The notes under the pieces were generated by a model. The model was given only the letters and a program-made list of their open reading frames with translations, was not told the DNA's origin and did no database searches. A stretch of 64,000 nt of DNA from Akkermansiaceae bacterium (GTDB lineage: Bacteria > Verrucomicrobiota > Verrucomicrobiia > Verrucomicrobiales > Akkermansiaceae), in contig CAJIZY010000013.1 in NCBI GenBank assembly GCA_905181965.1, forward strand, positions 62,001 to 126,000, written 5' to 3'. A program made the position numbers and the translations under genes. The number at the start of each line of letters is the position of its first letter. The first letter of the stretch is position 1. Positions 1-64,000 of the stretch are shown piece by piece.

Positions 1-1341
1 AAAAAATTTCATGGCCGCTCCACCACCCAAAACTGTCGGGAATGTGTCAGGCAAAAGCGCCTGCTGAACTTCCCGCGCTAACTCTAATTCTTCGGCCATC
101 TCCCGATTTTTTCTTTCGTAGGTTGCAGCGAGCTTCCGGAGATCCGCCTGCGCCTGCATCAAATCAGAAATGTCGCTTGAGACCCCAAAAGTCCCCACTA
201 TATCTCCCTCACTGTCACGCCAGGGATACTTTGATGTCATCACCCAAGTCTCCTTTTCTCCTCCCCAAATCTCTTTCTCAATCTCCCCCGAGATTGCCAC
301 ACCCAATTCCATGATCTGTTTCTCATCGGCTTCAGTCTTCCTCCAGTGCTCTTTGGAAAAAATATCCCGGTCCGACTTATCATAAAGCTCCTCCGGACAG
401 CTGAACCCAAACCACTCTGCAATCGCCTGATTCGCGATCACAAATTCATGATCACGGTTTTTAAAGTAAACGTGCAAAGGCACACTATCAATAACAAGGC
501 GCAGCCTTTCTCGTTCCTCTTCGATTAAATGATTTTGTGCATTAAGTTGCGAGGTCACCTTTTCCTGGGCTTCACGGGTCCTTATCAATTTAGAAATATC
601 AATAGTTACTCCGAAAGTTCCCCTCACTTGGCCATCATGGCCGGTCCATGCATGCTTCGTACTCTTAACCCATGTGTCTTCGCGATCGTTCCACTTCTCA
701 TGCTCCGTCAAATCCTCGACACCACCACCCGAAGCCATGATTTCCTTCTCAACCAACCGAGCATTTCTTGCGTGTTCATCGCTGAAAAAATCAGCATCTG
801 ATTTACCAATCAAATCCTTTGCTGAACTCAAACCCATCTTTTGGGCTGTCGGTAAGTTCGCCATCACAAAGCGAGACTCCTGATCTTTCAAATACACATT
901 CATGGGAATGTTATCCAGCAGGGTTTCGATGAGGTGTCTCTCCTCTGCTAGCTGCCTTTCCGCCTCCTTACGTTTCGAAATATCGATCAAGCTACCTGCG
1001 ATTCGCGTCACCTTCCCAAGTCCATCCCGCACCGGCGTCCCCCGAACCCGGAAAGACTTCCAGTCACCCCTTTTGGTTTTCACCCTTGGCTCTACTGCAA
1101 ACAAATCCTCGCCCTCCTGTAAAACTCGACGCAGAGCTTCATCCACCGCAGCCACCGAGGGCAGATCCATGTGCTCTCCACGGTCCTGAAAAAAGTTTGG
1201 CATCTCGCTCTTGCGATACCCCATAAATCGACACATCCGCGGAGAATAATAGATGGTGCCTTTCACAAGGTCCCAGTCCCAGATACCCTCTCGCGAGGCT
1301 TGGAGCACCACCTGCAGCCGGTTTTCTTTCCAACTTGCCAT
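1..1341 (-). CDS. Three-PAS sensor, probable RsbU/SpoIIE-type PP2C phosphatase (3' end outside window)
   Basis: The reverse strand is open from an ATG at 1341 to the window edge (447 codons) and stays open. Three PAS domains follow each other. The first (about residues 8-120) has EGIWDWDL and MCRFMGY. The second and third (about 135-265 and 275-400) both carry the NIPMNVYFKD / SVPLHVYFKN type of core and end in TFGV-DIS. After the third PAS comes ELELAREVQQALLPDTFP. That helix-plus-ALLP motif is the usual lead-in to the PP2C-type phosphatase domain of RsbU/SpoIIE proteins, so I infer a cytoplasmic sensor phosphatase acting on an anti-sigma-factor antagonist. The catalytic domain itself lies beyond position 1 and was not seen. 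A GGDEF or histidine kinase output is less likely because of that motif. No membrane segment is visible. Confidence 0.85.
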   Translation of the reverse strand, partial: MASWKENRLQVVLQASREGIWDWDLVKGTIYYSPRMCRFMGYRKSEMPNFFQDRGEHMDLPSVAAVDEALRRVLQEGEDLFAVEPRVKTKRGDWKSFRVRGTPVRDGLGKVTRIAGSLIDISKRKEAERQLAEERHLIETLLDNIPMNVYLKDQESRFVMANLPTAQKMGLSSAKDLIGKSDADFFSDEHARNARLVEKEIMASGGGVEDLTEHEKWNDREDTWVKSTKHAWTGHDGQVRGTFGVTIDISKLIRTREAQEKVTSQLNAQNHLIEEERERLRLVIDSVPLHVYFKNRDHEFVIANQAIAEWFGFSCPEELYDKSDRDIFSKEHWRKTEADEKQIMELGVAISGEIEKEIWGGEKETWVMTSKYPWRDSEGDIVGTFGVSSDISDLMQAQADLRKLAATYERKNREMAEELELAREVQQALLPDTFPTVLGGGAAMKFF

Positions 1342-1405
1342 CCTTTACTTGAAAGGGAACACCACTTATCCCTTAGCCTCAACGCAAAAGATAATAAACT
1401 CGAAA

Positions 1406-1759
1406 TCAATCGAGGAATTTTCCGGGATTTAGAATACCCTTGGGATCAAAAGCATTCTTAACCGTATGGTGTGCCGCAAAAGCTACCTCTCCGAGGGCAT
1501 CCTTAATCCATGGTTTTTTAGCCAATCCGACCCCATGTTCTCCCGTAATTACCCCTCCGTTTTCGAGCACCCAAGTGAAGAGAACATCTAAGGCCGAGTC
1601 CGCTTTCTCCCGAACCACCGGATCATCATAATCCTCCACCATTAAGTTTGTATGAATATTACCATCACCAGCATGACCAAAGCAGGCCACCGGAATCCCC
1701 GTCTTTTTTTCGAGTCCCGCCGCAAAAGCAGCCAACTCCACTAATTTGGACCGCGGCCG
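1406..1759 (-). pseudogene. FAD-linked oxidase, GlcD-like, 3' part of the same broken gene
   Basis: This frame restores the C-terminal cap of the glycolate-oxidase family: PRSKLVELAAFA, then GIPVACFGHAGDGNIHTNLM with the family's metal-binding histidines, then NGGVITGEHGVGLAKK, and a normal C-terminus DPKGILNPGKF. It lies two bases out of register with the 5' part. Between the two (about 1760-1870), all three reverse frames are mostly open and none gives a convincing match. A possible W-RRET-SL trace appears in the downstream frame. About ten residues that the family usually has also seem to be missing. Two +1 errors or a real scrambled deletion are both possible. Confidence 0.75.
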
Positions 1760-1803
1760 CCTCCTCTTGCTGAGCGAGCAGCGTGTTTCTCTGCGCCAAC
1801 AGA

Positions 1804-2784
1804 TCAGCGTTGTGCGCCCGGCGCATGAGCCGCTCCAGGCGCTCCATGAAATTCGCTCGATAAGGCAAGAAAAAAATTAAGCACCTCTTCCAACTCTTTC
1901 AATTCACTCGCAACAGCCTTGGCTCGACCGTCGATCTCCACAATCAAATGAGCCTTACCCGGACGTAACGAGCCCTCTCCCAAATAAGCTCGCGCAGCTT
2001 TTAGCGTGAACTCGTCCGTAATCTCAAGGGCAGATGGAAGGTGTCCTGAATTTAGAATCGCCTGCACTGCACCAGCAGCATCGACAAACTCCGGAAACGT
2101 CGCTGTAAGCATCGCACGGGTCTGCGGATGAGGGATAATGCGCAAGGTCGCCTCTGTGATTACTCCAAGCATTCCTTCACTCCCCACAAAAAGATGCAAT
2201 AAATCAAAGCCCGTCTTGTTTTTATGACACCGTCCTCCAACATGCAGGATTTCCCCACTTGCCAAAACCACCTCCAAACCAAGAACATAGTTCTTTGTCA
2301 CCCCATATTTCAAACAACGAGGACCACCTGCGTTCGTCGCCAAATTCCCCCCGATCGAGCACTCATTCAAAGAGGCCGGGTCCGGAGGATAATACCAACC
2401 AAGTTCACTCACCGCAACTTGTAGATCTCTTAAAATCACCCCCGGCTGCGTCACCACCACCCCATCCTCCGGCATAATCTCCACCACTGAATTCATCCTC
2501 ACCACCGACAAGGCAATTCCACCCTCTACCGGCACACACCCACCAACATAACCAACTCCCGCGCCACGAGTCGTCACCGGAATTCCCCGTTCATTGGCAA
2601 ACTTCATTACCGCCACCACATCATCCCGAGATTCCGCAAATACGACCACCTCCGGTAAATGCGAAAAATTCCACCGATCGGTCCCATGCTCCTCAAGCAC
2701 TTCCGCCATCGTTGAAACCTTCCCAGCGCTTAGGCATGCTCTCAATTCGCTAATCACAGCCTCTTGTTGCCAAAGTCTTCTCAA
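1804..2784 (-). pseudogene. FAD-linked oxidase, GlcD/glycolate oxidase-like, 5' part of a broken gene
   Basis: This fragment starts at ATG 2784 and encodes the FAD-binding type 4 (PCMH) half of a GlcD/D-lactate dehydrogenase-like flavoprotein. Residues 30-210 contain VTTRGAGVGYVGGCVP, YYPPDPASLNECSIGGNLATNAGG and GSEGMLGVITEATLRI, which are typical FAD-contact segments. The start of the substrate domain follows (HLPSALEITD, LIVEIDGRAKAV). The good match ends near EEVLNFF, just where the frame meets a T7 run (A7 on the plus strand at 1870-1876), and the frame then stops at 1804. The rest of the protein is in another frame (1406-1759). Family members oxidise 2-hydroxy acids at the membrane or in the cytosol. 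Substrate cannot be told. Confidence 0.8.
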
Positions 2785-3180
2785 AACTGCAACTCATTCG
2801 AAAAATACCATAGTCCGACATCCACTCTCATGTGAGCTGAAATGAAGAAAGTCCGCGCTAAGTAGCCCTTGCAAAGAGAAACTAAAAAGTCTCCATGGCT
2901 TCCCCCTTGCCTATCGGCGAGGGGGACAGAGCATTAGCACAAAAATTTTCATGATCCCCCATCATGCGGTTCCCCTTCCTTTTGAGCCCCTCTCTCATGC
3001 TCTCGAAAAAAAATGGACCTCACTTCTCAGGCCGCCGCCGCCCTCATGACCTTTCTCAAAAGTGACAGGCAACTCGGTAATCGAAAGCTTCAAGCCTTGA
3101 ATCCGAGCTCATATCGAAAAGTAAGCCACCGCCTTCAAAATAAGGGAAGATTACATAGCTCTATTACGTATCATATTCTC
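2785..3180. other. Intergenic region with one strong hairpin
   Basis: There is no convincing gene here. An in-frame upstream ATG at 3013 exists but the 56 extra codons before 3181 precede a signal peptide, so I treat them as leader. The one structure is the hairpin at 2902-2925: arms CCCCCTTGCC and GGCGAGGGGG with loop TATC (ten pairs, one G-T). It is not followed by a T-run on either strand, so it is not a classical terminator. Confidence 0.6.
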
Positions 3181-4413
3181 ATGAGGTTCATCTTCTCCTT
3201 TTCCTTCCTCCTCAGCATCACTTCAGCCCTTGCTGTCCCCCCTATCAATCCCAACATCGGTCATAATCACCATCATCACCGTCACGGAAAAAAGCACGAA
3301 ACGGTCGCACCTACCCCTGCCCGCTTTGTCACTTCCCGCAGAAGCAGCGTCGAACTACCCCTTCCCAACGAAAAAGATGCCTTCACTTTTATCGTTTATG
3401 GCGATCGCACCGGAGGGCCGCCTGAAGGCGTTTCCGTGCTCGCCGATGCAGTTCGTGACACAAACCTTCTCGAACCCGATTTCGTCATGACGGTTGGTGA
3501 TCTCATCAATGGATACAGCAACGAGGAAATCTGGATGACCCAGATGAAGGAATACAAGTCCATTATGAACCAGCTCGCATGCCCGTGGTTTCCCGTTGCC
3601 GGAAACCATGACATCTACTGGCGAGGTGAAGATAAAAGTAAAAAGCCCGAAGGTGAAATGGAAGCTGCATATGAAATGCACTTCGGTCCACTCTGGTATG
3701 CCTTCGAGCACAAAAACTCTTGGTTTATCATCCTCTACTCTGATGAAGGTGATCCTCAAACTGGAGAGAAAACCTTTGGAAAACCCGCCGCTCAGAAAAT
3801 GAGTCCAGAGCAATTCTCTTGGCTCGACCAGACTCTCACCAAGGCTAAAGGTGCCGAGCACGTCTTTCTCTTTCTCCACCATCCAAGATGGCTAGGACGT
3901 GGCTATGGCGACGATTGGGATAAAGTTCACAGGCGTCTCGCCGCTTCTGGCAATGTCTCCGCGGTCTTCGCAGGTCACATTCACACCATGCGCTATGACG
4001 GCCCAAAAGATGGCATTGAATATGTCACCCTTGCCACTACTGGCGGGGGACAATCCAGCTCTATTCCCCAAGCCGGATACCTTCATCACTATGATATCGT
4101 CACCGTCCGCAAAGACCGAATTTCACTGGCAGCTGTTCCAGTCGGCGAGGTTCTCGACGTCCGCGAAATTACTGGCGAATTGGTTTCACAAGTCAACAAA
4201 GTGAAAAGATCACCTGTGAAAATTTCACCTCACCTCACACTTAAAAATAACGAAGGTGGGCAACATCAATTATCGATTACTTTAAACAACCCGAGCGACC
4301 GACCCGTTGCAACCGTGATATCTAGTAGCAACCCCAGCTTGGATTTCCGTTGGCAGCCCGATCACCAGCACACCACTTTAAAGCCTGGAGAAACAAAAGA
4401 ATTCAACCTTTAA
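3181..4413 (+). CDS. Secreted metallophosphoesterase, 5' part of a frameshifted MPE-LamG gene
   Basis: The chosen start (3181) gives a clean signal peptide, MRFIFSFSFLLSITSALA. A histidine-rich stretch follows directly (HNHHHHRHGKKHE). The calcineurin-like phosphoesterase core carries its metal ligands in order: YGDRTGG, GDLING, GNHD, HHPRW and GHIH. After that comes a beta-rich segment (about residues 330-410). The product is inferred to be a periplasmic or surface two-metal phosphoesterase; the substrate is unknown. The frame stops at 4413 after KEFNL. Deleting one T of the TTT at 4409-4411 joins it to the LamG part that follows, so the intact protein would be about 668 residues, spanning 3181-5185. 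Confidence 0.85.
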   Translation: MRFIFSFSFLLSITSALAVPPINPNIGHNHHHHRHGKKHETVAPTPARFVTSRRSSVELPLPNEKDAFTFIVYGDRTGGPPEGVSVLADAVRDTNLLEPDFVMTVGDLINGYSNEEIWMTQMKEYKSIMNQLACPWFPVAGNHDIYWRGEDKSKKPEGEMEAAYEMHFGPLWYAFEHKNSWFIILYSDEGDPQTGEKTFGKPAAQKMSPEQFSWLDQTLTKAKGAEHVFLFLHHPRWLGRGYGDDWDKVHRRLAASGNVSAVFAGHIHTMRYDGPKDGIEYVTLATTGGGQSSSIPQAGYLHHYDIVTVRKDRISLAAVPVGEVLDVREITGELVSQVNKVKRSPVKISPHLTLKNNEGGQHQLSITLNNPSDRPVATVISSSNPSLDFRWQPDHQHTTLKPGETKEFNL

Positions 4414-5185
4414 GCTCTCTTGGGATGACCATCTCACCAAAAGCAACTTTAGCGGCCCGTCTTTTTACATCGATTCCGAATACCTCGCCAAAGGATTCGC
4501 CTACGAAATTCCTAGGAGAACGATTTCTGTGCCACTTGATTTGGAACTTAGCAGCAAGACCAACCTCCAAAATGGCGCGGTTCGCTTCAATGGATCGAAC
4601 ACAGCTCTTTTCGTCCCTTCGAATCGCTTTACCCTAAAGGAAGAATTCACCCTTGAATGCCGCTTCAAGGCCGAAACCTTTGCGGGGCGAACCGGGCTTG
4701 TCACGAAGACTGAAAATTCTGGTTACGGAATCTTTATCAGTGACGGGAGACCCGACTTCTCGGTAAATCTCGATGGTGAATATCTCAGTGCCACCGCATC
4801 ATCCTCTCTGCTGAAAACCGACCAATGGCATACACTCGCGGGAATTTATGATGGCAGGGAGGCCCGCCTCTACCTCGACGGAAAACTTATCGCCTCAGCC
4901 CTAGGAACTGGAAAACTCAAGGACAACAGGCTCCCGCTAATGATTGGCGCAGACGTCAACCATCAGGGCAAACCCACTTCTTTTTTTAAGGGCTTGATCG
5001 ATTACGTTTCCCTCACCCCAAAAGCTCTTTACTCAGATGAGACCTCTGCTGCGAACGGAAACCGAAAAGCAGCTATCATCGATCTACAACTCAATGAAAC
5101 TATCGGCCCCTGGCATCCCGACGCATCGGGATCAAAGGCGCATGCAATAGCAATCGGTGGGGTCAAGGTTGAAACTATTAAGTAG
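4412..5185 (+). pseudogene. LamG/concanavalin-A-like domain, 3' part of the frameshifted metallophosphoesterase
   Basis: This frame continues the previous protein after a one-base shift: KLSWDDHLTKSNFSG, then a laminin-G-like jelly-roll. Typical features are FTLECRFKAETFAGR, TDQWHTLAGIYDGREARLYLDGK, and FKGLIDYVSLTPKAL near the end. LamG_3 domains usually bind carbohydrate or protein, so this part would act as a binding module for the phosphoesterase. An internal ATG at 4529 could give a shorter separate product, but it would begin inside the fold. The fragment ends 8 bases before the next gene. Confidence 0.8.
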
Positions 5186-5192
5186 CCTGAGC

Positions 5193-5597
5193 ATGTTTTT
5201 CTACTTTCTAATTATTCAACTCGTAACATGCGCGGCTATGACCGGTATTATCTGGATGGTTCAGATCGCAATTTATCCGCTCTTTGGACGGTTGAAGGGG
5301 GCGACATTTGATGACTATCACGCGCACTACATGAAGCGAGTGACTTATGTCATAGCTCCCCTCATGCTCATTGAAGTGGTATGTTGCGCTGCGTGTCTTT
5401 ACCTCGGCGATTGGCAGGTAATGGCGCCCTCTAGCCTTCTTCTCGCAGCCGTCTGGGCTTCAACCGCATTCATCCAAGTCCCCCAGCATGCAAAACTCAC
5501 CCCAGAAATAGTCCGATCCCTAGTTTACACCAATTGGATACGAAGCATCGCGTGGACCGCGAGGACCGGCCTGCTAGCTTGGCTAGCAGTCGCATGA
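5193..5597 (+). CDS. Small four-helix integral membrane protein
   Basis: 134 residues with four hydrophobic helices. The first starts MFFYFLIIQLVTCAAMTGI. Polar loops hold conserved-looking residues (YPLFGRL, YHAHYMKRVTYV, STAFIQVPQHAKL, TNWIRSIAWTAR). I chose ATG 5193 because the upstream ATG at 5157 lies inside the preceding gene. It lies 8 bases behind the LamG end, so it is probably cotranscribed. I recall similar uncharacterised proteins in Bacteroidota and Verrucomicrobiota, but no function can be given. Confidence 0.8.
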   Translation: MFFYFLIIQLVTCAAMTGIIWMVQIAIYPLFGRLKGATFDDYHAHYMKRVTYVIAPLMLIEVVCCAACLYLGDWQVMAPSSLLLAAVWASTAFIQVPQHAKLTPEIVRSLVYTNWIRSIAWTARTGLLAWLAVA

Positions 5598-5692
5598 ATT
5601 CTAAAAGTTCTCATTGATCAGCCTCTTGTTCACTCATCTTCTAGGAAAACGGGTTGCCAAGCGGCAATCTGAAGCCAAGGTTTTGTTTTCCA

Positions 5693-7309
5693 ATGTCTGA
5701 CTTTCTTGTGATCGGTTCCGGTATCGCCGGGCTTTCCTTTGCTATCAAAGCTGCCGGCTTCGGCACCGTGACTGTCATCACCAAAGGCAAAGTTCTTGAA
5801 TCTAACACCGCGTGGGCTCAGGGCGGCATCTCAGCAGTCCTTCCGGAAGGACTACGCGATCCCGATGACAACTGTGAAAAGCACATCGCAGATACCCTTG
5901 AAGCAGGTGCCGGACTTTGCAACGAGGAAGCCGTCCGTACGATCGTGGAGGAAGGGAGCGAGACCATCGATGAATTGGTGGCATGGGGTACTAATTTTGA
6001 TAAAAATAATAACGATCCAAATCGTTATTCGCTTGGCAAAGAAGGTGGTCACTCTGAACGCCGAGTCCTTCACGCTAAAGATACGACTGGCCGCGAGATT
6101 GCCACTTCCCTTGTCGAAACTGCAAGACGGCACCCTCAAATCACACTGCTCGAGAATCACTATGCTATTGACCTCATTACCACTGGGAAACTCGGCGTCG
6201 TCACCGACAACCGAGTTCTAGGGGCTTACGTTCTCGAGATCAAATCCGGAGATGTCAAAGTCATGGAGTCGCCCCGAGTCATCGTCGCCACGGGCGGATG
6301 TGGGAAATCATATTTATACACCACTAACCCAGATTCAGCGACAGGTGATGGCCTAGCTATGTGTTGGAGAGCCGGAGCCTCGGTCTCAAATATGGAGTTC
6401 GTGCAATTTCACCCCACCTGCTTTTACAACCCTGCCGCCACTGGCCCAGAAGCCCGCTCCTTTTTAGTCTCAGAAGCCGTTCGAGGCGAAGGCGCCTTAC
6501 TGATTAATGGTCAAGGACACCAATTCGTTAATGACCATGACCCGCGTGGATCGCTCGCAGCTCGTGACATCGTAGCCCGCGCCATCGACACCGAAATCAA
6601 ACGCACCGGCGCGCCCTGTGTCTTTCTTGATGTTGCTCCACTCGGCGAAACCTTCACCGAGCGTTTTCCTTTCATCCACGAAACTCTCCTTTCCTTTGGT
6701 CACGATGCACTTAAGAAGCCCATTCCGGTCGTGCCCGCCGCTCATTATCAATGCGGAGGAGTGGAAACCGACCTTTTTGGGAAAACCTCGGTGCGCGGGC
6801 TATTCGCTATCGGAGAAGTTGCTAGCACCGGACTTCACGGCGCAAATCGACTTGCCTCAAACAGCCTTCTTGAAGGCAACGTTCTTGCCAGACGTGCTCT
6901 CGGTGAAATCATGCGCCTTTACCCTCCGTCCAAAAAAGTCCCGACAGCACCCGCAATCCCAATATGGGAAACCGGCAATGCAGCCCCACCCGATGAATTG
7001 GTAAACATTTACCACGCTTGGGATGAACTTCGTCGAACTATGCAGGATTACGTCTCCATCGTGAGAACCGATAATCGCCTGCGTCGTGCTGCCTACCGCC
7101 TCCAAAACCTTCGTCGTGAGGTCAAGGAATTCTACTGGGGTTACACTCTTACCCCCGACATCCTCGAGCTGAGAAACCTTGTAGCGACGGCATCCCTGAT
7201 CGTCGACTCAGCCCTTCTCAGAAAAGAGTCACGCGGATCTCACCATACTCTAGACTATCCACACCGTGAACAAAGATTCGATCAAGACACAGTCTTGCGT
7301 AGATTCTAA
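5693..7309 (+). CDS. nadB: L-aspartate oxidase
   Basis: NadB oxidises L-aspartate to iminoaspartate using FAD, the first step of de novo NAD synthesis, with NadA as the next enzyme. The start at 5693 places the FAD dinucleotide-binding motif at residue 5 (VIGSGIAGLSFA). Other family segments are SNTAWAQGGISAV, HSERRVLHAKDTTG, the FAD-contact VATGGCGKSYLYTTNP, MEFVQFHPT, GSLAARDIVARAID, and AIGEVASTGLHGANRLASNSL near the end of the FAD domain. A helical C-terminal domain follows. The length of 538 residues is normal. An ATG at 5654 would add 13 residues before the flavin fold and is rejected. nadA and nadC are not in the window. Confidence 0.96.
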   Translation: MSDFLVIGSGIAGLSFAIKAAGFGTVTVITKGKVLESNTAWAQGGISAVLPEGLRDPDDNCEKHIADTLEAGAGLCNEEAVRTIVEEGSETIDELVAWGTNFDKNNNDPNRYSLGKEGGHSERRVLHAKDTTGREIATSLVETARRHPQITLLENHYAIDLITTGKLGVVTDNRVLGAYVLEIKSGDVKVMESPRVIVATGGCGKSYLYTTNPDSATGDGLAMCWRAGASVSNMEFVQFHPTCFYNPAATGPEARSFLVSEAVRGEGALLINGQGHQFVNDHDPRGSLAARDIVARAIDTEIKRTGAPCVFLDVAPLGETFTERFPFIHETLLSFGHDALKKPIPVVPAAHYQCGGVETDLFGKTSVRGLFAIGEVASTGLHGANRLASNSLLEGNVLARRALGEIMRLYPPSKKVPTAPAIPIWETGNAAPPDELVNIYHAWDELRRTMQDYVSIVRTDNRLRRAAYRLQNLRREVKEFYWGYTLTPDILELRNLVATASLIVDSALLRKESRGSHHTLDYPHREQRFDQDTVLRRF

Positions 7310-7352
7310 TTCATCTTTCGAAGCTAAATCTTTCGGATTAGCAACACCACAT

Positions 7353-7377
7353 CCTCTCAAGTTAAGGGAGTGAGAGG
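7353..7377. other. Hairpin between convergent genes
   Basis: CCTCTCA (7353-7359) and TGAGAGG (7371-7377) form a perfect seven-base inverted repeat around an 11-base loop. It lies in the 139-base gap between the ends of nadB and the leftward gene at 7449. There is no T-run, so any role as a bidirectional transcription end is a guess. Confidence 0.35.
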
Positions 7378-7448
7378 TATCTATTGGGACAAACAAGGAT
7401 TCGCATGTCGCGTCAGAGGACAGTCTACCTCTTACACAGGCCCACTGC

Positions 7449-7745
7449 CTAAAGCTGATATTCTCCGTCCTCGTCCGTGCCATACCAACCAAGCTCCCGA
7501 AATGCTGTGACGATCGGAATCTCAAGATGATCATCTTCGCCTTCCGCAAACTCAATAGTTGCAGAGCGAGTCATGCCACGCTCGGAAGCAATACTGATGA
7601 CAGTTTTATTGGGCGGAAGATTGATCCAGTCCCCCCAGTCCTTTTTATCATGCTTTGGTTCGAGCCCCTGATCATGAAGTGACGATACGACTTGCTTGAT
7701 CGATGAGGCTTTTTTGGCTTCGGGAATATGTAGAATAGTTTCCAT
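7449..7745 (-). CDS. Hypothetical protein, 98 aa
   Basis: Starts METILHIPEAKKASSIKQVV at ATG 7745. A longer frame to 7898 runs into the end of the dehydrogenase gene and is rejected. The product looks like a small soluble alpha/beta protein with no signal peptide or membrane segment. It is the last gene of the leftward sugar cluster, 65 bases after the Gfo/Idh/MocA gene. I do not recognise a family. Confidence 0.6.
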   Translation of the reverse strand: METILHIPEAKKASSIKQVVSSLHDQGLEPKHDKKDWGDWINLPPNKTVISIASERGMTRSATIEFAEGEDDHLEIPIVTAFRELGWYGTDEDGEYQL

Positions 7746-7810
7746 TACGAGTGTGCTTCGCACAGCATCACCGATCCAAGTGGCTTGCGGCAAGAGCGAA
7801 AGACTCCAAC

Positions 7811-8959
7811 TTAAACTTTTATCCAGGAACCAGACTTGTGACTCTCCCAGGACTTGGCCGCAAGATCGACGCCTTTTGCTCCCTCTCGAAGAGACCAAGG
7901 GAACGGCTCATCTCGTGCAATGTGCTTCAGGAAGAGCTCCCACTGAACCTTAAAAGCGTTTTCACAAGGCCCCGCATTAACGATATCCCAATTAGCATAA
8001 TAATCGATCGGGCTATCCACGTCAGGGTTCCAGACTGGACGAGGCGTATTATCGAGGCTCTGAGCCCAGCACTTACGAAGCCCGACGATTGCACTCCCTT
8101 TAGTTCCATCGACCTGCATGGTTAGCAGATCATCGCGGCGGACCCGTACATCCCAAGATGAGTTGAATTGACAGACCACCCCAGTCTTGGTCTTAAATAA
8201 AGCATAAGCCGCATCATCAGCCGTACATTGATAGGGATTTCCATCCTCTCCAATCCGCTCAGGCAAGTGAGTGGCGGCATGGGTAAACACTTCAGAAATT
8301 TCGCCGAAAAGATTATCGATGACATAGCGCCAGTGGCAATGCATATCGACAATGATCCCTCCACCATCTTCCTGACGGTAATTCCAACTTGGACGTTGGG
8401 ACGCCTGATTTGCATCGTGGCCGGAAAAAACCCAATACCCAAACTCACCTCGCACCGAAAGTATTTCTCCAAAAAAGCCTTCATCGCGCAATTTTAAAAA
8501 AGCCTGAATCCCAGGCAACCAAAGCTTGTCCTGCACAGTTCCATTTTTCACTCCAGCCGCCTCTGCGATCTCGGCAATACGGAACGCTTCAGAAGGATCA
8601 ACCGCCGTCGGTTTTTCGCAGTAGATATGTTTTCCGGCTGCGATTGCGCGCTCTAAAAAACCAATACGATAGGGAGTTCCCGACGCATCGAAGAAAATTG
8701 AGTAGGAATCATCCGCAAGGACCGCATCAAGATCCGTAGAATATTTTTTTACTCCATACTCGATTGCAAGTGCCTTCAATTTCCCCTCATTCCGCCCAGT
8801 CAAGATCGGCTCGGGCATTAGTCGCACACCATCTCCAAGCTCAACCCCACCCTGCTCTCGAATTGCTAAAATCGACCGCGCCAAATGTTGATTCGTTCCC
8901 ATTCTTCCAGTGACGCCATTCATGATGACTCCGATTCTCTCGATATTTCCCGTGCTCAT
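7811..8959 (-). CDS. Gfo/Idh/MocA-family NAD(P)-dependent oxidoreductase
   Basis: A 382-residue sugar or cyclitol dehydrogenase. The Rossmann fold starts IGVIMNGVTGRMG at residue 9. The family's EKPTAVD motif (EKP, catalytic lysine) sits near residue 123. The C-terminal domain has the DMHCHWRYVIDNLFG segment (catalytic-region histidine). The start overlaps the end of the isomerase gene by four bases (ATGA), so the two are translationally coupled. Its context (isomerase, LacI, aldolase) suggests oxidation of a sugar or inositol-like substrate in the cytoplasm. Which substrate is unknown. Confidence 0.92.
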   Translation of the reverse strand: MSTGNIERIGVIMNGVTGRMGTNQHLARSILAIREQGGVELGDGVRLMPEPILTGRNEGKLKALAIEYGVKKYSTDLDAVLADDSYSIFFDASGTPYRIGFLERAIAAGKHIYCEKPTAVDPSEAFRIAEIAEAAGVKNGTVQDKLWLPGIQAFLKLRDEGFFGEILSVRGEFGYWVFSGHDANQASQRPSWNYRQEDGGGIIVDMHCHWRYVIDNLFGEISEVFTHAATHLPERIGEDGNPYQCTADDAAYALFKTKTGVVCQFNSSWDVRVRRDDLLTMQVDGTKGSAIVGLRKCWAQSLDNTPRPVWNPDVDSPIDYYANWDIVNAGPCENAFKVQWELFLKHIARDEPFPWSLREGAKGVDLAAKSWESHKSGSWIKV

Positions 8960-9780
8960 AATAATTGATAAACTTTGTCGTAGGCATAGAGAATTTCATC
9001 AAGAAATTCCCCTTGATCGCACTCCCACCATTTGGATGAAAAAATCTCCACTTCGCGAAATCCTTCAAACCCTACATCCCTCATCATCTCATCAATTCCA
9101 TAAAGATCACAACATCCTTCCCCCATGATCCCACGATCCAAAAGCAGGTGAGTCTGATCAGGTTTGAAATCACAAATATGATACGCGTCCAGCCAACCAT
9201 TTTTGGCACATCGTTGAATTTGCTCTTCAGCATTGGATCCCACCAAACATGATAAACATCGACCGCCATGCCCACAGAGTCCGAGCAGACCATATTCACA
9301 AAGGTCATTCGCTACTCGAAGCGATACAATCGCCGAGCGATCACCAGCATAAACAGGATGAAGTGGCTCAATCAAAAGTCTTACCCCATGAGACGCTGCC
9401 TCATCGGCAAGCGTCCCAATCGCGTCGCGAATTTGCTCATAATTTTCCCGCGGACTTTGCCCAACCGTAGCCCCACAAACCAAAACTAATGAAGGAAGCC
9501 CCAAAATTTCCGCCTCACGAATCAACTGACGGTTTTCCTCAAGCGCGTCCCTCCTCTCCCTCTCCGTCTTCCCAGTAAAAAACCCTCCTCGGACATATGA
9601 AATTCCACGTAATCCTGCATCGCGCACCTGGCGCGCGACCGAACAAAGATCCTCACCCTCAACCGTCTCACGCCAAATCGAAATCCCCCCAATACCACGC
9701 CTCGCATATCCCTCGATACACTCATCAATCGACCACGGCTTAGTCGTAAAAGTGTGAACTGCAAGATCTTGATAATTCAT
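8956..9780 (-). CDS. Sugar phosphate isomerase/epimerase-like TIM-barrel protein with a compensated frameshift
   Basis: This is an AP-endonuclease-2/xylose-isomerase-like TIM barrel. Metal-ligand segments are visible: LLIEPLHPVYAGDRS, YHICDFK and REVEIFSSKWW. In this family a DVYHVWWD motif (ligands D and H) should come after ANDLCE. The open frame instead reads LCGHGGRCLSCLVGSN there. The motif GMAVDVYHVWWDP is present in another reverse frame at the same place. An extra G near 9290-9291 and a missing C near 9235-9236 would restore it and keep the frame, giving WWDPNAEEQIQRC. So the sequence as given would encode a protein lacking two metal ligands. Confidence 0.88.
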   Translation of the reverse strand: MNYQDLAVHTFTTKPWSIDECIEGYARRGIGGISIWRETVEGEDLCSVARQVRDAGLRGISYVRGGFFTGKTERERRDALEENRQLIREAEILGLPSLVLVCGATVGQSPRENYEQIRDAIGTLADEAASHGVRLLIEPLHPVYAGDRSAIVSLRVANDLCEYGLLGLCGHGGRCLSCLVGSNAEEQIQRCAKNGWLDAYHICDFKPDQTHLLLDRGIMGEGCCDLYGIDEMMRDVGFEGFREVEIFSSKWWECDQGEFLDEILYAYDKVYQLL

Positions 9781-9783
9781 CGC

Positions 9784-10788
9784 TTAAGTAGTTTCTCCAA
9801 TAAATAATTCCCCCTTAATCAAAAGAGTATTCATGCTCTTCTCTCGCTGCACGATCTCAGACTGAAGAGACCATCCAACCTCTCTGGACAATTCAAAAAC
9901 AGAAAGATTCACCGAAGTCAGTTTAGGATGAGCAATTTCGTGAATAGGGCCACAATCACAACCAGTCACCCTCACATCATCGGGAATTTTTAACCCGAGT
10001 GATCTTAATTGCTGGATGAGGATGATTCCCACAACATCATTAAACCCCACGAAGGTTCGCACCCCACGATCATAGAGCGCCTTTACATGATCGGTAGTAA
10101 TTCCATTGGGACTCTCGACCTTAGACTGATCAGCTGACGGATCAAAATCGATTCCATATTCCAAACATCCTTCTGAGAATCCATTTAATCGGGCACGAGT
10201 GAGATCACCAAATCCCCCGTAGAAAATATAGCAGCAGCTGCCACTCACATCTCGCTCGGCAAGATGACCAGCAAGTTGTTTCATGGCATCCTGATGATCA
10301 CTGATCACGTGCCTTACTCCACGCACCATGCGGTTCAGAACTACACAGGGCGCTCCGCGCTCCTTAATCTCACTCAAAACCCGACCTGAGGGACGATGAA
10401 ATGCGAAAACAAACCCATCCACCTCTCCTCCTTTTTTATGGGGAAAGGGCTGATATTTATCCGAAGATGTTTCGACAATTAGATTAGCGACCGATGGAAG
10501 GAGGCCTTCGCGAAGCCCCTCAGTCAAAGTCATGAAATTGTAGAATAATTGCGTGCTCCGTTCCTTAGCCGGAGGCAAAACAAGCTTGATGGTAAGAATC
10601 GATCTCTCGGCGTGTCGCTTCTGAGAACGTCTGACGTAGCCGAGTTCTTTTGCGATGGACTCAACATGTAAGCGAACATCCTCCCCAATTAGCATCGATC
10701 CACCAATCGCGCGAGAAACTGTCGCTTTTGAAACGCCTGCCTTCTCGGCCACCTTAGCCATTGTCACTTTTCCAACCGCTCCACTCAT
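9784..10788 (-). CDS. LacI-family transcriptional regulator
   Basis: The N-terminal helix-turn-helix is VTMAKVAEKAGVSKATVSRAIGG (quoted in two parts: VTMAKVAEKAGVS and KATVSRAIGG). A periplasmic-binding-like sensor domain follows, with VDGFVFAF, CVVLNRM and TFVGFNDVVGIILIQQL. 334 residues is normal. It lies 1 base after the aldolase-like gene's stop and 3 bases before the isomerase, inside the operon it most likely controls. The near-palindrome at 11741-11768 is the best operator candidate. The effector is presumably a pathway sugar or sugar acid. Confidence 0.92.
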   Translation of the reverse strand: MSGAVGKVTMAKVAEKAGVSKATVSRAIGGSMLIGEDVRLHVESIAKELGYVRRSQKRHAERSILTIKLVLPPAKERSTQLFYNFMTLTEGLREGLLPSVANLIVETSSDKYQPFPHKKGGEVDGFVFAFHRPSGRVLSEIKERGAPCVVLNRMVRGVRHVISDHQDAMKQLAGHLAERDVSGSCCYIFYGGFGDLTRARLNGFSEGCLEYGIDFDPSADQSKVESPNGITTDHVKALYDRGVRTFVGFNDVVGIILIQQLRSLGLKIPDDVRVTGCDCGPIHEIAHPKLTSVNLSVFELSREVGWSLQSEIVQREKSMNTLLIKGELFIGETT

Positions 10789-10789
10789 T

Positions 10790-11734
10790 TTAAAAGTAGC
10801 CTAATCGCTTGGCGCAATCTTTCATAATGTCGACCTCCCAATCCGGTCGGCGGGGACAGAGCTTGTGAGGTTCGCTCGTTGGGATACGCCCGAGAAGATG
10901 TTGAAAAACGGCGCAGCTGTGTTTGTAAGCAGGAACGAAGTCCCGGAATCCCACGTTTCCCAGATATTGAAGGGCGTCATTTAATTCGAAATAGTCCGCA
11001 TCATTGTTGCTCCATAACCTGTCCCGCTCGGCAAATTTCTCTGGGCAAAACGCAGCAAGGCCAAGGAGATAATCAGAGCCGTATTCGATCATATCAATCC
11101 CAAGATCATTTCCTGTGTATATTCGAAAATCGGGCCTTACTTCATCCCGTAAAGCAAGGCGCTTCAGCTCCTCATCTCGGCTAAGTGAGGAATGCTTGAT
11201 TCCCTTCAGGGCGGGGATACCCATCAATCCGCGAATTACTTCCTCACTGTAAATCATTCCATTAGGCGCAAACATCTGGCCTAACTCAAAACCAAGCACC
11301 GACTCATAGGGTTCGCAAACTTTGGTATAAAGCTCGATAATCTCGTCACTCCCCCACTCGTGGAAACGTGTCGTCTGAAAAAGAATAGGTGTCCCCCCAC
11401 GCTCAGCAATCGCATCAGCCCCACTACGATAAAGATCGACCAAGTCGCCCTCCAAACCTTCTACGAAGACCCCAGCTACGAAAGGTCGATGGTCACCAAG
11501 CGCCTCACGTGTCCAATCTAAAACCTTCGCACGTTCGTCATTTGAAAGATAATTGGCATAACCTGTATCCATATTCACGGCACATTTCAATCCCGCCTCT
11601 TCCGTTCGCTGTATCGCAGTCTGAAACGCATCCCGCGCTATGGAACCATCTTCTTCAAAAGGAAGGAGACACGCAGCCATCCCCTCAGGCTTTCGCCCCA
11701 ATGTTCGCATCAGCAACCGATCCTCTAGCTTCAT
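10790..11734 (-). CDS. Dihydrodipicolinate synthase/N-acetylneuraminate lyase family aldolase
   Basis: 314 residues from ATG 11734 (MKLEDRLLMRTLG). The upstream ATG at 11770 would make the palindrome coding and gives no better protein. A class I aldolase barrel is indicated by the Schiff-base lysine segment ALKGIKHSS, with TPILFQTTRF and IYTGNDLG before and after it. In this superfamily the lysine binds a 2-keto acid, so the enzyme probably cleaves or dehydrates a 2-keto-deoxy sugar acid. Its neighbours support sugar-acid catabolism rather than lysine synthesis. It is the first gene of the catabolic set, 39 bases after the lamin-tail/CotH gene. Confidence 0.85.
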   Translation of the reverse strand: MKLEDRLLMRTLGRKPEGMAACLLPFEEDGSIARDAFQTAIQRTEEAGLKCAVNMDTGYANYLSNDERAKVLDWTREALGDHRPFVAGVFVEGLEGDLVDLYRSGADAIAERGGTPILFQTTRFHEWGSDEIIELYTKVCEPYESVLGFELGQMFAPNGMIYSEEVIRGLMGIPALKGIKHSSLSRDEELKRLALRDEVRPDFRIYTGNDLGIDMIEYGSDYLLGLAAFCPEKFAERDRLWSNNDADYFELNDALQYLGNVGFRDFVPAYKHSCAVFQHLLGRIPTSEPHKLCPRRPDWEVDIMKDCAKRLGYF

Positions 11735-11740
11735 GGTGGC

Positions 11741-11768
11741 GAGAATTAGTTGCACGCAACAAATTCTC
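11741..11768. promoter_or_regulatory. 28-base near-palindrome, candidate LacI-family operator
   Basis: Arms GAGAATT and AATTCTC (11741-11747, 11762-11768) enclose a second palindrome GTTGC-AC-GCAAC at 11749-11760. One mismatched pair separates them. It ends 6 bases before the aldolase start codon, so it would also overlap the ribosome-binding region. No T-run follows, so it is not a terminator. I infer an operator for the LacI protein encoded one gene downstream. A translational hairpin is the alternative. Confidence 0.55.
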
Positions 11769-11773
11769 AAGAC

Positions 11774-14700
11774 TTAATTCAACGAATCTACCTGAACCCT
11801 GAGGCGCATGAATGTTTTCTCGGAGTCTGAAACAAGCGTATCACCAAAGACCCTCAGAACTACTGTCCCATCGCCATTATCAATTGGGGACTCAACTAGC
11901 CCTGTTTGTTGGGCCCACTCAACCAAATCGCTACCTGCCTCAACAGTCACCACCAAGTCAACCGCATTAGCCTGCGTCCGGTATGTCATAATTTGTCGAT
12001 CAACACCCTCAATCTCCTGAATCGAAACCTTATAGCCTAAGTGCTCATCTGCGATGAAGGGGTCTAATCCCAGCGCATATTCGAAGAGATTACTAAGCGA
12101 ATCTCCATCTAGATCAGCACCAGCGCCAGAAACCAATGGATCAGCCAATTGCGCATCAGTGAAATTTTGATATTTCCAACCTTGGTAAGTGAGTCCCACC
12201 ACAACCGAATCAGCCCCAGGATCCCCTCCAACCTCCTGGCTCACTCCCCAGTTTCGAACTAAGTCAAAATCCTTAAAAGAAGTCCCTGAAGGATCGCGAA
12301 CAATCAGCGAATGCCCCTGATCATCCGCCATCGGAAACCACCCACCCTCATAAGAAAATTCGAGGATATTCTCCCCAACCGAATCAATAATCTGAATTGT
12401 TTCTCCACCATTATTAAGGCTTCCTGAAAATTCTCCCGCCACCGGCAAACCTGATCCAAACCGTAAATCGAAAGCCACTCGGTTGCCCACAACCAAGAGC
12501 CGCTCGCCTTGCAATAGGTCAATCCCGGCACCAAAAGTCATCGTGACACCATCAACAAACTGAACCCCGCTCATCCTTAAAGTTTCTGATCCGGTGTTAA
12601 TCAACTCAATAAACTCGAAATCTGAGGCCGCTAAATTTGGAATTATCGCTAACTCCGCAGCAGTCGGTTCCTTTGGAGCATACAAAATTTCCGCCACCCT
12701 AAGAGCCATTTGAGCTGGCGTCGGATTCCCGGGGAAAGTCAAAGTGTCGATGATCGTTCCGATCTCGTCACTCAGAGTAATAGCCTCCCCACGGGCTGAG
12801 AGTTGACCTTGATAACCACTGACAAGATACCTTTTTTCGTTAGCTTTGGGACTGACTAGACGCGCTCGAAACCCAACTGCTTTCCGACCAACATGAAGGG
12901 TGCCATTCTTAGGAATCACCACTCCTGCTGGAAGAATCATAGAAATACCGCCCGCAAGCTCCCAACCTGAACAGTCAACCGCAAAATTGTTTGGATTATT
13001 TAGAGTAAAATACTCCCCACTTTGATCAACTGAAGCTCCGGAGCTTGCCGGATTAAAATCGACCATCCCAATATTGATCAATGCCGCAGCTGGTTGTCTT
13101 CCAGGCAACTCCCCCAGCCCATAGAGCTGGGCCCTTTTAGTTGGGATATATTCGTTTAGAATCCGATCAGCAGCTGGACGTATCGCGTTTCTATTCCCCC
13201 AAGAACCCCACTTTTGGTAATCGAGATCGGCATCATCTCCTCCTGATCCTGGAGAACTCTTATTTGGATCAATCAAAGCTACCAATTCGTTGACTCGAGT
13301 CGCAAGATAGTCCACCGGAGCCACCGGCGAACCATATATTTGATCCATCAGGGTTCGCACCCTACGCCGGAACATTCCGTTCAAAACAGAATCATCAAAA
13401 ACCAATTTCTTCATCCGATTCGATGGCCCAGCACGAAGATTATTATTCCCAAAAACATCATCAAAGTAAGCTGGACCACTCCGCCAATTCCGTCCTAAGC
13501 ACAGATCAATATCCCACACTAAAGGCCGCCATTCCCCTGTCTTATTCGTATCTCGATAAACGTAATAATTCTTATGTCCGTGATCTCGATTATTGGTCAT
13601 GTCCAGTGCCGCTAGGTAATTGATCAAGCCCGGAATATGCATGTGATCATAACCATATCGAAGCCTCGCTTCGCCGCTCAATCCAAGGCCAGAAACAAGC
13701 GCGGATAAATCTGAATTATTCTCATCCTTACGAGTCTTCTTGTTCACCCCGCTATTTGAGGAATCAAGCCGATTATACATCTTATAGAGAGCTCCCTCGC
13801 CATCAAGATTGACCCTCTCCAAATAACGATTATCGCCATCCTCTACGAGATCTGCCGTACTGAAAAATTGTCCGTTCTGCTGAACTCGAACCGCAAACGA
13901 ATAATGAGCCGGATGCCCAGCCATACGCATGATTTCATATCCAATTGTATTACGAGTTTTTGATTTATCCGCCCAATTAGTAATTAGGTTTATATCCTTG
14001 GCACGCTTTCCTCCATCGTAGGGCAGGAAGCGATCTCCCTTATTAAAGTCAAAATCGAAACTCTTCTTCGGAAAACTACCAGTCGATTGCCCGTGTTTGT
14101 CAGCCTGAATGTTATCGTAAAACTCGCCCCGATAATAAATCGAACCCCGTGATCCGCTATCTCTTTCAGCACCTGAGGGACTCGCGGTGAACCAATGGAG
14201 GACCGGCAAATTAGAACTCACGACCGATGAGTCCTTAGCAATCGTTCCAAAGTATTGTGGGGAATCCCGAGAATCAGGGTAGGGAGGAGCTACCGTATCG
14301 GAGTTTTTAGAATCCGTTGCCGTCACCTTCCAGCGCAGCATCTGACCAGGTAAAAGATCATTTACAGGAATGAGCGCCGTATAAATTCTATCACCCGCCA
14401 AAGTATCGGAGCCAGTGCCATCGTCAACCATCGAGAGATTTACTTCCGAATCATACATAATTCGCCAGGACAGCGTAACTGAGGCAATAGGATTAAGCGT
14501 CCCGACGATCTCACTCTCAATGACCAACCCACCTGCTGCCGGATCGATTGGAGCTAAATCATCAGCCACCATCCGAATAATCGGGCCCAGCTCTGATTCA
14601 CCCGCCGAATTTGCCTCATCAGGTGTTGGCCTTGAAAAATAAGCTTCCTCCAAGGAGCCAGTGACACGAGAGCTCAAGAGCTCAGCGCCAAAAAGGGCAT

Positions 14701-15703
14701 CCGAACTGCTGAGACTCCGGTTTAGCCCATGGATACAGAGGACATTTTCTCCCACATTCAATAGCGTCGTGTTAATCACAAAGTCCTCACCAGCCAAAGC
14801 ATCGGAATCACTATTTGAGGCCGTCGCAGATGATGCGTAATCCAAGACACTCGAGGAGGGGCTATTGGACTCAGCCACAGAATCGGGATTACCATTCAAG
14901 TAGGCCACAAATCCATCATCGTAATTTATCCTTAAAACCAGATTGGAAAAAGCGCTCGGATCCTCCACCCGAAAAGGGATTCTTATATAAACAGTCGTCT
15001 TCTTCGTATAAAGCTCCTCGCGGAGGTCGGTTGCAATAACATCATAATATTGGTCATTATTCGTTTGTCCAAAACCGTGAGGAGTTGCTCCAGAGATCCA
15101 TAATGAATCATCAAAATTTGTTCCAATCCAAGAAGCCAAATTCGCACCATCCTGAACATCATAATCACTGTTGGATGGCACTAGATAAGTTGCATCGGAC
15201 CCTAAGGGAGCCAAGGTTTCAGTTAAAACCTGCTGCTTGAGACCATATGAAACATTCGTCACTTGGATTGGATAAGCTAGACCATAATCTTGCTCCACCG
15301 TCACGCCATCCGGCCGGATGATTCCCAGATATTCTCCGGAAGTTGAAAGCTTGAAATTGGTATGAAGCTCAGCGCCTGAAACCTTGCGGTTTTTATCCGA
15401 AGCAAAAACCACAAGGCTTTGCGAAGGCCCCAATACCAATTCAGGAAAAGCCCACTTGGCAAGATCGTTGCGATCGTCGGTGAGATGCCAGCCTGCAAGA
15501 TCAACAGATGAATTACCCGGATTGTAAATCTCTATCCAATCCTCGTCATCACCATCCTCGTCACGCAAACCTGACTGATTTGACGCCATAAACTCCGAAA
15601 TGACGAGCATCTGCGACTTCGCTACCGGAGTGCCCAACAGAAAACAGAAGACCAAAGACCAGTATCTAAACTTCGTGAAAACTCTAAAATTCTCTCCAAG
15701 CAT
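11774..15703 (-). CDS. Exported lamin-tail-domain / CotH-like multidomain protein
   Basis: About 1,309 residues from ATG 15703, which gives a signal-peptide-like N-terminus (FRYWSLVFCFLLGTPVAKS). Domains in order: lamin-tail domain (about 30-150, ISEFMASN, DWIEIYNPG, LAGWHLTDD), a galactose-binding-like module (about 175-345, YDDGFVAYLNG, GENVLCIHGLN), and a CotH-like region (about 490-800, IYYRGEFYDN, KKSFDFDF, WDIDLCLGRN). Two more lamin-tail modules follow (about 860-1090), and then a C-terminal module with FEYALGLDP and a FMRLRV end. CotH proteins of spore formers are atypical protein kinases whose WD-D motif resembles the one here. Whether this copy phosphorylates anything is unknown. 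The gene heads the sugar catabolic set, so a role at the cell surface in substrate handling is a guess. No frame breaks were seen. Confidence 0.88.
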   Translation of the reverse strand: MLGENFRVFTKFRYWSLVFCFLLGTPVAKSQMLVISEFMASNQSGLRDEDGDDEDWIEIYNPGNSSVDLAGWHLTDDRNDLAKWAFPELVLGPSQSLVVFASDKNRKVSGAELHTNFKLSTSGEYLGIIRPDGVTVEQDYGLAYPIQVTNVSYGLKQQVLTETLAPLGSDATYLVPSNSDYDVQDGANLASWIGTNFDDSLWISGATPHGFGQTNNDQYYDVIATDLREELYTKKTTVYIRIPFRVEDPSAFSNLVLRINYDDGFVAYLNGNPDSVAESNSPSSSVLDYASSATASNSDSDALAGEDFVINTTLLNVGENVLCIHGLNRSLSSSDALFGAELLSSRVTGSLEEAYFSRPTPDEANSAGESELGPIIRMVADDLAPIDPAAGGLVIESEIVGTLNPIASVTLSWRIMYDSEVNLSMVDDGTGSDTLAGDRIYTALIPVNDLLPGQMLRWKVTATDSKNSDTVAPPYPDSRDSPQYFGTIAKDSSVVSSNLPVLHWFTASPSGAERDSGSRGSIYYRGEFYDNIQADKHGQSTGSFPKKSFDFDFNKGDRFLPYDGGKRAKDINLITNWADKSKTRNTIGYEIMRMAGHPAHYSFAVRVQQNGQFFSTADLVEDGDNRYLERVNLDGEGALYKMYNRLDSSNSGVNKKTRKDENNSDLSALVSGLGLSGEARLRYGYDHMHIPGLINYLAALDMTNNRDHGHKNYYVYRDTNKTGEWRPLVWDIDLCLGRNWRSGPAYFDDVFGNNNLRAGPSNRMKKLVFDDSVLNGMFRRRVRTLMDQIYGSPVAPVDYLATRVNELVALIDPNKSSPGSGGDDADLDYQKWGSWGNRNAIRPAADRILNEYIPTKRAQLYGLGELPGRQPAAALINIGMVDFNPASSGASVDQSGEYFTLNNPNNFAVDCSGWELAGGISMILPAGVVIPKNGTLHVGRKAVGFRARLVSPKANEKRYLVSGYQGQLSARGEAITLSDEIGTIIDTLTFPGNPTPAQMALRVAEILYAPKEPTAAELAIIPNLAASDFEFIELINTGSETLRMSGVQFVDGVTMTFGAGIDLLQGERLLVVGNRVAFDLRFGSGLPVAGEFSGSLNNGGETIQIIDSVGENILEFSYEGGWFPMADDQGHSLIVRDPSGTSFKDFDLVRNWGVSQEVGGDPGADSVVVGLTYQGWKYQNFTDAQLADPLVSGAGADLDGDSLSNLFEYALGLDPFIADEHLGYKVSIQEIEGVDRQIMTYRTQANAVDLVVTVEAGSDLVEWAQQTGLVESPIDNGDGTVVLRVFGDTLVSDSEKTFMRLRVQVDSLN

Positions 15704-15947
15704 TTTCTGGGAAACCCTGCCAAATGGACGCTCCGCCCACCTGTTATAAACTGAGTGTTCAATCATCTATAATCGTCGTAAATTTCATTACACAGCTCAA
15801 ATTACTAGTTAGTCGTTAACTGACATCGTCTTCGCTCACCTTTCACCATAATTCTTCAAAAGCCGTTAAAGGAGCGAGCTCTAGAGAAAGTTATACTACT
15901 AGTAAAATTTTCAAGATTGTTCTCCTTAGTGAATCTGGCTTCATCAG

Positions 15948-16964
15948 CTATCCCATCGGATACCTAATTTCATTGCTCACTTCGTCGATCAAGGTAAGCG
16001 TTTTTTCGTCCAATTGCAAACCCGCCGCTTTAAGAATGGGATCCATCTGCGCAGCCGCACGCACACCCACAATCGTTGCCGCCACAAAATCATGCTGTTT
16101 GCTCCAAGCTGTCGCTAGGGTCGTCACATCGAGATCGAGCTCCTTTGCGATTTCGCCAAAACGCTTCGTCGAAGCAATTGTCCGATCGTTCACAAAACGC
16201 GTCGCCATGGCCCGTTGACGCGCTCCCCCAGTTGTTAGGTATTCGGAAAAGCGCGCACCATCGGGAACCCCGTTATTATATTTCCCCGTCAAAACTCCAC
16301 CAGCTAATGGGCTATAAGGCAAAAGGCTCACATTTTCTCTCCGCAAACATTCAGCTAACTCATGCTCGTCCCGACGGTTGTTCAGTGAAAAATTATTTTG
16401 TATCGTATCAATACGAGTCATCCCTCCCAGATCACTTGTCCACAGGCTCTTCATGACTCCATAAGAATCATCGTTACTCAGCCCAATTGCTCGCACCTTC
16501 CCCTCTTTTACGAATTCATCAAGGACCTCGAGAGTATCCGCCGCCCTCATCCCGTGATCTGGCCAGTGAATCTGATATAGGTCAAGGTAGTCCGTCCCCA
16601 GACGGCTCAAACTTCCCTCTAAAGCTCTTCGCAAATGAACACGATCGAGAGCCGCTTTCCCATGACGAATCGGCGGACAAAACCAGCCATGAGCCGCTCC
16701 CGCCACTTTTGTCGCCAAAATCACCGACTCACGAGGCTTCGACTTCAACCATTCCCCGATCCATTTTTCGCTTAGACCAGCCAACTCCGCCGTTGGAGGC
16801 ACTGGATAGACTTCCGCGGTATCAAAAAAGTCGATTCCAGATTCAATAGATTCATCCATAATCCGGAAACTCTCTTCCTTGTCAGCCTGCGTTCCGAAAG
16901 TCATGGTCCCCATGCAAATTTCACTGACTACAATTCCGCTTGTTCCTAGTCGCCTTTTTTCCAT
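15948..16964 (-). CDS. Aldo/keto reductase
   Basis: 338-residue TIM-barrel NADPH-dependent oxidoreductase. The start RRLGTSGIVVSEICMGTMTFG is the usual family opening (shown as RRLGTSGIVVSEI, then CMGTMTFG). The catalytic tetrad is visible: D and Y in FFDTAEVYP, K in ILATKVAG, H in LYQIHWPDHG. It is Tas/YajO-like, with VRAIGLSNDDSYG and LLPYSPLAGGVLTGKY. It probably reduces a small aldehyde or ketone in the cytoplasm. It is separated from both neighbours by more than 240 bases, so it likely has its own promoter. Confidence 0.93.
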   Translation of the reverse strand: MEKRRLGTSGIVVSEICMGTMTFGTQADKEESFRIMDESIESGIDFFDTAEVYPVPPTAELAGLSEKWIGEWLKSKPRESVILATKVAGAAHGWFCPPIRHGKAALDRVHLRRALEGSLSRLGTDYLDLYQIHWPDHGMRAADTLEVLDEFVKEGKVRAIGLSNDDSYGVMKSLWTSDLGGMTRIDTIQNNFSLNNRRDEHELAECLRRENVSLLPYSPLAGGVLTGKYNNGVPDGARFSEYLTTGGARQRAMATRFVNDRTIASTKRFGEIAKELDLDVTTLATAWSKQHDFVAATIVGVRAAAQMDPILKAAGLQLDEKTLTLIDEVSNEIRYPMG

Positions 16965-17276
16965 ACCCCCAATTCTCCTCAGACCCTTCTAACAGGCAAG
17001 CGACTTCGCTTTTAACCTCCAATTTTGAATCGTATTTTCAAGATCACCATCTTACGCATCTCCGTTAGGAGCCATCGCAGGCCACTCTGGTCTTATAGAC
17101 CAGTGAACTGCCACCACCAATTGCCTGAACCACTCCTCTGGCTTTTTCAAACGAGTCTGACTTTCATGGTCACCATATTTGAAACTTCGGTAATTTTGGT
17201 GCCATCGAAGCAAATTACATCTACGGTCTCAGCTTCTTATTTAAGAAACGTCATTTGCGAAGCATCATCTCCCGGT
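16965..17276. other. Intergenic region with an inverted repeat
   Basis: No gene seen. The only structure is CTGGTC-TTATA-GACCAG at 17087-17103 (six-base arms, five-base spacer), about 120 bases upstream of the aldo/keto reductase start. It could be a regulator site for that gene or a weak transcription end for the propeller gene to the right. Nothing in the sequence decides. Confidence 0.4.
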
Positions 17277-18755
17277 CTATTTTTCAGGGATCTCGTTCAC
17301 GGTATAGTAGGCATGACGGTGAAGTAATTCATCTCCGTCACTTGAACGCAAGGCCCCAAGGTCGAATTCGTGGACATGTCCCTTTTTAAGAGCTTCTAAT
17401 TCAATAACCACAGACATCCCATCGTTTGCCACATTTGCTAATTTCACCCCTGGCTCGGTCTGATTAATCTCCGGTCCACCATAGCCCTGGTGGTATTTAT
17501 GAGTGAAAGTCTTCACTACAAAAGTCGTCGGATCGCCTGCTGACTTCGTTCCGACCTTCTTGGTGAATTCCAACTTGAAACCTTTCGGAGTGATTGTTAC
17601 TTCCTCTATCTCAAAAGGCATCTTACCAGACCACTCAAGGCGCTCTAAAGCGAAAGGCTTCAATCCACGCACAGGCCAACCACGATTTGTTCCGCCAGCC
17701 AACAACCTCCCCTCCGGAGTAAACTGAACGTTTAAAATTCCAGTCGAGAGCTCTTCACGAAACGGATAACACGCACCCTGCCAAACTCCATTTACTTGCT
17801 CAGTGGTCGCACGCATAATGAGAGACTGAGTGTAGTCTCCAAGAAAGATTTGATCTTCAAATGGACCAAACTTCCCCTTAGTCTTATCTAGCACGAATCC
17901 GGTGATTGAACGCCCCATACGAATATAGGGAAAGATCACCGCGTAAGGGACCAACTCGGCAACCTTTTCCTTCTCAACCAAAATACTTGAACCCGACTCC
18001 GGGGTCACCGGTTCCTCCAAGCCTTGTGCATATTGATACCAATTGTAACTTGCCGGGTGCCCCATAAACCCGCCCTCCTTGACAAACTTTAAACTACACG
18101 AGGAATTCCATGGCCCCTGACTCTCGATATAGAAGACCGCCCCTTCTTTATTAAATCCAATCCCGCCCGGACTCCGCATTCCACTTGCGATAGGGATACT
18201 TTTCCCTTCAGGGGTAATTTTGAACCCCCAACCACGGAAAAGCGCTCGAGAGTGGTAAGATGCCGATAAGCCCAATGCAACGTAGAGATTCCCCTCCTGA
18301 TCAAACTTCGACCCAAAGGCATACTCGTGATAATTAGCATAACCCCAAGCATCCGAAATCACCTCAAAAAGATCAGCTTTACCATCTCCGTCCGTGTCCG
18401 AAACCTTAGTTAACTCTGCGCTGTGAGTCACGTAGAGCGCATCATCTTTCCATGACAGGCCAAAAATCTCATCAAGCCCGGTTGCGAAAATCTCATACTT
18501 AGGCTCCGGCCGCTCGTCATCGATGCCCGATACAAAGAAGATATCGCCCCGGCGCGTTCCAATTGCGATTCGGCCATCCGGCAATTGCTCAAAGGCACCC
18601 GCCTCAATCACGAGATCCTCTGGAATCGGAACTTGTACCACCGGATAAAATTCACGCTCCCGATCCGCTGTGCCCCACCGATCGCCCACCTCTTCGGCTG
18701 TCATCGACGCCATCAGAAGCGCCGCCATCATTGTCACTTTAGCGAAGAATTTCAT
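17277..18755 (-). CDS. Exported beta-propeller, PQQ-type sugar dehydrogenase-like protein
   Basis: About 492 residues. ATG 18755 gives MKFFAKVTMMAALLMASMTA, a signal peptide (an ATG six bases upstream is equally possible). The propeller domain (about 45-380) has FEQLPDGRIAIGTRRGDIFF, the calcium-loop-like DTDGDGKADL, GNLYVALG, GMRSPGGIGFNKEG and FLGDYTQS. This layout matches the soluble glucose dehydrogenase-like propellers that PVC bacteria pair with cytochromes. The start overlaps the end of the cytochrome gene by 17 bases, so they are coupled. I infer a periplasmic oxidase or binding partner that hands electrons to the cytochrome. A PQQ site cannot be proven by eye. Confidence 0.8.
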   Translation of the reverse strand: MKFFAKVTMMAALLMASMTAEEVGDRWGTADREREFYPVVQVPIPEDLVIEAGAFEQLPDGRIAIGTRRGDIFFVSGIDDERPEPKYEIFATGLDEIFGLSWKDDALYVTHSAELTKVSDTDGDGKADLFEVISDAWGYANYHEYAFGSKFDQEGNLYVALGLSASYHSRALFRGWGFKITPEGKSIPIASGMRSPGGIGFNKEGAVFYIESQGPWNSSCSLKFVKEGGFMGHPASYNWYQYAQGLEEPVTPESGSSILVEKEKVAELVPYAVIFPYIRMGRSITGFVLDKTKGKFGPFEDQIFLGDYTQSLIMRATTEQVNGVWQGACYPFREELSTGILNVQFTPEGRLLAGGTNRGWPVRGLKPFALERLEWSGKMPFEIEEVTITPKGFKLEFTKKVGTKSAGDPTTFVVKTFTHKYHQGYGGPEINQTEPGVKLANVANDGMSVVIELEALKKGHVHEFDLGALRSSDGDELLHRHAYYTVNEIPEK

Positions 18756-20976
18756 AATCAATTGAATAAGTATTTTTCTCAGGCCCGAGTGGAATTTTCA
18801 TGAGTAACTCCTGCTCACCATCGACACCGATAGATCGCAAAACCGTCTCGACTTCACTTCCAAGTGTCAGTCTCAGATCAGCTGTCTTAAAAACTCCGCC
18901 AGATTCGCTTATAATCTGACCTGTAAGTGCTCGGAAGTGAAGCACGCCTGATTTTTTGGCATCAAAATCAAAACTCCTTTTAAGGATCTTCTCGCTCTTC
19001 ACTTCAAAGCGATCTTCGATTGCGATCTCTCCACACAGATAACGAAGGGTCGGATTCCCATTTTTCCCCAGGGCATAACCCCGAAAAGCATATCCTAGAT
19101 TTTTAGGATAAAGAGGGTCTGGATTTACCGGGTTCTCCTTCGTCATCACCGGCTTCAGAGGCCACTTTAAGCCGCTATCTTTCGGCCGCAAAAAAGCGAC
19201 ATCCTGCGCTAGCTGAATCGGTCGCTCCGAGGGATTAAAATCACCCGCTCCCTGCGACCGCCAATTAGCCGTGAGATACTCGCCCTTCCAAATTGCGGAC
19301 AAGGCTCCGTTCTCCAAATTAAAGGCATAGTTCAAGCCGCCTGGGAAACCCACAGCAAGTCCGCGAAACCCTGCCACTCGACTCCGGCCCCGATAAATCC
19401 TCACCTTGTCATTGACCTCAAGCTTGTTCGGCTTCGATTGTAATCCTTTTGGATCACGTGCTGATCTTCCGAGCGAAAATTGATGCCAAAGTGACCTTAA
19501 CTGCTCATGGGTATCACCTCCCATGATCTCAGTCTGCACTGCTTTTCCGTCCGGCCAGTAGTTCGGCATAATGATTCCAGGACGATGCTTCGCCGGATTT
19601 TTCATGAACTCGTAAAACCAACCCGGCTGCAATCGTTGGTAAGTCAGGATCAAATCGTAACCCTTCATCCCCGGTGATTCTTTCCCGTTGTAGTTATGGC
19701 AGGAAATACAATTCAGGCCATCCGTTCCAAGCAATAAATGCCCGCCATTCCTAACCATGGGTTGTTCTTGGCGATTTGGTGGAGGCAAGTCCACCTGTGG
19801 CAATTTATCTATCTTCGCCAAAACCTCCGGCAATCCTTCTAATGCCGTCCGACCAAACTGCGGCATCCGTGTCTTCATGTAAGGCCGCACCGAGAGACCG
19901 TCATAAAGAACTTTATTCAACCACTCTGGTTTTAATTTACCACCGATCTTCGTCAGCGGTGGTGGGATCCGGGCGGCATCACCAAGGGCCTCTTCAGTAG
20001 TATGGAAAAACTCATCAATTTCTTCTGCTACTCCACCAAAATCATCACGAGTATGGCATGCGATACAGTTCAGCTGAGTCAGCTTCATTTCGATCCGAGC
20101 TTCGTCCGAAAAAAACACCGGCTTCTCCAAGGCCAAAGCGATCGCCTTAGCCTGATCATCAGACAACTGATAATTTGCACCTTTACTGGTAAAACATCCC
20201 CTCTTTAGATCGAAATTCTGCAACTTCGGCCCCTTGGCGGCCTCAGCATTCCCCATTGTGTGACAAGCCACACAATCATACTTTTCGAAATTTGCCTTAC
20301 CCAGCGCAACCAACTTGGCATCCGGCTTCGCCGGCTTTCCGGCCTTCCCTCCCAAGAATGCCTCTAACGCGCTCGCCTCGGAGGACGAAAGATTCATGTT
20401 TGGCATCCGACCTGATGGCCGAACTTTAAGGGGGTCAAGGAGGAATCTAGCCAACGCTCCCTGCTGGTATTTCCCACCGATATGTCCTAACGATTTCCCC
20501 CTTTTAGAATTTTTTCTCTGGGGAACATGGCAGGAAATACACCCGATTTCGTGAAAAATCTCGTGCCCCAACTTGGCATCACCGGTCATCGCTTTGACCT
20601 GCACCTCCTCGGATGTCAATGACATCAAATAATGACTGATCGACTCACTCACCTTCGCCTTTTCAGCGTCTGGCAAACCACCCAAAACATCTGGCATAGT
20701 TGTGCCAGGATGAACCTTGTGGGGATCCTCCAGATAGCGCTTTAGATAATCAAGATCCAACCTTGAACCCGCTTCACTCAAGTCAGGCGCCAATTTCATG
20801 GTGGTTGCGACAGGCACCTCGTGACAGGCTGCACAACGTAATTCCTCAATCAGGAGATGCCCCGTTTTAGCCTCATCAAGCGGATGGTTTCCGTTAAGAC
20901 CCGGAATAACCGGTGCCGCTAGAAGAATACCGGCATGCATGAGTGATAGGACAACAGCGGTGCTCAAAAATCGCAT
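18739..20976 (-). CDS. Exported pentaheme c-type cytochrome
   Basis: About 745 residues from ATG 20976 (MRFLSTAVVLSLMHAGILLA, signal peptide). Five CxxCH heme sites are visible in order: CAACHE (about 48), CISCHV, CVACHT, CIACHT and CISCHN. Methionine ligands may be supplied by segments such as PGTTMPDVL, PSGRMPNM, KTRMPQFG and GIIMPNYWPDG. The C-terminal 200 residues carry no heme site and look beta-rich, with IWKGEYLTANWRSQGAGDF. It should act as a periplasmic electron carrier or heme-binding partner for the propeller protein encoded downstream in overlap. An upstream ATG at 21018 adds 14 residues before the signal peptide and is rejected. Confidence 0.88.
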   Translation of the reverse strand: MRFLSTAVVLSLMHAGILLAAPVIPGLNGNHPLDEAKTGHLLIEELRCAACHEVPVATTMKLAPDLSEAGSRLDLDYLKRYLEDPHKVHPGTTMPDVLGGLPDAEKAKVSESISHYLMSLTSEEVQVKAMTGDAKLGHEIFHEIGCISCHVPQRKNSKRGKSLGHIGGKYQQGALARFLLDPLKVRPSGRMPNMNLSSSEASALEAFLGGKAGKPAKPDAKLVALGKANFEKYDCVACHTMGNAEAAKGPKLQNFDLKRGCFTSKGANYQLSDDQAKAIALALEKPVFFSDEARIEMKLTQLNCIACHTRDDFGGVAEEIDEFFHTTEEALGDAARIPPPLTKIGGKLKPEWLNKVLYDGLSVRPYMKTRMPQFGRTALEGLPEVLAKIDKLPQVDLPPPNRQEQPMVRNGGHLLLGTDGLNCISCHNYNGKESPGMKGYDLILTYQRLQPGWFYEFMKNPAKHRPGIIMPNYWPDGKAVQTEIMGGDTHEQLRSLWHQFSLGRSARDPKGLQSKPNKLEVNDKVRIYRGRSRVAGFRGLAVGFPGGLNYAFNLENGALSAIWKGEYLTANWRSQGAGDFNPSERPIQLAQDVAFLRPKDSGLKWPLKPVMTKENPVNPDPLYPKNLGYAFRGYALGKNGNPTLRYLCGEIAIEDRFEVKSEKILKRSFDFDAKKSGVLHFRALTGQIISESGGVFKTADLRLTLGSEVETVLRSIGVDGEQELLMKIPLGPEKNTYSIDYEILR

Positions 20977-21050
20977 GGCCAAATCCTGCCACCCGCACAC
21001 TACATGGCAATCATCCATTTCACTGAAAACCTACCCACGACGGGCACCAT

Positions 21051-21254
21051 TTAAGGTTTGAAGGGAGATTTTGGGTGACGTTGCATCGCCGGATTGAGTG
21101 AGAGCTTTCCATCCTTACTTCCAACCAAGATACCAGAGCTAATTTCAGATTCACCCACCTTGATCGCTTCTGCCATCCCTTTCATTTTGCCAAAATAACA
21201 CTCGGTTCCATGCGAAAGAATGATCCTCACTTGATCCTTGGGACTGGCTCCCAA
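21051..21254 (-). CDS. Small ORF directly behind folP, TTG start
   Basis: A 67-codon frame begins with TTG in the base right after the folP stop (TGA-TTG) and ends at 21051. The product (GASPKDQVRIILSHGTECYF...) has no recognisable domain, signal peptide or membrane segment. The immediate junction suggests termination-reinitiation coupling to folP. It could also be a chance frame, since folP readthrough continues nowhere else. Function unknown. Confidence 0.45.
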   Translation of the reverse strand: MGASPKDQVRIILSHGTECYFGKMKGMAEAIKVGESEISSGILVGSKDGKLSLNPAMQRHPKSPFKP

Positions 21255-22145
21255 TCAACTTTCCAAGACCGCCTCAGTCATTCTCAAAACTTGCACCGCC
21301 TCCCTAACTTGATGGACCCGATGGATCATGGCTCCTCGCTGGCGGGTGAAAGAAGTCAGCGCCTGGGTCGGAGACTCCCGGCGTGTCATTGCTGAATCAC
21401 CAAGCAACTGCCCAATGAGGGACTTACGCGAGAGCCCCATGAGAATTGGGCGATCATGAACTCGATAATCTTCCACACGGTTTAGCAATTCTAGATTGTG
21501 CCTTAGGGATTTTCCAAACCCAATACCAGGGTCAAACACGATCCTCTCGGACTCAATTCCAGCGGACACCAAAGTTTCGAATCGCTCCTCAAAAAAGTCT
21601 CCGATCTCAGAAACCACATCATCATAAGTTGGCGATTTTTGCATCGTGCGTGGATCCCCCTGCATATGCATCACTACGATACCACAATCTGAACCAACAC
21701 AAACGTCAATCATGGCGGAATCTTGCAGCCCCGTCACATCATTCACGATCGCCGCCCCGGCCGCCAAACCAGCCGCCGCAACTTCCGCCTTACAAGTATC
21801 GATAGACACCGCCACCGCTTCATTCGAAACCAACTTTTTGATCACTGGAATCACTCGCGAAATTTCATCACCCAAGCACACTTCAGCCGCACCAGGGCGG
21901 GTAGATTCACCGCCAACATCCAAAATATCAGCGCCTTCCTCGATAAAACGGCGTGCCGCAGCTACAGTGTCACCTAGGTCAAGGTGCAAACCTCCGTCCG
22001 AAAATGAATCTGGGGTCACGTTGAGTATCGCCATGACCAGCGCCGTGTCATCCAGATCCCAACTGAATTTGCCAGCCTTCCACAAAATCCGGGAGCTTTG
22101 CGACTCATCTTCTGCAGGGTTGCACTCGGTCATCGGTTTCGGCAT
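21255..22145 (-). CDS. folP: Dihydropteroate synthase
   Basis: FolP condenses 6-hydroxymethyl-7,8-dihydropterin pyrophosphate with p-aminobenzoate in folate synthesis. Signature segments are VMAILNVTPDSFSDGG (pterin-binding signature 1), ADILDVGGESTRPGA (signature 2), VSIDTCKAEVAAAG, VNDVTGLQD, FDPGIGFGKSLRHN and LMGLSRKSLIG. The end RVHQVREAVQVLRM is normal. 296 residues. About 27 bases separate it from the divergent gene at 22173, so the two promoters must overlap the coding starts or the true folP start is a little further in. Confidence 0.95.
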   Translation of the reverse strand: MPKPMTECNPAEDESQSSRILWKAGKFSWDLDDTALVMAILNVTPDSFSDGGLHLDLGDTVAAARRFIEEGADILDVGGESTRPGAAEVCLGDEISRVIPVIKKLVSNEAVAVSIDTCKAEVAAAGLAAGAAIVNDVTGLQDSAMIDVCVGSDCGIVVMHMQGDPRTMQKSPTYDDVVSEIGDFFEERFETLVSAGIESERIVFDPGIGFGKSLRHNLELLNRVEDYRVHDRPILMGLSRKSLIGQLLGDSAMTRRESPTQALTSFTRQRGAMIHRVHQVREAVQVLRMTEAVLES

Positions 22146-22172
22146 AATCTTGCCTACACCACTATCATCTCA

Positions 22173-22784
22173 ATGAAAAAAGTAACCTACTTCATCATAG
22201 CCTCCTTATTCGCAGCAGGGTCGGGCTTTTCAGACGAAGATCTTTGGGAATCCAAGGGGCCGCACGTTCGCATCAAAAAGAATGATCAGGATGGATCATA
22301 CGTTGTCTTCGAACGCTCACCTGACGACCGGCGACTTGTTAAAACAACCAAGAACGAAAATGGTGAAGTCAAAATGAAGGCCACCTACACCCGAGATACC
22401 AAGGGGTTCCTCAGGTATGGGCAGATTCATGATGGTCAAGGCGTCCTCATTTACCGGGTGCAGTACGGTTACGACAACGAAAGCGGTCAACTTGTAGCTG
22501 AGCAGATGTTTGACGCGAGGGTAAAGCATTTCTTCCCTACTCTCGACAAAAACGGCCAGCGCAAGGAAATGCCCATTCGCCGAGTCTACTATTTTTATGA
22601 CTCTGAAGGAAATCAAAGTAAGGCTATTTCACTTGTCCCAAAGGCAGGGAAAACAGCGCGTGAGACCTTTAAGAAAACCAATAAGCCACTCGATCTTTAT
22701 GGTGAGGAAGAGGATTTCGACCCCCATAATTCTACGCGCCCCAACAGCCCCTTCGACGAAGAAAACAAGAAAAAGGCTCAATGA
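22173..22784 (+). CDS. Hypothetical secreted protein, 203 aa
   Basis: Start at 22173 gives MKKVTYFIIASLFAAGSGFS, a signal peptide; the earlier ATG at 22098 lies inside the divergent folP gene. The mature part is polar with repeated short beta-strand-like segments (VKMKATYTRDTKGFLRYG, LIYRVQYGYDNESGQLV, RRVYYFYDSEGN). These read like sugar-binding YD-type strand repeats, although too few to call a YD/RHS domain. The C-terminus is acidic and lysine-rich. ATGA overlap with the next gene. Function unknown. Confidence 0.8.
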   Translation: MKKVTYFIIASLFAAGSGFSDEDLWESKGPHVRIKKNDQDGSYVVFERSPDDRRLVKTTKNENGEVKMKATYTRDTKGFLRYGQIHDGQGVLIYRVQYGYDNESGQLVAEQMFDARVKHFFPTLDKNGQRKEMPIRRVYYFYDSEGNQSKAISLVPKAGKTARETFKKTNKPLDLYGEEEDFDPHNSTRPNSPFDEENKKKAQ

Positions 22785-24028
22785 GTCCTGAACGAGTTTT
22801 TCAAATCCTGACCATCTTGGGGTTGACCGCAGGCGGCTGGCTCTACGGGGACTATTGGAAAAAATCGAGTCTACTCCCATTAGACAACGATAGCGCCGCG
22901 ACCTTGCGTGCTGAAAACTTTGAATTGCTGCAGCGTGTCGACACTCTTGAAGACGAGCTCGCTCAAGTCCGCTCCATGCTATCTAATGGCCCTTTCCCAG
23001 TCCCCGACGAGATTATCTCTTGGGTCGAGAAAGACTATGATATGGTCTTTCTGGAAGCCCCCAATGTTCGCTTAGCCTCCCCCACCAAAATCAGGGACGC
23101 CGCCCACGCAAACCTCCGCCTCATCCATGGCGAAGTTGACCTAGAAAATGAAGGACTTGCCTGGGAGCTCCTTGGGCTCCTTCCTCCGAATCAACGACTC
23201 TTCACCCAGCTCCTCTTTGTCAACAGCAGTGGAGTCAAAGGGATCTGCGATCTCAGTGAACAGCAAATTCTCCTTTCGGAAAACTTCGATGCCATGAGCG
23301 TTCCTGATCGTTCAGTTTTGGTTCGCCTTCTTGGCCAACTTCTAGCCTACCAAAACCATCCCAAAAAAGAATGGGGCTCGCGCGATGAATGGCAAGCCTG
23401 GGAAGCTGTCCACACAGGTTCCGCCGCAGCTCAGCAAGCGAGATTTCTTCGTCGGAACACCGCCGTAAATGAAGCTGGTTGGAATGAACCAGAACCCGCC
23501 CGGGAGCAACTCCTCAACGACCTTGAGCCGGCACTTCAAGGGTTTTGTAACTTTCCATTCATTGAGGGTGCCGATTTCTCTCGCTATTTTTTTATCGATT
23601 CCCGTGAAGCGTGGGCCACGATGTTCCAGAATCCCCCGACCACTACCTCCGCAGTTCTGCACCCGAATCAAAAAGAGCGTGGAGCAGTTGAGATCTCTTT
23701 TCCAAATTCCGGACCAGAGATCATATACGAGAATACAATTGGAGAACTAGGTCTCCGATTATGGCTTGAGCCCTTTGCTGGCATGGACGAATCCGGATTA
23801 CTGGCAGAGCAATGGCGTGGGGATCGTTACCAGTTGCGCCGTCGCCCAGACAAGCAATTCACTCTCACTTGGAAGATCGCGTTAGCAGATGAAAAATCGG
23901 CCGAAAGCCTCAAGGCAGAGGTGGAACGCTCAATGATCCCACACTTTCACGAGGCGCAAGCACCGCGTAAGACCGAAGTGACAGTGTCAGATACAGTCTT
24001 AACTTTTACCAACTCGCCGAAGAAATGA
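22781..24028 (+). CDS. Membrane-anchored hypothetical protein with coiled coil
   Basis: 415 residues. A single N-terminal hydrophobic segment (FQILTILGLTAGGWLYG) is followed by a short coiled coil (ENFELLQRVDTLEDELAQVRSML, quoted in parts: ENFELLQRVDTL, EDELAQVRSML). A large extracytoplasmic domain follows with no motif I can name. Its middle has a helical stretch with DRSVLVRLLGQLLAYQN, and the end looks beta-rich. Start and stop each overlap the neighbours by ATGA, so the three genes 22173-24303 form one operon with acylphosphatase last. Confidence 0.8.
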   Translation: MSPERVFQILTILGLTAGGWLYGDYWKKSSLLPLDNDSAATLRAENFELLQRVDTLEDELAQVRSMLSNGPFPVPDEIISWVEKDYDMVFLEAPNVRLASPTKIRDAAHANLRLIHGEVDLENEGLAWELLGLLPPNQRLFTQLLFVNSSGVKGICDLSEQQILLSENFDAMSVPDRSVLVRLLGQLLAYQNHPKKEWGSRDEWQAWEAVHTGSAAAQQARFLRRNTAVNEAGWNEPEPAREQLLNDLEPALQGFCNFPFIEGADFSRYFFIDSREAWATMFQNPPTTTSAVLHPNQKERGAVEISFPNSGPEIIYENTIGELGLRLWLEPFAGMDESGLLAEQWRGDRYQLRRRPDKQFTLTWKIALADEKSAESLKAEVERSMIPHFHEAQAPRKTEVTVSDTVLTFTNSPKK

Positions 24029-24303
24029 ATTCGGCCAAACGGATCAGTTTCAGCGGCCGAGTTCAAGGGGTGGGATTTCGTTACACCACCAAACAGCTTG
24101 CCCTTGGATTCGATATCGTTGGTTCAGTTCGAAACCGGGAAGATGGAACGGTTGAACTTGAAGTGATGGGAGACGAGGAGGAAGTAAACGAATTTATTAC
24201 CGAGATCGTCGAAGAATCCGAACTCGCCGGGCTGATTAAAGAACACCGCATTTGGGACATTGACGAACTCGCAAATTGCCGAGGCTTCACAATCGCGAAT
24301 TAA
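24025..24303 (+). CDS. acyP: Acylphosphatase
   Basis: 92 residues. The active-site loop GRVQGVGFRY (arginine binds the acyl phosphate) and the later VRNREDGTVELEVMG with the conserved asparagine are both intact. It hydrolyses acyl phosphates such as carbamoyl or 1,3-bisphosphoglycerate. The ATG overlaps the stop of the preceding gene. Its stop codon overlaps that of the convergent protease gene by a few bases. Confidence 0.94.
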   Translation: MNSAKRISFSGRVQGVGFRYTTKQLALGFDIVGSVRNREDGTVELEVMGDEEEVNEFITEIVEESELAGLIKEHRIWDIDELANCRGFTIAN

Positions 24304-25517
24304 TCTTTGATGACGCGATAATACTTATGAGCCAAAGAAGAGGCCGGACCGAAGGGATCGTGGGTTCCTTCTTGCCCATCCGACCAAGAGAGCAGCCCCC
24401 CATCTCCGACAAAAGATGGTATCACACTGACCCAACTACAACCATCCGGTGAAGTCTGGACAGTGTATATTGCGCCGACTTCGGACATGAGCCGAATTGA
24501 TAGCCCCCCATTGTTGCTGGTCCCGATTTCGAGGTCTAAATCGGGACCCCGAGGAGGATCTTCGGAGATCACACTCCAGCCGATATCCTTGAGAGCCGCG
24601 GCGTCTACATTTGTAATTTCAAGCCGTGTGATATCCCCACCCACATTAAAAACGGGCTCCATGAGAAGATCCTGCAAATTGCCCGCACCCACTGTTCCAA
24701 AGTATAAGGGTGTTCCAAAAGGAAAGATCTTTGAATGATATTCACCATCCCTCCAATGATAATCTTGCGACGACGATTTGACGATCTCGAGCCCACCTAC
24801 CTCCCCACCAGTATCAGCTTCAAGAGCCGCCACTGAATTTTCACCCACAAACCGATCCTCCACGATCAAATCACGGAACTCTGCAACCGACCGGGCATTT
24901 AACCCTAAGCAATGGCCGATTTCGTGCACCGCAATGCTATAAAAATCCAAAGACGTGCCACCATCTGGCTGCAAAAATCCAAAACTCCAATTCCGATCCA
25001 AATCAAATGAAATAGTTCCACCAATTACGGTAAGTGAGCTCACGCCAAGATTAAAACCGCGATTAAGAAAACTTTCCGGATCAGCGTAAACCGAGGCTAA
25101 ATTTCGAGCTCCGCCAATCGGAGCTCCGCGGCCCGCGCCATCCAGCTTTCGAGCTCCAACATATAGAACCCAAACATTTTCATCTAGTGAAAACCCTCCA
25201 AGATACTCATCAGCAGCGGGTTGACCCACCTTGAAATAAAAATCACTCGCCTTACTGGCAGCCGCACTCAGCACATAATTTTTACCCGTCCCCGGATGAA
25301 TAATTTCAAATCGCCCATCAACTAGCTCCTCATCCTTCATATCAACGGGAAGAAGAGTTTGGTTCACGATCCGGCTCCACCGGGCGGCGGCAGCCTCGAT
25401 GACAACCTTCGCATCAGGATTATCAAAAAAACCCTGGCTATCGTATCGGTAATCAACCTTGATCTCAATTCCTTTCAAAGGAACTAAAGCAATCATGAAG
25501 ACTGCGATAAATTTCAT
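24300..25517 (-). CDS. Exported metzincin-like zinc metalloprotease (leishmanolysin-type spacing)
   Basis: 405 residues with a signal peptide (MKFIAVFMIALVPLKG). The zinc site is IAVHEIGHCLGLNARSV. Position 11 of the usual matrixin HExxHxxGxxH is alanine here. About 50 residues on, SSQDYHWRDGEYHS supplies histidines, which is the spacing of leishmanolysin-like metzincins. A Met-turn (DLLMEPVFN) and then VDAAALKDIGWSV follow, as in that group. The last 80 residues (SEVGAIYTVQTSPDGCSW, ending HKYYRVIKD) resemble the C-terminal module of exported verrucomicrobial proteins. I infer a secreted protease; the substrate is unknown. Confidence 0.8.
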   Translation of the reverse strand: MKFIAVFMIALVPLKGIEIKVDYRYDSQGFFDNPDAKVVIEAAAARWSRIVNQTLLPVDMKDEELVDGRFEIIHPGTGKNYVLSAAASKASDFYFKVGQPAADEYLGGFSLDENVWVLYVGARKLDGAGRGAPIGGARNLASVYADPESFLNRGFNLGVSSLTVIGGTISFDLDRNWSFGFLQPDGGTSLDFYSIAVHEIGHCLGLNARSVAEFRDLIVEDRFVGENSVAALEADTGGEVGGLEIVKSSSQDYHWRDGEYHSKIFPFGTPLYFGTVGAGNLQDLLMEPVFNVGGDITRLEITNVDAAALKDIGWSVISEDPPRGPDLDLEIGTSNNGGLSIRLMSEVGAIYTVQTSPDGCSWVSVIPSFVGDGGLLSWSDGQEGTHDPFGPASSLAHKYYRVIKD

Positions 25518-25670
25518 CCTTATAATATACCCAAATTTTGAACACTGACAACTAGGTTGTTAACTTTTCTTAAATATTAAGGTGAGTCCTCGCCCTGCGT
25601 GGGAGGTTTTTTGGTCATTTTTTAAAATGAAGGAATTGCCCGTTTTTTTGCCTCATGCTCGATCATGACT

Positions 25671-26168
25671 TCAGGCACCACCCCGATGACGCAATTTTAA
25701 AAGCGCCCGAAAGAAAACCACCAAACCTCCCAAAAGAAAAAGGGCCGGGAACCATATTGAATATCCCGGAGCCTTCGTTTCGTGCTCGATAAGGACCTCC
25801 GTTGGATCATTAGGATTTACGAAAGCTGCCAACTTGCTTCCCACCGGAAACTTCTCAACGGAGGGCTCTATTTTATTTTTTTTCTTCAAATACGGGTTTT
25901 CCCGGCGTTTTAGCCTCTCTCCCCGGTAAAACTTCCCATCGACCCGATATTCATAAACCAACTTATGGCGATATTCCTTAGCCTTTCCAATCTGGCGATC
26001 CTCTAGCTCGGAAACAACCACGACAGCAGGATAACTGGGCCATTCCTGTGTTTCTTTCGCCCGGATGTATCCACGACCCAGAACAAAAACAAAAAAGCCG
26101 CCCATCACAGCCAGCGCTAGGCCGATAAATGCCAGATAGAGATATCCTCCGATGCCCTCATTCTTCAC
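25671..26168 (-). CDS. DUF3592 membrane protein
   Basis: 165 residues with two membrane helices (YLYLAFIGLALAVMGGFFVFVLG and a C-terminal IWFPALFLLGGLVVFFRALL, the first shown in shortened sense). Between them lies an extracytoplasmic beta domain: WPSYPAVVVVSELE, YEYRVDGKFYRGERL, FPVGSKLAAFVNPNDPTEVLIE. This order and the VNPNDPTEVLIE motif are typical of DUF3592. No enzymatic activity is known for the family. It is divergent from the YqeY gene. Confidence 0.85.
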   Translation of the reverse strand: MKNEGIGGYLYLAFIGLALAVMGGFFVFVLGRGYIRAKETQEWPSYPAVVVVSELEDRQIGKAKEYRHKLVYEYRVDGKFYRGERLKRRENPYLKKKNKIEPSVEKFPVGSKLAAFVNPNDPTEVLIEHETKAPGYSIWFPALFLLGGLVVFFRALLKLRHRGGA

Positions 26169-26246
26169 AACCGATCCGTATCATAATCCTGCACTCTCGC
26201 AAGACCCGTGCTTGCACCTGAGCAAGATTCCGGCCAGAACATCCCT

Positions 26247-26702
26247 ATGAGCACTTTTGCAGAAAACGTGATGGACGACCTTAAGATCGCAATGAAAGCC
26301 AAAGACTCGGTGGCTCTCACCACTCTTCGCGCTCTCAAAACCGCGCTCACAAACGCCGCCATCGAATCCGGCAACAAAGATAACGTCATCGAACAAGCCG
26401 ATGCCCTTGTCATCGTCCGGAAACAAATCAAACAGCGTAACGATTCAATCGAGCAATTTGAAAATGCCGGGCGCTCCGAGCTCGCCGAAAAAGAAAAAGC
26501 GGAAATCGTAGTCCTCGAAAAATACCTCCCCGCCGCCATGAGCTCTGAGGAAGTTTCAGCAATTGTGGCCGCAGCCGTCGCAGAAACGGGGGCTAGCAGC
26601 CGTGCCGACATGGGAAAAGTCATGGGTATCGTGCAAGCGAAGACCGCCGGGCGCGTCGACGGCAAGACCCTCTCCCAAGAGGTAATGAAGCACCTTTCCT
26701 GA
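26247..26702 (+). CDS. GatB/YqeY domain protein
   Basis: 151 residues from ATG 26247 (MSTFAENVMDDLKIAMKAKD). The earlier ATG at 26208 adds a non-conserved leader. The helical YqeY fold is shown by TTLRALKTALTNAAIE, VIVRKQIKQRNDSIEQFENAGR, EIVVLEKYLPAAMSSEEV and the C-terminal MGKVMGIVQAKTAGRVDGKTL. The domain is shared with the C-terminus of the amidotransferase GatB, where it binds tRNA. The free-standing protein has no settled role. Confidence 0.92.
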   Translation: MSTFAENVMDDLKIAMKAKDSVALTTLRALKTALTNAAIESGNKDNVIEQADALVIVRKQIKQRNDSIEQFENAGRSELAEKEKAEIVVLEKYLPAAMSSEEVSAIVAAAVAETGASSRADMGKVMGIVQAKTAGRVDGKTLSQEVMKHLS

Positions 26703-26775
26703 AGGCCGAGTAACTAAGTTCGGGAGATGGGCCAATAACACCAAGCGATCCGAGCTGAAATCACACCTCAACTCA

Positions 26776-27417
26776 ATGAGCTTCGCCGCTATAATCGTCG
26801 CTTCTGGATCCTCACAACGCATGGGCTTTGACAAGCTCGCCGCCCAGTGGAGGGGTAAGACGATTCTTTGGCATAGTGTTCACGCCTTTTCTTCCCTCGA
26901 AGAAATCTCCCAAGTCATAGTTGTCACTCCACCCGATCGTTTTGCTTGGCTTGCCGACCTTGGCCCAAAACTCAACCGAGTTAATGGAGGCAGGGAACGG
27001 TCCGACTCCGTAGCCGCCGGCCTTATGGCTCTAAGAAACGAAATTAGTCACGTTGCGATTCACGATGGTGCCCGCCCCCTTGTTTCACCAGAGTCAATTC
27101 GTGCTACCTTCGCCGCCGCTGAAGCAACCAAGGCCGCGAGCCTCGCACGGCGGGTTACCGAAACATTGAAGCGGGCTACTCCGGAAGGTATCACCTCGGA
27201 ATCAGTCTCTCGGGACAACCTTTGGGTTATGGAAACACCCCAGATTTTTTCGAGAGACCTCATCCACAAAGCTTACCAGAGCGTCTCCTCCGGCGATACC
27301 CAAATCACCGATGAGGTTTCTGCTCTTCAGCTTCTTAACCAAGGCACCACCCTAGTGGAAAACCCCTCCCCAAATCCAAAAATTACGATTAAAGCAGATC
27401 TTGATGCCCTTCCATAA
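26776..27417 (+). CDS. ispD: 2-C-methyl-D-erythritol 4-phosphate cytidylyltransferase
   Basis: IspD transfers CMP to MEP in the non-mevalonate isoprenoid pathway. Visible motifs are the nucleotide-binding start IIVASGSSQRMGFDK (the usual alanine before SGSS is kept only in part), NGGRERSDSVAAGL, VAIHDGARPLVS with the substrate-binding DGARP, VMETPQIFSRDLI, ITDEVSALQ, and the end NPKITIKADLDAL. 213 residues is slightly short but complete. ispF is not adjacent. It lies 74 bases after YqeY. Confidence 0.93.
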   Translation: MSFAAIIVASGSSQRMGFDKLAAQWRGKTILWHSVHAFSSLEEISQVIVVTPPDRFAWLADLGPKLNRVNGGRERSDSVAAGLMALRNEISHVAIHDGARPLVSPESIRATFAAAEATKAASLARRVTETLKRATPEGITSESVSRDNLWVMETPQIFSRDLIHKAYQSVSSGDTQITDEVSALQLLNQGTTLVENPSPNPKITIKADLDALP

Positions 27418-27523
27418 TATCCGACATATTTAGAAAGATCTCTACGATGATGAATAATTTTAAGCTATTACAATGGCTCACCCCACTCCTTGAAGCGGGG
27501 GCTCCACGTGCCTTAATCTCAGT

Positions 27524-28264
27524 ATGACAGTTTTAGCCAAAGGACTTTTCTTACTCGCCAGCCTTCTGGTTCTACAATCATGCTCTACCAGTAGAGCTCC
27601 AAAGCTATCCACTAAACAAGCCATTCTTATCGAGTGGCCTACCATCAAATCCACTATCTTGGCTCAAAGAAAAGTCGGTTATCCAAACTACGATCCAAAA
27701 TGGATCTACGTGGTTGATCCGGCTACCCAGCGGATGAATGTTGTCTCTTTGGAAACTGGTGAAACCTACGAAACCATTCGCTGTGGGACCGGTAAACGCG
27801 GCCTTGGTATTGCACATGCCCAAACTCCCCCTGGTTTCTTTACTATGGGCGGTGTGCGAATTGCTAAAAATGCAGATTCTTCCATTCAAACCGGTGACTC
27901 AAAAAGGGGGGTGAGTGGGATCTATGCCGAGATTCTTTATCCCCCGACCCATTCAGACCCCTCGCTGCGGGGCTATGTTCCAAACGGCGTCGTCATTCAC
28001 TCTTACAATCCCAATGCTAGCGAAATGCTTTACCAGCGCCACGCCCAGCGAAAAATAGGCCGTATTCCCTGCACTACCGGCTGCCCAGTCCCCGAGATCG
28101 ACGAGGCCCCAAGACTAGTCTCCTACCTTAAACAATCAGCCGGCAAGTTCGACCCTACCGCAAACCCGAATTCCCACCTCCAGGCCCTCATTCGCAGTGG
28201 TCAAGTTACCCAATACCAACGAAACCAGCTAGGCGATCCCATCTACATTCTCAATCGCCAGTAG
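27524..28264 (+). CDS. L,D-transpeptidase-like lipoprotein (YkuD_2 type)
   Basis: 246 residues. The N-terminus KGLFLLASLLVLQSC is a signal peptide ending in a lipobox, so the mature protein is probably lipid-anchored. The YkuD-like core has GTGKRGLGIAHAQTPPGFFTMGG, VVIHSYNP and the catalytic-cysteine segment GRIPCTTGCPVPE. The usual motif is S-x-G-C; here it is T-T-G-C. Such enzymes cross-link peptidoglycan through a cysteine, often tied to cell wall remodelling. Whether the threonine matters is open. Confidence 0.82.
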   Translation: MTVLAKGLFLLASLLVLQSCSTSRAPKLSTKQAILIEWPTIKSTILAQRKVGYPNYDPKWIYVVDPATQRMNVVSLETGETYETIRCGTGKRGLGIAHAQTPPGFFTMGGVRIAKNADSSIQTGDSKRGVSGIYAEILYPPTHSDPSLRGYVPNGVVIHSYNPNASEMLYQRHAQRKIGRIPCTTGCPVPEIDEAPRLVSYLKQSAGKFDPTANPNSHLQALIRSGQVTQYQRNQLGDPIYILNRQ

Positions 28265-28281
28265 AAATTGGCGGGATCCGC

Positions 28282-28968
28282 TCAATCCTTTCTTTGGATA
28301 CCTTGGCTTTTCAAAGATTCCCCAGACTCTCGTTTCCCCAGAATTTCGTTCAATACGCGATCTTGTTTCCTCCGCCGTTTTCGAAAAACCCTTTTTTGCT
28401 CCCCTCGGAACCATTTTGCCAATGGAATCAACTGGCCAAAGGCATAACCATCGATGGCGAAGATTTGGCATCTTCCATCCACTTTTACCTGCACGGAAAG
28501 ATTGTCAGGTCGCGCTTCTACAAATACCCAATGCTTGTCGAGCTGTTGCCAAAATTTTTCTAATGCTGCTTCACACTCGGGAGTTAGCCCATGGTGCCAC
28601 ACATATTCTTTGAGCGAGAGAGAAACCTTTCCGTCGAAGTCTGTGATAAGATCCACTTCCAGCACTGGCCCCAAATCTGAATCGACCATTTCATAGGCAT
28701 GAGCCACGAAGTCCCAAGCAGGAGGCCCCACTCGACGAGACAAGACCTGCGAAAAGTGTAACTCTCCCTCATTCTCATGATAATACCACTTTGGACGTAA
28801 GAATCGCGCCACCAAATTTGCCCTCTTCCATCGATCACATTTATGCCATTCCTCGGTCATCAACTTGAGACACCGGTCATTTTTCTCGGGATGGAGATAA
28901 ACCTCACGATGATTCCCATGGGCAAAAGGACGTTGGCCACTCAAACTGATCACTTTTTCAATATCCAT
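28282..28968 (-). CDS. YrbL-family protein
   Basis: 228 residues from ATG 28968 (MDIEKVISLSGQRPFAHGNH). The ATG at 29055 adds a leader with no support. The features match the PhoP-regulated YrbL family, which has a distant protein-kinase-like fold: FAHGNHREVYLHPEKNDRCLKLM at the N-terminus (glycine loop and lysine), and VFVEARPDNLSVQ (like a kinase catalytic loop) followed by FAIDGYAFGQLIPLAKW (like the metal-binding DG). The C-terminus is very basic. Function in cells is not established. It is divergent from the ABC operon at 29062 with 93 bases between. Confidence 0.75.
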   Translation of the reverse strand: MDIEKVISLSGQRPFAHGNHREVYLHPEKNDRCLKLMTEEWHKCDRWKRANLVARFLRPKWYYHENEGELHFSQVLSRRVGPPAWDFVAHAYEMVDSDLGPVLEVDLITDFDGKVSLSLKEYVWHHGLTPECEAALEKFWQQLDKHWVFVEARPDNLSVQVKVDGRCQIFAIDGYAFGQLIPLAKWFRGEQKRVFRKRRRKQDRVLNEILGKRESGESLKSQGIQRKD

Positions 28969-29061
28969 AAACGCCCCGAAATGGCAAGATATCCCCCATT
29001 GCAAATTTTCTCTTTTTTGTAACAGGCCATTTGTCTGCCTGCTATACATACTCACAAAGTC

Positions 29062-30213
29062 ATGTCTTCAAAAACGAAACTCCTTTCTACCATCGCACTC
29101 CTTGTTTTCGCGCTAGCTATCGCGATCTTTTTTATTTTTCGTAATGATAACCCTATTAAAAACGTCCTCACCGCAGAGCAGCTCTCCCGTTTTGAGGAAG
29201 GCATGTTTTATCGGACAATAGTCAGCTCAACAGTTCAGGGACAAGTCGAAGATAGAAATTGGGGTGTCGGGAAGAAAATCACCCTCATTCACGAAGGCGA
29301 GACCGATTTTGTTCGCGAAGTAAAATCCGTTACCAAGGATCATACCGAAGTCGTGGTCGGCTTGGAAATTCTCACAGCCCGCGACCTTGAAGTCAAACTG
29401 GCTCTTGATGACGTGGATCTCCATCTCCCACCGGCGGTCGGCATTCTAGGCAGAGGAGCGCGAAAAATCTTACTTCCCGGCCCGGAAGGTATCGCAATCG
29501 ACATCGCCACTGATCGCGCCGCGGAATGGTTGAAAAGCGACATCAATCGCCAAAAAGTTCTCTCGCGGATTAATTTTGCCGTTAAAGGCATGACCGGGCA
29601 AGGCCTCGAAGAACACCTCCTCGAGGCTAAGCTCCAACCCCTTGAAGCCTATGAAGGTCTTACAGCTGAATACACCTACGAAGCCGGTGAGGGGCTCGTT
29701 GATTTTCAAACTAAGGCCACCCTTTCTAAAGAGAGGGAAGATCGGGTTAAAAACTTTTCAGTCTACAGTGAAGCTTACCTTCTTCCTGATACTGATCCCA
29801 ATGGTCCAGATGAATGGGATGTTGATGTCAAGACCATCGCCCACCTGCTGGCGCCCAGTAACGATCTTGATGTCAGCGGCACCCTGACCTTGAAGCGCGA
29901 TTCAACCTACGGTGATGAAACACGCCTAAAAATCGTGAAAGGTAAGGTTGTCTTTTCCGGCTCCACCGACAAAAACCAAGTGCTCGGAACTTGGGCCGCG
30001 CGCGGCTCCCTTTATTATAACTTGAAGACTCACAGCATTGTCGAAGGCAACCTAACCGGAGAAGTCTCGCTCGAAAGAAAGAGTACTGACCACGTTCTCT
30101 TTGAGAAAAATTTTAAAACTAAACCCAGCTACCGTATCATTATAAAAGGTTACGCTACCAAAGACCCTACCGAAGCCCGCAAAGAAATTACTGGCGAGAA
30201 AACAGAGCGATGA
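29062..30213 (+). CDS. Membrane-anchored hypothetical protein, first gene of the ABC operon
   Basis: 383 residues. One N-terminal helix (LLSTIALLVFALAIAIFFIF) anchors a large extracytoplasmic domain. That domain is beta-rich and polar, with a helical part near 150-185 (DRAAEWLKSDINRQKV). It resembles nothing I can name. The stop overlaps the ABC start (ATGA at 30210), so the gene is coupled to the transporter. It could be a periplasmic adaptor or substrate-handling subunit. Confidence 0.85.
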   Translation: MSSKTKLLSTIALLVFALAIAIFFIFRNDNPIKNVLTAEQLSRFEEGMFYRTIVSSTVQGQVEDRNWGVGKKITLIHEGETDFVREVKSVTKDHTEVVVGLEILTARDLEVKLALDDVDLHLPPAVGILGRGARKILLPGPEGIAIDIATDRAAEWLKSDINRQKVLSRINFAVKGMTGQGLEEHLLEAKLQPLEAYEGLTAEYTYEAGEGLVDFQTKATLSKEREDRVKNFSVYSEAYLLPDTDPNGPDEWDVDVKTIAHLLAPSNDLDVSGTLTLKRDSTYGDETRLKIVKGKVVFSGSTDKNQVLGTWAARGSLYYNLKTHSIVEGNLTGEVSLERKSTDHVLFEKNFKTKPSYRIIIKGYATKDPTEARKEITGEKTER

Positions 30214-31880
30214 TTAAGAGCGCAATTGGTTTGCAAATTGAGGGGCTCACGATTCGTCAGAATGACCTTACGATTCTTGACCACCTCTCACTCCATCTCG
30301 AGGCTGGTTCGCTGACCGGGCTCATCGGACCGAGCGGAGCAGGTAAAACAACCCTACTTCGAACTCTTGGACTGCGCCCCCCCAGCAAAAAGAATAAAGA
30401 TCTCGGAATCGTTTCCATCATTGCAGGAACCGAGGCCACCCGGATTTCTGGAGCCAATCACCAGTCTCTTCTTGAAATTCTATCCTATGTTCCTCAACAA
30501 GATCTTTTCCCGGATTACGCCAAAGTCGGCGAGGTCCTTGAAGAAGCACTGATCTTCTCCGGTCACGATGCCAGTCCTCTTTCAATTCTAGAATCTGTTA
30601 ACCTTTCAAAGGATTTTCTTGGAAAGACTGTTTCGCAACTTTCCGGCGGAGAAAGGCGCCGTCTCTCTCTGGCTCGGGCCCTTTGCTCCGGCCCTCGCAT
30701 TCTTCTACTCGATGAACCCACAAGTGGCCTTGACCTACCGGTAGCCTACGAAGTAATGCAGCTTTTACGGGGGCTTTGTGATCGCCACAAACTAACCATC
30801 GTGGTCACCAGCCATCTACCCGGAACACTTGCAGTTTGCGATCGTGTCCTCGTAATGGAGAAAGGGGGAAGACTGAGAGCGGATTACCAAGATGTCCCAA
30901 CGTGGCTTACCACCACTGCTGAAGCAGATCTATTTGAAAAAAGCACCTCAATTACACCAATCAAATCTTTTGACTATATCGACTCTAATGAGGCCAGTCG
31001 TGATTGGTGGAACCTCCATCACTTCGGAGTGATATTCCGACGCTCTGCCCGCCAGTCTTTCCGTGACTACGGAGCCGCGGGCGTCACCATCATCCTACCC
31101 ATTTTCCTGGCCGGGCTGATCGTATTCGCGCAATCACTTCACGGAAATAACAGCCCTCGCTTCATTAACTTCTTCCTTTCGATCGCAGCTCTATGGATTG
31201 GAATGTCGCTAACGATCCGGGAAATAATTTCAACCCGTGCGCTTTACGCGATTGATGAACTCAGTGGACTTGGGAAATTCTCCTTTTTTTATGCCAAATC
31301 CGCCTTTGCTACCTTAATGGTGCTTTTTAGTACTCTCCTTCTTTGCGTCTCAACTTGGTTCTTTGTTTCGCTTTTTAACATCGACCCAAACGCAGTGGAA
31401 TCTTCGGACTGGTTCGACGCTCGTGACTTCATTTCGCACTTTTTCGTACTAGGAATAGTCTGCTTCTCGGGAACCATGATCGGTCTTTTACTGTCGACCC
31501 TAGCCCGCTCCGAGCGGGGCGCCGTTACCATGATGCCTATCGTTCTCCTTCCCCATGTTCTTCTCAGTAAATACGCCACTGGCTTTGCTGGAGAAGCGAA
31601 CGACGCGCGCCTTACCCATCCCTTCCACAGTCTTGATTTGAATGAGATAGACTACTCCGGCTTCACCTTAATCGAACAAGGGAATTTTTGGAGTAGTCTC
31701 TTCGCCTCCACTCGACACGCCACCTCAGTTTTTGATCAACTGGGTTCCGCTCGATTTTCCTTCAGCCAGATTTTTGGACTGGATTTTTGGGCTTTAATCA
31801 TTCTTGTCACTAGTCAGGCGCTTCTGACTCTCATCATCTTCTGCTATTCCGCAAACTCTGCCATCCGACGAATCAAATGA
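30210..31880 (+). CDS. ABCG-like ABC transporter, ATPase fused to ABC2 permease
   Basis: 556 residues in ABCG order. The nucleotide-binding domain (about 8-230) has Walker A GPSGAGKTTLL, signature LSGGERRRLSLARAL and Walker B ILLLDEPTSGLD with the H-loop at VTSHLPG. The permease (about 265-556) has six or so helices, including TIILPIFLAGLIVFAQSL, INFFLSIAALWIGMSLTIREI, and a loop with YAIDELSG. One copy would form a homodimer. The neighbours in the operon have no family, so the substrate cannot be told. Confidence 0.93.
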   Translation: MIKSAIGLQIEGLTIRQNDLTILDHLSLHLEAGSLTGLIGPSGAGKTTLLRTLGLRPPSKKNKDLGIVSIIAGTEATRISGANHQSLLEILSYVPQQDLFPDYAKVGEVLEEALIFSGHDASPLSILESVNLSKDFLGKTVSQLSGGERRRLSLARALCSGPRILLLDEPTSGLDLPVAYEVMQLLRGLCDRHKLTIVVTSHLPGTLAVCDRVLVMEKGGRLRADYQDVPTWLTTTAEADLFEKSTSITPIKSFDYIDSNEASRDWWNLHHFGVIFRRSARQSFRDYGAAGVTIILPIFLAGLIVFAQSLHGNNSPRFINFFLSIAALWIGMSLTIREIISTRALYAIDELSGLGKFSFFYAKSAFATLMVLFSTLLLCVSTWFFVSLFNIDPNAVESSDWFDARDFISHFFVLGIVCFSGTMIGLLLSTLARSERGAVTMMPIVLLPHVLLSKYATGFAGEANDARLTHPFHSLDLNEIDYSGFTLIEQGNFWSSLFASTRHATSVFDQLGSARFSFSQIFGLDFWALIILVTSQALLTLIIFCYSANSAIRRIK

Positions 31881-33095
31881 GCAAACTCGACCCCATCGAT
31901 AATGGAGTCCGGCGCTTCCGACCGGGATTAATGATGGCACTCTGCGTCTTCGTCTCATTTTGGTCAGTTGCACCAATTTTTTCAAAAGGTTCAAAATAAG
32001 CAGAGTGATTCCGATCCACCCCTCCCAACTACCAAAATCAGCGAAGAGATTGAGAGGATCCGGGGTGACTTGGATCCTCCGCCCACCCCACCATCTATCC
32101 ATCCACTCGAGGGAAACCGCCGGCTCTTTCTCGCTGATGGCTGTCTCTACCGCTATCAGGAGCTCAGCTTTACCCGTAATTTTAGCTATCAACACAATCA
32201 TCCCGGAGCGGTCATTCGCGAAGGTGATCCTTGCCTCTGGAAGCTCGTAGGAATCTCCGGAAAAAAAGATGTTTACCAGATCTTTTGCGCCGACCCTAAT
32301 TTTCCTGATCTTCACGAACACAACCTCACTTACACTCGTTTCCAGGAAGACGGTGTCCCACAGAATGACCATAGTCCCTTTATTACTCTCCATGACCACG
32401 ACTACTGCGAATGGCAGATCCGCAAAGCAGGACCCAAGGACCAATACGAAGTATATTGCCTTAGCGGAAACAGCCCATTTAAAGACGCCAGCCTCGCTTG
32501 GACCGACAAGCAAGAGGATCTCTCCTCAAATTTAATCTCCGCCACCCTCGGAGAAAACGGTAATCCTTCCTGGTGGATTCTCCCAGAAGGACAAAGCCCA
32601 AAAATCCCGCACCGATCCTCTCACATGATTGTCATGAATCGGGGTCGGATTATGCATCAAGACGATTCATTGGAAGATTTTAAAAAACACGGCCCCGAAA
32701 TCTTCCGTGTTCAACTCAAAACAGCCGACGATAAATTTGTGAGAGCTGCGGGAGCGCTTAATTATGTCCAGCTTGTAAAGGCGATTCGTAATTTTGACCC
32801 TGTCGTCAACCACCCTGATTTTCCAGCACTCATTGGGATGAATCCTTTAGCTCTTCTCGAGGGAGATATTTCACTGAAACGTGAAAATCCGATGTTTCCC
32901 TTTATCATCCCGCTCAAAGTGGCGCTCTACCCACATCTCATTCAAGAAATTAAGATGGAGAATACAAAATTTTGGAAAAACGATTGGGAAACCCTTGAGG
33001 ATTTTCAAAGCCACCTCGACGAATCTGATATTGCCGACGGACGCGTCTATCAAGGCACTAGGTTCACCTACATATTTATTTCATGGGACCCATGA
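31877..33095 (+). pseudogene. Membrane-anchored orphan with a CxW internal repeat, one frameshift
   Basis: ATG 31877 overlaps the ABC stop. The frame MSKLDPIDNGVRRFRPGLMM... runs into a hydrophobic anchor (ALCVFVSFWSVAPIF) and stops soon after. Deleting one T of the T6 at 31977-31982 gives FQKVQNKQSDSDPP and continues to 33095 (about 405 residues). An internal ATG at 31968 would make a protein lacking the anchor. The soluble part shows two similar pieces, CLWKLVGISGKKDVYQIFC and CEWQIRKAGPKDQYEVYC, and later PSWWILPEG. This spacing is like beta-trefoil repeats, but that is a guess. The C-terminal half is helical and unassigned. Confidence 0.75.
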
Positions 33096-34378
33096 AGCGG
33101 CTTGCGAGAAAAACGCAGAAGAAGACGCAAACAAACAGTTATAAGCAGATCAGCGAGATGGAACCTAAATTGACCAAATATTGGTTCGCTATCTACGTGC
33201 TCGCCGCCCTGTTAATACTTGGCGGTTTTTTAAATCTCGGCATCCATCTTGGACCAAAATTAGAGATATGGTTATTGGCAAAGCTTGTTCCAGAAGTTTG
33301 GCACTCGGCGGTCGATGACCTCATTCATCGGCTTTTCTTTGAAGAATTTCGGACATTCCTTGTCACCACCGGTTTTGGGCTTGGAATCATTATTGTTGGA
33401 ATGACTCTCTTTCCCCTGAAAGAAAAACTCTCGACGATTTATGAATTAGAACGGTTTCCTGAAATCAAAAAACAACGCCACCCTCCCCTCTGGCGTCAGG
33501 GTTTGGAGGAGGTGAAGCTAGCTTTTCTCTATCTTCTACTACAAGGAATGAGCCTCTTTCTAGCCGTCCAAGGCTATCCTTTTTTAGCGGCTCTTGGCGC
33601 GACTCTCTCAATTGCCTACCTTGTTACCGCGATGGCCTTGGACCATTGTTCACCATTTTTTCAGCGCCGTAATCACAAGATCCATGGCATTATCTGGATC
33701 CTTCTACGGCACGCGCCCTTACGCACTACTCTGCTTGGTCTTATCTGCATCGGTCCCGTTATTATTCTCGAGCGCCACCTTTCAGCGTCACTCGAACCAA
33801 CAGCCGCGATCGCTATTCTCGTCTTTACTGAGGTTCTTGGAATGGCCTGCGCCACTCTTCTTGGGTGTCATCTAGGTTCTGCTCTCCTAAAAAAAGAAAC
33901 TACCCTTTTCAGCCAACATCCTCCAAAATTTTGGACCTTTTCCTACCGGATTACGGTTTGCATTCTCGCCGTTTGGCTCGGAGTATTTTTTAGCTGGTGG
34001 GGAAACGGCATATACACTCATTACCAAATTATGAGATGCCAATACCAACCTCTCTGGAAAAAGACCAAATTCAAGGTCCGAGGAACCAAAGCTCTGATCA
34101 GCCTTCCACTGCGAATTCAAAATGAATCGTCCAAACCCCTCGACGTTGGCAAACTCCAAATTGGCATGGAAGGCGAAGGCATCCTCGACGGAGAGGTCCT
34201 CCTAGCCGGATCAAGCATCCAGACCGGTGAAACCTCTATTGTTTTGTTGAATTTTGAAGCTCAGCTCACGGAGGAAGCGCTTTCGGACCTTCCCCGCTTT
34301 CTCAAAGCCGAATATTCCGCACATCTGAAATTTGAGCCTCCTCTCTCTACGCCAATCACTCTGGAACTTTTTCCGTAA
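33092..34378 (+). CDS. Six-helix membrane protein with C-terminal Ig-like domain
   Basis: 428 residues from ATG 33092, which overlaps the previous stop (ATGA). A basic leader (KRLARKTQKKTQ) precedes about six membrane helices (for example AIYVLAALLILGGFLNLGI, TTGFGLGIIIVGMTLF, LLGLICIGPVIIL, ITVCILAVWLGVFFSWW). A helical middle (YPFLAALGATLSIAYLVTAM, then DHCSPFFQRRNH) is faintly like EI24/CysZ proteins. The last 110 residues look like a periplasmic beta domain (RIQNESSKPLDVGKLQIGMEG). The last gene of the operon. Function unknown. Confidence 0.85.
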   Translation: MKRLARKTQKKTQTNSYKQISEMEPKLTKYWFAIYVLAALLILGGFLNLGIHLGPKLEIWLLAKLVPEVWHSAVDDLIHRLFFEEFRTFLVTTGFGLGIIIVGMTLFPLKEKLSTIYELERFPEIKKQRHPPLWRQGLEEVKLAFLYLLLQGMSLFLAVQGYPFLAALGATLSIAYLVTAMALDHCSPFFQRRNHKIHGIIWILLRHAPLRTTLLGLICIGPVIILERHLSASLEPTAAIAILVFTEVLGMACATLLGCHLGSALLKKETTLFSQHPPKFWTFSYRITVCILAVWLGVFFSWWGNGIYTHYQIMRCQYQPLWKKTKFKVRGTKALISLPLRIQNESSKPLDVGKLQIGMEGEGILDGEVLLAGSSIQTGETSIVLLNFEAQLTEEALSDLPRFLKAEYSAHLKFEPPLSTPITLELFP

Positions 34379-34487
34379 AACGAACCAACTTATTCGAATA
34401 AAACCCACTCTTTTAATGCATTGAGCAAGGATCTAAGGAAAAATTTAGCGGTCACTCAAACAGGTTCAGGACTCAGGGGACGAAATT

Positions 34488-34506
34488 TTAAGAGCAGGAC
34501 TCTTAA
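34488..34506. promoter_or_regulatory. Inverted repeat upstream of the acidic orphan gene
   Basis: TTAAGAG (34488-34494) and CTCTTAA (34500-34506) form a perfect seven-base inverted repeat with a five-base spacer, about 130 bases ahead of the ATG at 34639. It could be an operator. There is no T-run, and no regulator gene is next to it. Confidence 0.3.
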
Positions 34507-34638
34507 CGCCACCCTAGCAAATTCAGACCGTCCGAATCATCAAGATTGACCATCTAACAGGACCGAATAATTGAACTGATTTGGCCATTCATAAAAATTT
34601 TTCTTTTTCCACGAGAAATCCAATTTTAGCGTTCCAGC

Positions 34639-35043
34639 ATGTCCAGCGGAATTAGCGTCGTTTGCGAGCCCGAAATTGAAGATCTTGAGGGTTATTTTGA
34701 GGAATTGGCAGCAGTTTATGAAGAACTGGCTGGCGTAGCCGTTGAACGTATCGTTCGTGGGGAACTTTTCTGTCCAGACAGCGATCTTTCCGAAGAAGAA
34801 GCTGACGCTGCCGGGTATACCAAAGAAGACAAGGCGGTCATGAAAATCATTGTGACCGAAGATTTCCATGACGCCGACGAAGTTTACGATGATATTAATA
34901 CGGCCGCAGATCTAATCCGCACGATGGATGATGAGATTTTTGAGAATGGTAAAGAGGCTCTCATCCAAGATCTCGAAAGCCTCGCCGAAACACTCGAGAT
35001 TCCTGTCGAAGAGAAAGTCACCGTGCAACTTCTCCGAGCGTAA
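34639..35043 (+). CDS. Acidic hypothetical protein, 134 aa
   Basis: A soluble, strongly acidic protein with many Glu and Asp residues and mostly helical composition (EPEIEDLEGYFEELAAVYEEL, quoted in part; DADEVYDDINTAADLIRTM; EALIQDLESLAETLEIP). No signal peptide, cysteine pair or catalytic motif. It stands alone between the ABC operon and a strong terminator. Not a family I recognise. Confidence 0.75.
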   Translation: MSSGISVVCEPEIEDLEGYFEELAAVYEELAGVAVERIVRGELFCPDSDLSEEEADAAGYTKEDKAVMKIIVTEDFHDADEVYDDINTAADLIRTMDDEIFENGKEALIQDLESLAETLEIPVEEKVTVQLLRA

Positions 35044-35070
35044 GTCGGGCAGACAAACAGATTCTAAAAT

Positions 35071-35108
35071 AAAAAGCCGGCCAGTCTCATAACTGTCCGG
35101 CTTTTTTT
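35071..35108. terminator. Rho-independent terminator, bidirectional
   Basis: Arms AAAAAGCCGG-C-CAG and CTG-T-CCGGCTTTTT close around TCTCATAA, with T8 on the plus strand and T5 on the minus strand. It sits 28 bases after the acidic gene's stop. It can also serve the leftward outer-membrane gene ending at 35129. Confidence 0.85.
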
Positions 35109-35128
35109 TGAGGAATTAAGTCGTTCCC

Positions 35129-35707
35129 CTAAAAACGAAAACCGATCGAAAGATCATAAGCGGTAGTATCTTCGACCACAAACTGGTCAGTCAGGAGTGC
35201 AAAATCTTCTCTCCAGAAATGCCTGATACCAACCTGTGCGAAAAAATTCTTTCCAAGCTTAGTTCGGAATCCAGCAAACGCCTGCCCTACAAAATTTCTA
35301 TCGGAATCGACCGAGAAATCAAATGCATCATCTAAGCTAATGCGTTCAATACCACCGCCGACTCCAGCATAAAAAGAAATCGCACTGCTCAACTTAGCTT
35401 CTAATTCGTAATTCAGTGTGAGGTTCGTAAAGCTAATTTCTCCATTCTCGTAATAAGGGACCCCTGCAACATCTAGAAACTCAAGTTCGGCATCATCTGA
35501 ATGGCCTAAAAATTCGACGGATAGAGTATGAGAAACGGCATCGTCCTCGTAAACAGTCCCTCTGAGTTGCAGAAATCCATAACCTTTATCAGGATCTTCC
35601 ATAAATCCCCCACCAAGCATGATCCCGCCATTTATTCCAGCGAACTGAGCCTCGGAAATGGCGGTAAGCCAAACCATTCCCACGATTGTCATTAATGTTT
35701 TTTTCAT
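35129..35707 (-). CDS. Small outer-membrane beta-barrel protein
   Basis: 192 residues with a signal peptide (KKTLMTIVGMVWLTAISEAQ). Alternating beta strands run through the mature part (FTNLTLNYELEAKLSSAISFYAGVGGG, quoted in sense; FVGQAFAGFRTKLGKNFFAQVGIRHF) and the last strand ends with phenylalanine (DLSIGFRF), the usual barrel-insertion signal. OmpW/OmpA-like eight-strand size. It follows a lipoprotein gene by 18 bases, probably in one transcript. Substrate unknown. Confidence 0.8.
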   Translation of the reverse strand: MKKTLMTIVGMVWLTAISEAQFAGINGGIMLGGGFMEDPDKGYGFLQLRGTVYEDDAVSHTLSVEFLGHSDDAELEFLDVAGVPYYENGEISFTNLTLNYELEAKLSSAISFYAGVGGGIERISLDDAFDFSVDSDRNFVGQAFAGFRTKLGKNFFAQVGIRHFWREDFALLTDQFVVEDTTAYDLSIGFRF

Positions 35708-35725
35708 AATTTATTAAGAATTTAT

Positions 35726-36295
35726 TTAGTCTTTCGTCTCATACGAGGATGCCCGAACTGAGGTTGGTTGTGACGATCTATCATTGTGTCCCCAATCATT
35801 CTGGTCATCATCCCATACTTCTTGATCGAGTCCTACCCCCACTCCAATCACTGGAGCGACACCCATTGAGTTTGAGTTTAAAGTAACATGTGCTGGGACC
35901 AACTCCTTGTAGCGATCACGATAGGACTCTGAAGCATCCTTCACCGTATAGATCGTGAATCCAGATTGGCTCTCGAAATTTGGGATTAAGGCGCCCTTTT
36001 CAGCATAGATTTTTGTCTGATTGACTCCTCTCTTAAAACCAACAAGCGCTCCTCCAGCCTCAACAAAATAGCGGTTCCTCGAGCTATAAAAAACCTCCAG
36101 AGTACTCCCCTTAGTGATCAAAACATCACTTCCCAGCACGGTCTTACGGACCGTCTCCCCTGATGGAATCTTCAAATCAGCACTAATGGTCCGAGAGCCC
36201 GAACAACTCGCAAGAAGCAAAACCGATCCAGCAAGGAGGACAAGACGCGAAACGGACACGCTGATTAAAACGGAAGAACCTGAACTTTTATTCAT
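35726..36295 (-). CDS. Hypothetical lipoprotein
   Basis: About 189 residues from ATG 36295. The hydrophobic start ends with the lipobox VLLLASC. The mature part begins SGSRTISADLKIPSG and is beta-rich (KTVLGSDVLITKGSTLEVFYSSRNRYFVEAGG, read as alternating strands). The C-terminus is polar, with WDDDQNDWGHNDRSS. No known family. It is 18 bases ahead of the barrel gene, which suggests the two work together at the outer membrane. Confidence 0.75.
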   Translation of the reverse strand: MNKSSGSSVLISVSVSRLVLLAGSVLLLASCSGSRTISADLKIPSGETVRKTVLGSDVLITKGSTLEVFYSSRNRYFVEAGGALVGFKRGVNQTKIYAEKGALIPNFESQSGFTIYTVKDASESYRDRYKELVPAHVTLNSNSMGVAPVIGVGVGLDQEVWDDDQNDWGHNDRSSQPTSVRASSYETKD

Positions 36296-36388
36296 AGAAT
36301 ATATCAAGTTTTGACTTTTCCATGCTCTATTTCAAAGACAAGAATTTTTCAGGATATCTATCAATTTGGAATTTTCCCAAGCTGAGAT

Positions 36389-37030
36389 TTAGAGGCAAGA
36401 TTGAATTGCCGAGGGATCAGTATAGTCATCAAATCGAAAATCGGTTTCAATCCTCGGTCCGATCCCAATTAACTTCCAACCGAGATTACGACTTGCCTCG
36501 ATATCCCATGGTGCGTCCCCAAAGTAGATCACTTCCGAGAAACGTGCTTGATGAAAGCGAGCAGCCCGATCAAGAGCCTGGAGCATAATATGCTCTCGAA
36601 CAACAGCATCCGAGGAGCTCGCAAGAGGAATATCAGCGATTTCAAAACCTGCTGTCTCCAATTTATAACGCGCGGAAGCTTCGTGGGCCCCAGTGGCAAG
36701 AGCAACAGCATAATCCGGCGACTCAACTAGGGCACTGAAAAAATCAATGGCTCCCGGGATCGCTTGAAACATCGATTTTGGCTGTCCTCGGAGACCATTT
36801 ACAAGGTGTTCGTGAAACGCCTTGGTAAGTGCCCCGCTCATCGGTCGATCGCAGTAGCGCTGGGAAATCTCCTGAGCTACTCCGCTGTCGGTAATAAATT
36901 GATATTGGGACCAGTCGGTCTCAAAATGTTCCACTCCCAAAACCTCGCGGACGGACCGAATAAAGCATTCGGAATCTATCGCATTGGTTTGCGTAAGCGT
37001 TCCTTCGATATCAAAGACAACAACTTTCAT
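36389..37030 (-). CDS. HAD-superfamily hydrolase
   Basis: 213 residues. Motif I is VVFDIEGTLTQ, with Glu in place of the more usual second Asp. Some HAD phosphatases such as enolase-phosphatase also use DIEGT, so activity is still likely. The cap domain is helical, and motif IV is VIYFGDAPWDIEASRNLGW. The start shares one base with the vWA stop (TAATG), so translation is coupled. Substrate unknown; probably a phosphorylated metabolite. Confidence 0.88.
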   Translation of the reverse strand: MKVVVFDIEGTLTQTNAIDSECFIRSVREVLGVEHFETDWSQYQFITDSGVAQEISQRYCDRPMSGALTKAFHEHLVNGLRGQPKSMFQAIPGAIDFFSALVESPDYAVALATGAHEASARYKLETAGFEIADIPLASSSDAVVREHIMLQALDRAARFHQARFSEVIYFGDAPWDIEASRNLGWKLIGIGPRIETDFRFDDYTDPSAIQSCL

Positions 37031-38106
37031 TAGTCGTAATCGGAACTCGTCATATCTTCGGCAGAGCCGCCGACAAGCCGCTTACCTTTGTAGATCATTG
37101 AGAATTTCCCGCCAGTTTCTTCCGCAATCATCAAAAGTTGGCCTGCAGGAGTTCCAGGAAGCTCGAAGGCAATTGTATCAATTGGAACTCCCTCTGGGTT
37201 AAATTCTTCCATCTTTTCGAGAACATAATCCGCATCAGTCGGTTCTCCGTCAGAAAGAAGGTATACAATATTTGGTTGCGGGCTCATGGAAAAAGCCATT
37301 TTAAGAGGGGGATACCAATTGGTTCCACCTTTAGCCGGCATTTTTTGGATCGCCTCAACTACAACGCTCTTAAGGCGCTCGGAAGCAGGATACCAATTCA
37401 CCTCTGGCACTATCCCGTTTCCCCGAAATCCTTTCGTGTAATGATTAGGACCTTCGGTATCGATGGTCCACCCGGTGGTTGAGAAAAAAATCACAGACAC
37501 ATTCATGCTAGCCGGAAGAGAATTGATAGATCGAACGAGCTCTTTTTTTAGAGCCTGAATTCGAGTTCCGCCACCACCTTCGGCATCCGATGCCATCGAG
37601 CCTGAGAAATCGACGATGAAAACCACATTCCTTCCCTTTCTCCGGCTACCAAAAAAGGTGGCGCCGCCACCGCCATCGCCATCGCCTTCTCCAGTTCCAA
37701 ATCCGGGACCAAAATCCTCCTCCATCCCAAACAAACTATCGGGATTAGCCGTTACCGGAATAGGCACAGCCACTGGCGATTGAGACTGAGACGCGATGAC
37801 CTTAGCCATCGAAGAACTCGCTCCTGGTGGCTTAGGCTGGGCATTATTAGTCAATTCCTTTATCCTGATCGGAGGTTCTTCCTCCGGAGTGGCCGCCTGA
37901 TAGGTTACGATCTGGGGAATATTCTTGGTAGTTGGAATCAGCGCGATGAGAGCGAGGATGGCGATTAAAACACCGAATCCGAGGAACGCGGTCACTGCCG
38001 ATTGGACGGTTTCGCGCCGACGCTGGCGATCTACAGCTATTTTGACAGCATGGCTATTTGCCGCCAGTTGCGCGGTATCAGTCTCAGTCACATAAATGTC
38101 ACTCAT
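37030..38106 (-). CDS. von Willebrand A domain protein, membrane-anchored
   Basis: 358 residues. One helix at about 42-62 (AFLGFGVLIAILALIALIP) follows a cytoplasmic leader. A proline-rich linker (about 70-130) and a glycine-rich stretch (FGPGFGTGEGDGDGGGG) precede the vWA domain. The MIDAS metal site is complete: FIVDFSGSM, GGTNWYPP and LLSDGEPTD. The domain is extracytoplasmic and probably binds a protein partner. The overlap with the HAD gene suggests a shared function I cannot name. Confidence 0.87.
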   Translation of the reverse strand: MSDIYVTETDTAQLAANSHAVKIAVDRQRRRETVQSAVTAFLGFGVLIAILALIALIPTTKNIPQIVTYQAATPEEEPPIRIKELTNNAQPKPPGASSSMAKVIASQSQSPVAVPIPVTANPDSLFGMEEDFGPGFGTGEGDGDGGGGATFFGSRRKGRNVVFIVDFSGSMASDAEGGGGTRIQALKKELVRSINSLPASMNVSVIFFSTTGWTIDTEGPNHYTKGFRGNGIVPEVNWYPASERLKSVVVEAIQKMPAKGGTNWYPPLKMAFSMSPQPNIVYLLSDGEPTDADYVLEKMEEFNPEGVPIDTIAFELPGTPAGQLLMIAEETGGKFSMIYKGKRLVGGSAEDMTSSDYD

Positions 38107-38177
38107 CGTCAGTGAGGGAAGTTACTGGAGGTTGAACCCACTGGCGAGGAGATTTAATAACTCTACCCTACCCTTCG

Positions 38178-38212
38178 AAAAAGAACGCCCTGCCGGTAAC
38201 ATCCAGCAGAGC
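38178..38212 (-). terminator. Rho-independent terminator for the 736-aa secreted protein gene
   Basis: On the minus strand GCTCTGCTGG and CCGGCAGGGC pair over ten bases (two G-T) around ATGTTA, then a short T-run (TTTTT). It lies 28 bases after the stop of the leftward gene at 38240 and 30 or so bases ahead of the vWA gene. Confidence 0.8.
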
Positions 38213-38239
38213 GTACAAGATTAAATTCGTAATCCTAAT

Positions 38240-40450
38240 TTACTTCATGCTAAAGTGAATCGAGCTCCGAGATTCACCATTTTCCATGCGGGTGTGAGCC
38301 GTCATGTCGTCGAATTGGGCCAAGGCTGCAAGAAGCTTCTCAACCAATGGAAGGTTCTCATTAAAGTCATCGCGCATGTATTCGTTTTCAAATATTTCCT
38401 CGGAGTTTTCTTTGAGGAGCTTGACCCAATAATCGGCCATTTCGCGAGCCGCTGAAAAATTTATGCGCGTGTAACTTCCTTTACGAACAGGAACCTCGCC
38501 ACCAGCGACTAGATTTTTATCGATCTCAGCAATCAATTTTTGCGACGTCGAAAAGTAGAAGTGTTTATCAGACAACCCTACCACTGGACGAGCGTCCTTG
38601 GTTGAAAACTGAATCGCGGTGCTATAATAAGTCACCCCTTCCTTTGTATTATCATCAAATTCTTGCATAGGAATCTCAGTTCCCTGAACCTCTTTGAGGT
38701 TTTTGAGGATATTGCTGATTGAGCCCTCGAGCTTTTTCCAGGCCGTCGAGATTTTTTCACGATCTATCACAGGAGTTACGTAGGCAATACGAGGAATGAG
38801 CCCCTTTTCAATGATCACTCCCGGGACTTCCGGAACGCGAGGAAGGGTTCCTCGGGTGTCGATAATCAGCGCGCCTTCATCACCAGTTCCTTGGGCCCAA
38901 TCAGTCGTCAGGGCTTCCCAAATATTTTTGAGGTCCCCTGCTGCCAACTCGTCGAACATTTTGAAGGCTTCGCGAAATTCTGGAATATCTCGGATGCCTT
39001 CATACTCAATATCAGCGACCCTTGATGCCATTAGGTAAGTCGCCTGACCCAGTGAATCCATCATATCATGCAACTTAGAGGTGAACTCGGGATTCGATCG
39101 GCTATTGCTAAAGAAGACGACACCATCCATGTCACCCAGCCCAGCAAAATTGTGAGTAGTTTCAGTATCGATAGAGGCAAGATTACTTCCACCATGGCTT
39201 TCGATTTTAAAACCATCTTCAATGAAGCCCACCGTGCCAGTGCGGCCGTATTCGAACATATCGAAAATCTTGCCCTCGACTCTAGCAACGTGCCCAAGAA
39301 GGGCCTGAATGTCGCGGGTGTCGCCAAATGAGTCAGCCTCGGCAAGTCCAGCCTTCAACCCCTTAGCCATCGATGACATTACTTCGTTTGCTCCTCCAAT
39401 GGTTTTCATAGCTTCCTCCTCACCGAAGACTAACATCCGGATATCCTTATCGAGGTAGTCCTTCAGGAAAGACATACCCTCGTTTGCCAAAAGCGAATCT
39501 TCGGGCTTTGCTGGAAATTTTAACCCATCGAGAGAATCACCGAGATAAACGATGATGTAGCTCTCCTTTACACCGATTACGATGTTGAGATTCTTTTTGG
39601 CTACGGCGGCCAATAAGCGGTCAACCATAGCCCGCGATCCGAAAAACTCGGTCATCTCCTGCCTGGAGTTTTCATCAGCTAAATCGGCCAATTTCTTTCC
39701 GTTGATGGTCATGCCATTTAGGGCAACACCATCTTTTTCCATCTCGATTTCGTCAAAGGGAGCATTTTCGTCCAAGTCGAAAAGAGAAAGTATACCGCCA
39801 ATCATCATCTCAGAAATTTGGGTGCGCATCTCTTCGTCGCTAACCTTAAAACCAATTGTTACAGGAGGCATATGTGACTTCTCCAAAATCTGAACACCCG
39901 CCTCCGGATCACCCAAAATTGAGCCGAACATTGACATCGCGAGACCCTGCATTTGCGCTCCGCCTGGCTCGGATTCCTCATCCATGGCCAAAGCAGCCAT
40001 CTCCACCATCATTTTCATTTGATGAAAGGAAGCCGAACTGTTGATCGCTTGAAGGTTAAGAGCTTGATCACCAGTGGTGTCACCAAAGGCCGCGAAAATC
40101 TCCTCACCCACTACCGCTTTAAACATTTGGAACTCTTGATTCTCCTCAAGTTCATCGAGATTCTCGCCTTGATCAGCCATCATTTCAGACATGACCTTAC
40201 CCAGCTCAGTTTTTAAAAGGCGCTGGTACATGTCGTAACCTCCCAAAATTGAAAAATACCCCTCCGTGTTCTTGGGAAGGTGAGCGGCGAACCCCATTTT
40301 TTTGACGACACCCTCTGACATTGCTAGGCCAGTTGATGCTTCGGTTGATTCATTTTTGATCAAACGAGTTGCTGGATCTCCTAAAGACGGAAGGGCAAGG
40401 CAGGCTCCCGCTACTGCGTTGAGAAGGATTGCTTTAACTTTAAATTTCAT
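38240..40450 (-). CDS. Large secreted hypothetical protein, 736 aa
   Basis: Starts MKFKVKAILLNAVAGACLALPSLG, a signal peptide. The protein is long, methionine-rich and acidic, with alternating helical and strand segments (for example AFGDTTGDQALNLQ, NLNIVIGVKESYIIVYLGDS, GVTYYSTAIQFSTK). The layout resembles DUF3352-like exported proteins, but I cannot confirm this by eye. No catalytic motif or repeat stands out. A terminator at 38178-38212 ends its transcript. Function unknown. Confidence 0.8.
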   Translation of the reverse strand: MKFKVKAILLNAVAGACLALPSLGDPATRLIKNESTEASTGLAMSEGVVKKMGFAAHLPKNTEGYFSILGGYDMYQRLLKTELGKVMSEMMADQGENLDELEENQEFQMFKAVVGEEIFAAFGDTTGDQALNLQAINSSASFHQMKMMVEMAALAMDEESEPGGAQMQGLAMSMFGSILGDPEAGVQILEKSHMPPVTIGFKVSDEEMRTQISEMMIGGILSLFDLDENAPFDEIEMEKDGVALNGMTINGKKLADLADENSRQEMTEFFGSRAMVDRLLAAVAKKNLNIVIGVKESYIIVYLGDSLDGLKFPAKPEDSLLANEGMSFLKDYLDKDIRMLVFGEEEAMKTIGGANEVMSSMAKGLKAGLAEADSFGDTRDIQALLGHVARVEGKIFDMFEYGRTGTVGFIEDGFKIESHGGSNLASIDTETTHNFAGLGDMDGVVFFSNSRSNPEFTSKLHDMMDSLGQATYLMASRVADIEYEGIRDIPEFREAFKMFDELAAGDLKNIWEALTTDWAQGTGDEGALIIDTRGTLPRVPEVPGVIIEKGLIPRIAYVTPVIDREKISTAWKKLEGSISNILKNLKEVQGTEIPMQEFDDNTKEGVTYYSTAIQFSTKDARPVVGLSDKHFYFSTSQKLIAEIDKNLVAGGEVPVRKGSYTRINFSAAREMADYWVKLLKENSEEIFENEYMRDDFNENLPLVEKLLAALAQFDDMTAHTRMENGESRSSIHFSMK

Positions 40451-40979
40451 AGTTGGGAATCGTTATACGCCAAAAAGCGCGGGTTGGTTAATTATAAAAA
40501 TCGGAGAGTTTTGCACCGATTGTTCATTTTTATTATTTCATTTCGTTTCTCGGACCCAAATCTCAAAGGTGTAGAAGTAGCGCTTTCTGCTGCTCTAGAG
40601 CCTTTTAGATGGACAGTGGGCAAGAATGAGAGGCTTTTCACTCCACAACATTTCGCACCGAAATATGGGGATTCTGTGCTTTTGAAGTGAGAACTCTGTG
40701 AATTCAACCTCAAGACCTGTCATCTTGATTGTGATCGGAAAGATTTTCATCCTCAGAAGAACGTGCCAAGATGATGGTCCTTAGCGCCTTTACGAGGGTC
40801 CTTACCCGACACATTCCCAATTCCCCGCAAACCCTCCAGCCCCCAATTTTCTGTTTTTCTAACCTACCAACAGGGCAATTTACCAAGACTCTACCCATTT
40901 GGTGGCAGCTAAACCTTATTTTCCGTTTCTTTTTCGTTCATAAAAGTTGCAATTTTCAGGATTTTGTGAAAGTTCAAGA
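40451..40979. other. 529-base intergenic region, nothing found
   Basis: Between divergent genes. The short open frames here have no credible composition or start context. No tRNA fold, hairpin with T-run or recognisable regulator site was seen. Both promoters (38240 gene leftward, polyprenyl synthetase rightward) must lie here. Confidence 0.5.
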
Positions 40980-41987
40980 ATGTCGATGACAACCTCCCGT
41001 AAAACTGCCAATCCGGAGCTTTTTCCATTCGATCTGGTCCGTCCTCACATCGAAAAGGTAGAAGCTCTCATCCGAGATCAAGTCCGTGCCTTCGATCCAG
41101 GCGTCGAGCCCTACATGGAATATATTTGTGACACGAGCGGCAAGCGTATCCGACCTGCCCTTACAGTTCTCACCGGAGGAGCGACTGGTGGATTGCAGGA
41201 TGAGCATGTGAATCTCGGAGTGATCCTAGAACTCATCCACATGGCAACCTTGGTTCACGATGATATCATCGACGGAGCCTCTTCCCGTCGTAAAGTCCCC
41301 ACTGCAAATGCAAAGTGGGGTAACGGCATGGCAGTTCTTCTAGGCGACGCCCTCTTCTCGCACGCTTTAAAGCTCTCGACTGACTTTGAGAACCCTGACC
41401 TAAGTCGCGCAATCAGCCTCGCTTCTCGCGAGGTCTGTCAGGGCGAAATACTCCAAACCCAACGTCGCTTCGACCTCACCCTCACTAAAAAGGATTATTT
41501 CAAGATGATCGAGATGAAGACAGGCGCCTTGTTCGCAGCGGCCTGCCAACTCTCAGCCATCATCTCTAAGACGCCAAAAACTGTAAGTGATGCAATGTTC
41601 AAATATGGTATGAAGCTCGGAACTGCCTACCAAATCTATGATGACGTCGTCGATCTGATCGGCTCCGAAGATCAAATTGGAAAAACGCTCGGCACCGACC
41701 TAGAAAAGGGAAAGCTTACTTTACCAATCCTTAACCTCTTAGAGCGAGCAAACCCCAAGCAAAAGGAGCTCCTCTCAAAGCGTATTATCGAGCACAAACC
41801 ACTTGACCTTCCAATCCTTGTTGGCATCGCCGAGTACGAGGGCTCGATGTCAGATGCAATCGATACCGCAGCCAACTTTGTTTCCGATGCTCGTAACTCT
41901 TTAAGACTCCTTGACGCGTCTGAATCGACTGAAGCTCTGCGAAATATTACCTTCTTTGTAGACCAACTCCTCGAAGGCTGCCGATAA
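40980..41987 (+). CDS. All-trans polyprenyl diphosphate synthase
   Basis: 335 residues from ATG 40980 (or 40986). First aspartate-rich motif LVHDDIIDGASSRRKVPTAN and second DDVVDLIG are both complete, with GKRIRPAL before the first and the FKYGMKLGTAYQIYDD helix before the second. These bind the prenyl diphosphates through magnesium. It extends an isoprenoid chain, probably for the quinone side chain (octa- or nonaprenyl length). The window also has ispD, so precursors come from the MEP pathway. Chain length cannot be read from the motif alone. Confidence 0.93.
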   Translation: MSMTTSRKTANPELFPFDLVRPHIEKVEALIRDQVRAFDPGVEPYMEYICDTSGKRIRPALTVLTGGATGGLQDEHVNLGVILELIHMATLVHDDIIDGASSRRKVPTANAKWGNGMAVLLGDALFSHALKLSTDFENPDLSRAISLASREVCQGEILQTQRRFDLTLTKKDYFKMIEMKTGALFAAACQLSAIISKTPKTVSDAMFKYGMKLGTAYQIYDDVVDLIGSEDQIGKTLGTDLEKGKLTLPILNLLERANPKQKELLSKRIIEHKPLDLPILVGIAEYEGSMSDAIDTAANFVSDARNSLRLLDASESTEALRNITFFVDQLLEGCR

Positions 41988-42029
41988 AACCTTTCCAGTT
42001 TGCGGTTTCACGCTAAAGCTTAAATCACT

Positions 42030-42518
42030 ATGGATGACATTAAAATCACACTGCAAACTAGTAAAGGCAACATCAACCTCACCCTCTTTCCAGACGACGC
42101 ACCAGTCACGGTGTGCTCATTTCTCCACCTTGCCTCGCGCGGGTTCTACAATGGGCTGACCTTCCACCGTGTCATTCCTAATTTCATGATCCAGGGCGGC
42201 TGTCCTGATGGGACCGGCAGGGGAAATCCTGGCTACAAATTCGAGTGTGAATGCAAACCACACCGCCGCCACGATAAGCCAGGGATTTTTTCGATGGCGA
42301 ACGCAGGCCCCGGCACAAATGGATCGCAGTTTTTCATTACCCATGTTCCTACGCCATGGTTAGATGATGCGCACAAACGCGATTATGCCTTGATGGAAGG
42401 ACAAGATATCGTGGATTCAATAAAGGGCGGGGATCTTATCAACGAGGTCGTGATTCATGGCGATACGACCGAGCTCTTCGAAAATCACAAAGACCGCATT
42501 GCCGACTGGTCGGCCTAG
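42030..42518 (+). CDS. Cyclophilin-type peptidyl-prolyl cis-trans isomerase
   Basis: 162 residues with no signal peptide, so cytoplasmic. Core segments are GNINLTLFPDDAPVTV, FHRVIPNFMIQGGCPDGTGRG with the catalytic arginine, and NGSQFFITHVPTPWLDDAH. The usual HTVFGKV segment after LD is HKRDYAL here. The rest of the fold is intact. It lies 42 bases after the polyprenyl synthase, so may be cotranscribed, and is followed by a strong terminator. Confidence 0.93.
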   Translation: MDDIKITLQTSKGNINLTLFPDDAPVTVCSFLHLASRGFYNGLTFHRVIPNFMIQGGCPDGTGRGNPGYKFECECKPHRRHDKPGIFSMANAGPGTNGSQFFITHVPTPWLDDAHKRDYALMEGQDIVDSIKGGDLINEVVIHGDTTELFENHKDRIADWSA

Positions 42519-42542
42519 ACTCCTTGCTACACTAGCTCCAAG

Positions 42543-42575
42543 CCCGCTCGGTGACCCAACCGACGGGTTTTTTTG
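42543..42575 (+). terminator. Rho-independent terminator after the cyclophilin gene
   Basis: CCCGCTCGGT and ACCGACGGG pair with one bulged C around GACCCA, followed directly by seven Ts. It begins 24 bases after the stop codon and closes the polyprenyl synthase-cyclophilin unit. Confidence 0.9.
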
Positions 42576-42797
42576 TGTTCTGATTCTCAAATAGTGGGCA
42601 CTGACTAAAAATATCACCTTGGAAATCAGTAAAAAGGCAGGAACCTTCTCCCAAACCAGAGAGATCGGATTTTGCTGAATAAGCTCAGAAGTCAAATTCT
42701 CAGCATATCGGAAAGCTTCACAAAAAATAGTAAAAGAGAAAAAGGAGTCATCTCTCTTGGAAAAAATTGCCAATCAGAGCGTATAAAACACCCTCAC

Positions 42798-44696
42798 ATG
42801 AAGACTTTAAGCCACCTCATTATGCCCGTGCTCTGCGCGACAGGCTTCGCGTCTTCTCAAATCCACCCTGTCATCGTTGATAACTGTACTAAATGCCACG
42901 GTGGGGTAAAACAAAAGGGTGGCCTTGATCTTCGCACTATCGCTGCCGCTCTCGAAGGCGGCGAGACCGATACCGCACTCATTCCAGGGGATCCCGAGGC
43001 AAGTCCACTTTACCAGGTTGTTCAAGTCGATTCCGACCCGCACATGCCGCCAAAAAAACAACTCCCGGCCGAGGAAATAAAAACACTCAAAACTTGGATT
43101 ACTAATCTGAAAATCACCCCGCCAAAAAAACTCGTCCTCCCCGATCACCGCGAACAACCCACCACAGTCATTAATCAGCTGATTCGCACTAAGTGGCAGG
43201 CTGAAAAAATCGCTCCTGCTCGCCGCTCAAGCGACACAACCTTCGTGCGTCGCATCTACCTTGACCTGCTCGGCCGAATCCCCCGTCTTCCCGAAATTAA
43301 TTCCTTCCTTGCCGACCAAAACCCGAAGAAACGCAGCCTCCTCGTTGACCAGCTTACCACCACCGACGACCACGCCGATCACCTCGCGCAAATCTTTAAC
43401 ATCGTTTTCCTCGACCGCGCTCACCTCCGCAAGCGAAGCCACAGCAATCGCAAACTCTGGCTCGATTATCTCAACTGGGCCTTCAAAACCAACCGGCCCT
43501 GGGACCAAATCGGCCGCGACCTTGTCCTAGCTCGCCCTGCATCGGATCAAGAGCGTGGCGCCTCATGGTTCCTTCACGACCAACGCGACGACCACAGCCA
43601 GATCGCGACCCGCGTCTCCCGAACCCTTCTTGGCAAACAAGTCCAGTGCGCCCAGTGTCATGATCACCCTGTCGCACCCGAGATCGAACAGCGTCATTAC
43701 TGGGGCCTCGTCGCCTTCTTTAACCGCAGTCTTAATGTTAAGACTCCCGAAGGGCCCCACGTCGCCGAACGCGCCAGCGGTGGCTACGACAAATTCGCCA
43801 ACCTTGAAGGCAAAGCGGACCAATCCCAGCTCATTCTCTACTCCAATAAAATCATCACCGAAACTGGTGGCAAAAAAACTAATGATTCCGCAGAACTCTA
43901 CTCCGTGAGCCCGCCCAAGCAATGGTTCAGAAAACTCAAGAAGGACGAAAAACTTAAAAAAAACCTAACCAGTCTTCCCGTCCCTAAATTCTCTCGCCGT
44001 GAAGCCTTCGCCCAGTCCTTCACCAGTGACAATCCAGATTTCTCGCGCGCGATCGTTAACCGGCTCTGGGCTCTCATGTTCGGACGAGGCCTCGTCCACC
44101 CTGTCGATCTTATGGACTCCGCCCATCCTTCGAGTCACCCCGAACTTCTCGCTTGGCTCGCACGCGATTTTTCAAACCACCAATTCGATCTCCGGCGCCT
44201 TATTCGCCAAATCGCCAAATCTTCCTCCTACCAACTCGACTCCCGTCCAGCTCCTTCAGCAGGACAACCCCCGCTCGATTCTTTCTTCGCTCGGGCACTC
44301 GACAAGCCACTCTCTGCCGAAACTTTCACCCGCTCCCTTCGCGTTGCGCTTGGCCATGAGAACCCGAACGACGAAACCCTTCGGAACCACTTCGCGACGA
44401 TCCTCCCCGACCTTTTTGCGGAGAATTTCTCTCCCTCGGTTCGGCAGACAATGTTTCTGACCAACGCTCCCTTTTTTGATAAAATCATCTCGGAAGCCCC
44501 CCTTCTCAGCCGTCTTCAAAAGATCGAAAGGCCGCAGGCTCTCATCCACGAAATCTTCCAATCTGTGCTCTCCCGGGAACCAGAGCCCAGCGAACTCGAA
44601 CGCTCGCTTTCCTTCATTAAACCAAAAAATAAATCCTCAATCCAACAATTCGTCTGGGCCCTCCTTACCAGCGCCGAATTTCGCTTCACTAACTGA
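42798..44696 (+). CDS. PSCyt1-DUF1549-DUF1553 exported protein
   Basis: 632 residues from ATG 42798 (MKTLSHLIMPVLCATGFASS, signal peptide). The earlier ATG at 42672 only adds a leader. The planctomycete cytochrome C domain has one heme site, CTKCHGG, with MPPKKQLP as the possible ligand. DUF1549 follows (RRIYLDLLGRIPRLPEI), then a second CAQCHDHP. DUF1553 is at the end (RAIVNRLWALMFGRGLVHP, HPELLAWLARDF). The protein is shorter than most of the family, which often also carries a binding module. These proteins are thought to act in exported polysaccharide use. It overlaps the DUF1501 gene by one base. Confidence 0.92.
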   Translation: MKTLSHLIMPVLCATGFASSQIHPVIVDNCTKCHGGVKQKGGLDLRTIAAALEGGETDTALIPGDPEASPLYQVVQVDSDPHMPPKKQLPAEEIKTLKTWITNLKITPPKKLVLPDHREQPTTVINQLIRTKWQAEKIAPARRSSDTTFVRRIYLDLLGRIPRLPEINSFLADQNPKKRSLLVDQLTTTDDHADHLAQIFNIVFLDRAHLRKRSHSNRKLWLDYLNWAFKTNRPWDQIGRDLVLARPASDQERGASWFLHDQRDDHSQIATRVSRTLLGKQVQCAQCHDHPVAPEIEQRHYWGLVAFFNRSLNVKTPEGPHVAERASGGYDKFANLEGKADQSQLILYSNKIITETGGKKTNDSAELYSVSPPKQWFRKLKKDEKLKKNLTSLPVPKFSRREAFAQSFTSDNPDFSRAIVNRLWALMFGRGLVHPVDLMDSAHPSSHPELLAWLARDFSNHQFDLRRLIRQIAKSSSYQLDSRPAPSAGQPPLDSFFARALDKPLSAETFTRSLRVALGHENPNDETLRNHFATILPDLFAENFSPSVRQTMFLTNAPFFDKIISEAPLLSRLQKIERPQALIHEIFQSVLSREPEPSELERSLSFIKPKNKSSIQQFVWALLTSAEFRFTN

Positions 44697-46018
44697 TGCC
44701 CAAGCCCGATCCATCTCAAAACTGCGGTTCGCCGGATCATAACCTCCACCGCCGCAAGTTTCTGCAAGGCCTCTCCGCCGGAGCGATCTCCTCGATGAGT
44801 TTTGCCGGCCTCTTTGGAGCGCCTGCTTTCGCAGAGATCGCCAAGAAAAAACAAAAACATTGCATCCTCCTTTGGCTTTGTGGCGGACCCAGCCAGTTTG
44901 AAACCTGGGACCCAAAACCCGGCACCACCACCGGCGGACCTTTTAAAAGCATCCCTACGAACGTCCCCGGCACCCACTTCTCCGAGCTCCTCCCCAAGTG
45001 CGCCACCATCGCCGACAAGCTTGCAGTCGTCCGCTCCATGCACACCAAAGCAAAGGAACACACTGAGGGAATCAACCTCCTCCAACGCGGCCACGCTCCG
45101 CGCCCCCCCTTTACCCGCCCCACTATGGGCTCCGTCCTTGCCCAACAACTGGGTCAACTCGATTCCAAACTGCCCAACTTCATTCTCCTCGACCCCTGCC
45201 CGGAAGGAAACGAATTTAAAGGTTTCAAAGCCGGCAACTGGGCGGGATGGCTTGGCGCGGAATACTCACCTGTTCGGGTTGGCGGTGAATATAAGATTCC
45301 TAACGCCAACCGTCTCGACTCCATCACGGAGGACGATCATGAGGCCCGCGAAGCCCTTCGAAAGTTCTTCAGCAAAAAATACGAAAATGATCGTAAATCC
45401 GCCGCCGCCGGATCGTGGAATGCGACCTTCGAGCGCGTTAACGGACTCATGAGCTGCGCCCATCTCTTCGACCTTGAGAGAATTCCACAGGCCGACCGCG
45501 ACCGTTATGGGCCCGGAGCTTTCGGCCAGCACGCCCTCCTCGCCCGCACCCTCGTGGAGGAAGGCGCCCCCTTCGTCATGGTCGCCAACGGCATGCCCTG
45601 GGACAGCCACGTCTTTAATCACGAGATTTACCAAATGGTCGTGCCTGATCTCGATAACATCATCTTCCAACTCACCAAGGACCTCGAAGACCGTGGCATG
45701 CTTGAAGATACTCTTGTCGTCGCGATGGGTGAGTTCGGCCGCTCCCCTTGGATCAACCAAGCCCGCGGCCGCGACCACTACCCGAACGCCTGGTCCCTCG
45801 CCATGGCCGGAGGCGGCGTGCAAGGCGGAGCCCTCGTCGGTGCTACCGACAAATACGGCGCCGAGGTAACCGAGGATCCCTTTAACGAAGAAAATCTCTT
45901 TGCCACCATCTTCTCCGCTCTCGACATCGACCCACACGCCGAATTTAAAATTGATGGATTCCCCACCTTCCACCACGTCGAAAATAAGGCAGCCCCCATT
46001 TCACAAATCCTCTCATGA
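44696..46018 (+). CDS. DUF1501 protein, Tat-exported
   Basis: 440 residues. The twin-arginine signal HRRKFLQGLSAGAISS is near residue 18. The alkaline-phosphatase/sulfatase-like fold of DUF1501 is shown by CGGPSQFETWDPKP, FSELLPKCATIADKLAVVRSM, THTEG-like KEHTEGINLL, MVANGMPWDSHVFNH and GEFGRSPWINQARGRDHYPNAW with its metal-ligand H. The exact reaction is unknown. It is always paired with DUF1549/1553 proteins in this phylum, as here, with start and end both overlapping the neighbours. Confidence 0.93.
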   Translation: MPKPDPSQNCGSPDHNLHRRKFLQGLSAGAISSMSFAGLFGAPAFAEIAKKKQKHCILLWLCGGPSQFETWDPKPGTTTGGPFKSIPTNVPGTHFSELLPKCATIADKLAVVRSMHTKAKEHTEGINLLQRGHAPRPPFTRPTMGSVLAQQLGQLDSKLPNFILLDPCPEGNEFKGFKAGNWAGWLGAEYSPVRVGGEYKIPNANRLDSITEDDHEAREALRKFFSKKYENDRKSAAAGSWNATFERVNGLMSCAHLFDLERIPQADRDRYGPGAFGQHALLARTLVEEGAPFVMVANGMPWDSHVFNHEIYQMVVPDLDNIIFQLTKDLEDRGMLEDTLVVAMGEFGRSPWINQARGRDHYPNAWSLAMAGGGVQGGALVGATDKYGAEVTEDPFNEENLFATIFSALDIDPHAEFKIDGFPTFHHVENKAAPISQILS

Positions 46019-47085
46019 ACTCTCCATCGCTCAAAAAAGCCAAGGAGATTAAGCTCCCGTCACACGTCCTCGACCTGACCCTCGGTCCCGACAAACTCTA
46101 TGCCGCCTGCCTAGACGGTGGCATTTACGAGGTCTCCACGACCTTCAAACTCCTTGGCGATAACTTTAAGCGAATCGCCCGCCATGACAATTACGCCTCT
46201 GGCATCAACTGGTCCGCCTCTCAAAAGACCCTCATTTCAGCTAGCTATGACGGTGATCTAAAGTGGATCGACCCCAAGGAAAAGAAAGAGAGTCAGACCG
46301 TCAAAGCCCATGACTTCTGGTCTTGGCAATCCCGGCTCTCCCCCGATGGTGAACTCATTGCCACAACCACCGGACAATACCTTTGCGGCGGCTACAAATA
46401 CGAACCTGCTCCCGAAACAGAGCCCTCTGTAAAGATCTTCGACGTCGCGACTGGCGAGCTACGCTACTCCTTCCCGCACACGCCACCCGTCCAATCTGTT
46501 GCTTTTTCAAATGACGGCAAACTTCTCGCTGCCGGAAACCTCATGGGGGAAGTCATCCTTTGGGACCTGACACAAGACGGGAAGGAAATCGCAAGAATCA
46601 AAACAACCGATTTTACCGGTTGGGGCATCATCAAGGGCCACTACTACACCGGCGGCGTCTTCGCCCTCCACTTCGCGCCCGACGACAAATCCCTCTACCT
46701 CGCCGGCATGGGCTCCACCACCGATCCCGCTGCCGGAAACGGCAAACAACTCTGGCAAAAGTTTTCTTGGAAAAATGGTCCAAAAAAAGAAGGCGCCGCC
46801 GCCGATGGTGAAATCGGACAGGGCCTGATGGAAACGCTCGCCTTCCACCCGAACGGGAAATTCTTCCTCATGGCTGGCCGCCTTTTTAAAGGCAACTGGA
46901 ACGCTGCTCTTTTCGATCACGAAAGCGGCTCTAAACTCCACCAACAAAACATCGGCTTCCGCATCTCAACCTCCGCCTTCACTCCTGATGGAGGACGTCT
47001 CTATCTCGGTGGTGGCGCCAACCAAGGCCGCCCAAACGAAAAGAAGAAATGGGGCCGCATCGTGATCTACGATGTCAGCAGCTGA
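46015..47085 (+). CDS. WD40-type propeller protein
   Basis: 356 residues with no signal peptide. Blade-like repeats carry GH/WD-type ends: ASGINWSASQKTLISASYDGDLKWID, VQSVAFSNDGKLLAAGNLMGEVILWDL, and TSAFTPDGGRLYLGGGANQG. It overlaps the DUF1501 stop by four bases (ATGA) and completes the three-gene operon. WD40 partners of this kind are common with DUF1549/1501 pairs and probably hold the complex together. Confidence 0.88.
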   Translation: MNSPSLKKAKEIKLPSHVLDLTLGPDKLYAACLDGGIYEVSTTFKLLGDNFKRIARHDNYASGINWSASQKTLISASYDGDLKWIDPKEKKESQTVKAHDFWSWQSRLSPDGELIATTTGQYLCGGYKYEPAPETEPSVKIFDVATGELRYSFPHTPPVQSVAFSNDGKLLAAGNLMGEVILWDLTQDGKEIARIKTTDFTGWGIIKGHYYTGGVFALHFAPDDKSLYLAGMGSTTDPAAGNGKQLWQKFSWKNGPKKEGAAADGEIGQGLMETLAFHPNGKFFLMAGRLFKGNWNAALFDHESGSKLHQQNIGFRISTSAFTPDGGRLYLGGGANQGRPNEKKKWGRIVIYDVSS

Positions 47086-47135
47086 TCAACCCCGGTAGTC
47101 CTCCCCCAAAAGGCATTTCCGGTAACCCAAATCCT

Positions 47136-47384
47136 CTACTCCCCGCATGGTCGCCGCGTTCCTGTTTCAAGATAGAGGAGTGCCTTTTGATAGCTGGCTC
47201 CATTTAGAAAATGGTCCAGATTTCCATCTATCACACTCCGGTGCGCTTCGTGCCAGGATATGATCGCTTCGCTCACACCCTTGAGAGCCTCAAGGTGGGC
47301 CTCCGGATCCCGGTCACGGAATCCATGATCAGCAATCACCGTAATCCGAGCTTCGAGGAGCTTTGCTAAATCGGGGAAATCCAT
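47136..47384 (-). CDS. Hypothetical protein, 82 aa
   Basis: Starts MDFPDLAKLLEARITVIADHG at ATG 47384. A longer frame back to 47477 would overlap the promoter side of the giant gene and adds an unsupported leader. The protein is helical with DPEAHLEALKGVSEAI, and no known motif. It is convergent with the WD40 gene. Function unknown. Confidence 0.7.
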   Translation of the reverse strand: MDFPDLAKLLEARITVIADHGFRDRDPEAHLEALKGVSEAIISWHEAHRSVIDGNLDHFLNGASYQKALLYLETGTRRPCGE

Positions 47385-47629
47385 AGAGATCCTAAAGTCT
47401 CCCGTTAAAAGATTCCTCAGACAACTGAATTCGGAAACAAAGCTGAATGGGGAAGAGCCGACGGGGTGGCGACTCACGCAAAAAAATCAGGGCAACTGGC
47501 TTGGGGTATCAAAAAGGGATGCCCGGGCCGTTGAGGCCACAAAGCACCCTCATCCAAAATGGGAGCTTTCTATTCGAACGTAAATTGCGACGATCCGAGC
47601 GCTATTCTCTTTGGAACAAACAACTGGCC

Positions 47630-50600
47630 ATGACGTCCACTCCGAATCTCTTAATCTCTTTTCTCAAAACTCTAATCTTTTGCGTGAGCCTCGTCACCCT
47701 TCTGCCTAAGGGGGCTCTCGCAGATCTACAAATTACTGAGTTCATGGCGGCCGCTGATTCGAACTTTCCCGACACTACAGGGGCTCCGTCCGATTGGGTT
47801 GAGATCAGTAATACCGGCGCCGAAACAGTTTCTTTAAAGGGTTACTTTTTGACTAACAATACAGCAGATCTGACGAGGTGGGCCTTTCCTCATGCGCAAA
47901 TCGAGGCAGGCGGATCATTACTCGTTTTTGCATCAGGAAAAACACAAGGGCCTCCTGAAACTAAAGAGCTTCACACCAACTTCACTTTGGACCGTGGAGG
48001 CGATTACCTCGCCCTAATCGCTCCGGACGGTGTTACGGCCGTAAGTGAGTTCAAACCCATCTATCCGGAGCAATTCCTAGGCATTTCATACGGCTTCGGG
48101 TTCTCTGGGGCCAACACCCAGGAAACCCTGGTTAAACGTGACGGAGAGGCAAAATATTTTATCGCGAGTGATGATTCCCTCGGCGACACGTGGAAAAAAG
48201 CACCCTCAGAATTCGATGATTCGGGCTGGGCAAATGCCACCGCCGGGCTGGGCTTCGAAGTACTAGGAGGAACCCTCGAACAAATCATCTCAACGAACAT
48301 TGCCGGTGAAATGAAATCAGTAAACGCCAGCGGTTTCTTTCGCTTTCCTTTTCAATTTGATATGGAAGAGAAAGAGATCATTTCGCTTCAGTTGAAGATT
48401 CACATTGACGATGGATTTGTCGCTTATCTGAACGGCACGGAAGTTGGAAGCTTTCGCAAGCCACTTGACTTACAGTGGAACTCCACTGCGACTAGCAGCC
48501 CCAGCCGCAGTGATACAGAAACGGTCAACAGCGCAATCATCATCGATATCACCACATTTAAGGAGTCTATCAAGGATGGAGAGAACATCCTCGCGATTCA
48601 AGGAATGAACCGCACGTCAGGAGGGTCCGACTTCGTCATTGATGCCGAACTGCTAGCAGATGTAAGAGAAACGACCAGCAGTTTACGGCAAGGCTACTTT
48701 GAAGATCCTTCACCGGGGCTACCAAATAGTACGGTTAAAAACTCTCCTCCCGCACAAGTCGATTTTTCGGTCCTCAGTGGGCTTTTTACCGAGAATTTCC
48801 AAATCGAATTGAGCAGCTCTACACCCGGCGTGGTGATTCGTTACACCACCGACCTAACTATCCCTACGAACACTGCAGACAATCCCTCTCCAATCTACAC
48901 CGGTCCAATTAAGATCACGGAAAGTATGCAGATCCGTGCACAAGCATTTCTGAATGACTCGCTCGATGGAGAGGTTCGGACCGAAACATTTCTTAAAATG
49001 TCAGGAGACGTCCCGGCATTTTCCTCTGATTTACCGGTGGTCATCCTTTCGACGCTCGGCACGGGGCCTCCTCCGGGAACCTCGTCGACAAAACGGAAGA
49101 CAGCTTTCATGTTCTTTTTCGAGCCTGATCCAGAAACAGGACGAACAGTCCTGACTCAGAGTCCCGCTCTCACGACCCGAGCTGGAATTCGACGGCGCGG
49201 CTCTAGCTCGGGCGGATGGCCTAAGTGGTCCTTGTCAGTCGAGACCTGGCGCGACGGTGACGATGAAGACCGAAATATCAAACCATTCGGGATGCCAACC
49301 GAGGCAGACTGGGTCCTGGGTGCCCGCTATGAATGGGACCTTGCTCTCATGCGTAATCCGTTCGTCTACGAGATCAGTCGACAAATCGACCGCTACGCAC
49401 CCCGCACCCAGTTTGTCGAAGTCTTCGCCGACACCACCGGCTCAGCAATTTCTGATAATGATTATTTCGGGGTCTACTCTCTCATTGAGAAAATTGAAAT
49501 GGACAAAAACCGCGTGGATGTTGCGCGGATTAGGCCATGGGAAGATAGCGAACCGAAAATCACCGGGGGGTATATTTTCAAAAATGACCGCCCAGATCCA
49601 GGCGAGCCCACGATTAACGTGAGAGGAATGGGCCAGATCACCCTTGTTGACCCTGATGGGGGCGAGATTTCGGGATCCCAGAGATCTTGGCTCATCAATC
49701 ACCTCAATAACTTTGACCGAGCAGTAGTTAATCATCCTGAAGGGATCAATCCGACAACTGGATTACACTATTCCGATTACATCGATGTCGACTCTTGGAT
49801 CGACCACCATTGGCTGAATATTATGGTGATGAATATCGACTGGGGGCGTCACAGCGCATTTTTCCACAAGGATAGAAGCGGCAAAATTGTTTCCGGTCCA
49901 GTCTGGGACTATGATCGGGCTCTCGGCTGTGAAGACGTGCGCGACAACCAACCACGAGCTTGGGAGGGCGTTGTTAACGCCGTTGGAACGGTTTCAAGCA
50001 AGACTTGGTTTGATGCACGCTTCCCTTGGTATGGACATTTGCTGGGTCCGAACGCCAACCCGGCGCAGGCAAACTATCCCGATATCCGGCAGCGTCATAC
50101 CGATCGATGGTTCGACCTTCGTAAGGGTGAATTTTCGATCAGAAATCTTCATGCTGTAATCGATTCGATGGCGGATGAGATTCGTGAATCCCAAGCCCGT
50201 AATTTTGAGCGCTGGAAGCAGTATCCTCCAAATGGAGGGAACTTTTCTGATCCAGATTTAACTGGTTGGGAGGCTGAGATTTCGCATATGAAAAATTGGC
50301 TAGGGGCACGAACCGAATGGGTCGACGCACAGTATCTCAAGCCGCCAGTTTTCAATACAGCCGCCGGAGTAGTCGACCCGGGATTCCAACTAGTAATGGG
50401 CTCCCCTGATGGTCAAATTTTTTATACGACCGATGGGTCGGACCCGCGGGCTCCCGGTGGTTTACCCACCAGCGAGTCAGTCCCATTTCAGGGCGGCCCA
50501 GTCGAAGAAATCCTAATCGATATCAATGCCGCGGGACGATACCTTGTCCCCGAGGATGACACCCTCGGCCTGACCTGGACCGAAGCTCCTGGAACTTTCG

Positions 50601-52075
50601 ACGATTCCACATGGAAGACGGCCACCAACGGGGTGGGCTTTGAAACCTCAGGAGGAATTTCAGAACTTATCTCCACAAATATCCGGGAAGAGATGAGATC
50701 AATTAATGCCAGCTGCTACCTCCGCCTCCCCTTTAATTTTGATAATACTGAAAACGTCAACTCGATTACTCTCACCGTTTGGTCCGATGATGGCTTCGTT
50801 GCTTATCTCAACGGCAGAGAAGTTGGTTCTCTGCTCAAGCCTTCACCTCTGATGTGGAATAGCAGAACCGATGGTGGCAAAGGATTCCCGGGCGGTGATA
50901 CCGCGGTTTTAAATGCTCCGATCGTTCTTGATCTTACCCCGTATCAAGACCAACTGCAGAACGGTGGAAATGTCATCGCCCTTCATGGCATGAATAGCTC
51001 CCCCGGGGGGTCAGATTTTTTGGTGCGTTCTCTACTCTCGATAAATCACAACATCTCTCCCACCCCCGTCACCATAAATCGAACCGAGGTTTTAACAGCA
51101 CGCACCTTCGACGGCTCGCAATGGAGCGCCCCGGAGCAAGTCGCGATGATCACCTCAGACGCACTGGCCAATGGCTCAAACTTGGTCATCTCCGAGATCA
51201 TGTTTCGACCTCTACCTCCAGATAAAGAAGAAATCGCAGCAGGCTTCAACTCGCGGGATGATTTTGAGTTTCTTGAGCTTTTCAACATCAGCGATAAGCC
51301 GGTCGCGATCGTTGGGATTATCTTTTCCGACGGAATCGAATTCGACTTCAACAATAGTCCGATCAAAATTCTCAAACCCGGTGCACGCGGGTTGCTCGTC
51401 AATGATCAAGCGGCCTTTGAATTCCGCTATGGCACCAGCCTCACCACGCGCATTCTCGGCGAATTTCAAAATGGGACCAAGCTGAAGAACGAAGGCGAAC
51501 GGCTGTCGATCTCCGCGCTTAATGGGGAAAGCATACGTAACTTCGCCTACGACAATAAAGCTCCGTGGCCCTCAACCACCGAAGAAGGTGGTTTCAGCTT
51601 GGTTCTGCGGGACCCAAAAACTAATCCCGATCACAAGCTTGCTGAGAATTGGCAACTCAGCACAGCACTTGGTGGCACCCCTGGCAGCCCTAGCACCGCC
51701 GATGATCTAAACTTCGACACTTGGGCAGATGCTTATGGAAATCCCGCCCCCCAGTCTGATCATGATTTTGATGGCCGCGTTGCCCTAATCGAGTATGCCA
51801 TGGGCACTAATCCAACGATCTCCGACTCGGTCGTTCCTCAGTTGGAGACTGGCGAATTCCTAACATTTTTGTTTCGTAAGAATTCACTAGCCGAAGACCT
51901 CACCCTCACTCTCGAGCAGTCTGTAGATCTCAAAAATTGGGTCGAAGCGAGTGATATGTTTACCCTTATTGGGGAGCCACACAACATCGATGGCACCACA
52001 ACTTTAATCTACCGCTCAACATCTCCCAAAACCGAAGGCCCCCTCTTTCTTAGGATGCGGGCTATTCTTCAATAG
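47630..52075 (+). CDS. Exported lamin-tail / CotH-like protein with duplicated galactose-binding-like modules
   Basis: About 1,481 residues from ATG 47630, which gives a signal peptide ending LLPKGALA. The 61 codons before it are rejected. Order: lamin-tail domain (about 30-130, ITEFMAAADS, DWVEISNTG), galactose-binding-like module (about 165-355), chitobiase-C-like domain (about 365-455), CotH-like region (about 470-830, RRGSSSGGWPKWSL, VWDYDRALGCED), second chitobiase-C-like stretch (FYTTDGSDPRAPGG), a second galactose-binding-like module, another lamin-tail domain (ISEIMFRPLPP) and the verrucomicrobial C-terminal module (IEYAMGTNP, end FLRMRAILQ). The two galactose-binding-like modules are an internal duplication: both have a DDS/DDT start, DDGFVAYLNG, and GENI/GNVIA-HGMN. 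CotH kinase activity is possible but unproven. Confidence 0.9.
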   Translation: MTSTPNLLISFLKTLIFCVSLVTLLPKGALADLQITEFMAAADSNFPDTTGAPSDWVEISNTGAETVSLKGYFLTNNTADLTRWAFPHAQIEAGGSLLVFASGKTQGPPETKELHTNFTLDRGGDYLALIAPDGVTAVSEFKPIYPEQFLGISYGFGFSGANTQETLVKRDGEAKYFIASDDSLGDTWKKAPSEFDDSGWANATAGLGFEVLGGTLEQIISTNIAGEMKSVNASGFFRFPFQFDMEEKEIISLQLKIHIDDGFVAYLNGTEVGSFRKPLDLQWNSTATSSPSRSDTETVNSAIIIDITTFKESIKDGENILAIQGMNRTSGGSDFVIDAELLADVRETTSSLRQGYFEDPSPGLPNSTVKNSPPAQVDFSVLSGLFTENFQIELSSSTPGVVIRYTTDLTIPTNTADNPSPIYTGPIKITESMQIRAQAFLNDSLDGEVRTETFLKMSGDVPAFSSDLPVVILSTLGTGPPPGTSSTKRKTAFMFFFEPDPETGRTVLTQSPALTTRAGIRRRGSSSGGWPKWSLSVETWRDGDDEDRNIKPFGMPTEADWVLGARYEWDLALMRNPFVYEISRQIDRYAPRTQFVEVFADTTGSAISDNDYFGVYSLIEKIEMDKNRVDVARIRPWEDSEPKITGGYIFKNDRPDPGEPTINVRGMGQITLVDPDGGEISGSQRSWLINHLNNFDRAVVNHPEGINPTTGLHYSDYIDVDSWIDHHWLNIMVMNIDWGRHSAFFHKDRSGKIVSGPVWDYDRALGCEDVRDNQPRAWEGVVNAVGTVSSKTWFDARFPWYGHLLGPNANPAQANYPDIRQRHTDRWFDLRKGEFSIRNLHAVIDSMADEIRESQARNFERWKQYPPNGGNFSDPDLTGWEAEISHMKNWLGARTEWVDAQYLKPPVFNTAAGVVDPGFQLVMGSPDGQIFYTTDGSDPRAPGGLPTSESVPFQGGPVEEILIDINAAGRYLVPEDDTLGLTWTEAPGTFDDSTWKTATNGVGFETSGGISELISTNIREEMRSINASCYLRLPFNFDNTENVNSITLTVWSDDGFVAYLNGREVGSLLKPSPLMWNSRTDGGKGFPGGDTAVLNAPIVLDLTPYQDQLQNGGNVIALHGMNSSPGGSDFLVRSLLSINHNISPTPVTINRTEVLTARTFDGSQWSAPEQVAMITSDALANGSNLVISEIMFRPLPPDKEEIAAGFNSRDDFEFLELFNISDKPVAIVGIIFSDGIEFDFNNSPIKILKPGARGLLVNDQAAFEFRYGTSLTTRILGEFQNGTKLKNEGERLSISALNGESIRNFAYDNKAPWPSTTEEGGFSLVLRDPKTNPDHKLAENWQLSTALGGTPGSPSTADDLNFDTWADAYGNPAPQSDHDFDGRVALIEYAMGTNPTISDSVVPQLETGEFLTFLFRKNSLAEDLTLTLEQSVDLKNWVEASDMFTLIGEPHNIDGTTTLIYRSTSPKTEGPLFLRMRAILQ

Positions 52076-52321
52076 AGAGATTTTCAAGCGCAAAGAGTTA
52101 ATTCTGTCGCTGACAGAGACCCATCAAGGATATCGCCTTCATCAGCCCTAAGTTCAATCCCTAGTTAATGACGTATTATTGCGAATACTATTTTTAGAGA
52201 GCTAAACGAAGGATGAGACGGGGGGATCCTCTGTATCCCTGCTATTATTCATCTAATACCGAGTTTCTTCTTCTGAGCTATTAAAGCAGATCTCTACTAG
52301 GAACCGACTATCTATCCTGAT

Positions 52322-52329
52322 AAGGAGGT
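52322..52329 (+). promoter_or_regulatory. Full consensus ribosome-binding site
   Basis: AAGGAGGT sits 12 bases ahead of the ATG at 52342. It matches the anti-Shine-Dalgarno sequence completely, unlike most starts in this window, and settles the start of the CBM9-like gene. Confidence 0.8.
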
Positions 52330-52341
52330 TCAAACCGATTT

Positions 52342-53568
52342 ATGAAAGTTAAAAACATTTTTATACTTATCACCCTAGCTCTTCTCCCGATCCTGAATGC
52401 CTCAAAGGCACCCAACGGTAAGGAGTTCCCAGATCATTGGGGTGATCCACCGCTACGCCAAACCAGAGACCTTCGCCCGCTACCTGGAGGCTACGGACGT
52501 GGCAGCGGCACCCTAGCCAAGTGGATTCAGCAAAACCTCGACAAAGACAGCTCCAGTAAAAGCACATTAACCCCTCTTGAACCTGGGGTGCGCTTGGCCG
52601 TGACCCGCACCAAAACACCCATCACAATTGATGGAAATCTCGATGAGTTTGCCAACGCCGTTTGCACTCCGGTCGAGTATTTCCACCCAGACCAAAAGAA
52701 CCGGCCGGCTCAGTTTTTCTACCTCTGGGACGACGAAGCCTTTTACGTGGGATTGCGGACTCTCGACGAAAAAATCTTTTCGCCTGTTGACCCGCTTTGG
52801 GAAGGAGATGCCGTTGAATGGTATTTTGACACACGCCGCGATACCACCTTCCGTAATCAAAAATGGGGCAAGGGAGCCGTCCATTGTTTTTGGACAGCTA
52901 TGAAAAAAGCTGATCTCAACCCACGCTTTTGTCTTCGCCCAGGCTATCTTGATGCCATTGCAAAGACCGGTGTCGAGGTAAGTGCCCGCCGATGGGAACG
53001 CGGCTTGGAAGTGGAGTTTAAGCTCCCTTGGGTGAACTTTCCTAATTTCACGCCGAAGGTAAATGAGGTGATTGGAATCGATGCAGAATTATCCTACAGT
53101 GACGGCTCGCAGAGGTCCTATCGAAGCTTTATCTTTGGGAGTCCACTATCGGTCGCCCAGCCAGGAAACTTGGCACGCGTCCAACTTGTCGATACCCTTC
53201 AGGCAGACCATTGGGCACAATGTGCGCCAGTGATGATGCCCATTCGAATCGACACAGCATGGTCTCAAGGAGGAAAGCCAAAAGTTCAAGCTCGCATCGC
53301 GCTGCCAGTAAATCATTTAGAAAGTATTGGAAAGATCATGTTTCAAGTCTCCGATTTATCAGGAAAGTTGCTAGGTGAATTTGAAGCGAGAGAAACAGAA
53401 ATACTCGGATCAGACCCCAATTTCTCGAGGAAGATTACGACTTGGCCAGCGGATCTAACCGCGCCCGGAAGCTATGCTGCGGTTGCCGTAATTTATGATA
53501 AAAAGGGAAAGGAACTCGGACGGGTTGCCCCACGGTTAGTCAGTGTTAATATGAAACAAGGCTATTGA
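52342..53568 (+). CDS. CBM9-like carbohydrate-binding protein
   Basis: 408 residues with a signal peptide (KVKNIFILITLALLPILNASKA). The middle domain has the CBM9-like layout: TPITIDGNLDEFANAVCTPVEYF, FFYLWDDEAFYVGLRTLDE, DAVEWYFDTRRD, GLEVEFKLPWVNFPNFTPK and IGIDAELSYSDGS. CBM9-like modules bind the ends of sugar chains. The C-terminal 100 residues (RVQLVDTLQADH onwards) are a separate beta domain. A full ribosome-binding site is just upstream. It lies beside the PQQ propeller and lyase genes, which fits glycan handling at the surface. Confidence 0.83.
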   Translation: MKVKNIFILITLALLPILNASKAPNGKEFPDHWGDPPLRQTRDLRPLPGGYGRGSGTLAKWIQQNLDKDSSSKSTLTPLEPGVRLAVTRTKTPITIDGNLDEFANAVCTPVEYFHPDQKNRPAQFFYLWDDEAFYVGLRTLDEKIFSPVDPLWEGDAVEWYFDTRRDTTFRNQKWGKGAVHCFWTAMKKADLNPRFCLRPGYLDAIAKTGVEVSARRWERGLEVEFKLPWVNFPNFTPKVNEVIGIDAELSYSDGSQRSYRSFIFGSPLSVAQPGNLARVQLVDTLQADHWAQCAPVMMPIRIDTAWSQGGKPKVQARIALPVNHLESIGKIMFQVSDLSGKLLGEFEARETEILGSDPNFSRKITTWPADLTAPGSYAAVAVIYDKKGKELGRVAPRLVSVNMKQGY

Positions 53569-53648
53569 TAGGCCAAAAAAATATTAACAGGGAAAAAGCT
53601 AGATTAGGAATTCGAACTTGATTTAGAGAGCCTTTACAAAGGCCTATC

Positions 53649-55082
53649 TTACTCTCCTCCAGACAAATCCCAGCACCGAATTTCCTTATCGTTGCGGCAG
53701 TATAATCGCTTGTTTGCTAGAGCGGGATGAGACCAAACTAAGAGGCGCCCTGATACAGTGTGCGTGGGATCAATGATACTCATGCGAGACACCTCGTGAT
53801 ATTTTTTCGGTGATAGCTCGGCCACGATCATCTCACCATGGTCGTTGAAAATGAGTGTTCGCCCCGAAGGTTCATGATGAACAGTAAAGGCTTGCAACCA
53901 TGGTCCCCGTCCCGACCCATCAGCCTTACGAAGCGGCTCCTCGGCAGCCCAAACTCGTCTACCAGTTTCTATCTCGACGCAACGAAAGAGGCCCTTACGC
54001 CCACCTGAATAAACGAAGCCGTCCCGCACATAGGCAGTGTTCATTACACCTGCCACTCCCTTACGCAGGTCTCGGCCCCAAGCCATCTTTGCAGACCTCC
54101 CTTCCATATCCACCCGGATCGCAGCGGACTTTCCGTTGAAGCCCATAACATACACGAGGTCCTTCCAGACACGGGGAGCTCCAACTGCCATTCCATATTC
54201 AGGTTTGAATTCCACAGACCAAAATACTTCACCAGTTTTGGGATCTAATCCGTTCACGTTTTCAGCATCCCATACTAAGAGCTGTCGATGCCCGTTCACT
54301 GTCTCGATCACGGGCGTGCTATAACCAGGGGATCGAGCATTCAGCGCTTTCCACTTCTCCTCTCCGGTCTTCTTATCAAAGGCTACTACTGTACTATTCT
54401 CACCCCCAACAATGCAAATAAGGAGTCCCCCATCTACGAGCGGGTGAGCTGAAGTTCCCCAAAGCGGGGTCTCAAACTTATATTCGCTTATAAGATTCTT
54501 CCTCCAAATCAGCATTCCATGCTCAGCATCATAAGCATGCAGGGCCCCTTCCGCACCGAGTGTATACACCATCCCATCATCAACTAGTGGCGTAGTGCGA
54601 GGACCGATAGCGTAGGGAAAGACGCTCGTGTAGTTGGCTTCGTAAACGTCGCTCCACAATACTTCGCCACTCTCCTCGTCGAGACAAACAATTCGTTCCG
54701 TTCCGGGAATCGTAGCCCGCACGAAATTGACATTGATTCCTGGCTTCAAGTCTTTCGGTTTGTAAGGTTTTGCTTGTCGGTCCATTACAAAAACGCGCCC
54801 GTTGGCCACCGCCGGTCCGGAATAACCACTCCCCAACGGTGTCGACCAAAGGAGCTTTGGCTGACGCTTCGAAAATTCAAGTTCTACTCCCTCCTCCCGC
54901 CAGATCGTATCACGCTGCGGGCCGAGATATTGTGGCCAATCGTTAACGGTGAGCGGATCGGTCAAATCCTCTTCATTTGCCGAGGACAACCCTATAGACA
55001 CCATTAACGAGAGGACGAAAGTTCGAGCGATAGCGCAGTGAACAAAAAGGGCCTGAGGAGCGATTAAATAGAATAGGTTCAT
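53649..55082 (-). CDS. PQQ-binding-like beta-propeller protein
   Basis: 477 residues from ATG 55082 (MNLFYLIAPQALFVHCAIAR, then LMVSIGLSSA, signal peptide). Seven or eight WD-type PQQ repeats are visible, for example RIVCLDEESGEVLWSDVYEAN, GALHAYDAEHGMLIWRKNL, STVVAFDKKTGEEKWKAL and NGLDPKTGEVFWSVEF. No heme or dehydrogenase domain is attached. Proteins of this kind are often annotated as BamB-like, but they may simply bind PQQ or a protein. Convergent with the CBM9-like gene; divergent context from the lyase with a 296-base gap. Confidence 0.88.
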   Translation of the reverse strand: MNLFYLIAPQALFVHCAIARTFVLSLMVSIGLSSANEEDLTDPLTVNDWPQYLGPQRDTIWREEGVELEFSKRQPKLLWSTPLGSGYSGPAVANGRVFVMDRQAKPYKPKDLKPGINVNFVRATIPGTERIVCLDEESGEVLWSDVYEANYTSVFPYAIGPRTTPLVDDGMVYTLGAEGALHAYDAEHGMLIWRKNLISEYKFETPLWGTSAHPLVDGGLLICIVGGENSTVVAFDKKTGEEKWKALNARSPGYSTPVIETVNGHRQLLVWDAENVNGLDPKTGEVFWSVEFKPEYGMAVGAPRVWKDLVYVMGFNGKSAAIRVDMEGRSAKMAWGRDLRKGVAGVMNTAYVRDGFVYSGGRKGLFRCVEIETGRRVWAAEEPLRKADGSGRGPWLQAFTVHHEPSGRTLIFNDHGEMIVAELSPKKYHEVSRMSIIDPTHTVSGRLLVWSHPALANKRLYCRNDKEIRCWDLSGGE

Positions 55083-55378
55083 TGTGCTAGGGAATCTCAT
55101 TGATTTGAGATTAAGTTTAACTTCAGGAGGTTGGTCGCGGCGAAAAAGAGAGAAAAGGAAAATCGATCCGCCTATTACCCGCTCATGCCTTAATTTTTTT
55201 TGGTGAATCGAAAAAACAATCAGAATACGGGGCACACAATCAACACATCCTTTCCCTTTCTAACCTGCAGGAAATTGCCAGCAATATAGGATCCAGTCCG
55301 AGTTAAGTATTCGATCCTTAGCTTTTCTCCTCGGCAAGAACCTTGCCCGCTTTGAATTCTTTAAAACTAACGCTTGGC

Positions 55379-58300
55379 TTATCTTCGCGATGCAGACCTT
55401 TGATTGAAATTCGGTGCTGTCTTCCATTCTCTCAGTAATACTTTAAGCTCAGTTGCCGAAAGGGCCTCAACAGTTTGGATCATTGAAGCCTCTTCTTTCT
55501 CAAACGGCTCTATAACAGTGAGAAATTGAGCCGATTCCCCTTTACTATGTGCGCCATAAGTATGCCGTTGATATTTCGAGACTTGGCCGTGAGGATAATC
55601 TACGCCAAATTCAACGCTCAAACTTTTAGCGTTTAAATCCGTCAAATCGATCCGGACTTCACCTTTGCCATTTGGTTGGGCGGGTGAGGAAGCTCGAAAT
55701 GGCTTACCCGCAATAACAACGGGGCCAGCTCCGTAGTCTTCACCAGTTTGAATTTTTTCAATATCTGGTCGGCCATCTACGTTTGTTCGGATACCATTAA
55801 AAGTAAGCTTTCCCTGTTTTTGGAGTTCCGAAAATTGAAGACTCTCTCCGTTAGAGAGAAGAAGTTGACCGCCTCCCCAGAAAAGACAGTCACCCTTGCC
55901 TAAAATGAAACCTCCGCCCTTGCGACGGTCTTCGTTTTGGGTTTTCAGAGTTAGAATTTTGGCATGCTTTGGGATTTCGAGTTCAATTTTTTTGCGACCA
56001 AGAATCCATGGTGAGAACTCGTCCTCGGCGAGAACTTCCCCATCGATCTCGATGCTGAATTTTGCCCACCCGGCCCGACTACGAACTTCAGGCGCTGAAC
56101 CCACCATAATCTCTGAGCTTTTTGGCCAAGCGGAGTAGACATCGGCATAGAGATCGCCTTTTTTGCCCTTAAGAGTTCGCCAGTTGAGATGGGATTTTTC
56201 ATCGAAGATAGTGCGGAAGCGTGTTCTAGAAGTACCGTCTTTTTCCCACCATTGACAATTCGTGATTAGCTGGGTGGCTAAGCGAGGATTCGTGCCCATC
56301 TGCTCCGTATGACGCGTTTTTTGGACTCCATCACCTTCGATATTTTGGAAACCACGTATTTGAAGCAAGTTATCAAAGGTATGTTCTTCTTTGCCTTCAA
56401 GATAATCGGCAAGAACAATGTAATGATCAGTAACGATTGCTAAACGACGCTGGAGGATACGTTCCGTCCAGTCGCCGATGTCAGCGACTTCAATTTCTTT
56501 GCCCTCTGAATCAGTCGCAGCCGGCATAAAGACGTCTTCGGCGGCAAGACGCTCTCGACCGTTAAGAATAGCACTTTCATCTTCCTTACGGTTTGGACGT
56601 CGCATTTGTAATCCGAGGTAGGGTGGACATGACCACCGGGCTTCAGTCTCGACAGCTGCGGCTTGCATTTTTGGACCCGAATGAAAAAGGAGACGACGCG
56701 ATTCGACAGCCTCCTGATTTCGACCATCCACGACTACCATGTTATGATTGACTGACGATTGAACGAACATTCCATACATAAAGCTCGCGTAGGAATACCA
56801 CAACCCATGCCCGCTAGAATAAAAGCTTCGGTCGTAGCGGCGCATAGAGTTGAAGTTGGTGCGATCAAAGTGCCCGTGATAAGCACCATGGGTTCCATAT
56901 TTAAGGCTCATCTCAATCTGTTCACTTGGGTGGCGATCTGGCGTTTGGGATCTCAGAGTGATGAAACCAATGCCATCAGAATAGGCCGATCGAATGCCAA
57001 TTTCAGGCGTCTCTTCTGGCAGCTCCGGCACACCGTATAACAGGCTTCTCCCGCCCTCTCCACGGCGCTTTACGAGAGCGGCGAAGGCCGGCTTTCGCCA
57101 CATCATATAAGCAATCTCAAAACCTTCGTCGGACGTAAGACTCCACTCGCCACCATCGTTGGCTGCGTAAATTTGCCCGTCGTGTGAAAGGTGATCAATG
57201 AATGAGTCCCACAACTGATCTAGAGTGATATGTGGCACCGGGTGCTTACCAAACTTTTGGAATGGCTTACCTCCAAATTCCTGCTTCCGAGTCTCTACCT
57301 CGTCTGTGAGGCGGCGGAATTCCTTGGAGTATCCTGGGACGAAATATTGATCGATCATATTAACCCCGAAGGGTTCAGCGGCGAGTGCCATTTTACAGAT
57401 ATAACGTGAAACCCAGACGTTATAGTTGACTGAACCCTCATACCACCAGCCATCTGGCATGATCCCATTGGCAATGTTATCGTAAACCCCATCAGTGGCA
57501 TAAAGAAAATGCTCAAACCAAGCGAAATCTTGCACCGTCAAAGCTAAAGTAAAACCACACCGTGCTTGCTGGAGCTCAAGATTAGCAACGCCGCTTAAGC
57601 TGATTCCATGCATGCGCTCGCGCATCTCTAGTTTAATACGGGCGTGATCATCATCAGTGAATACTCCAGAATCAGCAATCATATCGTAAATTTCACAAGC
57701 TTGAATGAGATCTTTCCCACCAATTTCGAAATGCACGCCTGGCTTTGCAAGCTCGGCGTATTTTTTCTCGCGGGAGATTTGCCAAGCGACGGCATAGGGC
57801 CAGCGTGATCCTGGCCGATTATCTTTAGCCTCATGTTTGAGGTAACGCTGGGCCGCTTTCTTCGCCCATCCGTAGTTATCGATTTTTTCGCGTATTTCCT
57901 GCCAACGCTTTGGTGTATGAACAAGGTATGGGTGAGGAAGTTTCCGGGCTGTAATAAACTCGATTTCGCCCCCGAGTTGGCCATTAGCAAGGGCTATGAT
58001 TTTTTGGCGTTCGCGACCGCCTGGTGGAACTCGATCAGTGACGTTCACACGAATTGTTACAGCTTTAGTTTCCCCTGATTCCAATGTGAGTTCATTTGGT
58101 TCAACCGAAGCGAACATCACGTGTTTGCTGTAAGCATTATGTGCAAGGTTGACCGACTGCAAACGATCGGAGCAATTCATCACTTGGAGATTGTATTTGA
58201 GATCAGCATTTTCTTCCCCAGCCGCCGATCGAACTTCTGAAAAAAGTTTCAAGCGCGGGGCCGCGATTACTCGAACGCTTGGCACACTGATAGAGCCACT

Positions 58301-58924
58301 TTTGTTGTCGGCGAACCTGCCACGAATCTCAACCTTTTGAATTTGACGAAAAGTTTCGCCGAAAGGATAAAACTTATCAAAGGCAGTAAAGGGAAGATCG
58401 ATAACTTCCGATTGATTTGATCCAACGAAACTGAACCTGGCTCTACTTGTGACCGGTGCAGTAGTACGGTAACTAGATTTAGCTTCACGTTCTGGCGTGT
58501 GAACGATGACTTCCCCATGGAAAGAACGGCCTTCGCCCGCAACAATCTCCAGCCGCAGGCCATAGTGCCTAGACCAGTCATGATGCTGGTTAGCAGTAAA
58601 GAGAGCACTTGCCGGTATCGTGATAGACCTCTTGGCGTCGAACCCTTTCCATTCGCCTGGTAGATTGAGGCCTTCTTTTTGGTGGATTTGGCTGCCGAGA
58701 TGGAGCCATGGTTTGAGATCGCCTTCGCGCTCTGAACCCTTAGGTATTTGGCCACCAGCAAGTCCATGAAGCATCTGAGCCTGCCCAATTACAGAGCTCC
58801 CCAAAATAGCGAAACTGGTCGCTATTTTAAAAGAGATGAATCTCACATTGGAAAAACCCGTCCGAAGACACAAAGCCTTAAGGTTGAGAAAAGCTAATCC
58901 AAAAAACATCGTGAGAACGCTCAT
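55379..58924 (-). CDS. Heparinase II/III-like polysaccharide lyase, 1,181 aa
   Basis: The N-terminus has a hydrophobic signal (ISFKIATSFAILGSSVIGQAQ). A GTG at about 58846 could be the real start. A beta N-terminal part (to about 330) precedes the helical toroid (about 340-600, including DNIANGIMPDGWWYEGSVNYNVWVSRY, read in parts). The beta-sandwich that follows has MSLKYGTHGAYHGHFDRTNFN, the usual H-G-H/F-D region of heparinase II and alginate lyases, and then FVQSSVNHNMVVVDGRNQEAV. It should cleave uronic-acid glycans by beta-elimination. The last 200 residues form extra beta modules. The substrate (heparin, alginate or a marine glycan) cannot be told. Confidence 0.87.
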   Translation of the reverse strand: MSVLTMFFGLAFLNLKALCLRTGFSNVRFISFKIATSFAILGSSVIGQAQMLHGLAGGQIPKGSEREGDLKPWLHLGSQIHQKEGLNLPGEWKGFDAKRSITIPASALFTANQHHDWSRHYGLRLEIVAGEGRSFHGEVIVHTPEREAKSSYRTTAPVTSRARFSFVGSNQSEVIDLPFTAFDKFYPFGETFRQIQKVEIRGRFADNKSGSISVPSVRVIAAPRLKLFSEVRSAAGEENADLKYNLQVMNCSDRLQSVNLAHNAYSKHVMFASVEPNELTLESGETKAVTIRVNVTDRVPPGGRERQKIIALANGQLGGEIEFITARKLPHPYLVHTPKRWQEIREKIDNYGWAKKAAQRYLKHEAKDNRPGSRWPYAVAWQISREKKYAELAKPGVHFEIGGKDLIQACEIYDMIADSGVFTDDDHARIKLEMRERMHGISLSGVANLELQQARCGFTLALTVQDFAWFEHFLYATDGVYDNIANGIMPDGWWYEGSVNYNVWVSRYICKMALAAEPFGVNMIDQYFVPGYSKEFRRLTDEVETRKQEFGGKPFQKFGKHPVPHITLDQLWDSFIDHLSHDGQIYAANDGGEWSLTSDEGFEIAYMMWRKPAFAALVKRRGEGGRSLLYGVPELPEETPEIGIRSAYSDGIGFITLRSQTPDRHPSEQIEMSLKYGTHGAYHGHFDRTNFNSMRRYDRSFYSSGHGLWYSYASFMYGMFVQSSVNHNMVVVDGRNQEAVESRRLLFHSGPKMQAAAVETEARWSCPPYLGLQMRRPNRKEDESAILNGRERLAAEDVFMPAATDSEGKEIEVADIGDWTERILQRRLAIVTDHYIVLADYLEGKEEHTFDNLLQIRGFQNIEGDGVQKTRHTEQMGTNPRLATQLITNCQWWEKDGTSRTRFRTIFDEKSHLNWRTLKGKKGDLYADVYSAWPKSSEIMVGSAPEVRSRAGWAKFSIEIDGEVLAEDEFSPWILGRKKIELEIPKHAKILTLKTQNEDRRKGGGFILGKGDCLFWGGGQLLLSNGESLQFSELQKQGKLTFNGIRTNVDGRPDIEKIQTGEDYGAGPVVIAGKPFRASSPAQPNGKGEVRIDLTDLNAKSLSVEFGVDYPHGQVSKYQRHTYGAHSKGESAQFLTVIEPFEKEEASMIQTVEALSATELKVLLREWKTAPNFNQRSASRR

Positions 58925-59150
58925 AAAAATCAGTAAATTTTCTTCAAAAGAAAAAACAACCCTCTTTCTTCCTTAACTGCGGCTTTCATAAGCACCAAAA
59001 GCAAATTCCAAGTGCAGCGAGAAGAAGATCTGCCCACTCGCCCAGCAAGAATAGCCGCTGAATGGTTGCTCTTTGACAAAAGCGACTTTTCAGAACCGTA
59101 GTTGGTATCCGGCGGGTCTCAAAATTCGATTGGGAAATCCATAGGACTAA

Positions 59151-60621
59151 ATGAAATTAACTCTGCTCAGCATACTAGGACTGACATTCGGAGCAGTTTT
59201 CGCAACCGCCGAGGAACCTGTTCCAGTTGAGGTAATACACGAATTTCATCCAATCCCACTGCATCAATTGCCACAACGATCGCAAGCAAAAGGGAGACAT
59301 TAACCTGAGACCATTGCTTCATGACGCCGCATCTGTTGATCTGGAACTACTGGTCTCCGTCTTTGACCAACTCGATCTTGAGGAGATGCCTCCCGAAGAT
59401 GAGGAGCAGCCCACAATAGATGAAAAATCAAAGATGCTGGCGTTCTTGAATGCCGCGATCAAAGCCAGCGGTTCCTCGACCATTAATAAGAAAGCGCTGC
59501 CAGGCTATGGAAACTACGTTGACCACAAGGCACTTTTCGAGGGAATCATCTTGGACTCAGCATCCGCGCCGCCGCCACGTATTTGGCGTTACAGCCCAGA
59601 AAGTTATTCTGACCGGGTCAACCGCATTGTAGGCCACGATGTAGTTAAGTTTGTGCCTATTGCTACCTTTCCGGTGCCAAAGAAAGAGCTCAAACATCCC
59701 GCCTTCCCCTACAAGGGCGCGGCCCATACCGCTAAGGACTATGCGAACATTCATGACTTTGGTTTGACCGAGACGGAGCTCCTGATCGGATTAGCAGAGG
59801 AACTCTCTGCTGCACAATTCACCTCCGGATCACTAAGTGATTACCAAAAGCTGCCGCCAGGCGACGCTAAATGGACACGACTCCTCGACGACCAATTCAG
59901 AAAGCTTTACAGCAGAACTCCTACGAGTAGCGAACGGAGATCGCTCTTCGATCTACAGAAAAGCGTCGCGGAGATCTCTAGCATTCAGACCGCTAATCAG
60001 ACGATGATTTCGGCGACTTACCTTCGTCCTGAATCGCTCTTTCGCTTCGAGATAGGAGACACCACTTCTTGGGCAGGTGATCGAGCAGCTCTTTCACCGC
60101 TGGAGTATGCCTATGCCGTAGGCTTTGCACTAAACCGCGCGGGCCCCACGTCAGAAGTCGTAGAGAAATTTGAAGGCTACGAAACTAAGGATAAGCCTAG
60201 TCTGAAGAATCTGATTCGCTCCTTATTAGACTCCGAAGAAGCCCACCAGCGGATCATGCGCTTCATGGACGAGTACTTTGAGTATGGCCATGCCGCTTAT
60301 GTATTTAAGGACAAACACCATCGACGCTATCGTCCTGGCTGGCTAATCGAAGATGCAGAGAAATTCATTTCCAGAATCATCAAACAAGACCACCATGTCC
60401 TTAAAGAATTGTTAACCTCGAGCAAATTCAACGTAAGAGGAGCGTTCAACAGCAAATCTGCTCCGAAATGGTTTCAGGATGAAACCAATGGACACCTTTT
60501 TTATCACGCCATCTACAATCTGGAGAAAGAGGATCTCGGCAAAGATCCTGAGTGGCGCGACTTCAAAAACGAACGTTCCTGGTATTTTGACGCATCCAGC
60601 CTGGCTTCTTGCCTTTTCTGA
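59151..60621 (+). pseudogene. PSCyt1-DUF1587/1592-type exported protein, 5' and central part, frameshifted
   Basis: ATG 59151 begins a signal peptide (MKLTLLSILGLTFGAVFATA). The first frame stops at 59303. One extra C near 59247 explains it: without it EVIHEFIQSHCINCHNDRK appears, with the heme site CINCH of the PSCyt1 domain. The frame then continues from 59248 to 60621 (DQLDLEEMPPEDEEQP, IWRYSPESYSDRVNRI, FRKLYSRTPTSSERR, TYLRPESLFRFEIG, RIMRFMDEYFEYGHA). This covers DUF1587, DUF1595 and DUF1592-type regions. The family is exported and believed to act in polysaccharide breakdown. A second +1 near 60576 cuts it off before the end. Confidence 0.85.
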
Positions 60622-61147
60622 CAACACCAAGAATCACGCCATCCAGCGAGGGCGATGGATTCAGACCAAGCTCCTGGGAGGCGTCATCCCGGACACCCCT
60701 GTCGAAGTTGATGCTAGATTCCCAGAAGATCCTGCGCTAACGCTAAGAGAAAAGATGCTGGTGGTTCGCAAAGAGGAATGCTGGAGATGCCACCAACGTA
60801 TGGATCCCCTGGGACTGCCATTCGAGCAGTATAACCTGTGGGGAAAACATCGAACCACCGAGTTAGATCGCCCTGTCAACACTACCGGCGAATTGAACGG
60901 CGAGGCAATGGGAGATCCAATCGAAATGCTGCATCGCCTCGCCGATTCGAAACATGTCCACCAAGTCTTCTTGCGCCACGTTTTTCGCTTTTTCAGTGGC
61001 CGTAATGAAACTCTGGGCGATGCCAAAACCCTTCGTGATATGGAGAGTGCCTATGATGACAACCAGGGCAGTTTAAAAGAAAGCCTCCTCGAGCTTCTCG
61101 TATCCGATTCATTTATCCAGCGGCGAAAATCACCACCAAAAAAATAG
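60578..61147 (+). pseudogene. DUF1588/DUF1585 C-terminal part of the same PSCyt1 protein
   Basis: Restoring one T at 60576-60577 gives KNERPGILTHPAWLLAFS and joins this piece to the previous one. DUF1588 carries a second heme-like site in EECWRCHQRMDPLGLPFEQYN (read as ECWRCHQRMDPLGLPFEQ). DUF1585 ends at KHVHQVFLRHVFRFFSGRNE and SLLELLVSDSFIQR. The intact protein would run 59151-61147 (about 665 residues), 9 bases ahead of the DUF1552 gene. Confidence 0.85.
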
Positions 61148-61156
61148 TGCCGAGTT

Positions 61157-62416
61157 ATGAAGAAGAACGCCTCCTCTAGAAAGCCCACAGAGGGCAATTA
61201 TAATAAAATTTATAGCCGACATAAATTTCTACGAGGCCTCAGCTTATCCGCTGCTGGGTCCGTTCTTCTCAACCCGCTAGTCGGCAAACTTTCAGCGGAG
61301 GTTAAGGGCCATTCACAGCCCATGCGCCTACTTTTTGTCATAGAAGGAAATGGTTGCCCTCCCAATCAGGTGCATCCAACAAACCTAAACCTGACTCCCA
61401 TTGGTAAGCGTCAACAAACAGTTGAAGAATCTTTCCAAGCTAAGGATCTCCCCAAGGCATTGAAACCAGTCTCAGACTACGCGAACCGGATGCTTATCTT
61501 GCAGGGGATCTCTGGCCGCATTTGCGGCGGTGGCCACTCGACCTATTTCGGAGCACTCGGCTGTTTCAATACAAGAGAAGGCAAACACGTTCTAGGCCCT
61601 ACTCTGGATTACGAACTTGGTCGCCATAACGAGACGCTTTTCAAGAACATCTCTTTAGGGATCTCTCAAAGATCCCATCTAGATATTGTCTTCAACAGCT
61701 CAGCGGCAGGTGCAAACAATCCAATTGGGACCATCTGCAATCCACAGACCGCCTATCAGCGCATGTTTTCGCCAATTGGGGACCGAAAGAACCTGGCAGT
61801 CAAAACACATCTCCTAGATTACGTGAAGGAGGATATTAAATCTGTGAAGAGACGATTGGGTTCAGTTGAAAAAGACAAATTGGACCGCTACCTTTCAGCC
61901 TATGAGGAGATCGGCCAGCGCCATTCCGCTATCGCCGATTTGGACCCGGAGTTTAAGAATCGCATCGATCCCATCACTGAAAAATACCGCTCTAGCAATC
62001 CAGTCGACCGCCTAGAATGTCATTTCGAACTCGCCACCTCAGCCCTAGTGACAGGGCTCACCAACGTCGCCACCATTGCTTCAGGAGTCGGGCATCAGGA
62101 CTTCTCAATTGTCTTCGATAAGCTCGGCGTTGGCCTTGAGAAACATTCCATTGGGCATGCCCTCTACAACAATGAACCGGTCGCAGTTGAAGCCTCAGAG
62201 AAAATCCGCACGTTCCACTTCGAGTTGATCGCCCGCACCCTGAAAAAATTGGCCAGCATCCCGGAGGGTGACGGGACCATGCTCGACAATACACTCGTTG
62301 TTTACCTCAGCGATGCTGCCAACGAACACCATACCAAATGCGACGAGTGGCCTTATGTGATTCTTGGCGGAAATCCCCCGAGTGAAGCTGGGCGGGCGCT
62401 GCCTCACTTACGCTGA
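61157..62416 (+). pseudogene. DUF1552 protein, 5' part, frameshifted
   Basis: ATG 61157 starts KKNASSRKPTEGN with a twin-arginine-like/hydrophobic signal (SRHKFLRGLSLSAAGSVLLNP). The DUF1552 fold is seen in LQGISGRICGGGHSTYFGALGCF, LDIVFNSSAAGANNPI, ISLGISQRSHL, and the end NTLVVYLSDAANEHHTKCDEWPYVILGGN. An extra C in the C5 run at 62375-62379 then breaks the frame; the remaining end is the next entry. DUF1552 proteins are the exported partners of PSCyt1/DUF1592 proteins, as this pair shows. Confidence 0.88.
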
Positions 62417-62564
62417 TTTTGAAAATAAAGGCCATCGCACGGTCAACGCTATCCACAACACGCTGCTCCATTCATTCGGGCACCCCGTCAATGATTTTGG
62501 CTTCAAGATTCCAGGTCTGGATCACGGCGTCCAAGAAGGTCCACTCAGCGAAATTTTCATATGA
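62379..62564 (+). pseudogene. DUF1552 protein, C-terminal tail after the frameshift
   Basis: With C4 instead of C5 the frame reads GGNPRVKLGGRCLTYADFENK and on to NDFGFKIPGLDHGVQEGPL. The DUF1552 tail is thus complete. Its TGA overlaps the ATG of the DUF1080 gene (ATGA at 62561), which is strong evidence that this is the right frame. Confidence 0.82.
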
Positions 62565-63013
62565 GCTGCTACAGAATTATCGGCACATTATTCCTCGCTG
62601 TCCTCCAATGCTCACTCGTCGCTGACGAAAAACCATTGATACTGCGTGGTCAGATCGACGGAAAACCATTCTCTGAGGTTGGAAGACTCTACGTCGATAA
62701 TGACAAATTGATACATTTCAGGACAGACCAACGCCTCTACTACTTTTCTCATATGTATTATATCTGGGACGCGCTAACCAAGGCGGGCGTGGTCGTTGAT
62801 GGAAAGATCGTTCGCCATGATCCCATCCGAATCACCGGTAACTATTCCAAGGCTGCCTACGTTTACAATTTTCTGGAGGAACCGGCGCTCCGCGGTAGCC
62901 AGATCGTCTGGATTGACCGCGTCGAGAAAGTCGAGAGCTTGCCCGAGATGGAAGAGGCCTTCAGTTACCTCTTTGATGGCAAAAGCCTTTCAAGATTGGT
63001 CCGCGACTTCTAA
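62561..63013 (+). pseudogene. DUF1080 protein, 5' part, frameshifted
   Basis: Starts MSCYRIIGTLFLAVLQCSLVA, a signal peptide with a possible lipid-type cysteine. An N-terminal region (to about 140) with RIVWIDRVEKV-like SQIVWIDRVEKVESL leads into the DUF1080 start YLFDGKSL. The frame then breaks at about 62986. DUF1080 (3-keto-disaccharide hydrolase) domains have a concanavalin-like fold and cut or bind glycosides. The ATG overlaps the DUF1552 tail. Confidence 0.8.
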
Positions 63014-63668
63014 TTGGAAAATAGTGGATAACACTTTCTCCTGCTCGCCCCCCTCAACTGGGGTCGACGAACAAGTAATGAGCCACTCAAGCCACACCGA
63101 CTTCGAGCTCTCATTCGAGTATCGAGGATCTTGGGGTACGTCTGCGAGTCTTTTACTTCGAACCAACGAGAAGGGAGATGGGATATCGCTCAGCCTTGAT
63201 CATATTGACGAAGGAACGGTTGGCTTTCCCAAGTCCACCGCTGGCGCTTCTCGGCCCTACTCGTTGCGCGAAAACCGCGAGAAACGAGGTGTTGGGGCAA
63301 CCACGCACTATCATATTCAATATGAGGGACGTCCCTCCCATAATGGCATTGCCCATAATAAGCTGCTCGAATGCGCCCAATTAAGTGAGTTTCTCAGGGA
63401 ATGGGACGGCGGCTTTTGGAACATTGTCAGAGTCCGCTGCGTTGGAGTTGATCCGGAGATCACTCTCTGGATTAATGGTTTTCTAATCAGTAAGTTTAAG
63501 GCGAATTCGGTTGTCCTAAGGGAGAAAAATCCTGCTCATATCGGTGCTATCGAAAACTACGAAGTGCATTCATCAGGAAAAATCGGGTTTGTGGTACACT
63601 CCATGAAGGCCGAGAATCCTGAGTTCCTACTGCGCGAAATACGCATAATGAAATTGGATGAAAATTAA
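62988..63668 (+). pseudogene. DUF1080 protein, C-terminal part after the frameshift
   Basis: Removing one C of the CC at 62986-62987 gives DGKSFQDWSATSNWKIVDN and continues with the DUF1080 core: FELSFEYRGSWGTSASLLLRTNEKG, TTHYHIQYEGRPSHNG, FWNIVRVRCVGVDPEITLWINGFLI and GKIGFVVHS. The intact gene would be 62561-63668 and about 369 residues. It is the last of the three-gene operon. Confidence 0.82.
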
Positions 63669-63734
63669 CCAACCAGCTGTGATAAACTATTAGTTCTAAG
63701 GAAGCTAAAATACTACATTCACCGTAAAATCAAA

Positions 63735-64000
63735 ATGAGCCGACACCTTTCTAAATTCCTTTTTTTCCTCGTCTTAATTCCAAGTTCATGGTCTAGACCT
63801 TTTCACGTTTATTCTCCAAGTTCTAAAGAAAACTTGCTTTGGGTTGTCGAGGCAATCCCCGAAGGAGAAAACTTAGAACTCAAGGTAGCAAAGAAGGTTA
63901 AACTCAATTTCCCAGGACAGGTCATCACAGCTCACCCAACCAAGCCATTACTCTATATCACTGCAACGAACGGGACTCCCGGCAAGGTCCCTGGGGCTGT
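63735..64000 (+). CDS. Start of an exported protein, possibly a lactonase-type propeller (3' end outside window)
   Basis: ATG 63735 gives MSRHLSKFLFFLVLIPSSWS, a signal peptide. The mature start (FHVYSPSSKENLLWVVEAIPEG, then ELKVAKKVKLNFPGQVITAHPTKP and LLYITATNG) looks like propeller blades of a lactonase/6-phosphogluconolactonase-like protein. Only 88 codons are in the window. Cotranscription with the DUF1080 gene 66 bases upstream is possible. Confidence 0.65.
   Translation, partial: MSRHLSKFLFFLVLIPSSWSRPFHVYSPSSKENLLWVVEAIPEGENLELKVAKKVKLNFPGQVITAHPTKPLLYITATNGTPGKVPGA

Follow-up and report, generated by a model that had tools for sequence, protein, structure and literature searches.

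Rv1747 of Mycobacterium tuberculosis is an ABCG-type polypeptide with the NBD preceding the TMD, and its operon has been described as consisting of two genes, for the kinase PknF and the transporter, with no gene resembling the g1 gene reported below (PMC3908365, PMC5549992). Fusion of NBD and TMD is regarded as the sign of an exporter, and Rv1747 has been implicated in the export of a cell-wall component (PMC3908365). FHA-ABCG transporters such as Rv1747 matter in cell-envelope biology, and their substrate and partners are unsettled. The eukaryotic ABCG half-transporters White and CDR1 also carry the NBD before the TMD, with an ABC2_membrane permease. Double-GTPase-like (DO-GTPase) and GAP1-N2 systems, which are known mainly from computation, have been described as membrane-proximal and as occurring in verrucomicrobiae (Kaur et al. 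2020, PMC7159879); 'ABC' is nowhere mentioned in the text of that paper.

The four-gene operon and its products

The window, which is the whole 64,000 nt stretch of DNA analysed, comes from a marine Akkermansia relative (Akkermansiaceae). The ORF coordinates bore out the operon of four same-strand genes recognised at 29062–34378 in the initial annotation, with the following features:

Gene 1 (g1), 29062..30213, + strand: 383 aa; membrane anchor at residues 7–25, beta-rich outer domain
Gene 2 (g2), 30210..31880, + strand: 556 aa ABCG-order half-transporter; NBD 23–172, permease 272–455
Gene 3 (g3) 5' part, 31877..31999, + strand: start codon, membrane anchor, 40 codons, stop
Gene 3 extra base, approximate site, 31974..31979, + strand: T run, from alignment with relatives
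Gene 3 (g3) body, 31968..33095, + strand: duplicated Cys-containing module, C-terminal domain
Gene 4 (g4), 33083..34378, + strand: 428–431 aa; seven hydrophobic segments, C-terminal soluble domain of ~120 aa

The ATGA motifs reported at the three junctions are all present in the sequence, as gene overlaps at 30210 and 33092 and as an ATGA at 31877. Such junctions had been proposed as the tightest coupling in the window, but they are not unique to the operon: 8956, 22781, 26165 and 46015 are further sites of 4-base overlaps. Gene 4 possibly starts at 33083 (MG..., shared by several relatives) instead of 33092. The divergent neighbour at 28282–29055 lies outside the operon and encodes a YrbL-like protein (PF10707, a kinase-fold family); it is not found beside the operon in L038–L042. 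A downstream gene (34639–35043) was considered as a fifth member and rejected, being present in G003, G004, G007 and G024 without an intact operon.

The g2 product includes an ABC_tran domain (PF00005; residues 23–172) followed by an ABC2_membrane domain (PF01061; residues 272–455), both above cut-off, and this order within one polypeptide supports its earlier description as ABCG-like. The catalytic motifs GPSGAGKT (Walker A), VPQQD (Q-loop), SGGE (signature), LLLDEP (Walker B) and SH (H-loop) were identified, with almost all positions invariant across 13 orthologues. Hydropathy gave five clear membrane segments, against six helices in the ABCG type, and the protein presumably forms a homodimer. 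The NBD is similar to those of CDR1 and White-type transporters, and the NCBIfam White-family model TIGR00955 matched the NBD only, at 105 bits versus a cut-off of 736; unlike White and CDR1, g2 is bacterial and has anchored partner proteins. It is likened to Rv1747 by domain layout, not by direct sequence comparison, and differs from it in carrying no FHA domain, the ABC_tran match beginning at residue 23, and in having no kinase in its operon.

No significant match to g1, g3 or g4 was found in Pfam or NCBIfam, and searches of PDB sequences with their profiles gave nothing credible, a SAVED-protein match to g1 having an E value of 0.009 over 65 positions. PADLOC analysis of the operon returned generic ABC ATPase matches to g2 only. 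The three proteins therefore belong to no sequence family in these collections, in agreement with their original listing as unassigned. A single N-terminal anchor had been reported for each of g1 and g3; hydropathy identified one N-terminal hydrophobic segment in g1, and g3 also has an anchor, but here it is out of frame with the body. The description of g4 as a multi-segment membrane protein with a soluble C-terminal domain stands, with seven segments by hydropathy and not about six; the Ig-like character proposed earlier for this domain is putative. In g3, a pair of repeats at residues ~108–158 and 166–214 (intact orthologue numbering) was detected with hhalign (probability 95%, E 3e-8). A beta-trefoil was considered for this protein and is not claimed, as a third repeat was not well supported, and its AlphaFold model (mean pLDDT 36.7) was unusable for a fold search.

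The AlphaFold model of g1 is of low confidence (mean pLDDT 53.5). It resembles the lipid-binding beta-barrels MTP, lipovitellin, LIMP-2 and LolA, sharing with LolA-type and MTP/lipovitellin carriers long antiparallel strands packed with helices, though TM-scores were no higher than 0.35 among the Foldseek matches listed, no sequence relationship to these carriers was found and model confidence is too low to assign g1 to them. Ordinary outer-membrane barrels scored about equally with VIA-align, and assignment of a fold from ApoB/lipovitellin, autotransporter and FadL-like barrel matches (Z up to 9.9) was rejected as too unspecific. Given the low pLDDT and TM-scores and the similar scores of ordinary barrels, the model suggests a lipid-related role for g1 only weakly.

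Conservation, loss and the frame break in gene 3

Homologues of the operon genes were found in 12 other genomes and, together with low dN/dS values, suggest that the operon is more than a chance arrangement. The order g1-g2-g3-g4 was kept in all ten relatives with contigs reaching gene 4, all of which belong to one Akkermansiaceae genus. The operon is patchily present in this genus and has been lost repeatedly, with G003 and G004 retaining deletion scars and remnants from which the four genes had gone together. As the order is constant and the loss joint, the four genes are inherited and lost as one unit, which is the part of the initial view of a single envelope machine that the genomes uphold; export and a physical complex would be further steps. 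The deletion scars show that the operon is dispensable. Pairwise dN/dS values of ~0.06–0.15 for genes 1 and 2 and 0.13–0.27 for genes 3 and 4 show purifying selection on the operon. When 337 genomes of the phylum were searched, the g3 and g4 profiles matched in the window's own genome alone (0/336 others), and g3 and g4 appear to be lineage-specific membrane proteins that accompany the g1-g2 pair. They could be accessory, as they evolve faster than g1 and g2.

Gene 3 had been read as one continuous gene, which is not so here. The frame from the ATG at 31877, which encodes the anchor (31877–31996), ends after 40 codons, and the +1 frame, open from 31968, carries the body. In all 11 relatives that span the site, anchor and body are in a single frame, and alignment to these relatives placed one extra base of the window in the T run at ~31974–31979. 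Among genomes spanning the site, the disruption is found in this one only; it may be either a true mutation or an assembly error, and the export machine proposed below may lack an intact g3 in this particular genome.

One explanation, compatible with our preferred reading, is that the operon is decaying in this genome, the frameshift being real and the machine non-functional here. The split of g3 by a single extra base and the operon remnants in two relatives are consistent with this. However, genes 1, 2 and 4 are intact, the g3 body shows no clear relaxation (dN/dS to the two closest relatives 0.27 and 0.23, compared with 0.20 between those two), and assembly errors of one base in a run of T are likewise common. 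Decay is thus a possibility to which we give a minor though appreciable chance.

The g1-ABC pair across Verrucomicrobiota

A conserved gene order in other genomes had been proposed as a check on the operon, and within the phylum it extends far beyond the genus for g1-g2, whereas all four genes occur together in the genus only. The ABC protein of G373 shares 30% identity with g2 over 500 aa (E 7e-48), and its g1 shares 25% identity with the window g1 over 172 aa (E 2e-17). A g1 profile built from the window's genus only was searched against 510 ORFs from 13 distant ABC loci. Seven matches with E values of 2e-7 or lower were obtained, and every one was the ORF immediately 5' of the ABC gene and shared its strand, with gaps of 2–18 nt; two weaker matches were in the same position, directly upstream of the ABC gene. 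With a broad g1 profile, g1 was present in 12 of the 337 genomes, including the window's, and adjoined an ABC gene in all 12. In the window and the 11 other genomes, g1 is immediately 5' of a g2-type ABC gene on the same strand with a gap of no more than 18 nt. G380 was a prospective find and the others were already known from their ABC loci. Outside the window's genus g1 genes are therefore rare (11/336 genomes), and a second scan within the class of G373 found no additional genomes.

N-terminal FHA domains were found on 9 of 14 distant ABC proteins examined, and some of these g2 homologues have kinase neighbours, as in the case of Rv1747 and PknF. As g1 is 5' of the ABC gene in every sampled genome that has it and the distant ABC proteins often bear FHA domains, genes 1 and 2 are a lineage-specific form, without FHA, of a pair made up of an FHA-ABCG transporter and its partner. 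No published description of such a pair was found. The membership of genes 1 and 2 in this pair, like the gene 3 frameshift, was missed in the initial annotation.

Most distant loci include genes for a Ser/Thr kinase or for DO-GTPase-like or GAP1-N2-like proteins, which are components of the systems of Kaur et al. (PMC7159879). The pair adjoins kinase and DO-GTPase-like fusions in L106 and L107 and DO-GTPase-like genes in L104, L105 and L109, and GAP1-N2-like neighbours were detected in L109 (E 0.003), L129 (E 0.016) and L107 (E 0.06), though all DO-GTPase and GAP1-N2 matches were below the Pfam curated cut-offs. In the window, none of these components (Pkinase, DO-GTPase or GAP1) was found among the operon genes or scanned neighbours. 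We tentatively suggest that g1 is a dedicated outer partner, not described before, of FHA-ABCG transporters and that, in Verrucomicrobiota, kinase/DO-GTPase/GAP1-N2 signalling has the pair as its output at the membrane. In the window, this output would be uncoupled from its signalling inputs and fitted with two new envelope proteins. This reading is plausible, with the balance still against it. If the DO-GTPase/GAP1-N2 link is true, it would add a membrane component to these systems. An outer partner located 5' of the transporter in every sampled case, together with a natural version that has neither FHA domain nor kinase, offers a probe of the substrate and of the role of phosphorylation.

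The same neighbours raise the question of whether the pair is the membrane module of DO-GTPase/GAP1-N2-type conflict (defence) systems, with the window operon a derivative still engaged in conflict, for instance through changes to the envelope upon infection. The patchy distribution and repeated loss in the genus resemble those of defence genes. However, besides the sub-threshold matches, no GTPase, GAP1 or effector domain was found among the scanned neighbours of the window operon, the PADLOC matches of g2 are generic, and conservation of g1 and g2 is strong (dN/dS ~0.1), in contrast to fast-changing effectors, making a conflict role improbable.

Candidate functions of the operon

Of the activities covered by the earlier proposal that the four proteins sense, move or modify an envelope substrate, export appears the best supported. 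We slightly favour an envelope export machine built around g2, with g1 as its constant partner, control inputs absent, and g3 and g4 added. The ABCG-type half-transporter g2 would form the core, most likely exporting a lipid-like envelope compound, and the outer domain of g1 would probably take in or gate the transported hydrophobic compound as a periplasmic acceptor or gate. Elsewhere in the phylum the pair may often be under cytosolic control, through the FHA domain on the transporter and the kinase, DO-GTPase-like or GAP1-N2-like genes beside it. In the Akkermansiaceae lineage, where the FHA domain and control neighbours are absent, g3 and g4 accompany the pair and may have replaced these inputs. 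The anchored g3, with its duplicated Cys module outside, and g4, with seven segments and an outer domain, probably belong to the same complex as additional envelope components, and in it the four proteins would be in contact. The operon includes no substrate or biosynthetic gene.

Self-protection or drug efflux, with g2 extruding a hydrophobic compound in the ABCG manner and g1, g3 and g4 as accessories, would fit the similarity of the g2 NBD to those of CDR1 and White-type transporters and the accessory distribution with losses. However, biosynthetic or resistance genes are absent from the scanned neighbours, and a dedicated outer partner retained across the phylum would be more in keeping with an envelope substrate than with broad efflux, so that we consider an efflux pump unlikely.

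Large soluble domains predicted outside in three of the four proteins, and the overlapping genes, could also suit a device for mechanotransmission or sensing and not for transport, with g2 using ATP hydrolysis to move the outer parts of g1, g3 and g4. This is the least probable reading, as no partner enzyme for such a device to drive was observed, MacB/FtsX-type devices have a different membrane fold, and the ABC2_membrane permease of g2, matched above cut-off, is an exporter domain.

Organization and conservation of the operon

The four genes of the operon lie on the forward strand, with further genes on either side:

upstream: ispD, an L,D-transpeptidase-like gene and a divergent YrbL-like gene (PF10707; 28282–29055) lying 6 nt from the start of gene 1
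29062–30213, forward: gene 1
30210–31880, forward: gene 2, ABC transporter
from 31877 (anchor part) and 31968–33095 (body), forward: gene 3
ending at 34378, forward: gene 4
downstream: a conserved gene for a 134-aa protein (34639–35043), then opposite-strand genes including those for a HAD hydrolase and a vWA protein

Re-reading of the sequence found genes 1, 2 and 4 open where the initial annotation had them, and ATGA junctions are present at 30210, 31877 and 33092. The overlap is not unique to the operon, as four other 4-base overlaps occur in the window. Gene 3 had been treated as a single frame, but two different frames, of anchor and body, had been joined unawares. The frame from the ATG at 31877 reaches a stop after 40 codons and the body is open from 31968 in the +1 frame; anchor and body share one frame in the eleven relatives spanning the site, and DNA alignment with relatives revealed one extra base in the window within a T run near 31974–31979. 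Beyond this extra base, many differences from the nearest relatives fall within ~25 bases of the gene 3 anchor (31955–31985), a divergence visibly higher than in the surrounding sequence.

Gene 2 encodes an ABC transporter in ABCG order with intact catalytic motifs, and the products of genes 1, 3 and 4 matched no curated family. The gene 3 product combines a single anchor with a duplicated Cys-Trp module. That of gene 4 has seven hydrophobic segments, and its C-terminal domain would lie outside, given a positively charged N-terminus inside. Because the gene 3 and gene 4 profiles found no match elsewhere in the phylum (336 other genomes), both genes are, as far as tested, confined to the genus of the window.

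Twelve further genus members carry orthologues of gene 2 (68–96% identity), and the named operon-bearing relatives are Akkermansiaceae/Verrucomicrobiales MAGs. The conserved co-occurrence that the initial annotation proposed to check was borne out within the genus, the gene order being kept in all ten relatives whose contigs extend to gene 4 (two of these stop within gene 4, and contigs of the other two relatives stop in gene 3). Synteny extends to the flanking genes in most operon-bearing relatives. The gene 1/gene 2 overlap is kept in all relatives and that of genes 2 and 3 in all except locus L042; in L041, ~490 nt separate genes 3 and 4. Pairwise dN/dS was 0.06–0.15 for genes 1 and 2 and 0.13–0.27 for genes 3 and 4.

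The YrbL-like gene is kept in place in L031–L036 (degraded in L035) and was not found in L038–L042. A 736-aa protein (38240–40450) with no Pfam family, encoded in 25 of 27 genus members, adjoins the vWA protein and HAD hydrolase, and at 11774–15766 and 47447–52075 lie genes for two CotH-kinase proteins, both very large and with lamin-tail domains. The source assembly comprises 2.64 Mb and is 62% complete.

Absence and loss

Gene 1 is absent from 13 of 26 genus members, and only a fragment is present in one more, G003, a close relative of G022, in which the operon is intact. In G003 (L071, 6209–6764), a deletion of ~4.4 kb has fused the first 104 codons of gene 1, with two in-frame TAG stops, to the last 83 codons of gene 4. 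Genome G004 retains short DNA pieces of gene 1, the gene 1/gene 2 junction and the end of gene 4 within 294 bases:

L165 10004–10298, reverse complement: remnants flanked by ispD and the 134-aa gene, the site being empty otherwise

The 134-aa gene is kept in place with or without the operon, and its product matched no Pfam family above cut-off. A search of the 100 bases at the operon site of G024 found no remnant. The kept order and the joint remnants and absences in the genus indicate that all four genes are passed on or lost together and that the operon is dispensable. Presence mapped on a flanking-protein tree, some branches of which are long, needs five changes, which fits one old gain and several losses.

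The gene 1–ABC pair across the phylum

A permease-only profile matched 26 other genomes, and the neighbourhoods of 13 matches were read. Among 510 ORFs in these distant neighbourhoods, a gene 1 profile built from the window's genus only found seven (E<=2e-7), all on the same strand and directly upstream of the ABC gene with a 2–18 nt gap. With a broad profile, 12 of the 337 genomes scanned in the phylum yielded a gene 1 relative, with an ABC gene adjacent in 12 of 12, a count that is partly circular as nine had served to train the profile, G295 was drawn from these same ABC loci and one is the window. G380 is the sole prospective find, with the ABC gene 8 nt downstream. No description of the pair was found in the open-access literature, and the phylum-wide gene 1 partner family appears to be undescribed. 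At the contig edge, the gene 1 relative in G107 (L111, 1–200) opens with a long GGNQ repeat.

An FHA domain scored above the Pfam cut-off on 9 of 14 distant ABC proteins (L070 and L106–L113), six of which have a gene 1 partner; Pfam found none on those of L102–L105 or L129. A kinase, DO-GTPase-like or GAP1-N2-like gene is present in 7 of 11 distant loci bearing gene 1, where every DO-GTPase and GAP1-N2 match is under curated cut-offs, yet these are mutually consistent in position and context:

L070: kinase with Sel1 repeats
L106, L107: kinase and DO-GTPase-like fusions
L104, L105, L109: DO-GTPase-like genes
L107, L109, L129: GAP1-N2-like genes
L109 2459–3466, L129 14665–15771: patatin(-like) phospholipase genes near gene 1–ABC/GAP1-like loci

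The fusions (L106, 8529–12017; L107, 8401–11715) combine protein kinase and double-GTPase-like domains in single proteins. Beside them lie the FHA-ABC gene and the gene for a 'QxFYG' protein, which in L107 is GAP1-N2-like.

Relation to known systems

By homology and order, gene 2 is of ABCG type and related to FHA-ABC transporters. One such transporter is Rv1747 of Mycobacterium tuberculosis, with a suggested role in exporting a cell-wall component (PMC3908365). However, gene 2 has no FHA domain and the operon no kinase, and it is therefore not classed as an Rv1747-type system. Nor does the operon include a GTPase or GAP1 gene, and thus it is not classed with the DO-GTPase systems; 'ABC' occurs nowhere in the text of the paper defining the DO-GTPase/GAP1-N2 systems (PMC7159879). 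We consider the operon a new lineage-specific form of a known transporter type, accompanied by a partner family that spans the phylum. The window's genus lacks both cytosolic inputs, phospho-recognition and GTPase, and has genes 3 and 4, which may replace them.

From its anatomy, the gene 2 product would use cytosolic ATP hydrolysis to extract a compound from the inner membrane or carry it across, and the gene 1 product, fixed beside the transporter, would handle the compound outside. The predicted model of the latter, of low confidence, has long strands with packed helices, a hint of the kind of fold seen in lipid carriers.
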